Below are positions 1-22,809 of a stretch of 22,809 bases of DNA, piece by piece. How positions within the stretch are numbered: the first letter of the stretch is position 1; each line of letters starts with the position of its first letter. The translations under genes were made by a program, and so were the position numbers. Where the stretch lies: IMG/VR virus record IMGVR_UViG_3300025727_000636, positions 1 to 22,809 of that record, one strand, 5' to 3'. The stretch is from a virus. The notes beneath the pieces were generated by a model. It saw only the letters and a list, made by a program, of their open reading frames with translations, was not told where the DNA came from and searched no databases.

Positions 1-2
1 AC

Positions 3-164
3 TTTTTTACAGAACAAGATTTGGATAAAATATTGGTAAAATCTGGTGAATCATATTTATATTATAGAAATAAGTTTATTTATCAGTTTCAGGAAGAGAT
101 AAATAAGATTTACAAAAAGATAAGTATCAATAAAGTTATTAATGATATAAAGAAACAAATATAA
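3..164 (+). CDS. C-terminal end of an unrecognised gene (partial)
   Basis: An open frame runs from the left edge of the window to a TAA at 162-164 and gives the last 53 residues of a protein whose start lies outside. The visible part is rich in Lys, Ile, Tyr and Asn and ends in KKQI. It contains no motif I recognise and looks helical and basic. The following zinc-ribbon gene starts 10 bases downstream behind a strong AAAGGAG ribosome binding site, so the two probably share a transcript. No function can be assigned from this fragment. The frame is credible because it has no internal stop, shows the same codon use as its neighbours, and fits the tight spacing of the window. Confidence 0.6.
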   Translation, partial: FFTEQDLDKILVKSGESYLYYRNKFIYQFQEEINKIYKKISINKVINDIKKQI

Positions 165-174
165 AGGAGTTAAA

Positions 175-447
175 ATGAGTACAAAACCACAAAGACAGTT
201 CCAACAGCCACGACAAGCACAACCACAGGTAGATTTATCGAAAGCAGATACCGTACGGTGTGATGATCCTGAATGTAATAATGTGTTGTTTATACAATCC
301 ACGATAATAAAAAGATTATCAGCAATTGTATCACCAACAGGAAAAGAAGCATTAGTACCGATTGATGTTTATAGTTGTGGAAATTGTGGAAAAGTTCCAA
401 AGACAATGTTACAAGGAACTGGTTTAGATTTAGATAGTGATACATAA
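175..447 (+). CDS. Small phage zinc-ribbon protein
   Basis: This 90-residue protein has a Gln/Pro-rich, probably disordered N-terminus (residues 1-20). A Cys4 zinc ribbon follows: C29 and C34 (CX4C) and C68 and C71 (CX2C, in YSCGNCGK). The segment between the pairs carries SPTGKEALVP, a stretch I associate with a conserved small protein of T4-like marine phages. The ATG at 175 sits behind AAAGGAG at 164-170, an excellent ribosome binding site. Such ribbons bind Zn and usually act in protein or nucleic-acid contacts; the exact role of this one is unknown. The next gene begins 2 bases after the stop. The zinc-ribbon call is firm, the phage-family match is from memory. Confidence 0.75.
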   Translation: MSTKPQRQFQQPRQAQPQVDLSKADTVRCDDPECNNVLFIQSTIIKRLSAIVSPTGKEALVPIDVYSCGNCGKVPKTMLQGTGLDLDSDT

Positions 448-449
448 TT

Positions 450-893
450 TTGTATTACAAGATAGATTTAAGTAATTACGAACCAAAAGAAGTTCAAAAG
501 TATCAAGAGTTTACAAACTACAATGATATTCATTCAGAACAGATACAAGTAGTATCAGAAGAGTTAGATAACTTCAAAGATTCATTTGGACGGCCTTGGA
601 AACAATGGGATTTAACGGAATTAAAACAAAGATTAAAAGACAATTGGACATTTTATTTAACTGAGTGTGGTTGGTGTTTTATAGATTGGAATAGAAAATA
701 TCCTTATTTATGTAATCGTTATATAATGCCAGAATATAGAAACAAAGGATTGGGAAGTGATTTAGTATGGTTGAGATGTAATGAAATCGTTAAACAAGGG
801 TATAATTACGCATCAATTAAATTAGAAGATTGGAATACACCAGCATTATCAGTTATGAAAGAAAATATTTTTACAGAAATAAAAGGAATATGA
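450..893 (+). CDS. GNAT-family N-acetyltransferase, TTG start
   Basis: This 147-residue protein carries the acetyl-CoA binding signature of the GNAT fold at residues 91-105 (YIMPEYRNKGLGSDL, with R97, G100 and G102 forming the R-x-x-G-x-G loop). It is followed by the expected helix and the beta5 region (YASIKLEDWNTPAL). It would transfer an acetyl group from acetyl-CoA to an amine; the acceptor is unknown. There is no ATG before residue 93, so the start has to be the TTG at 450, two bases after the zinc-ribbon stop (ATT at 447 is the only other option before an in-frame stop). I see no clear Shine-Dalgarno sequence, so it may depend on coupling to the upstream gene. Phage GNATs are often auxiliary genes; nothing here shows the target. 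Confidence 0.75.
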   Translation: MYYKIDLSNYEPKEVQKYQEFTNYNDIHSEQIQVVSEELDNFKDSFGRPWKQWDLTELKQRLKDNWTFYLTECGWCFIDWNRKYPYLCNRYIMPEYRNKGLGSDLVWLRCNEIVKQGYNYASIKLEDWNTPALSVMKENIFTEIKGI

Positions 894-912
894 TATTTAT
901 AAGTGTATACAA
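894..912 (+). promoter_or_regulatory. AT-rich gap with TATTTAT and TATACAA, possible promoter
   Basis: The 43-base gap between the acetyltransferase gene and the Hint-domain gene begins with TATTTATA, followed by TATACAA at 906-912. TATTTAT also occurs in the gaps before the genes at 7171 and 10405, and in two of the three cases it lies 43 bases ahead of the start codon. In such AT-rich DNA this could be chance. It does not match a T4 late promoter (TATAAATA) in this orientation. Confidence 0.2.
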
Positions 913-936
913 ACTTCCAAATTAAGGATATAAATT

Positions 937-2697
937 ATGGCAAATTATGATTCAACAATATATAGTGGTTCTTTACGAGACAAAAGTTTAGAAGTTGCTA
1001 ATCTTTTTACTCAAAGTGAACATTGGATTGGTGAGCAAACCAATGAGGGTATTTTGGGTATGTATGATTGGATGGCACACGATGGTGATATATATTTAGC
1101 AGAAATAAATACTCATTTACGAATGAGAAATATAGATACTAATTGGGTAGATTTTGATGCATTAAATACTTTTTTAGGTAGTGGTGGTTATAATAAACTT
1201 TGTGTTGTTTGTGATAATACTGAAGTTGGAGCAAAACCACAAGATGGATTTTTAACACATTTGAGTTCAAGTGTATCTTCTGCTGATATAGAATATGAGA
1301 AAATATTAGTAGACCCATATCCAGTTGTTATCCCAGAAATTTCTTCATCTGATTCAAATGTTTTTGTGATGAAAATTGCATTTGATACTAATAATTCAAT
1401 CTGTACTTATTCTGGAAATAAATATTATTTTAATAATTATGTAAGCTCTTCTGGATTGTATAGTTATCAACCAAGAAAATATACAGATTTACCAGCAGAT
1501 TTTAGTAATGGAGCAGGTGTTCCAGATGTTGTGGTGAAAATACCCAATGCAGATTTAAAAAGGGGTAATTACTTTTTTGATTTGAATGATGCTACTACGG
1601 GTTCACTTTCAGATTATGTTGATTTAGGATATGTAGTGGAAGAATATATTGTTCCAGATACACTTGTAGGTTCATTACAAACAGATGTTATTCGAGGGTT
1701 GGTTTTACACACAACTGCTTCAAGTGTTTACTTAACTTCAGATTCATCTGATTTAAGAGGATACTCATGTAGAAAAACACCAGTTGTTAGTGGTAGTAAT
1801 CAGTATAAAATAAGTTATGCACATAACCCTGATACTTTTATAACGGGAACACCAATTAGAATGCATGATGGTAGTAGTAAAGATATTGAAGATATTCAAA
1901 TTGGAGATATTGTACAATCTTATAATATTCCTGGACAACCAGAAGATACAGCAGGCCCATTTCAATTAAGTAATATGTGGAGTTGGACAACTTCATCTAT
2001 AGAAAATGCTGAACTTACAAGTTCAGTTGTAACTGGATTTAGTAGTGATGAATTAGATAAATATTATCTTATTAATAGTTCATATAAAATAGGAACTGGG
2101 GCATCACTTTTTATAAAATCAGGTTCAGAGTATAGTTTTAAAATGCCTGAATATGTTGAGACTGGAATGAAAATTTTAAGTAGTTCTGAAGAGGAAATTA
2201 ATATAGATAGTATATCGTTAGTAAATGAAAAAACTACTTTTTATTCCTTAGATGTTGAAGAGATTGATACATACTTTGGTTCAGACATTCTTGTTCATAA
2301 TTTACCACCATGTTTCGTTGGTGGAACTCAAATTCAAATGCATGAAGGAGTAAAATCTATTGAAGAGGTAGAGATAGGTGATATTGTTAAATCATTTGAT
2401 GTAGGAACAAGTTCAGTTGTTGATTCTAAAGTAACAAAAACATATGTACATACTGATAGATATTATATGATTTTAAATGGAAATATTAAAACTACTTCTG
2501 TTCATCCATTTTATATTGATGGTAAGTGGGTAGAGGCTGGTGATTTATCAATTGGTGATAAAATACTTCATGTAGATGGATTGGAACATACTATTGAAAC
2601 TATTGAGTTGAGTGATGAACAGGTTACTGTATATAATTTTGAAGTAGATGGAACACATAATTATTATGCTGAGGGTTACTTAGTGCATAATAAATAA
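937..2697 (+). CDS. Large protein with two tandem C-terminal Hint domains
   Basis: This 586-residue protein has an N-terminal part (about 1-298) I do not recognise. It is rich in Ser, Asn, Asp and Tyr and predicted beta-strand, as in many phage structural or tail-associated proteins. The C-terminal half holds two Hint modules in series. The first spans about 300-455 (TFITGT ... ILVHN) and the second 459-586 (CFVGGT ... TTSVHPFY ... YLVHNK). The second keeps the nucleophile C459, the block-B His H523 and the terminal His-Asn pair H584-N585, so it should be able to cleave its own backbone. The first has Thr300 in place of Cys and lacks the block-B His. Neither HN pair is followed by Cys, Ser or Thr, so cleavage rather than splicing is expected. 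Start: ATG 937 behind AAGGAT. An oxygenase/radical SAM block follows 15 bases after the stop. The Hint call is firm; a structural role is inference. Confidence 0.8.
   Translation: MANYDSTIYSGSLRDKSLEVANLFTQSEHWIGEQTNEGILGMYDWMAHDGDIYLAEINTHLRMRNIDTNWVDFDALNTFLGSGGYNKLCVVCDNTEVGAKPQDGFLTHLSSSVSSADIEYEKILVDPYPVVIPEISSSDSNVFVMKIAFDTNNSICTYSGNKYYFNNYVSSSGLYSYQPRKYTDLPADFSNGAGVPDVVVKIPNADLKRGNYFFDLNDATTGSLSDYVDLGYVVEEYIVPDTLVGSLQTDVIRGLVLHTTASSVYLTSDSSDLRGYSCRKTPVVSGSNQYKISYAHNPDTFITGTPIRMHDGSSKDIEDIQIGDIVQSYNIPGQPEDTAGPFQLSNMWSWTTSSIENAELTSSVVTGFSSDELDKYYLINSSYKIGTGASLFIKSGSEYSFKMPEYVETGMKILSSSEEEINIDSISLVNEKTTFYSLDVEEIDTYFGSDILVHNLPPCFVGGTQIQMHEGVKSIEEVEIGDIVKSFDVGTSSVVDSKVTKTYVHTDRYYMILNGNIKTTSVHPFYIDGKWVEAGDLSIGDKILHVDGLEHTIETIELSDEQVTVYNFEVDGTHNYYAEGYLVHNK
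1834..2301 (+). other. Hint domain 1 (degenerate), residues 300-455
   Basis: Residues T300-F-I-T-G-T305 align with the start of the second Hint module (C459-F-V-G-G-T464), and both continue into an IEDIQIGDIV / IEEVEIGDIV strand. The catalytic Cys is Thr here. At the position of TTSVHPF in module 2, module 1 reads GTGASLF, without His. The closing ILVHN (H454-N455) is kept. The module therefore probably keeps the fold but has lost the N-terminal cleavage chemistry. Confidence 0.7.
2311..2694 (+). other. Hint domain 2 (intact), residues 459-586
   Basis: The module starts exactly at C459 (CFVGGT), has the block-B motif TTSVHPFY with H523, the WVEAGDLSIGDKI strand, and ends YNFEVDGTHNYYAEG-YLVHNK. 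H584-N585 is followed only by Lys and the stop codon, so Asn cyclisation would trim one residue. Thioester chemistry at C459 could instead release or ligate the preceding 458 residues. Confidence 0.75.
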
Positions 2698-2711
2698 CTT
2701 TAATATAAAGT
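2697..2711 (+). promoter_or_regulatory. Small inverted repeat covering the ribosome binding region
   Basis: ACTTTA-ATA-TAAAGT is a perfect 6-base inverted repeat with a 3-base loop. It lies between the stop of the Hint gene and the ATG at 2713. Only one G-C pair is present, so it is weak and not a terminator. If it forms, it would cover the only Shine-Dalgarno-like bases (AAAG) of the SGNH gene. Confidence 0.25.
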
Positions 2712-2712
2712 A

Positions 2713-3228
2713 ATGGTTTTAAATAAAAAAATTCTATATGTGAATGGTTGTAGTTGGGTTGAGGGAGATGAACTTAAATTTAAAAAGAAATCGAGATTTA
2801 GTCATTTATTATCAGATGAATTAAATTTAAAAGAAATAAATTTGGCAATATGTGGTTGTAGTAATGAGACAATCATAGTTAATACTATGAAGTGGATTTA
2901 TAAGAATCAAAAACTTCTTAATGAAACGATATTTATTGTAGGATTTACTGCTGAAAGTCGTTCTAAATATGATTGGGAAATGTATGATATAATTTTATTT
3001 CAGGCATTTTTACAATCACTTGGAGTAGAACACATATTATTTTTTTCATTTGGTAAAACACAAAAAGATTTAAATATTAATAATTTTACAGACAAAGCTT
3101 TTTATGAGGTTATAACACAAGATAAAAATAGTTTAGATGAGGTTTTTTGTGAAAATGGACATCCAAATGAAAAAGGACATAGAATTTTTGCAGATTATTT
3201 AAAAGGATGGATAGATGAATCAGAATAA
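2713..3228 (+). CDS. SGNH/GDSL-like hydrolase
   Basis: This 171-residue protein shows the layout of the SGNH hydrolase fold. A first strand ends in VNGCSW, where S14 takes the place of the GDSx nucleophile. GCSNETI follows at the block-II position (Gly/Asn oxyanion region). A C-terminal GHPNEKGHRIFADYL matches block V, with H150 followed by P151-N152 as in D-x-x-H-P-N; the usual Asp is Glu (E147). Family members are esterases, lipases or carbohydrate O-acyl-esterases; the substrate here cannot be told. It lies just after the Hint gene and overlaps the first oxygenase gene by 14 bases, so it is probably part of the same modification block. O-deacylation of a glycan is one reasonable guess. There is no signal peptide, so it should act in the cytoplasm or on the virion. 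Confidence 0.65.
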   Translation: MVLNKKILYVNGCSWVEGDELKFKKKSRFSHLLSDELNLKEINLAICGCSNETIIVNTMKWIYKNQKLLNETIFIVGFTAESRSKYDWEMYDIILFQAFLQSLGVEHILFFSFGKTQKDLNINNFTDKAFYEVITQDKNSLDEVFCENGHPNEKGHRIFADYLKGWIDESE

Positions 3229-3817
3229 TAATTGGCAGTGGTATATGAGTAAACCAGATTTTCTCACAAATGATGAGTGTGATGAGTTGGTTGAAAGAAT
3301 AAAGAATACCGAAAAAAGTGAACAAGGTTGTTTAGATGACCACTTTGGTGATGATCACAATACAGATTTTAGAGATGTTACAGAATGGTATTTACACAAA
3401 GATATGAGAGATTATGTTGTAGGGGATTATAGTTCATTACAACAGAAATTATTTATTGCGGCTAAGATGTGTAATCATTTATCTTGGAATCTTCATATAC
3501 AAGAACCAGAAAATAATATAAAATTGATTGAATATAAATCAGATAATTTTTACACATGGCATTCAGATTTTAATAATGGTAAGAGTTCAAGAAGAAAATT
3601 AGTTACAATACTTCAATTATCAGCTCCAAGCGAATATGAAGGTGGTTCTACACAATTAGCAATACAAGACCCAAAGACTTTAGAATTTTATGAAATGCCA
3701 AAAGAAAAAGGAACATTATTAATATTTTGTCCATTGTTATTTCACAGAGTTACACCAGTTACAAGTGGTGTTAGATATTCATTACAAGAATTTATAATAG
3801 GAAATACTTTTGTATAA
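3215..3817 (+). CDS. 2OG-Fe(II) dioxygenase (copy 1 of 3)
   Basis: This 200-residue protein has the double-stranded beta-helix signature of 2-oxoglutarate/Fe(II) oxygenases of the prolyl-4-hydroxylase-like type. The iron ligands are H116 and D118 (YTWHSDF) and H177 (FHRVTP), and R187 (GVRYSL) would bind the 2-oxoglutarate carboxylate. The N-terminus has the usual FLTNDECDELVERI helix. It would hydroxylate a protein, nucleotide or small molecule using O2; the substrate is unknown. ATG 3215 lies inside the end of the SGNH gene, and its own end supplies the TTG start of the next oxygenase, so the three genes are coupled. It is a divergent paralogue of the genes at 3810 and 6550. The family call is strong. 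Confidence 0.88.
   Translation: MNQNNNWQWYMSKPDFLTNDECDELVERIKNTEKSEQGCLDDHFGDDHNTDFRDVTEWYLHKDMRDYVVGDYSSLQQKLFIAAKMCNHLSWNLHIQEPENNIKLIEYKSDNFYTWHSDFNNGKSSRRKLVTILQLSAPSEYEGGSTQLAIQDPKTLEFYEMPKEKGTLLIFCPLLFHRVTPVTSGVRYSLQEFIIGNTFV
3799..3812 (+). promoter_or_regulatory. Ribosome binding site and TTG start of oxygenase copy 2
   Basis: AGGA at 3799-3802 lies 7 bases before TTG 3810-3812, which opens the next frame inside the last codons of the preceding gene (stop TAA 3815-3817). No ATG occurs in the new frame until residue 57, in the middle of the fold, so this site decides for TTG. Confidence 0.6.
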
Positions 3818-4400
3818 ACCAATAGATATAGATACTCTTAAAAAAAATCCATCATTTAGATGGTGGTTAACAAGAGATAATTTCTTTACTGAAGATGAAT
3901 GTAATGAAGTACGAAAATATATTGATAATAATGCAAAACCAAAAGTAGGTTCGTATTCTATTGTTGAAGAACAACCAATGATGGACGATGAGATTTGTAA
4001 GTTAAACATTGCTGATATTGAAGAACAAAAATATTTAGATAAAATTTGGAGTTTGATTGAAATAGCCAACACGACATCTTTCAAATATAATATTTCAGGT
4101 ATATATAAAAATAAACTTATGGGGCATAGATATGATGGAGAGGACTGGTATACACCACATTCAGATTTCCATCCCATTGATCCTTTTACTGTAGTTAAGT
4201 TAACTATAATTATATTTTTAAGTAATGAGGGAGTGGATTATCAAGGTGGTGAATTTAAGTTTTTCGATGGTACACACATTGAATCAAGAAAGGGCAGGGC
4301 TTTAATATTTCCATCATTTTATGGACATGAAGTAAAACCAATTACAAATGGACATAGATATTCTTTAGTTACTTGGGCTGTAGGAGATACTTTTGTGTGA
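3810..4400 (+). CDS. 2OG-Fe(II) dioxygenase (copy 2 of 3), TTG start
   Basis: This 196-residue oxygenase has iron ligands H117 and D119 (YTPHSDF) and H173 (YGHEVKP), with R183 (GHRYSL) for 2-oxoglutarate. It shares with copy 1 the N-terminal FFTEDECNEV helix, the GGEF-type strand before the distal ligand (YQGGEFKF against YEGGSTQL) and the C-terminal G-[DN]-T-F-V ending. The TTG start overlaps the previous gene by 8 bases. Its own TGA overlaps the ATG of the radical SAM gene (TGATG), a classic coupling junction. A tandem duplication with copy 1 is the likely origin. The substrate is unknown; the neighbouring radical SAM enzyme suggests they act on the same product. Confidence 0.87.
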   Translation: MYKPIDIDTLKKNPSFRWWLTRDNFFTEDECNEVRKYIDNNAKPKVGSYSIVEEQPMMDDEICKLNIADIEEQKYLDKIWSLIEIANTTSFKYNISGIYKNKLMGHRYDGEDWYTPHSDFHPIDPFTVVKLTIIIFLSNEGVDYQGGEFKFFDGTHIESRKGRALIFPSFYGHEVKPITNGHRYSLVTWAVGDTFV

Positions 4401-6550
4401 TGAAAAAAGAAGATTTAAAAATAGCATTATGTATTTGTCCACAATGGTCTATAGCAACACCTTCATTTGCATTAGGTAGTTTAAATACAGCCTTAACGGA
4501 GGCAGGTTTTAATTCAACTCAATATGATATTAATATGATGAGTTCATTGTATTTAAAAAATAATCATAAAGAGTATTTCAAAAAATGGACACAAGATAAT
4601 CCCTGGAGTACAAAACAAGTTTTTTGGGAAGAAATTGTTCCATTGTTTCAAGAATTTTGGTTTGATATAATAAAAGAATTATCGGAATATGATGTAGTTA
4701 GTTTTACTACATATTCATCAAACATCATGACAACAGATTATCTTGCTCGTTATTTAAGACAAATTAATCCCAATATACATATATGGTATGGTGGTCCATT
4801 TTGTTGGTATGGTGAAAATGGTGGGTTAGTTGAAAGTTCTAAAAAATTCCAAACACAGGAAGGATATGGAGATATTCCAGGAAAAGGAAAGTATAGAGAA
4901 TTTATTGACATAGGTTGTGGTACAAATGAAGGAGAGAAAACCATTGTAGATTTAGCAACTGATTTAATAGAAACTGGAAGTTATGAAAATACAAGTGGAA
5001 TTTGGAAGTGGGATAAGTTAAGACCATCATTTGCAACGGCATTACTACCAGGTCGTAGTGGTAGAACCCCAGTTTATACTGGCAATTTACAGATAATGAA
5101 TTTGAATACTTTAAGTACACCAACTTGGAGTGAAGAAGTTTTAAAAGGTTATACTGAAATTAGAAAAGAAGATAAAACATCAGATTTTGGCCCAAAGTTG
5201 ACAGTACCAATTCAAGGTTCGAGAGGATGTACTTTTAAATGTACTTTTTGTAGTGAGACTCGATTGTATAGATACAGAAGTCCTGAAAAGTTAATTGAAG
5301 ATATAACAAAATTAAATAAAGAATATGGAGTTGAAAATTTTTGGTTTACAGATTCATTGATAAATGGTTCAATAAGTAATTATAAAAAATTTGTTGATGT
5401 ATTGAATGACTTAATTGACAAGGGAGAATTACCAAAAATAAGATACGGTGGTTATTTTAGAACTCATAAAAAAATGAATGAGAAGTTTTTAGATGAATCA
5501 AGAAAATCTGGATTGGTTTATATGAATATTGGAGTAGAGAATGGAGTTCCAAAAACTTTAGCACTAATGGAAAAGAACCAAACTCCTGATGTTATTAAAA
5601 TGTATTTAGATGCAGTTACAAAAGATGATAAAATTGCATTTGATGCGGGATGGATACCTGGATATCCAAGAGAAACTACTGTTGATTTTATAAGTAGTTT
5701 AAAGTTTTTGTTTGATACTAAACATAATTTTAAATGTGATGTTGAAAAATCTGGTAGAATTAATTTAATGAAAGGTACAGATGCCTTAGTGGATACACCA
5801 CTTGATACAGAAAGAGATGTTTTTGATATCTCAAAGGATGAAAATTTACTTAAAAATTGGATAAGTAATGATTATAGAAATAACATTTTTAGTAGACATT
5901 TAAGAGCACATTTAACAGATTTATTCTTGAATATTTTTAAAATAAATCAAAGAGGATTGGTTAAAGATGAAGATATGTCAAAACCAATTGGTGAGGCTCA
6001 AGATGAAACTATGCCAAAGGCTCAATCATGGGCAATGGATACATCATTTTATAATTTTCAAAGTGATGGAAGTAACAGTAATGTTTCAGATGATAGTATT
6101 TTTAAAAACTCTTTTTTAACACCATCATCAGGAGAATCTTCTTTTAAAGAAATTTTAATAAATTCATTAATTGATGAAGTTAAAGGATTTGTATGGTTGA
6201 TATATAGTTTACAAAAGAATGTTAATTTAGAATTTGGTATGACAGATAATTTTAAAGTATTTAATTTAAAGGACACTTCGTTTATTATTAATATTAATTT
6301 TGAAACCAAACCAAATTCAGATTTTAATTTGAAAGTAGATTTTAAAATTAATGTAGATGAAGAAGATAGAAAGTATTTAAATATTAAAAATGTGAATGAA
6401 TTAGAATTGGATGAAACATTTGAAATAAGTGGTAATTTTGATAGGGATTATTCTGATAATAAAGTTGTTAACGATTTATATATGGATTCACTTAATGTAG
6501 ATAAATATAAAATAAATATAGCAAGAACTGCAACGACTGGAAGATATTAA
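4400..6550 (+). CDS. B12-binding-type radical SAM protein
   Basis: This is a 716-residue protein. Residues 1 to about 190 look like a cobalamin-binding Rossmann domain: SFALGSLNTALTEAGF, then YDVVSFTTYSSN, WYGGPF, and GCGTNEGEKTIVDL in the place of the usual GEGE loop. The radical SAM barrel follows, with the [4Fe-4S] cysteines C277, C281 and C284 (GCTFKCTFC, CX3CX2C) and the strands NFWFTDSLING and GLVYMNIGVENG. The last 230 or so residues are Asn/Asp/Ser-rich and beta-like and match nothing I know. The chemistry would be radical modification, often methylation, of an unactivated carbon. I place the start at ATG 4400, where it overlaps the TGA of oxygenase copy 2; a TTG at 4373 would run 27 bases into that gene. 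TAATG at 6548-6552 links it to oxygenase copy 3. The substrate is unknown. Confidence 0.85.
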   Translation: MKKEDLKIALCICPQWSIATPSFALGSLNTALTEAGFNSTQYDINMMSSLYLKNNHKEYFKKWTQDNPWSTKQVFWEEIVPLFQEFWFDIIKELSEYDVVSFTTYSSNIMTTDYLARYLRQINPNIHIWYGGPFCWYGENGGLVESSKKFQTQEGYGDIPGKGKYREFIDIGCGTNEGEKTIVDLATDLIETGSYENTSGIWKWDKLRPSFATALLPGRSGRTPVYTGNLQIMNLNTLSTPTWSEEVLKGYTEIRKEDKTSDFGPKLTVPIQGSRGCTFKCTFCSETRLYRYRSPEKLIEDITKLNKEYGVENFWFTDSLINGSISNYKKFVDVLNDLIDKGELPKIRYGGYFRTHKKMNEKFLDESRKSGLVYMNIGVENGVPKTLALMEKNQTPDVIKMYLDAVTKDDKIAFDAGWIPGYPRETTVDFISSLKFLFDTKHNFKCDVEKSGRINLMKGTDALVDTPLDTERDVFDISKDENLLKNWISNDYRNNIFSRHLRAHLTDLFLNIFKINQRGLVKDEDMSKPIGEAQDETMPKAQSWAMDTSFYNFQSDGSNSNVSDDSIFKNSFLTPSSGESSFKEILINSLIDEVKGFVWLIYSLQKNVNLEFGMTDNFKVFNLKDTSFIININFETKPNSDFNLKVDFKINVDEEDRKYLNIKNVNELELDETFEISGNFDRDYSDNKVVNDLYMDSLNVDKYKINIARTATTGRY

Positions 6551-7119
6551 TGATTACTAATGATAAATTTCAGTTTGTTATTCATAGAGATAATTTTCTA
6601 TCAGAAAGTCAATGTATAGAGTTAATTGAATATTTTGAAAGTAAAGAATCAAAAGATTCAGAACTTGCTGGAACTTATGATAAAAATTTACTTAATAAAG
6701 AAGTTCGTAATACAAGAGAACTTGTACTTGATGATGAAAAATTAACTAATAAATTAAAAATGGTTTTTGAATTGGCAAATGTTTCCACATACAATTATGA
6801 TATTAAAGAAATGGAAGAAGTTAAGTTATTAAAATATACACAAGGTGGTAGATACAAATGGCATACTGATAGTGGAGCAAAAGAAATTTCTACACGAAAA
6901 TTAACTGCTATTGTTCAGTTGAGTGATGGAAATAGTTATGATGGTGGAGATTTAGAATTTGGAATTACTAATGAAACTGGAGAAAGTAATTATACCGCTA
7001 CAAGAACACGAGGTAGTATAATTATATTTCCTGCATTTCTATCACATAGAATAACACCAATTACAAATGGAATACGATATTCACTAATTACATGGATGAA
7101 TGGTGATACTTGGAAATAA
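6550..7119 (+). CDS. 2OG-Fe(II) dioxygenase (copy 3 of 3)
   Basis: This 189-residue oxygenase has iron ligands H105 and D107 (YKWHTDS) and H166 (SHRITPITNG), with R176 (GIRYSL) as the 2-oxoglutarate-binding Arg. It shares the FLSESQCIELIEYF N-terminal helix, the YDGGDLEF strand and the GDTWK ending with the other two copies; the RITPITNG-RYSL block is especially close to theirs. It starts at ATG 6550, overlapping the radical SAM stop (TAATG), so it belongs to the same transcript and is probably made in similar amount. A 51-base gap follows, which ends the block. The reaction is hydroxylation or another oxidation coupled to 2-oxoglutarate decarboxylation; the substrate is unknown. Confidence 0.88.
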   Translation: MITNDKFQFVIHRDNFLSESQCIELIEYFESKESKDSELAGTYDKNLLNKEVRNTRELVLDDEKLTNKLKMVFELANVSTYNYDIKEMEEVKLLKYTQGGRYKWHTDSGAKEISTRKLTAIVQLSDGNSYDGGDLEFGITNETGESNYTATRTRGSIIIFPAFLSHRITPITNGIRYSLITWMNGDTWK

Positions 7120-7170
7120 ACACACAGTTTCAATTTATTTTAAACTATTTATATATATCAAAAGGTTATT
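7120..7170 (+). promoter_or_regulatory. Gap before the gp62 gene, possible promoter
   Basis: This 51-base AT-rich gap separates the oxygenase block from the replication gene. It contains TATTTATATATAT at 7146-7158 and AAAGG at 7161-7165, six bases before the start codon at 7171, which serves as ribosome binding site. A new transcript starting here is plausible, but no clear -35 box is visible. Confidence 0.3.
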
Positions 7171-7599
7171 ATGTCTAAATCATTATTCGACCACATAAAA
7201 CAAATAACAAATGTACAAAACACTTTGTATTGGGATTCACTTGAAGAGGGTGATAAGAAAACTTTCAGCAACTATATGGTTCATAGATTTCTTAGTATGA
7301 AATCAGAATGGATACAAGTTGTAAATGAGATTCAAAAATATTGGGAAATAAAACCAAAGAATCTTTATCAGTTTTATATAGATGTATTACCAAGAGGTAG
7401 AACTTTCTTGAAGTACACGAAATCAAAGAAGAAATCTAAAGTTGAGAAGTGGGCAATGGAACACTTAGTGGATTACTTTCAATGTAGTACAAGAGAAGTA
7501 GAACAGTACTTAGAGATATTAACCAAAGAACAAGTTACATCCATCATAATGAAATATGGTGTAACTGATAAGGAATTGAAAAAAATATGGAGCAAGTAA
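7171..7599 (+). CDS. 62: T4 gp62-like sliding-clamp loader small subunit
   Basis: This 142-residue protein resembles the small clamp-loader subunit of T4-like marine phages. The recognised stretch is SLFDHIKQIT at the N-terminus, then LYWDSLEEGDKKTFSNYMVHRFL, then NLYQFYIDVLPRGRTFLKY and a basic KSKKKSK segment. In T4, gp62 joins four gp44 ATPase subunits to load the gp45 clamp on primed DNA. Cyanophage versions are shorter than the 187-residue T4 protein, so this length is normal. The usual partner gene 44 is not adjacent, which is unusual. The stop TAA overlaps the preferred start of the ClpP-like gene (TAATG). This gene is the best evidence that the window is from a T4-like phage. Confidence 0.82.
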   Translation: MSKSLFDHIKQITNVQNTLYWDSLEEGDKKTFSNYMVHRFLSMKSEWIQVVNEIQKYWEIKPKNLYQFYIDVLPRGRTFLKYTKSKKKSKVEKWAMEHLVDYFQCSTREVEQYLEILTKEQVTSIIMKYGVTDKELKKIWSK

Positions 7600-7601
7600 T
7601 G
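7589..7601 (+). promoter_or_regulatory. Ribosome binding site that sets the ClpP-like start
   Basis: GGAG at 7589-7592 lies 6 bases before ATG 7599. It overlaps the alternative upstream ATG at 7587, so it can only serve the downstream start. The ATG also overlaps the gp62 stop codon (TAATG), which supports coupling. Confidence 0.65.
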
Positions 7602-8174
7602 GAAAAACAAATAGATATTATGGACTATAAAAAAGAACAATCATTTTATATGAAAGAAATAGAGTGGGGTGTTAATTCAGATACCAATACTACTTGGATG
7701 AACCACGAGTTTGAAATTGATAGTGTATATTCAGTACAAATCAAGTTAGATTATTTATTAAGATGTAATCCAGAAAAATCTATCAATATGAATATTACTT
7801 CATATGGTGGTGATGTTTATGCAATGTTGGGGTTGGTTGATTTCATAAGAAGTTTACCAGTTAAAGTAAACACACATTGTATTGGAACTTGTATGAGTGC
7901 CGCTTCGGTATTGTTAGCTTGTGGTACAGGAGTAAGGTCAATGAGTACGAACTCAACCGTTATGGTACACGAGGGTTCAGCATTTGAGGCAGGTAAAACT
8001 ACAGATGTGATGAAAGGTGTTGACCATCTAAAAGATTTACAGAAAAATATAAATTCAATTTTAGGAGAAGTATCAAATAAAGATGCATCCTTTTGGAAAA
8101 AGATTCAAAGAAATGATACATATCTAACCGCACAAATGTGTTTAGAGTATGGAATAATTGATAAAATAGCTTGA
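7599..8174 (+). CDS. ClpP-like serine protease (S14 family)
   Basis: From ATG 7599 the protein has 191 residues (four more from ATG 7587). Numbered from 7587, the ClpP catalytic triad is complete: S107 in CMSAASVLL, H128 in VMVHEG and D177 in RNDTYLTAQ. The substrate-strand motif NITSYGGDVYAMLGLVDFI and the C-terminal CLEYGIIDKI are also typical. ClpP peptidases form tetradecameric barrels that degrade proteins handed over by Clp ATPases. A phage copy could redirect host proteolysis or process phage proteins such as a prohead; the sequence does not say which. It is coupled to the gp62 gene, and a promoter candidate overlaps its stop codon. No T4 gp21-type (S77) prohead protease is visible in this window. 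Confidence 0.87.
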   Translation: MEKQIDIMDYKKEQSFYMKEIEWGVNSDTNTTWMNHEFEIDSVYSVQIKLDYLLRCNPEKSINMNITSYGGDVYAMLGLVDFIRSLPVKVNTHCIGTCMSAASVLLACGTGVRSMSTNSTVMVHEGSAFEAGKTTDVMKGVDHLKDLQKNINSILGEVSNKDASFWKKIQRNDTYLTAQMCLEYGIIDKIA

Positions 8175-8200
8175 CTTATATAGGTTTTGTGTTGTATATT
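8171..8200 (+). promoter_or_regulatory. Sigma70-like promoter candidate
   Basis: TTGACT (8171-8176) and TATATT (8195-8200) are separated by 18 bases; each box matches the sigma70 consensus at five of six positions. It overlaps the end of the ClpP-like gene and lies in one of the few real gaps, 27 bases ahead of the Nmad1 start codon. This suggests early, host-polymerase-driven transcription of the genes from 8228 onward. Confidence 0.5.
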
Positions 8201-8227
8201 CAAGTATGTAAAATAGGAGTAAAATAG

Positions 8228-8623
8228 ATGAAAGTGATAACAGATTCTAAGACAGTTAGAAAGTATACTAAGGATGATGATAGTCTGTCAATAGTAGAAC
8301 AAATGGAACTCGAATGGCCTGAAATGACCCAAGAGTTCAAGAAGATTCAAAGAGAACAATATGAATTGTTCTTACATAAGCAACACGATTACGGCCCTGG
8401 CAATATTAGTGTTGGTACACAATTACAAACACCTGAAGAAGTAAGATTATCCCTAATCGGTCTTTTTTTCAGGATGAATGACAAAATACAACGAGTTAAA
8501 ACATTACTGTTGAATAACAGAAAGTCAGCTGTAAAAGACGAACCTGTTGAAGATGCCTATCTCGATGTTAGTAACTATGGTATTATGGCAACTATAGTGG
8601 GAAGAGACAAGTGGGGGAAGTAA
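8228..8623 (+). CDS. Nmad1 / DUF1599-like nucleotide-modification-associated protein
   Basis: This 131-residue all-helical protein fits the 'nucleotide modification associated domain 1' (DUF1599) pattern: KQHDYGPGN (residues 51-59), a FRMNDKIQRVKTLL helix (81-94), and EPVEDAYLDVSNYGIMA (105-121). The acidic residues E108, D109 and D113 would form a metal site like that of MazG/dUTPase-type all-alpha NTP pyrophosphatases. These proteins are common in phages and are linked to handling of the nucleotide pool or modified bases; the exact reaction is not settled. AGGAG at 8215-8219 is a good ribosome binding site 8 bases before the ATG. It is probably the first gene of a transcript from the promoter at 8171. 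Confidence 0.75.
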   Translation: MKVITDSKTVRKYTKDDDSLSIVEQMELEWPEMTQEFKKIQREQYELFLHKQHDYGPGNISVGTQLQTPEEVRLSLIGLFFRMNDKIQRVKTLLLNNRKSAVKDEPVEDAYLDVSNYGIMATIVGRDKWGK

Positions 8624-8664
8624 ATATAGGTATTGTAGGACTCGGTTATAAGGTAGAGCCGTAG
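8611..8664 (+). pseudogene. Possible remnant of a nucleotide-sugar dehydrogenase N-terminus
   Basis: A short frame from GTG 8611 reads MGEVNIGIVGLGYKVEP and then two stop codons. The IGIVGLGY part is the Gly-rich NAD-binding start of UDP-glucose/UDP-mannose dehydrogenases (usually followed by VGxP). It fills the 44-base gap between the Nmad1 and nuclease genes. It could be the scar of a deleted sugar-nucleotide gene, which would fit the sugar genes later in the window, or a chance match. Seventeen residues cannot be an enzyme. Confidence 0.28.
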
Positions 8665-8667
8665 TAG

Positions 8668-9534
8668 ATGGGTAGAGTTAGTTATAGTCAATTTTCACAA
8701 TGGGATAAATGCCCTCATATGTGGAAATCCAATTATATAGATAAACTTGGTACATTTACTGATAATATCTATACTATCTTCGGTACTTCGGTACATGAAG
8801 TGATTCAAGCCTATTTAGTTTGTTATTATGGCCGAACAATTAAAGAAGCAGATGCATTACCATTAGAAGATATTTTAAAATATCGCATGGAAGAAAATTA
8901 CAAAACCGCTAAATCAGATTCAAAAGATGAGTTATCAATAACACTACAAGAAATGAAAGAGTTTTATCAAGATGGTGTTTATATGATAAATGAATTTAAG
9001 AAACGAAAGAGTGGTTATTTTCCAAAGAAGAATACCGAGTTAGTTGGGGTTGAAATGAGTGTAGAGTATGATTTACCCAACAATATGAATTTTAATGGGT
9101 ATATGGATGTGGTTATACACAATAAGGTAACAGGCCGTATAAAGATTATTGATATTAAAACTGCCACAATGGGTTGGAATAAGTATCAGAAGATGGATAA
9201 GAATAAAACCAATCAGTTATTATTATATAAACAATTCTTTTCTAAACAGAATGATATTCCGATGGATAAAATAGATATTGAATATTTAATACTGAAGAGA
9301 AAATTATATGAAAATATGGATTTCCCACAAAAGAGAATACAGGTTTTTACACCAGCAAATGGTAAACCAAGTATCAATAGGGTTATAGGAAGATTAGATG
9401 AGTTTATTAGTGATTGTTTTGATGATGATGGAAATCACTATATAAAAGAATATCGTAAAGAACCATCAACAAAGAATTGTAAGTGGTGTGAGTTTAAAAC
9501 TAAACCAGATATATGTGATAGGAAACGGATATGA
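8668..9534 (+). CDS. PD-(D/E)XK nuclease, RecB/Cas4-like, probable Fe-S cluster
   Basis: This 288-residue protein belongs to the RecB/AddB/Cas4 nuclease group. It begins VSYSQFSQWDKCPHMWK, has GTSVHEVIQAYL with H43, the active-site strands GYMDVVI (D147) and KIIDIKT (D162, K164), and the helix NQLLLYKQFF with Q183. A Cys at position 15 and three near the C-terminus (C271, C274, C283, in CKWCEF...C) have the spacing of the [4Fe-4S] cluster that pins the ends of AddB- and Cas4-type nucleases. In phages such enzymes process DNA ends during recombination or degrade host DNA. No CRISPR genes are nearby. The ATG at 8668 has only a weak AAGG upstream. The end overlaps the next gene by 4 bases (ATGA). 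Confidence 0.87.
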   Translation: MGRVSYSQFSQWDKCPHMWKSNYIDKLGTFTDNIYTIFGTSVHEVIQAYLVCYYGRTIKEADALPLEDILKYRMEENYKTAKSDSKDELSITLQEMKEFYQDGVYMINEFKKRKSGYFPKKNTELVGVEMSVEYDLPNNMNFNGYMDVVIHNKVTGRIKIIDIKTATMGWNKYQKMDKNKTNQLLLYKQFFSKQNDIPMDKIDIEYLILKRKLYENMDFPQKRIQVFTPANGKPSINRVIGRLDEFISDCFDDDGNHYIKEYRKEPSTKNCKWCEFKTKPDICDRKRI

Positions 9535-9959
9535 TTAATCCAACATTAAGAGTGTATTTAACAGATTTTATAGGTACAGATAAAGAAGATGAGGTTATAG
9601 AAAAAATAACCGAATATGGTAATGAAGTTAATAATATGAAATTATATTTTTGGTTCGACCAAACGAGAGATAAAGTTGATGTGGCTGGGTTTGTTAAGAA
9701 GTGGGATAGAATACCACATAATAATTTTAAAACTATAGTTCGTCCACAATATTTTGATTTGTTTAGAGATTTTATTTGGTATGATGTTATACCAAAACAA
9801 ATAGCGATTGCCAACACGGCACAGTATACAAGATTTGCTTACAGATATACAAATGGGGCGGATGGTGTACTCGAAGGATTAGATAGTTTTAAATCAACAT
9901 GGGATTTCACAGTATCAGAAAAACCGCCAAAACGGAAACAAAAGAGGAATGATTATTAA
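9531..9959 (+). CDS. Unrecognised protein between the nuclease and SLOG genes
   Basis: I do not recognise this 142-residue protein. The centre is rich in aromatic residues (LYFWFDQ, YFDLFRDFIWYDV, YTRFAYRYTNG), and the C-terminus is a basic, probably disordered tail (KPPKRKQKR). It has no Cys pairs, membrane segment or obvious catalytic motif. The ATG at 9531 overlaps the nuclease stop (ATGA) and its end overlaps the SLOG gene by 11 bases, so the three are translated together. Conserved coupling would suggest a partner or regulator of the nuclease, but that is inference. The frame is real: it is open for 429 bases in a gene-dense strand with matching codon use. Confidence 0.65.
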   Translation: MINPTLRVYLTDFIGTDKEDEVIEKITEYGNEVNNMKLYFWFDQTRDKVDVAGFVKKWDRIPHNNFKTIVRPQYFDLFRDFIWYDVIPKQIAIANTAQYTRFAYRYTNGADGVLEGLDSFKSTWDFTVSEKPPKRKQKRNDY

Positions 9960-10356
9960 GATAGCAATAGTCGGTAGTCGAGGTTATACAAATACAAAAA
10001 AGATAAAAGATTTTATTTTTAAACTTAAAGAAAAGTTTGGAGATGAATTAGAGATAGTTAGTGGTGGCCAAAAGGATGGAGCTGATGGATTGGCTAAGAA
10101 ATATGCATTAGAGTTTGATATGAAATATGTAGAATTTCCACCACAACATTATACACACAATATACATTGTGTTAAAGAGAGTTTCAATTATGGTAAACCA
10201 TATGCAGTATGGAATTACTTTAAAAGAAATAAAGAAATAGCAGAATATAGTGATAAAGTTGTAGCATTTATACCCAATGGTGTTGTCTCTAAAGGAACAA
10301 TGGATACAATTGGACACGCAAAAAAGTTATTAAAAAAGTACATTATTATTGATTAA
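9949..10356 (+). CDS. SLOG-fold (DUF2493/YAcAr-like) nucleotide-binding protein
   Basis: This 135-residue protein has a Rossmann-like fold. IAIVGSRGYTN (G9-S10-R11) is the first nucleotide-binding loop, VSGGQKDGADGLAKKYALE (S38-G39-G40, G44-A45-D46) the second, and RNKEIAEYSDKVVAFI with a late SKGTMDTIGHAKK (K115-G116-T117) completes the pattern of the DprA/SLOG superfamily. Members bind nucleotides or nucleotide-derived ligands, and some act in signalling or stress responses; the ligand here is not known. The ATG at 9949 sits directly after AGAGGA, too close to be an ideal ribosome binding site, so translation may rely on the upstream gene, which it overlaps by 11 bases. Confidence 0.8.
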   Translation: MIIKIAIVGSRGYTNTKKIKDFIFKLKEKFGDELEIVSGGQKDGADGLAKKYALEFDMKYVEFPPQHYTHNIHCVKESFNYGKPYAVWNYFKRNKEIAEYSDKVVAFIPNGVVSKGTMDTIGHAKKLLKKYIIID

Positions 10357-10404
10357 GGTTATATTTATTATTATATATACATATATACAAGATGGAGTTA
10401 AAAT
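10357..10404 (+). promoter_or_regulatory. Gap with TATTTATT, TATACAA and a good ribosome binding site
   Basis: The 48-base gap holds TATTTATT at 10362-10369, TATACAA at 10384-10390 and GGAG at 10394-10397, the last being 7 bases before the ATG at 10405. TATTTAT starts 43 bases before the ATG, exactly as in the gap before the gene at 937. A promoter is possible but not demonstrated. Confidence 0.25.
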
Positions 10405-10599
10405 ATGAGTGAAATAAAACTAACTTCGGTTAAAGTTATATCGGAGTTATACAAGAAATTTAAAAACGAAACAATTGAGAGTGAATTTTCATTACAAAAA
10501 TTAGTGAATAGGACTCTTGATTTATTTGTTTATGATGAGGAGTTGAGAAAGAAAATTCTCGAACACGATAATCTTCATCAAAGCGGAAGTAAATTTTAA
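10405..10599 (+). CDS. Small possible ribbon-helix-helix-like phage protein
   Basis: This is a 64-residue protein. A short strand (IKLTSVKVIS) followed by helices (ELYKKFKNETIE; SLQKLVNRTLDLFV) is the arrangement of ribbon-helix-helix DNA-binding proteins of the Arc/MetJ kind. I recall similar small proteins in T4-like marine phages. It has no catalytic residues and would act as a dimer if the call is right. The start is well supported by GGAG 7 bases upstream. It lies 22 bases before the first GT4 gene and might regulate the glycan genes, but nothing shows that directly. Confidence 0.6.
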   Translation: MSEIKLTSVKVISELYKKFKNETIESEFSLQKLVNRTLDLFVYDEELRKKILEHDNLHQSGSKF

Positions 10600-10621
10600 A
10601 TAAAAACAATAAAGGTTATAA

Positions 10622-12055
10622 ATGTCAGAACTAAAATTACCAAAATTAAAATCTATAAAAAAATCAAGAAAAAAGAAAAAGATTTTATTACTATCAGATG
10701 ATCTTCGTATGTCAAGTGGGGTTGGTACGATGTCAAGAGAATTTGTCCTCTCAACAATTGATAAATACGATTGGGTACAAGTTGGTGGAGCAATCAAACA
10801 TCCTGAAGAAGGTAAAGTATTTGATTTGAATGAATCAATTAGAGAAGAAACAGGAATTTATGATGCATCATTAAAAATATTCCCAACAAGTGGATATGGT
10901 AATCCTGATATGATTCGACATTTAATCAAAACAGAAAAACCTGATGCAATCCTACACTATACAGACCCAAGATTTTGGCAATGGTTATATCAAATGGAAC
11001 ACGAAATTAGACAAAATATTCCTATTTTTTATTATAACATTTGGGATGATTGGCCAGCTCCAAAATATAATCAAAATTATTATGAGAGTTCTGATTTGAT
11101 TATGAATATTTCAAAACAAACTGTTGCTATTGTAAATGATGTTTGTACAAGAAAACCACGAACAGATTGGGATTCCACTTATTCACCACATGGGGCTAAT
11201 GAAGAAATTTTTTATCCCATTACAGATAACAAAGAATTGTTAGAAATGAAAAAGTTTAAACAGGAATTAGTAGGTAATAGACCAATTGATTTTATTTTAT
11301 TATATGTGAATAGGAATATACGAAGAAAGATGGTTGGTGATTCTATTTTGGCATTTAAAGAATTTGTAAATACTTTACCAAAAGAGAAACAAAGTAGAGT
11401 TGCTTATGTAATGCATACTCAACCAGTTGATGATAATGGAACAGATATTCCAGCACTTGTTGAGGCTTTAGCTCCAGAATGTCAAGTGGTATTTTCGCAC
11501 CAAAAACTTGATAATAAACAAATGAATTTTTTATATAATATATCAGATGTAACAATGAATCTTGCATCCAATGAAGGATTTGGATTAGGTACTTGTGAAT
11601 CATTAATGTGTGGAACACCAATTGTAGTAAATGTTACAGGAGGGATGCAAGACCAATGTGGATTTAAAGTAAAGGATAAGTTTCTAACTGCTGAAGATTA
11701 TAAAGAAATTAAATCACTACACGATTGGAGAAAGTGGGAACACAATGAAGAATTAACTTGGGGAGAATGGGTGAAGCCAGTATGGCCAAAGACTCGTTCA
11801 CTAATGGGTTCAGTACCAACACCATATATCTTTGATGATAGATGTGATTGGGTAGATGCAGGAAATGCTATAAAAGAATGGTATGAAATGGGTAAAGACC
11901 CAAGAAAAAGATGTGGTACTAAAGGACATTATTTTGTAAAGAGTGATGATTCAATGCAGAGTGTTCGTTGGATGAGTAAGAATTTCATAGACCACATGGA
12001 AACAGCATGGAAAAACTGGACACCAAGAAAAAGAGTAAATACATACAAGGTATAG
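10622..12055 (+). CDS. GT4-type glycosyltransferase with N-terminal LKLPKL motif
   Basis: This 477-residue protein has a GT-B fold. The N-terminal Rossmann part starts ILLLSDDLRMSSGVGTMSREF, and the C-terminal donor site has NEGFGLGTCE, with E318 and E326 forming the EX7E motif of the GT4 family, followed by GTPIVVNVTGG. It would transfer a sugar from a nucleotide donor with retention; donor and acceptor are unknown. The first 21 residues are unusual: LKLPKLKSI (4-12) followed by a run of Lys/Arg. The same LKLPxL motif occurs twice at the C-terminus of the other GT4 enzyme in this cluster (12631). The ribosome binding site is AAAGG. The stop TAG is 10 bases before the small gene at 12066. Confidence 0.87.
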   Translation: MSELKLPKLKSIKKSRKKKKILLLSDDLRMSSGVGTMSREFVLSTIDKYDWVQVGGAIKHPEEGKVFDLNESIREETGIYDASLKIFPTSGYGNPDMIRHLIKTEKPDAILHYTDPRFWQWLYQMEHEIRQNIPIFYYNIWDDWPAPKYNQNYYESSDLIMNISKQTVAIVNDVCTRKPRTDWDSTYSPHGANEEIFYPITDNKELLEMKKFKQELVGNRPIDFILLYVNRNIRRKMVGDSILAFKEFVNTLPKEKQSRVAYVMHTQPVDDNGTDIPALVEALAPECQVVFSHQKLDNKQMNFLYNISDVTMNLASNEGFGLGTCESLMCGTPIVVNVTGGMQDQCGFKVKDKFLTAEDYKEIKSLHDWRKWEHNEELTWGEWVKPVWPKTRSLMGSVPTPYIFDDRCDWVDAGNAIKEWYEMGKDPRKRCGTKGHYFVKSDDSMQSVRWMSKNFIDHMETAWKNWTPRKRVNTYKV

Positions 12056-12065
12056 GAGAAATAAA

Positions 12066-12245
12066 ATGCCGAAAAAAACAACAAAAACAAAAACAAGAAA
12101 ATCACTAACAACTACTGTAAAAAGAACCAAAGATGGTAATATTATCGGTAATTTTAGAGGTAAAGAAGATCAATTTTGGACAAGAGTTTCAAGAGGATTT
12201 AAAAAACTTTTATCACCAGCATTCCCTAAAAAAAGAGGTAAATAA
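12066..12245 (+). CDS. 59-residue strongly basic protein (easily missed)
   Basis: ATG 12066 to TAA 12243-12245 encodes 59 residues. GGAG at 12055-12058, 7 bases upstream, is a strong ribosome binding site, and the stop overlaps the next ATG (TAATG), so this is a real gene. The N-terminus is a Lys/Thr-rich run (MPKKTTKTKTRKS), the middle reads GNIIGNFRGKEDQFW, and the end is RGFKKLLSPAFPKKRGK. It has no Cys and no membrane segment. It might bind nucleic acid or an acidic surface. The FKKLL portion matches the small basic protein at 12431 at the DNA level, with 16 identical bases. Function unknown. Confidence 0.75.
   Translation: MPKKTTKTKTRKSLTTTVKRTKDGNIIGNFRGKEDQFWTRVSRGFKKLLSPAFPKKRGK
12197..12212 (+). 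repeat. 16-base direct repeat, copy 1
   Basis: ATTTAAAAAACTTTTA encodes FKKLL within the 59-residue basic protein. An identical copy in the same reading phase occurs 266 bases downstream in the 67-residue basic protein. It may reflect common origin of the two small genes rather than a separate element. Confidence 0.6.
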
Positions 12246-12427
12246 TGACAAGACAACAATTTGTAGAAGCAAGTGGTAATTTTTCACTATATGGTGTAGC
12301 AAGATTTGCTACATATATGTTATCTGCTATGGCACTATATATGGAAAATTTCCAAGTAGCCGCAATAGCATTTGGATTCGGAGCCACACTTGGTTTCATT
12401 CGTAGATTAGCTAGAATTTGGGAGTAA
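12245..12427 (+). CDS. 60-residue small membrane protein
   Basis: This is a short hydrophobic protein. Residues about 16-33 (YGVARFATYMLSAMALYM) and 36-52 (FQVAAIAFGFGATLGFI) could form a membrane hairpin, followed by a positively charged end (RRLARIWE) that would stay in the cytoplasm. The size and the two-segment layout are compatible with a small holin-like or membrane-anchor protein, but no family signature is visible, and a holin would normally lie near a lysin, which is absent here. The ATG overlaps the stop of the 59-residue gene. Lying between two glycosyltransferases, it may help localise them to the membrane; that is inference. Confidence 0.68.
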   Translation: MTRQQFVEASGNFSLYGVARFATYMLSAMALYMENFQVAAIAFGFGATLGFIRRLARIWE

Positions 12428-12430
12428 CAA

Positions 12431-12634
12431 GTGCGAATAACGAAAAGTAATACTAAGAAAAAATTTAAAAAACTTTTACGAAGTAAATTAAGTAATCGTA
12501 GGAAGAAACCTACAAACTCATATCTTGCGATGCTCAATAGAGATAAACATAAAAGAATGATGGAAGGTATTTATGAAGTTCCATATCATGAGATAACCAA
12601 AGAGATGATTCAGAAACGGAGAAGGAATAAATGA
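12431..12634 (+). CDS. 67-residue strongly basic protein, GTG start
   Basis: A basic protein with start MRITKSNTKKKFKKLLRSK, a NSYLAMLNRDKHKRMMEG middle and a RRRNK end. The GTG at 12431 has GGAG 6 bases upstream (12421-12424); no in-frame ATG gives a better start. It overlaps the next GT4 gene by 4 bases (ATGA). It has no Cys or membrane segment. It shares FKKLL and 16 identical bases with the protein at 12066, so the two may be diverged copies on either side of the membrane protein. Function unknown. Confidence 0.68.
   Translation: MRITKSNTKKKFKKLLRSKLSNRRKKPTNSYLAMLNRDKHKRMMEGIYEVPYHEITKEMIQKRRRNK
12463..12478 (+). repeat. 16-base direct repeat, copy 2
   Basis: This is the second copy of ATTTAAAAAACTTTTA, encoding FKKLL near the N-terminus of the 67-residue basic protein. 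It has the same phase and the same residues as copy 1. Confidence 0.6.
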
Positions 12635-13980
12635 GTAAACCATTAGTTTTAGTTACAGCACCAGTAAAAACTCGTAGTGGATACGGAAATCACTCCCGAG
12701 ATATTGTCAGTGCTTTACTTGATTTAGATAAATACGAAGTTAAGGTAAATCCAGTTCGTTGGGGGAATACACCAATGAATGCATTAGAAGATGGTAATCC
12801 AATACATGATAAAATAAAAGAGTGTATGTTAACTGAACCAAGTTTACCAAAACAACCAGAATTACATATTCATATTGTAGTACCAAATGAATTTCAACCA
12901 TTAGGTAAAAAGAATATTGGTATGACTGCGGGTATTGAAACAACTATACCGCCCCCAAAGTGGATTGAAGGTATGAATAGAATGGATTTAAATATCCTTA
13001 CTTCAGAATTTTCTAAACAAGGATTTGATCAAGCAGAATTTGAATCTCAAGATAAACAAGGAAATAAAGGCTCACTTCTTAAAGTAACTAAACCAATGGA
13101 AACTTTATTTGAAGGAGTTGATACTAATGTTTATAGACCAACGAATGAAATAAATGAGGTGGTTAAAGAAACATTTGATTCCATTGATAATGATTGGAAT
13201 TTTTTATCAACAGGACATTGGTTGAGTGGAAATCTTGGAGAAGATAGAAAAGATTTAGGTATGATGGTTAAAGTTTTTTGTGAGACATTCAAGAATCAAA
13301 AGAAACCACCAGGACTTATTTTGAAAACAAGTGGTGCTACATTTTCAATTATAGATAGAGAAGAAATTTTAACAAAAATAAAAACTATTAAAAAAGATAT
13401 TAAAGGAATATTACCTCCAGTATATTTAATACACGGAGATTTAACAGATGAGGAAATGAATGAAATGTATAATCATCCAAAGGTTAAGGCTCATATTTCT
13501 TTCACACACGGAGAGGGATTTGGTAGACCATTATTAGAGGCAGCTCAAAGTGGAAAACCTGTTATTGCTCCAGGTTGGAGTGGACAACAAGATTTCTTGA
13601 ATCCAAATTATTCAGTACTATTGAGTGGTAGTTTAGCTAAAGTACCTAAAAACTCATTTCCTAAAGAAATATATTTTGAAGGTTCACAATGGTTTCAAGT
13701 TAATTACCAACATGCTTCACAGATAATGAAAGATGTTGTGAAAAACTATATTAAATATTTAGTTAAGTCTAAACAACTACAAGTTTATACTAAATCACTA
13801 TTTAGTTATGAGAAGATGAAGGAAAAGTTAGATAAAATAATAACACCATTGATAGAATCAGTTCCAAAACAAGTTGAATTAAAATTACCCAAATTACAAA
13901 AGATTGAAGGTACTCCAGTAAAAGGGGAACCAGTAAAGGGTAAATTGAAATTACCAGCTTTAAAGAAGGTAACAAAGTAA
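12631..13980 (+). CDS. GT4-type glycosyltransferase with two C-terminal LKLPxL motifs
   Basis: This 449-residue GT-B enzyme starts VLVTAPVKTRSGYGNHSRDIV, like the gene at 10622. The donor-binding EX7E motif is E295-GFGRPLL-E303, followed by SGKPVIAPGWSGQQDF. It would be a retaining glycosyltransferase with unknown donor and acceptor. The C-terminal 35 residues lie outside the catalytic fold: LKLPKLQKI (417-425), a linker with two PVKG units, then LKLPALKKV (439-447). The same motif opens the other GT4 protein, so it is probably a docking or anchoring peptide. The ATG overlaps the previous stop by 4 bases. The next gene starts 2 bases after the stop. Confidence 0.87.
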   Translation: MSKPLVLVTAPVKTRSGYGNHSRDIVSALLDLDKYEVKVNPVRWGNTPMNALEDGNPIHDKIKECMLTEPSLPKQPELHIHIVVPNEFQPLGKKNIGMTAGIETTIPPPKWIEGMNRMDLNILTSEFSKQGFDQAEFESQDKQGNKGSLLKVTKPMETLFEGVDTNVYRPTNEINEVVKETFDSIDNDWNFLSTGHWLSGNLGEDRKDLGMMVKVFCETFKNQKKPPGLILKTSGATFSIIDREEILTKIKTIKKDIKGILPPVYLIHGDLTDEEMNEMYNHPKVKAHISFTHGEGFGRPLLEAAQSGKPVIAPGWSGQQDFLNPNYSVLLSGSLAKVPKNSFPKEIYFEGSQWFQVNYQHASQIMKDVVKNYIKYLVKSKQLQVYTKSLFSYEKMKEKLDKIITPLIESVPKQVELKLPKLQKIEGTPVKGEPVKGKLKLPALKKVTK

Positions 13981-13981
13981 T

Positions 13982-14437
13982 ATGGAAAAGGTAATAGATT
14001 GTCCAGTATGTTTTGATACAGACCATTGTTTCGAAGAGATGCAAAAAGAATTTAGTTCTTTTATGTGTTTTAGGTGTGGATATAATTCTAATACTACATT
14101 TAAATATGAAAGTAATGAATTGAAAACGGCACAATTAGGAGCAACACAATTAATGAATGATGTTTGTTTTTATGATGAAGATAGAGAGATAATGTGGTTT
14201 CCATCTATAGTTAATATGGGAGAGTTGGGTATGATATATCCAGAGGGAACTCAAACTAATTGGAACTATAAATTAGCTCAAGTTCGTAAGTTAACGAAAG
14301 AAGAACAAAAGGATGAAAAGTATAAAGGACATGATAAGATGTTAGATGTAGATAATTCAAAAACATTTGGACAATATGAATTCTTAGAGTGTTGTCAAAA
14401 AATGGGAATAGTAAAGGATATAAGTAATGGCTCTTAG
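13982..14437 (+). CDS. Phage zinc-ribbon protein
   Basis: This 151-residue protein has an N-terminal Cys4 ribbon: C7 and C10 (DCPVC) and C29 and C32 (CFRCGY). The rest is a mostly beta region (DREIMWFPSIVNMGELGMIYPEG) that I recall only as a conserved unknown in T4-like phages, and a helical end. It should bind one Zn. The role is unknown. It starts 2 bases after the GT4 stop and its end overlaps the next gene by 11 bases, so it is co-translated with the glycan genes, though that need not mean a shared function. Confidence 0.68.
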   Translation: MEKVIDCPVCFDTDHCFEEMQKEFSSFMCFRCGYNSNTTFKYESNELKTAQLGATQLMNDVCFYDEDREIMWFPSIVNMGELGMIYPEGTQTNWNYKLAQVRKLTKEEQKDEKYKGHDKMLDVDNSKTFGQYEFLECCQKMGIVKDISNGS

Positions 14438-14912
14438 AAATACAGCTTGGCATGCAGTTGAACCAGGACAGATTGTAACTTTTGGATATAAAAGTGAGGG
14501 GTCAAATAAATCATACAAGAGAACTGTATTGATAATTAATCCTGATATGAGATATAGAAAGAAAACTACAAAAAGAATTAAAAGATTTGTAGTTGGTATT
14601 CAATTAGATACACAAATTACAAGACCAATTACTGAGACTAAGTTAGAGATGTTATTCAAAAGAGTTGGTGGATTAGAGTTTGAAGAGGGTGCAGTTGCTG
14701 GAGATTTACCAGATAGGTTGAGTAAGGCTGGAACAATTAAATTGACTGGTAGATTAAGACCTTGGTATAAATTTTTTAGAACATATAGTAGACGAGAATG
14801 TAGAAAGAGAAGAGTTTATTTAGAAATGGATTATTTGAGAATACCAAAAGATACTGTAGATAAATTTAGTGAAGAGATAATGAAACAATACGAGAAGTTA
14901 TTTGAATTATGA
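14427..14912 (+). CDS. Basic conserved-looking phage protein of unknown function
   Basis: This 161-residue protein is rich in Arg and Lys. The N-terminal third (HAVEPGQIVTFGYKSEG ... RTVLIINPDMRY) reads like a small beta barrel. A run of basic residues follows (RYRKKTTKRIKRF), and then RLRPWYKFFRTYSRRECRKRR. A nucleic-acid-binding role is possible from the charge. I do not know the family, though the layout resembles an unannotated T4-like phage protein. The ATG lies in the last codons of the zinc-ribbon gene; AAGG stands about 10 bases before it. The stop overlaps the next gene (ATGA). Confidence 0.6.
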   Translation: MALRNTAWHAVEPGQIVTFGYKSEGSNKSYKRTVLIINPDMRYRKKTTKRIKRFVVGIQLDTQITRPITETKLEMLFKRVGGLEFEEGAVAGDLPDRLSKAGTIKLTGRLRPWYKFFRTYSRRECRKRRVYLEMDYLRIPKDTVDKFSEEIMKQYEKLFEL

Positions 14913-15553
14913 AAATAAGTTATGGAATAACTGTACATAATGAGGCCGATGAACTCAATAAGTTATTAGAAATATTAATACACAAAACTGATCCTGAAGA
15001 TGAGATAGTTATATGTGATGATTATTCAGATGAAGAAACTCAATTTGTAATTCAATCATGGGTTCAACAATATGGACACGAAGATATGAAAACTATCAAA
15101 GTGTATCAGAGAAAACTTGATGGTGATTTTTCGGCTCAAAAGAATTCGGTTATAGAAAACTCTACGGGAGATTATATATTTCATATCGATGCGGATGAGC
15201 AGCCACACGAAGCATTACTCTTACAGCTAAAAGAAATATTAGAAATGAATGATGGAGTTGATTTAATATATGTACCAAGAGTGAATATCGTTGAAGGAAT
15301 CACACAAGAACATATGAAATATTGGGGATGGAAATCTACAGAACAAGGATGGATTAATTATCCTGATTTCCAATCAAGAGTATTTAGAAATTCACCAGAT
15401 ATTAGGTGGAGAAGAAAAGTACATGAACAAATAGATGGATGTAAAACCTATGCACATCTACCACCAAATGAAGAATTGAGTTTGTATCATGTCAAAACTA
15501 TATCGAAACAAGAAGAACAAAATAAACTATACGGTGATATAATTGGAATATAG
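14909..15553 (+). CDS. GT2-family glycosyltransferase
   Basis: This 214-residue GT-A enzyme begins ISYGITVHNEADELNKLLE, has EIVICDDYSDEET (D37-D38, nucleotide binding) and the metal-binding D-x-D in FHIDADEQP (D94, D96). The C-terminal part (RVFRNSPDIRWRRKVHEQI, then LYHVKT) is typical of GT2 proteins of the WaaE/KdtX-like kind. It is a little short but has all core motifs. It would be an inverting transferase; the donor is unknown. The ATG overlaps the previous stop. The gene ends before a 29-base gap with the next ribosome binding site. Confidence 0.87.
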   Translation: MKISYGITVHNEADELNKLLEILIHKTDPEDEIVICDDYSDEETQFVIQSWVQQYGHEDMKTIKVYQRKLDGDFSAQKNSVIENSTGDYIFHIDADEQPHEALLLQLKEILEMNDGVDLIYVPRVNIVEGITQEHMKYWGWKSTEQGWINYPDFQSRVFRNSPDIRWRRKVHEQIDGCKTYAHLPPNEELSLYHVKTISKQEEQNKLYGDIIGI

Positions 15554-15565
15554 TGCATTAACTAC

Positions 15566-15586
15566 AAAGGGGTTAAAATGATATGA
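15566..15586 (+). promoter_or_regulatory. Ribosome binding site with a two-codon mini-ORF before the FkbM gene
   Basis: AAAGGGG at 15566-15572 lies 5 bases before ATG 15578, which opens only ATG-ATA-TGA. Its stop overlaps the real ATG at 15583 (ATGA), which is 10 bases from the ribosome binding site. The mini-ORF could feed ribosomes into the main gene, or the first ATG may be incidental. Confidence 0.45.
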
Positions 15587-16221
15587 AAGATACAGGACAT
15601 TGGAATTCTTCATTAGAAGAAAAAAGATATCAATATGATAATTTAAATGAAAATAGTGTAGTTATAGATTTGGGGGCTTATGCTGGGTTGTGGGCTCATC
15701 GAATAGGTAATATGTATGATTGTAATGTACATGCTTATGAGGCTGTTGAAGAGTATTATAACAATTATTTAAAAGATGCTTATTGGAATGTAATTCCTTA
15801 TAAGTTAGCGGTTTCCTGTAAAACAGGAACAGATATGATTCATGTTTGTGATGAAGGAAGTACTCTTGAAGATTTAGCGGAATATAAACGAGTACATTCT
15901 ACTGATAATTATTATTTGGATGATTTAGAAAATAAAGATAAGGGATTACAAGAAGTTAATACTATTGATATTAATGAGGTGTTAGAAAAATTTGATGTGG
16001 TACATTTATTAAAGATGAATATTGAGGGAGCTGAATATGATATACTCGATAGAATGTGTGATACTGGTACAATTAATAGAGTAGAGAGATTACAAATTCA
16101 ATTTCATAAAGATGTAGAAGATTCAGAGAAAAGGTATGATAGTATATGTGAAGAGTTAAATAAGACTCATGAATGTTATTTTGATAGTATGTGGAGATGG
16201 TCTTTTTGGAGAGATAAATGA
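15583..16221 (+). CDS. FkbM-family methyltransferase
   Basis: This 212-residue class I methyltransferase has the SAM-binding motif SVVIDLGAYAGLWAHRI (D29, G31, G35), then VHAYEAVEEYYN with E53 for the ribose hydroxyls. LLKMNIEGAEYDIL follows, the FkbM hallmark strand where the usual D-V-E-G is N-I-E-G. FkbM proteins methylate hydroxyls, often on sugars of polysaccharides or glycolipids, and they are frequent in phage and bacterial glycan clusters, as here. The acceptor is unknown but is probably a sugar made by the neighbouring transferases. The start follows the unusual ATG-ATA-TGA leader; the stop overlaps the next gene (ATGA). Confidence 0.85.
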   Translation: MKDTGHWNSSLEEKRYQYDNLNENSVVIDLGAYAGLWAHRIGNMYDCNVHAYEAVEEYYNNYLKDAYWNVIPYKLAVSCKTGTDMIHVCDEGSTLEDLAEYKRVHSTDNYYLDDLENKDKGLQEVNTIDINEVLEKFDVVHLLKMNIEGAEYDILDRMCDTGTINRVERLQIQFHKDVEDSEKRYDSICEELNKTHECYFDSMWRWSFWRDK

Positions 16222-17015
16222 ATGTAGCTTATTTTATTTATCATGGTGTGTATTATGAAAATGATATGTTTGATGTATGTATTAGAAGTTTAAAGAAACA
16301 ATCTGATTGTGAAATATATGTTTATACACCAAATCTTGATAATCAAGAATTATTAAAAGATAGGGGAGTAAATGTTGTTGAGTTTCCTATGAGTGATTGG
16401 GAAGATAGAAGAATGACATGCAAGGTAGAAAAGGTTAAAGATTTAATGAGTAAATTAGATACAGGAGATAATATTATGTGTTTTGATTCAGATTTAATCT
16501 TCTTAAAAAATCCCTTTGATGTGTTTGATAATGATTTTGATTTTATGTATACTACAAGACATTACTCATATGAATATAAAGCAAATGGTGGCGTCTGGGG
16601 AATTAAAGTAAATGAAAAGAGTAACCAGTTTATGGAACATTATATCTCTAATCTAAATAATCCAAGTTGGGAACCTTATGTTAATTTTAGAAAGAATCAT
16701 ACATATAATAGAGACTTAAATAATTTAGATTGGTGGGTAGATCAAGATTGGTTATGTGTGTGTAATGATTTAAAAGAACAAATTAATAACGGAGCGTTAG
16801 GAATTCCATTAACTATTTTTGATGCAACATCAAAATATAATTTTATTATAACACAAGGACAAAAAGAAATAGGTCATCAAATAGAATTAGATGAGAACTA
16901 TATATTACATTTAAAGGGCGGAGTTTTTGGTAGATGGGAAACTCAAGGTACTGTAGAGAATATAGAGAAAAACAAATTGCAATATGAAACATTTTTTAAG
17001 AATCTTTTAGACTAA
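16218..17015 (+). CDS. GT-A-fold glycosyltransferase
   Basis: This 265-residue protein has a nucleotide-sugar-binding core with the metal motif D90-S-D92 in MCFDSDLIFLKNPFDVF. NGGVWGIKVN follows, then WWVDQDWLCVCNDL near the acceptor site, and a late ILHLKGG. This is the layout of GT8-like and related GT-A transferases. Donor and acceptor are unknown. The ATG overlaps the FkbM stop by 4 bases. The gap to the next gene is 6 bases. The GT-A assignment is good; the exact CAZy family is not. Confidence 0.78.
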   Translation: MNVAYFIYHGVYYENDMFDVCIRSLKKQSDCEIYVYTPNLDNQELLKDRGVNVVEFPMSDWEDRRMTCKVEKVKDLMSKLDTGDNIMCFDSDLIFLKNPFDVFDNDFDFMYTTRHYSYEYKANGGVWGIKVNEKSNQFMEHYISNLNNPSWEPYVNFRKNHTYNRDLNNLDWWVDQDWLCVCNDLKEQINNGALGIPLTIFDATSKYNFIITQGQKEIGHQIELDENYILHLKGGVFGRWETQGTVENIEKNKLQYETFFKNLLD

Positions 17016-17021
17016 CCTGTA

Positions 17022-17873
17022 ATGAGTGAGAAATATATAGCAACAGGTGGTGGTGGAGTTGGTAATCAAATAAAGAAGTTAGTTTCTGCTAAAAGATTAC
17101 ATTCAGATTCACAAACAGATTTAGGTTATTTTAATGATTTGTTTGAAAATCAAGAGTTATATCATAATGGTAATAGAAATGGAAAGGATTGTAATACTTG
17201 GAGATTCGTAGTTTTTCCAGAAGATAAGGAAATACCAAAAGAATTTAATATACATACTACAGGTGATGAAATAGTTGGACAAGGATTTACATGGCATGAC
17301 CCATATTCACATTGGTCATTTAATGAAGATGGGAGAAATGTAGATTGTGAATATTTAAGAATACCCAAAACTTATAGAGATAAAATTTTAAAAATATTTG
17401 AAGATTATTTAACGATACATCCAGGAATACAATATTGTGTAGATGAATTTAAAAAAGAATATAATAAATTCTCATCAGTACATTTAAGGTCATACAATGC
17501 AGATGGTTTTGTTAAGAATGGTGCAAATAGAGATGGAGATGTAAAACCAAGAGCTCAAGCACGACACAAGTATTGGGATGAAGTACAGAGAAATCAATTT
17601 ATTGAGTATGTTAAACAATTAAATGAAGATGTTATTTACATTTCAAGTGATAATAGATTGGAAATAGAAACTTTAAAGAGTAGTTGTCCAACAAAGAAAT
17701 TTATTCATTATACAGATGTATATGAGAAACCATTTGAAAGTGATTACTCTAATGATTTTTTAGATATGATTTTATTATCACAAGGAATTGAAATGATATT
17801 GTGTAGAATCAGTACTTATTCTGAAGTGGCATGGTTTTTTAGTAAATGTAATGAAAATATAAAGGTGTATTAG
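17022..17873 (+). CDS. Fucosyltransferase-like GT-B protein
   Basis: This 283-residue protein has a Gly-rich start GGGGVGNQIKKLVSAKRL (9-26), which matches the donor-side loop of alpha-1,2/1,6- and O-fucosyltransferases (GGLGNQ-type). VHLRSY carries H154 and R156, the conserved H-x-R that binds the GDP moiety. VIYISSDN comes next, and late in the chain CRISTYSEVAWFF (S264-T-Y-S267) replaces the usual S-[TS]-F-S-x-W motif. The likely donor is a GDP-6-deoxyhexose, which fits the gmd gene three kilobases downstream. The donor could equally be another GDP sugar. The protein is shorter than typical family members but all motifs are in order. Confidence 0.65.
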   Translation: MSEKYIATGGGGVGNQIKKLVSAKRLHSDSQTDLGYFNDLFENQELYHNGNRNGKDCNTWRFVVFPEDKEIPKEFNIHTTGDEIVGQGFTWHDPYSHWSFNEDGRNVDCEYLRIPKTYRDKILKIFEDYLTIHPGIQYCVDEFKKEYNKFSSVHLRSYNADGFVKNGANRDGDVKPRAQARHKYWDEVQRNQFIEYVKQLNEDVIYISSDNRLEIETLKSSCPTKKFIHYTDVYEKPFESDYSNDFLDMILLSQGIEMILCRISTYSEVAWFFSKCNENIKVY

Positions 17874-17875
17874 TT

Positions 17876-18481
17876 ATGATTTCAACTGAAGGTAAAAGAG
17901 AGATGTGGAGAGACATCCCAGATAAACGACAATACAAAGATACAACTTCTTTAAAATTTAAACAGGATTTGGTAGAGGCATTTGAAAATACAGAGTGTGA
18001 GGAATATACTATTTTGGAAGTTGGAACTAATCATGGACACACCACGAGGATATTAAGTTATTTATTTAAACAAGTTGTAACTTTAGATTGGCATGAAGAA
18101 CCAAATCTAAGGATGGCAAAAGAGTTAAATAAGGATAGAGATAATATCATTTATCACGAAAAGGATGTGTATAGAGAATCATGGGATGATTTAAACTTAC
18201 CAAAATATGAAGTAAGTTTTATAGATTGTAATCATGAATATGATTCAGTAATTTCTGATATTCAAAATTGTATAACTTTTGGAGACTCTAAACAGTATTT
18301 GATTTTTGATGATTATGGGCACCCAACTACTGGTGTAAAAGAAGCGATACAAGATGTGATTAAAGCAAATAGTCTTTTTAAATTAGTTCAATATCTTGGA
18401 GAAGGAAAGGGTAGTGATTGTAGACCTGGATTAATTTTAAAGGATTATGAAGGAGTTATTTGTAGTTATGGAGTCGTATAA
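17876..18481 (+). CDS. Class I SAM-dependent methyltransferase
   Basis: This 201-residue protein has the SAM-binding strand ILEVGTNHGHTTRIL (E48, G50, G54), the second acidic strand VVTLDWHEE (D71), and FIDCNHEYDSVISDI (D117, H120), IFDDYGHPTTGVKEAI (D145, D146). The last two are the metal-binding pattern of the CmcI/Methyltransf_24 group, which methylate sugar or catechol hydroxyls. With the FkbM gene this makes two methyltransferases in the glycan operon. The start lies 2 bases after the previous stop. The family is firm, the acceptor unknown. Confidence 0.78.
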   Translation: MISTEGKREMWRDIPDKRQYKDTTSLKFKQDLVEAFENTECEEYTILEVGTNHGHTTRILSYLFKQVVTLDWHEEPNLRMAKELNKDRDNIIYHEKDVYRESWDDLNLPKYEVSFIDCNHEYDSVISDIQNCITFGDSKQYLIFDDYGHPTTGVKEAIQDVIKANSLFKLVQYLGEGKGSDCRPGLILKDYEGVICSYGVV

Positions 18482-18907
18482 ATGGATTTAATATATTCAA
18501 AATTAAACCCTGATAGATTATTACACATTATATATAGGGAGAGAGACTTTTATGATATAAAAGGACACCGATTAGATATAGTAGGAGAAAAGGAATTCAT
18601 TCAGTTATCTGCATTAAATATGCAACATGGCCATACTTTTAAACCACATCAACACATTTGGAAAGATGGTGAAAAGAGAACTATAGCACAAGAATCTTGG
18701 GTGGTTATTAAAGGTAGTGTTGAATGTCATCTTTATGATACAGATGCAACTTTATTACAAAAACCAATACTGAGGTGTGGAGATTGTTCTGTAACTTTAG
18801 GTGGTGGCCACACATACTTGATTTTAGAAGACGATACATTAGTTTATGAATATAAAACGGGACCATACAAGGGAATAGAAAATGATAAGGTGATGTATGA
18901 TGAATAA
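18482..18907 (+). CDS. WbuC-like cupin protein
   Basis: This 141-residue beta-barrel protein has a cupin metal motif PHQH (H56, H58) with AQESWVVIKGSVECHLYD, then DCSVTLGGGHTYLILEDDTLVYEYKTGPY with H110. This matches the WbuC-type cupin family found in O-antigen and phage glycan clusters; these are thought to bind or modify sugar nucleotides, though the reaction is unsettled. Cupins can also act as isomerases or epimerases, so a step on a keto-sugar made by gmd is possible. The gene starts immediately after the previous stop and overlaps the next gene by 11 bases. Confidence 0.75.
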   Translation: MDLIYSKLNPDRLLHIIYRERDFYDIKGHRLDIVGEKEFIQLSALNMQHGHTFKPHQHIWKDGEKRTIAQESWVVIKGSVECHLYDTDATLLQKPILRCGDCSVTLGGGHTYLILEDDTLVYEYKTGPYKGIENDKVMYDE

Positions 18908-19424
18908 GGGTAGTGATGTTATCATCGCGGACGATGTTTATATAAAACATTCTGGTTTAGTTACTTTAGGAAATAGAGTTGCAATAGATAAGGGATTTTA
19001 CTGTACCACTCGTGTGGAAATAGGAGATTATGTACACATAAGTCCATATGTAACTTGTATCGGAAACCCAAAAGGATTGTTTGTAGCAAAAGGTTTTAAT
19101 AATATAATGGCAGGGTCAAGAATTGTGTGTGGTTCTAATAAGTTTGATGGTTCGGGGTTACATGGAGCATTAATTCCTGAAGAATTACGAGGTAACGAGA
19201 TATTTGGTCCTGTTATAATGGAGCCATTTTCTAACATTGGAACTAATTCTGTTGTATTGTGTGGTGCAAGATTGAGAATGGGAGTTTTATTAGCAGTTGG
19301 TTCTGTTTTAATGGGAGATACAGAAGAATGGGGTGTGTATAAAGGAAATCCAGCAAAGTTAGTTAAAAAAATAGATGGTTCTAAGATTATAGATAGAGCA
19401 AGGGTGTTAGGGTATGAGTTTTAA
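18897..19424 (+). CDS. Left-handed beta-helix (hexapeptide) acyltransferase
   Basis: This 175-residue protein is built of hexapeptide-type turns (VIIADDVYIKHSGLVTLGNRVAI, VEIGDYVHISPYVTCIG, FSNIGTNSVVLCGARLRMG) and ends in the family sequence WGVYKGNPAKLVKKI. H89, in a loop (GSGLHGALIP), is a candidate catalytic residue. Such trimeric enzymes transfer acetyl or other acyl groups from CoA, often to amino-sugars. Next to a DegT-type aminotransferase and gmd it would suit an N-acyl-amino-deoxysugar pathway. Two start codons are possible, ATG 18897 and ATG 18900; AAGG (18887-18890) favours either. It overlaps the cupin gene and the next gene. Confidence 0.8.
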   Translation: MMNKGSDVIIADDVYIKHSGLVTLGNRVAIDKGFYCTTRVEIGDYVHISPYVTCIGNPKGLFVAKGFNNIMAGSRIVCGSNKFDGSGLHGALIPEELRGNEIFGPVIMEPFSNIGTNSVVLCGARLRMGVLLAVGSVLMGDTEEWGVYKGNPAKLVKKIDGSKIIDRARVLGYEF

Positions 19425-20004
19425 AGTAATAGATGATTTTGAAGATAAAATAGCAGAGTTTTATGGTTCACCATATGCTGTAGCTGTGGATTGTTGTACA
19501 CATGCAATAGAATTGTGTTTGAGATACAAGGAAATAAAGAAATTTACAGTACCACCAAACACTTATCCATCGATTCCAAATTTAGCAGAGAAGATAGGGA
19601 TTGAGTTTGAGTGGGAAGAAAGAGAATGGAAAGACTATTATCAATTAGGTGGTACGAATATCATAGATGCTGCTGTACTATGGAAAAAGAATAGTTACAT
19701 TCCAAATACCTTTATGTGTTTGAGTTTTCAATATCAAAAACATTTAAGTCTTGGTAGAGGTGGAATGATTTTAACAGATGATAAGGAATCTCATGATGAA
19801 CTTAAAAAAATGTCGTATGATGGTAGGGAATGGGATGTTCCATGGCGAGTTCAAAATATAAGTACAATGGGCTATCATTATTACATGACACCCGAAACAG
19901 CTAGTTTGGGATTAGAGAAATTACCAGAAGCAATAAATACAAAACCAAAAGATTGGGAATTGGAAGACTGGCCTGATTTAAGAGACATGGAGTTATACAA
20001 ATGA
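19414..20004 (+). CDS. Compact DegT/DnrJ/EryC1-type sugar aminotransferase
   Basis: This 196-residue protein matches the N-terminal half of the DegT/StrS family: EFYGSPYAVAVDCCTHAIELCL (phosphate loop), TVPPNTYPSIPN, the PLP-ring aspartate D85 (IIDAAVLW), and LSFQYQKHLSLGRGGMIL, where K109 aligns with the PLP Schiff-base lysine. MGYHYYMTPETASLGLEKL then matches the usual helix before the small domain. Full-length family members are about 370 residues, so the C-terminal domain is missing. There is no frameshift or stop in the remaining sequence, so the short form is probably native. PLP binding is likely. Activity may need a partner, or the protein may act otherwise (dehydratase-like). It overlaps both neighbours by 4-11 bases. 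Confidence 0.78.
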   Translation: MSFKVIDDFEDKIAEFYGSPYAVAVDCCTHAIELCLRYKEIKKFTVPPNTYPSIPNLAEKIGIEFEWEEREWKDYYQLGGTNIIDAAVLWKKNSYIPNTFMCLSFQYQKHLSLGRGGMILTDDKESHDELKKMSYDGREWDVPWRVQNISTMGYHYYMTPETASLGLEKLPEAINTKPKDWELEDWPDLRDMELYK

Positions 20005-20984
20005 AAAGAAAAGCATTTATAACAGGTATTAACGGACAAGATGGAAGTTATCTTGCCGAATATTTGTTAGAACAAGATTATGATGTATACGGAATAGTAA
20101 GAAGAAATTCTGTAGCAGAACACCAACAAAGTAGAATAGATTCAATCAGAAATGATATTGAAGTTGAATATGGTGATTTACTTGATGTAAGTTCATTAGA
20201 GAGATTGATAAGAACTATACAACCTGATGAGATATATAATATAGCTGCACAAAGTCATGTACGAATCAGTATGGATATTCCACAATTTACAGTACAGACA
20301 AATGCTCTTGGATTATTAAATGTATTGGAGGCCTACAAGAATAATTGTCCAACGGCAAGATTCTATCAGGCATCATCTTCAGAGATGTTTGGTCGTTCTG
20401 TTGATGACGATGGTTATCAAAGGGAAACTACAAAGATGGAGCCAACGAGTCCTTATGGGTGTACAAAGGTGTTTGGGTACAACATGGTTAAACATTACAG
20501 AAACGCTTATAAGTTATTTGCATGTAATGGTATTTTATTTAACCACGAATCGCCAAGACGAGGTTCTAATTTTGTAACAAATAAAGTTGTTAAGTCGGCA
20601 GTAAGAATTAAGAATGGACTACAAAAAGAATTACCACTTGGTAATTTAGATGCCTTCAGAGATTGGGGGCATTCAAAGGATTATGTAAGAGCTATGCACA
20701 TGATAATCAATCATACAGAACCAGATGATTTTGTATGTGCCACTGGAGTTACAAATTCAGTTGGAGATATGTGTGATTATGTATTTAATAAGTTAGATTT
20801 AAATTATAAAAATTATGTAACACAAGATGAGAGATTTATGAGAGCAGAAGATTTAAAATATTTAAAAGGAGATTCTACTAAACTTAGAGAGACTTTTGGT
20901 TGGAAACCAGAATATACATTTGAAACATTAATGGATGAAATGATTGAGCATTGGGTTGTTTATTATAGTGGGTATAATGTATGA
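20001..20984 (+). CDS. gmd: GDP-mannose 4,6-dehydratase
   Basis: This 327-residue short-chain dehydrogenase/reductase has the NADP motif TGINGQDG (G9, G12, G15), the RR-N loop at 34-37, QASSSEMFG (S126 and E128 for the catalytic T/E), YGCTK (Y152, K156) and the signature FNHESPRRGSNFVT that marks Gmd. It converts GDP-mannose into GDP-4-keto-6-deoxymannose, the branch point to GDP-fucose, GDP-rhamnose, GDP-perosamine and relatives. The length is normal to slightly short. It is translationally coupled to the DegT-like gene (ATGA) and to the following transferase. A GDP-fucose synthase (epimerase/reductase) is not seen in this window. Confidence 0.93.
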   Translation: MKRKAFITGINGQDGSYLAEYLLEQDYDVYGIVRRNSVAEHQQSRIDSIRNDIEVEYGDLLDVSSLERLIRTIQPDEIYNIAAQSHVRISMDIPQFTVQTNALGLLNVLEAYKNNCPTARFYQASSSEMFGRSVDDDGYQRETTKMEPTSPYGCTKVFGYNMVKHYRNAYKLFACNGILFNHESPRRGSNFVTNKVVKSAVRIKNGLQKELPLGNLDAFRDWGHSKDYVRAMHMIINHTEPDDFVCATGVTNSVGDMCDYVFNKLDLNYKNYVTQDERFMRAEDLKYLKGDSTKLRETFGWKPEYTFETLMDEMIEHWVVYYSGYNV

Positions 20985-21748
20985 AGAATATAGTATTCAT
21001 GACAGCAATGGTAAAGGCTCCAGATGTCTTGAATTATGCAGAATGGTGTTATAATAGTTGGGATTATTGGTGTAAGAAAAATGATGTACAATTGTTTATA
21101 TTAGAAGATGAGTTACGACCAAAAGGTGATGGAACATATAGTGTTCCAGGTATGAAACCAACCTGGCAACGATGGCATGCAATGGAAGTATTAGATGCTA
21201 ATGAAATAGAATATGATAATGTGGCATTAGTTGATGTTGATACAATGATTCATTGGGATGCACCCAATTTCTTTGAGTCAACTGATGGTGAGTTTTGTGC
21301 AGTTAAAGATAAATTTAATATTGAGTGGACACACAATAGTATTACAGGTTATCAAGATTTCTGGCCTGATGTTAAGTTTGATTGGACAAGTTACTTTAAT
21401 TGTGGTTTTATTGTATTGAACAAGAAACATAAAGAGTGGTGTAAAGGTGTTACGGATTTCTATTACAAGAATGAAGACGAGTTAAGAAAGAGACAACATG
21501 AGACATTAAAGAAAGGTTCAGATCAAACACCAATAAACTATATGATACGAGCAAGTGAACATAAATTAGTATATCTTGATGAGAGATTTAATTTATCACA
21601 ATTACATTTAAGAGGACTTTTTAGTGGGCTATGTGATATGTGGGATGTTGGTTGGGTATGGCACTTTAATGGTTTTGAAAAAACACAGAGAAATGAATTA
21701 ATGAAATCAGTATGGGATAAGATAAAGGATAACTATGAAATTAAATAA
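20981..21748 (+). CDS. GT-A-fold glycosyltransferase
   Basis: This 255-residue protein has the metal motif D85-V-D87 (VALVDVDTMIHW), FNCGFIVLN (N140-C-G142), then SDQTPINYMIR and a late WHFNGFEK, the pattern of GT8/glycogenin-like transferases. Donor and acceptor are unknown. The ATG overlaps the gmd stop (ATGA) and the gene overlaps the next by 14 bases. The strongest points are the DxD, the Asn-Cys-Gly loop and the DQ-x-x-[IL]-N helix, all in the right order. Confidence 0.8.
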   Translation: MKNIVFMTAMVKAPDVLNYAEWCYNSWDYWCKKNDVQLFILEDELRPKGDGTYSVPGMKPTWQRWHAMEVLDANEIEYDNVALVDVDTMIHWDAPNFFESTDGEFCAVKDKFNIEWTHNSITGYQDFWPDVKFDWTSYFNCGFIVLNKKHKEWCKGVTDFYYKNEDELRKRQHETLKKGSDQTPINYMIRASEHKLVYLDERFNLSQLHLRGLFSGLCDMWDVGWVWHFNGFEKTQRNELMKSVWDKIKDNYEIK

Positions 21749-22712
21749 TACTATAGCAATAGGGTGTTTGGTTCAGTTCTATGAGATTAGAATTATAGAA
21801 GATTATATTAAAAGTGTAAGTTATGCTTTAGAGAATGTGGATAACAAGGAAAATGTTATTATAGATATCTGTTTCAATATGAATGAGAAGTTGGAATCGA
21901 TAGATAGAAATGAGATAACATCACAAGAAATAGTAAAGAGAATGGATGTTATATGTGCTAAGTATAATGTAGACTTTTGGATTAATAAAGATAGGTTATT
22001 TACAATTGCAGATTATCGTAGAGAGTTCAATGAAAAGTATTGTGAGAAGGTTGATGTGTTGATGTGGGGAGAGAGTGATTCTTTAATACCAAGACAGACA
22101 TTTGAAATATTAGATAACCTACATACAGCAGCAAAAGAAACAACACCAAAGTATGTTGGATTCTTTAGTACTTGTAAGATGTGGGATGATAGTTGGAAGA
22201 TATTAGAACATCCAGATTTTACAGACAAACCATTTACAGAACAAGATTTAACAAATTGGTGGAGTTTGCGATACAATATGACTCAAGATGAAATGGATAA
22301 GATAAACGATAAAGTAGATGATTTAGATATTCAAGTAACAGACAAATTAAAGTTTAATGGGTGTGGGTTAGTCATATCATCGGATGTAATTAAGAGTGGA
22401 GTTAATATACCGAAGAGTGTATTCTTTGTACACGAAGATACAGCATTTATGAATAGTTGTCTTATACAATTCAAAGGTAAGTTACCACAATATATTATAA
22501 AGAATATCTTATTGGTTCATAATAGAAAGTTACCAAAGAAAAGAAGTTTCATCAAAGGACAAGATTACGAAGATGATGATCAAACAAGAATGAGAGAACA
22601 ACAATATTGGTATAAGAATGCTAATAAGATGTCTCAAGTGAATGCGTTTAATTTAACTGAACAAGGATATACATATACTTGGGAAGATGTGTTTAGAGAT
22701 TATGAAAAATAA
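21735..22712 (+). CDS. Probable GT-A-like glycosyltransferase
   Basis: This 325-residue protein has an N-terminal Rossmann-like part (IAIGCLVQFYEIRIIEDYI). VLMWGESDSLIP follows, with E113-S-D115 in the place of a DxD motif, and later FNGCGLVISSDVI and VFFVHEDTAFM. These features resemble a nucleotide-sugar transferase, and a glycosyltransferase is the best fit in this operon. The match is weaker than for the neighbours because the acidic motif is E-S-D. It overlaps the preceding transferase by 14 bases, and the next partial gene starts inside its last codons. Confidence 0.6.
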   Translation: MKLNNTIAIGCLVQFYEIRIIEDYIKSVSYALENVDNKENVIIDICFNMNEKLESIDRNEITSQEIVKRMDVICAKYNVDFWINKDRLFTIADYRREFNEKYCEKVDVLMWGESDSLIPRQTFEILDNLHTAAKETTPKYVGFFSTCKMWDDSWKILEHPDFTDKPFTEQDLTNWWSLRYNMTQDEMDKINDKVDDLDIQVTDKLKFNGCGLVISSDVIKSGVNIPKSVFFVHEDTAFMNSCLIQFKGKLPQYIIKNILLVHNRKLPKKRSFIKGQDYEDDDQTRMREQQYWYKNANKMSQVNAFNLTEQGYTYTWEDVFRDYEK

Positions 22713-22809
22713 TGTAGTAATAGCAATAGATGATGTACATCCTGAAAAGGATTGGGGTGTTGAAGGCGATGTTCAAGTGGAATATCTTAAATCACTTAAT
22801 GAGAAATAT
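22702..22809 (+). CDS. Start of a possible polysaccharide deacetylase-like protein (partial)
   Basis: ATG 22702 lies within the last codons of the previous gene (stop 22710-22712), and the frame is open to the window edge, giving 36 residues. VVIAIDDVHPEKDWGVEG followed by VEYLKSLNEKY resembles the N-terminal strand of polysaccharide deacetylase-like proteins, where an Asp-Asp pair after the first strand binds metal. With only 36 residues this is tentative. A deacetylase would fit the glycan operon. The overlap start is of the same type as other junctions here. Confidence 0.45.
   Translation, partial: MKNNVVIAIDDVHPEKDWGVEGDVQVEYLKSLNEKY

Follow-up and report, generated by a model that had tools for sequence, protein, structure and literature searches.

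A phage protein with an ATP-grasp-like domain, a predicted C-cleavage-only Hint module and an exchangeable Hint cassette

Introduction

Why should a phage protein end in two successive Hint modules, one complete and the other without part of the catalytic residues, and what kind of protein do they follow? The question is raised by a gene in the IMG/VR virus record IMGVR_UViG_3300025727_000636, of which positions 1 to 22,809 were analyzed (22,809 nucleotides, hereafter the window). The ORF at 937-2697 (+) is translated into a 586 aa protein, with the codon of residue 300 starting at 1834 and that of residue 586 ending at 2694; its C-terminal end consists of two Hint modules separated by LPP. 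The coordinates and residues given in the original prediction agree with this translation, and the LVHN end shared by the modules and the LPP linker are both read directly from it. The ATP-grasp likeness of the N-terminal domain and the cassette nature of module 2 had not been caught there. The architecture, an ATP-grasp-like domain followed by a pseudo-Hint and an intact Hint, is conserved and built from known kinds of parts; as far as the present searches reach it has not been described, and in the open literature searched, "ATP-grasp" and "Hint domain" never occurred together in one paper. Foremost among the new points is the maintained half-Hint adjoining an ATP-grasp-like domain. The features are as follows.

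937..1818, + strand: N-terminal domain (residues 1-294), ATP-grasp peptide-ligase-like fold (AlphaFold model, structure matches)
1066..1110, + strand: invariant D44...E56-x-N58 motif (alignment 52/52; hhalign to YgiC)
1828..2301, + strand: module 1, pseudo-Hint (residues 298-455) without Cys1 and TxxH, with D444/H454/N455 kept (structure match, conservation, hhalign)
2296..2301, + strand: His454-Asn455 of module 1, predicted to carry out C-cleavage by Asn cyclisation (conservation in relatives)
2302..2310, + strand: linker LPP, residues 456-458 (direct reading)
2311..2691, + strand: module 2, intact type-A BIL-like Hint with C459, T520xxH523 and H584-N585 (Pfam PT-HINT; conservation)
2310..2697, + strand: exchangeable cassette, DNA extent (identity with Hints on unrelated phage genes)
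2692..2697, + strand: +1 residue Lys586 and stop codon (K/R at +1 in 39/47 module-2 representatives)

Fold and conservation of module 1

In Hint domains, Cys1 and the TxxH motif bring about the N-side acyl shift, and the terminal His-Asn together with block F brings about Asn cyclisation. Module 1 has Thr300 at the Cys1 position and no TxxH, as had been predicted; there is no Cys anywhere in residues 298-455, and the WCT motif with a block F Cys that marks class 3 inteins is absent. When scanned alone it gave sub-threshold Pfam Hint matches (Hom_end_hint, 3.6e-4; Intein_splicing, 1e-3), and the profile of alignment A5 found only weak Hint matches, to BIL2, among PDB sequences. Its relation to module 2 is detectable by BLASTP (30% identity, E 6e-16) and by a Smith-Waterman score of 148, compared with 31.5 ± 5.5 (maximum 63) in 2000 shuffles. 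In an AlphaFold model of the N-domain with module 1, built on a 52-sequence alignment (pLDDT 72.8 overall, about 80 over module 1), residues 293-454 match BIL, intein and Hedgehog folds, including Tetrahymena BIL2 6y75 (VIA Z 13.7, rmsd 2.1, 125 aligned), the BIL domain 2lwy (Z 12.4) and Hedgehog 1at0 (Z 11.3). Structure prediction, proposed earlier as a check, thus places a Hint fold in residues 300-455; both modules have Hint folds, module 1 by these matches and module 2 by PT-HINT, and module 1 is, as modelled, a member of the Hint superfamily. The closest fold, BIL2 of Tetrahymena BUBL (6y75/6tmm), comes from a locus with several BIL domains and differs from module 1, in which both N-side residues are missing. 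BUBL BILs are active and separate ubiquitin-like domains.

Relatives were collected by viral contig scans; some of the loci are nearly identical, others are closely related, and a large family is more distant. An HMM search of the collected contigs yielded 133 loci with N-domain and module 1, condensed to 50 representatives from uncultured phages, so that related double-Hint phage proteins, whose search had been suggested, are available as about 50 divergent representatives of the same architecture. No family member was found in bacterial genomes by a pattern-based scan, and none in isolate phage records. The family falls into two clades, in both of which the N-domain and module 1 are followed, as a rule, by one to three intact Hints. 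The second clade (MKGTxFSADF...LRLLELNTDT) is the larger and is found on contigs of as much as 326 kb; contigs of window-clade relatives carry T4-type B-family polymerase, clamp and clamp-loader genes nearby (ORFs read by eye).

In the 52-sequence alignment, whose members range down to some 20% identity, 11 of the 455 positions never vary; of these, only S328, S363 and N455 lie within module 1. Asn455 is present in 52/52, His454 in 50/52 (the other two have Ser or Tyr) and Asp444, which occupies the place of the block F His, in 51/52. The Cys1 position is occupied by G in 41, T in 5, S in 3, A in 2 and another residue in one; the TxxH motif is left in none of the 52 aligned sequences, and no Cys was seen at position 1 in the 50 representatives read by eye. 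The original prediction regarded module 1 as a decaying relic, a view that has to be given up because the same loss is found family-wide (52/52) while Asn455, His454 and Asp444 are kept; recent decay is ruled out by this pattern and by dN/dS values of 0.28-0.45 among close relatives. Its suggestion that Asn455 could still cyclise and cut gains from the retention of the same three residues, and the pattern of kept and lost residues, read with Hint chemistry, suggests a module capable of C-cleavage only.

The Asn of module 1 is kept even in proteins without module 2, which end in HNLPPK and a stop codon (L046-L050) or in HN and 5-7 further residues (L264-266). These forms are nested inside module-2-bearing clades in a FastTree tree and therefore look like losses. 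Linkers in relatives include LPP, IPP, IPPL, AP and SP, or are longer or missing. An HN-C junction, with the module 1 Asn directly before Cys1 of module 2, occurs in L247, L251, L225, L233, L246, L226 and L239, where two catalytic centres would share one peptide bond.

A diverged duplicate is not supported for the pair. In hhalign comparisons made for the two clades, module 1 matched long-insert Hints (phage NCTB, Erwinia phage virion proteins and L052-L069) at 1e-34 and 9e-20, and module 2 profiles more weakly, at 7e-21 and 3e-12. Because its profile is nearer to the long-insert Hints, the modules are not a simple duplicate, and a recent tandem duplication is ruled out by their membership in different Hint subfamilies. 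The long-insert phage Hints (NCTB "large intein domain protein", Erwinia/Yersinia phage virion proteins, L052-L061; profile E 1e-34) share with module 1 an insert after block A and a DVEE.DTY block, but they keep Cys1 and TxxH and are attached to other N-terminal parts.

Module 2 and its exchange among phage genes

Module 2 is matched by Pfam PT-HINT (E 9.7e-24 in a whole-protein scan, 1.8e-22 for the module alone), and its closest PDB sequence is the Clostridium thermocellum BIL domain 2lwy (E 4e-18). The prediction of a complete Hint holds, with C459, T520-S-V-H523 and H584-N585 all present; the Hint is where it was placed (459-586), although the catalytic unit is 459-585 and Lys586 is the +1 residue, so that the "C-extein" is a single Lys. 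Among 47 module-2 representatives, Cys is kept in 47/47, TxxH in 46/47 and HN in 47/47, and dN/dS of module 2 is 0.03-0.10. The +1 residue is K or R in 39 of the 47 and C, S or T in none. Pro at -1 usually slows the N-S shift in inteins, and its presence in 26 of the 47 calls for caution on the N-side step of module 2.

Type-A bacterial intein-like (BIL) domains were reportedly set out by Amitai in 2003. Module 2 has all their marks, namely Cys1, TxxH, a terminal HN and no C/S/T at +1, and it resembles the type-A BIL 2lwy of C. thermocellum in its Hint fold, non-nucleophilic +1 residue and C-terminal position on variable proteins. What sets it apart from type-A BILs is that it follows a conserved pseudo-Hint as part of a tandem, that the protein carrying both is ATP-grasp-like, and that it moves among phage genes as a cassette with sharp borders. 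It lacks the +1 nucleophile and real C-extein of canonical inteins, since only Lys and the stop codon follow, and with one residue after it there is no Hedgehog Hog sterol-recognition region. BIL domains without a +1 nucleophile give mostly cleaved products (PMC7664689, PMC7765530).

The DNA of module 2 is 82-85% identical over 387 nt to Hints on unrelated phage genes (L124/L029, L128 and L129) and 83% identical over 424 nt, about 35 nt beyond the stop, to L125-127. The similarity sets in with the Cys codon or the base preceding it and extends to the Lys codon or stop; upstream there is none. In one orthologue, L177, the corresponding junction is followed by another Hint (33% identity), and module 2 is missing from some orthologues. 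Module 2 is thus, by these alignments, an exchangeable cassette, for which transfer and gene conversion between paralogous cassettes are both possible.

The original prediction called tandem Hints unusual, which fails for these phages, since 23 of 82 representative Hint ORFs have two or more HMM segments and 11 have three or four, a count in which a few are one Hint split by an insert; arrays of 2-4 are common in related phage contigs. A literature search on tandem Hints returned nothing relevant. Phage proteins with three or four successive Hint segments, connected through HN-K-C or HN-[RK]-[AF]-C, are encoded in L154:2-5791, L070, L202, L208 and L210. Hints are also found inside large phage structural-type proteins (L031:6001-6438 and L142:4001-4438; HNRDPVAQSF / HNRSHSDPLAQTF), and with R at +1 these should cleave rather than splice.

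The N-terminal domain

No Pfam or PHROG family covers the N-domain in searches with the window protein and representatives, and the Pfam GSP_synth HMM matches neither. A full-length AlphaFold model with an 11-row alignment left the domain unfolded (pLDDT 46.6). In the model built on 52 sequences, residues 1-294 match glutathione synthetases at VIA Z 9.4-10.6; the best of these, 1m0t, aligns 249 residues at Z 10.6 and rmsd 4.9, to be read with the moderate confidence of the N-domain model. Foldseek gave E 7e-6 for YgiC 7uk8 and 2e-4 for E. coli GspSA. D44, E56 and N58 are invariant (52/52) and belong to a D-F-x-x-D...LxExNxDT motif that pairs with DLAW...LLENNAD of YgiC (hhalign, E 8e-4, a single comparison). 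They align with D318/E330/N332 of GspSA (numbering computed from the GspSA sequence), which we take to be Mg ligands. Lys201 is kept as K in 49 and R in 3 of the 52, and Lys215 is replaced by Asp in the window clade, where the predicted ligase may therefore be weakened.

The N-domain thus resembles, as modelled, the ATP-grasp peptide ligases YgiC, GspS and glutathione synthetase, and it may be a ligase itself. It shares with YgiC, glutathionylspermidine synthetase and glutathione synthetase the fold over residues 1-294 and a D-E-N triad with matching spacing, but differs in giving no Pfam match, in a shortened loop between the two lysines, in the fusion to Hints and, in the window clade, in the Asp at Lys215.

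A standalone N-domain paralogue of 197 aa (25% identity, EINTN motif) without Hints lies close upstream of the Hint protein in L013 (3329-3919). Synonymous divergence between the window and L013 is 0.69 in the N-domain (937-1827) and 0.27-0.33 in the Hint modules (1828-2691), a contrast that hints at recombination within the gene.

Proposed processing and its alternatives

We favor, with a probability of roughly 0.55, a phage ATP-grasp-like protein followed by a C-cleavage-only Hint (module 1) and a self-cleaving, type-A BIL-like module 2, with a putative ligase activity and predicted chemical steps. This explanation starts from what was computed, namely the architecture, the folds, the conserved and lost residues, and the exchange and loss of the cassette. 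In module 2, an N-S acyl shift would take place at Cys459 and Asn585 could cyclise; with Lys at +1 splicing by the normal route is not expected, and the module would mainly cleave itself off or transfer residue 458 to an external nucleophile. Module 1, having lost its N-side chemistry, would cut only after Asn455, by means of Asp444, His454 and Asn455. Both cuts would leave nearly the same mature product, the ATP-grasp domain with module 1 (1-455 or 1-458). Against this explanation, the conserved HN could be structural and hold the junction to the next module, and the predicted cut in module-1-only proteins would release no more than 4-7 residues, which hardly explains its retention.

A tentative alternative takes up the first of these objections and regards module 1 as a catalytically dead structural or binding domain, in which His-Asn is needed for folding or for displaying the following Hint, module 2 alone being reactive. 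Two of the three catalytic sites of module 1 are indeed gone, and the non-catalytic S328 and S363 are as invariant as Asn455, but the positions retained are just the three on which the Asn-cyclisation half reaction depends, and the Asn is invariant even without a following module. Hog domains, which perform no Asn cyclisation, are not known to need a terminal HN, which also speaks against a purely structural role.

It is rather unlikely that, as in Hedgehog, the thioester of module 2 passes the N-terminal part on to an external amine or thiol and the ATP-grasp domain acts as cargo or partner. The conserved Cys and TxxH and the missing +1 nucleophile would fit aminolysis, and the N-domain fold is ligase-like and near that of polyamine-peptide ligases, but such a transfer has no known substrate and no sterol-type region follows module 2. 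Least of all do we expect module 2 to be a selfish, intein-like insertion whose excision restores the protein, with the module-free orthologues as the empty site: these end in HNLPP-K-stop where the window protein reads HNLPP-C...HN-K-stop, and the cassette borders coincide with the Cys and Lys-stop codons, but there is no C/S/T at +1 and no homing endonuclease, the C-extein is one Lys, the module-free forms look like losses by their nesting, and the shared Lys may be a coincidence, as these cassettes usually end in HNK.

The favored reading, a C-cleavage-only module 1 before a self-cleaving module 2, may extend to the family as a whole, although the following is a good deal less certain: a large phage family could couple autoprocessing and amide ligation in one polypeptide, by fusing an ATP-grasp ligase-like domain to a Hint reduced to an Asn-cyclising C-cleavage device and then to exchangeable Hint cassettes. 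If so, strictly kept half-chemistry Hints would illustrate the splitting of an autoprocessing domain into partial reactions and supply C-cleavage-only modules of natural origin. Through the ATP-grasp link and the sharply defined exchange of the cassette, the use of BIL-like domains by phages becomes open to testing.

Gene neighborhood

The neighbors of the gene in the window and in relatives include GNAT, 2OG-Fe(II) oxygenase, SGNH-like, radical SAM, carbamoyltransferase and SET genes. A virion or tail protein is unsupported for the window protein by its neighbor genes; Hints of the module 1 type do occur on annotated virion proteins elsewhere. Within 3215-7119 of the window lie three P4H-like 2OG-Fe(II) oxygenase paralogues (3215-3817, 3810-4400 and 6550-7119), and the Hint gene is also accompanied by one SGNH-like and one radical SAM gene. 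The distant clade is likewise flanked by 2OG oxygenases.
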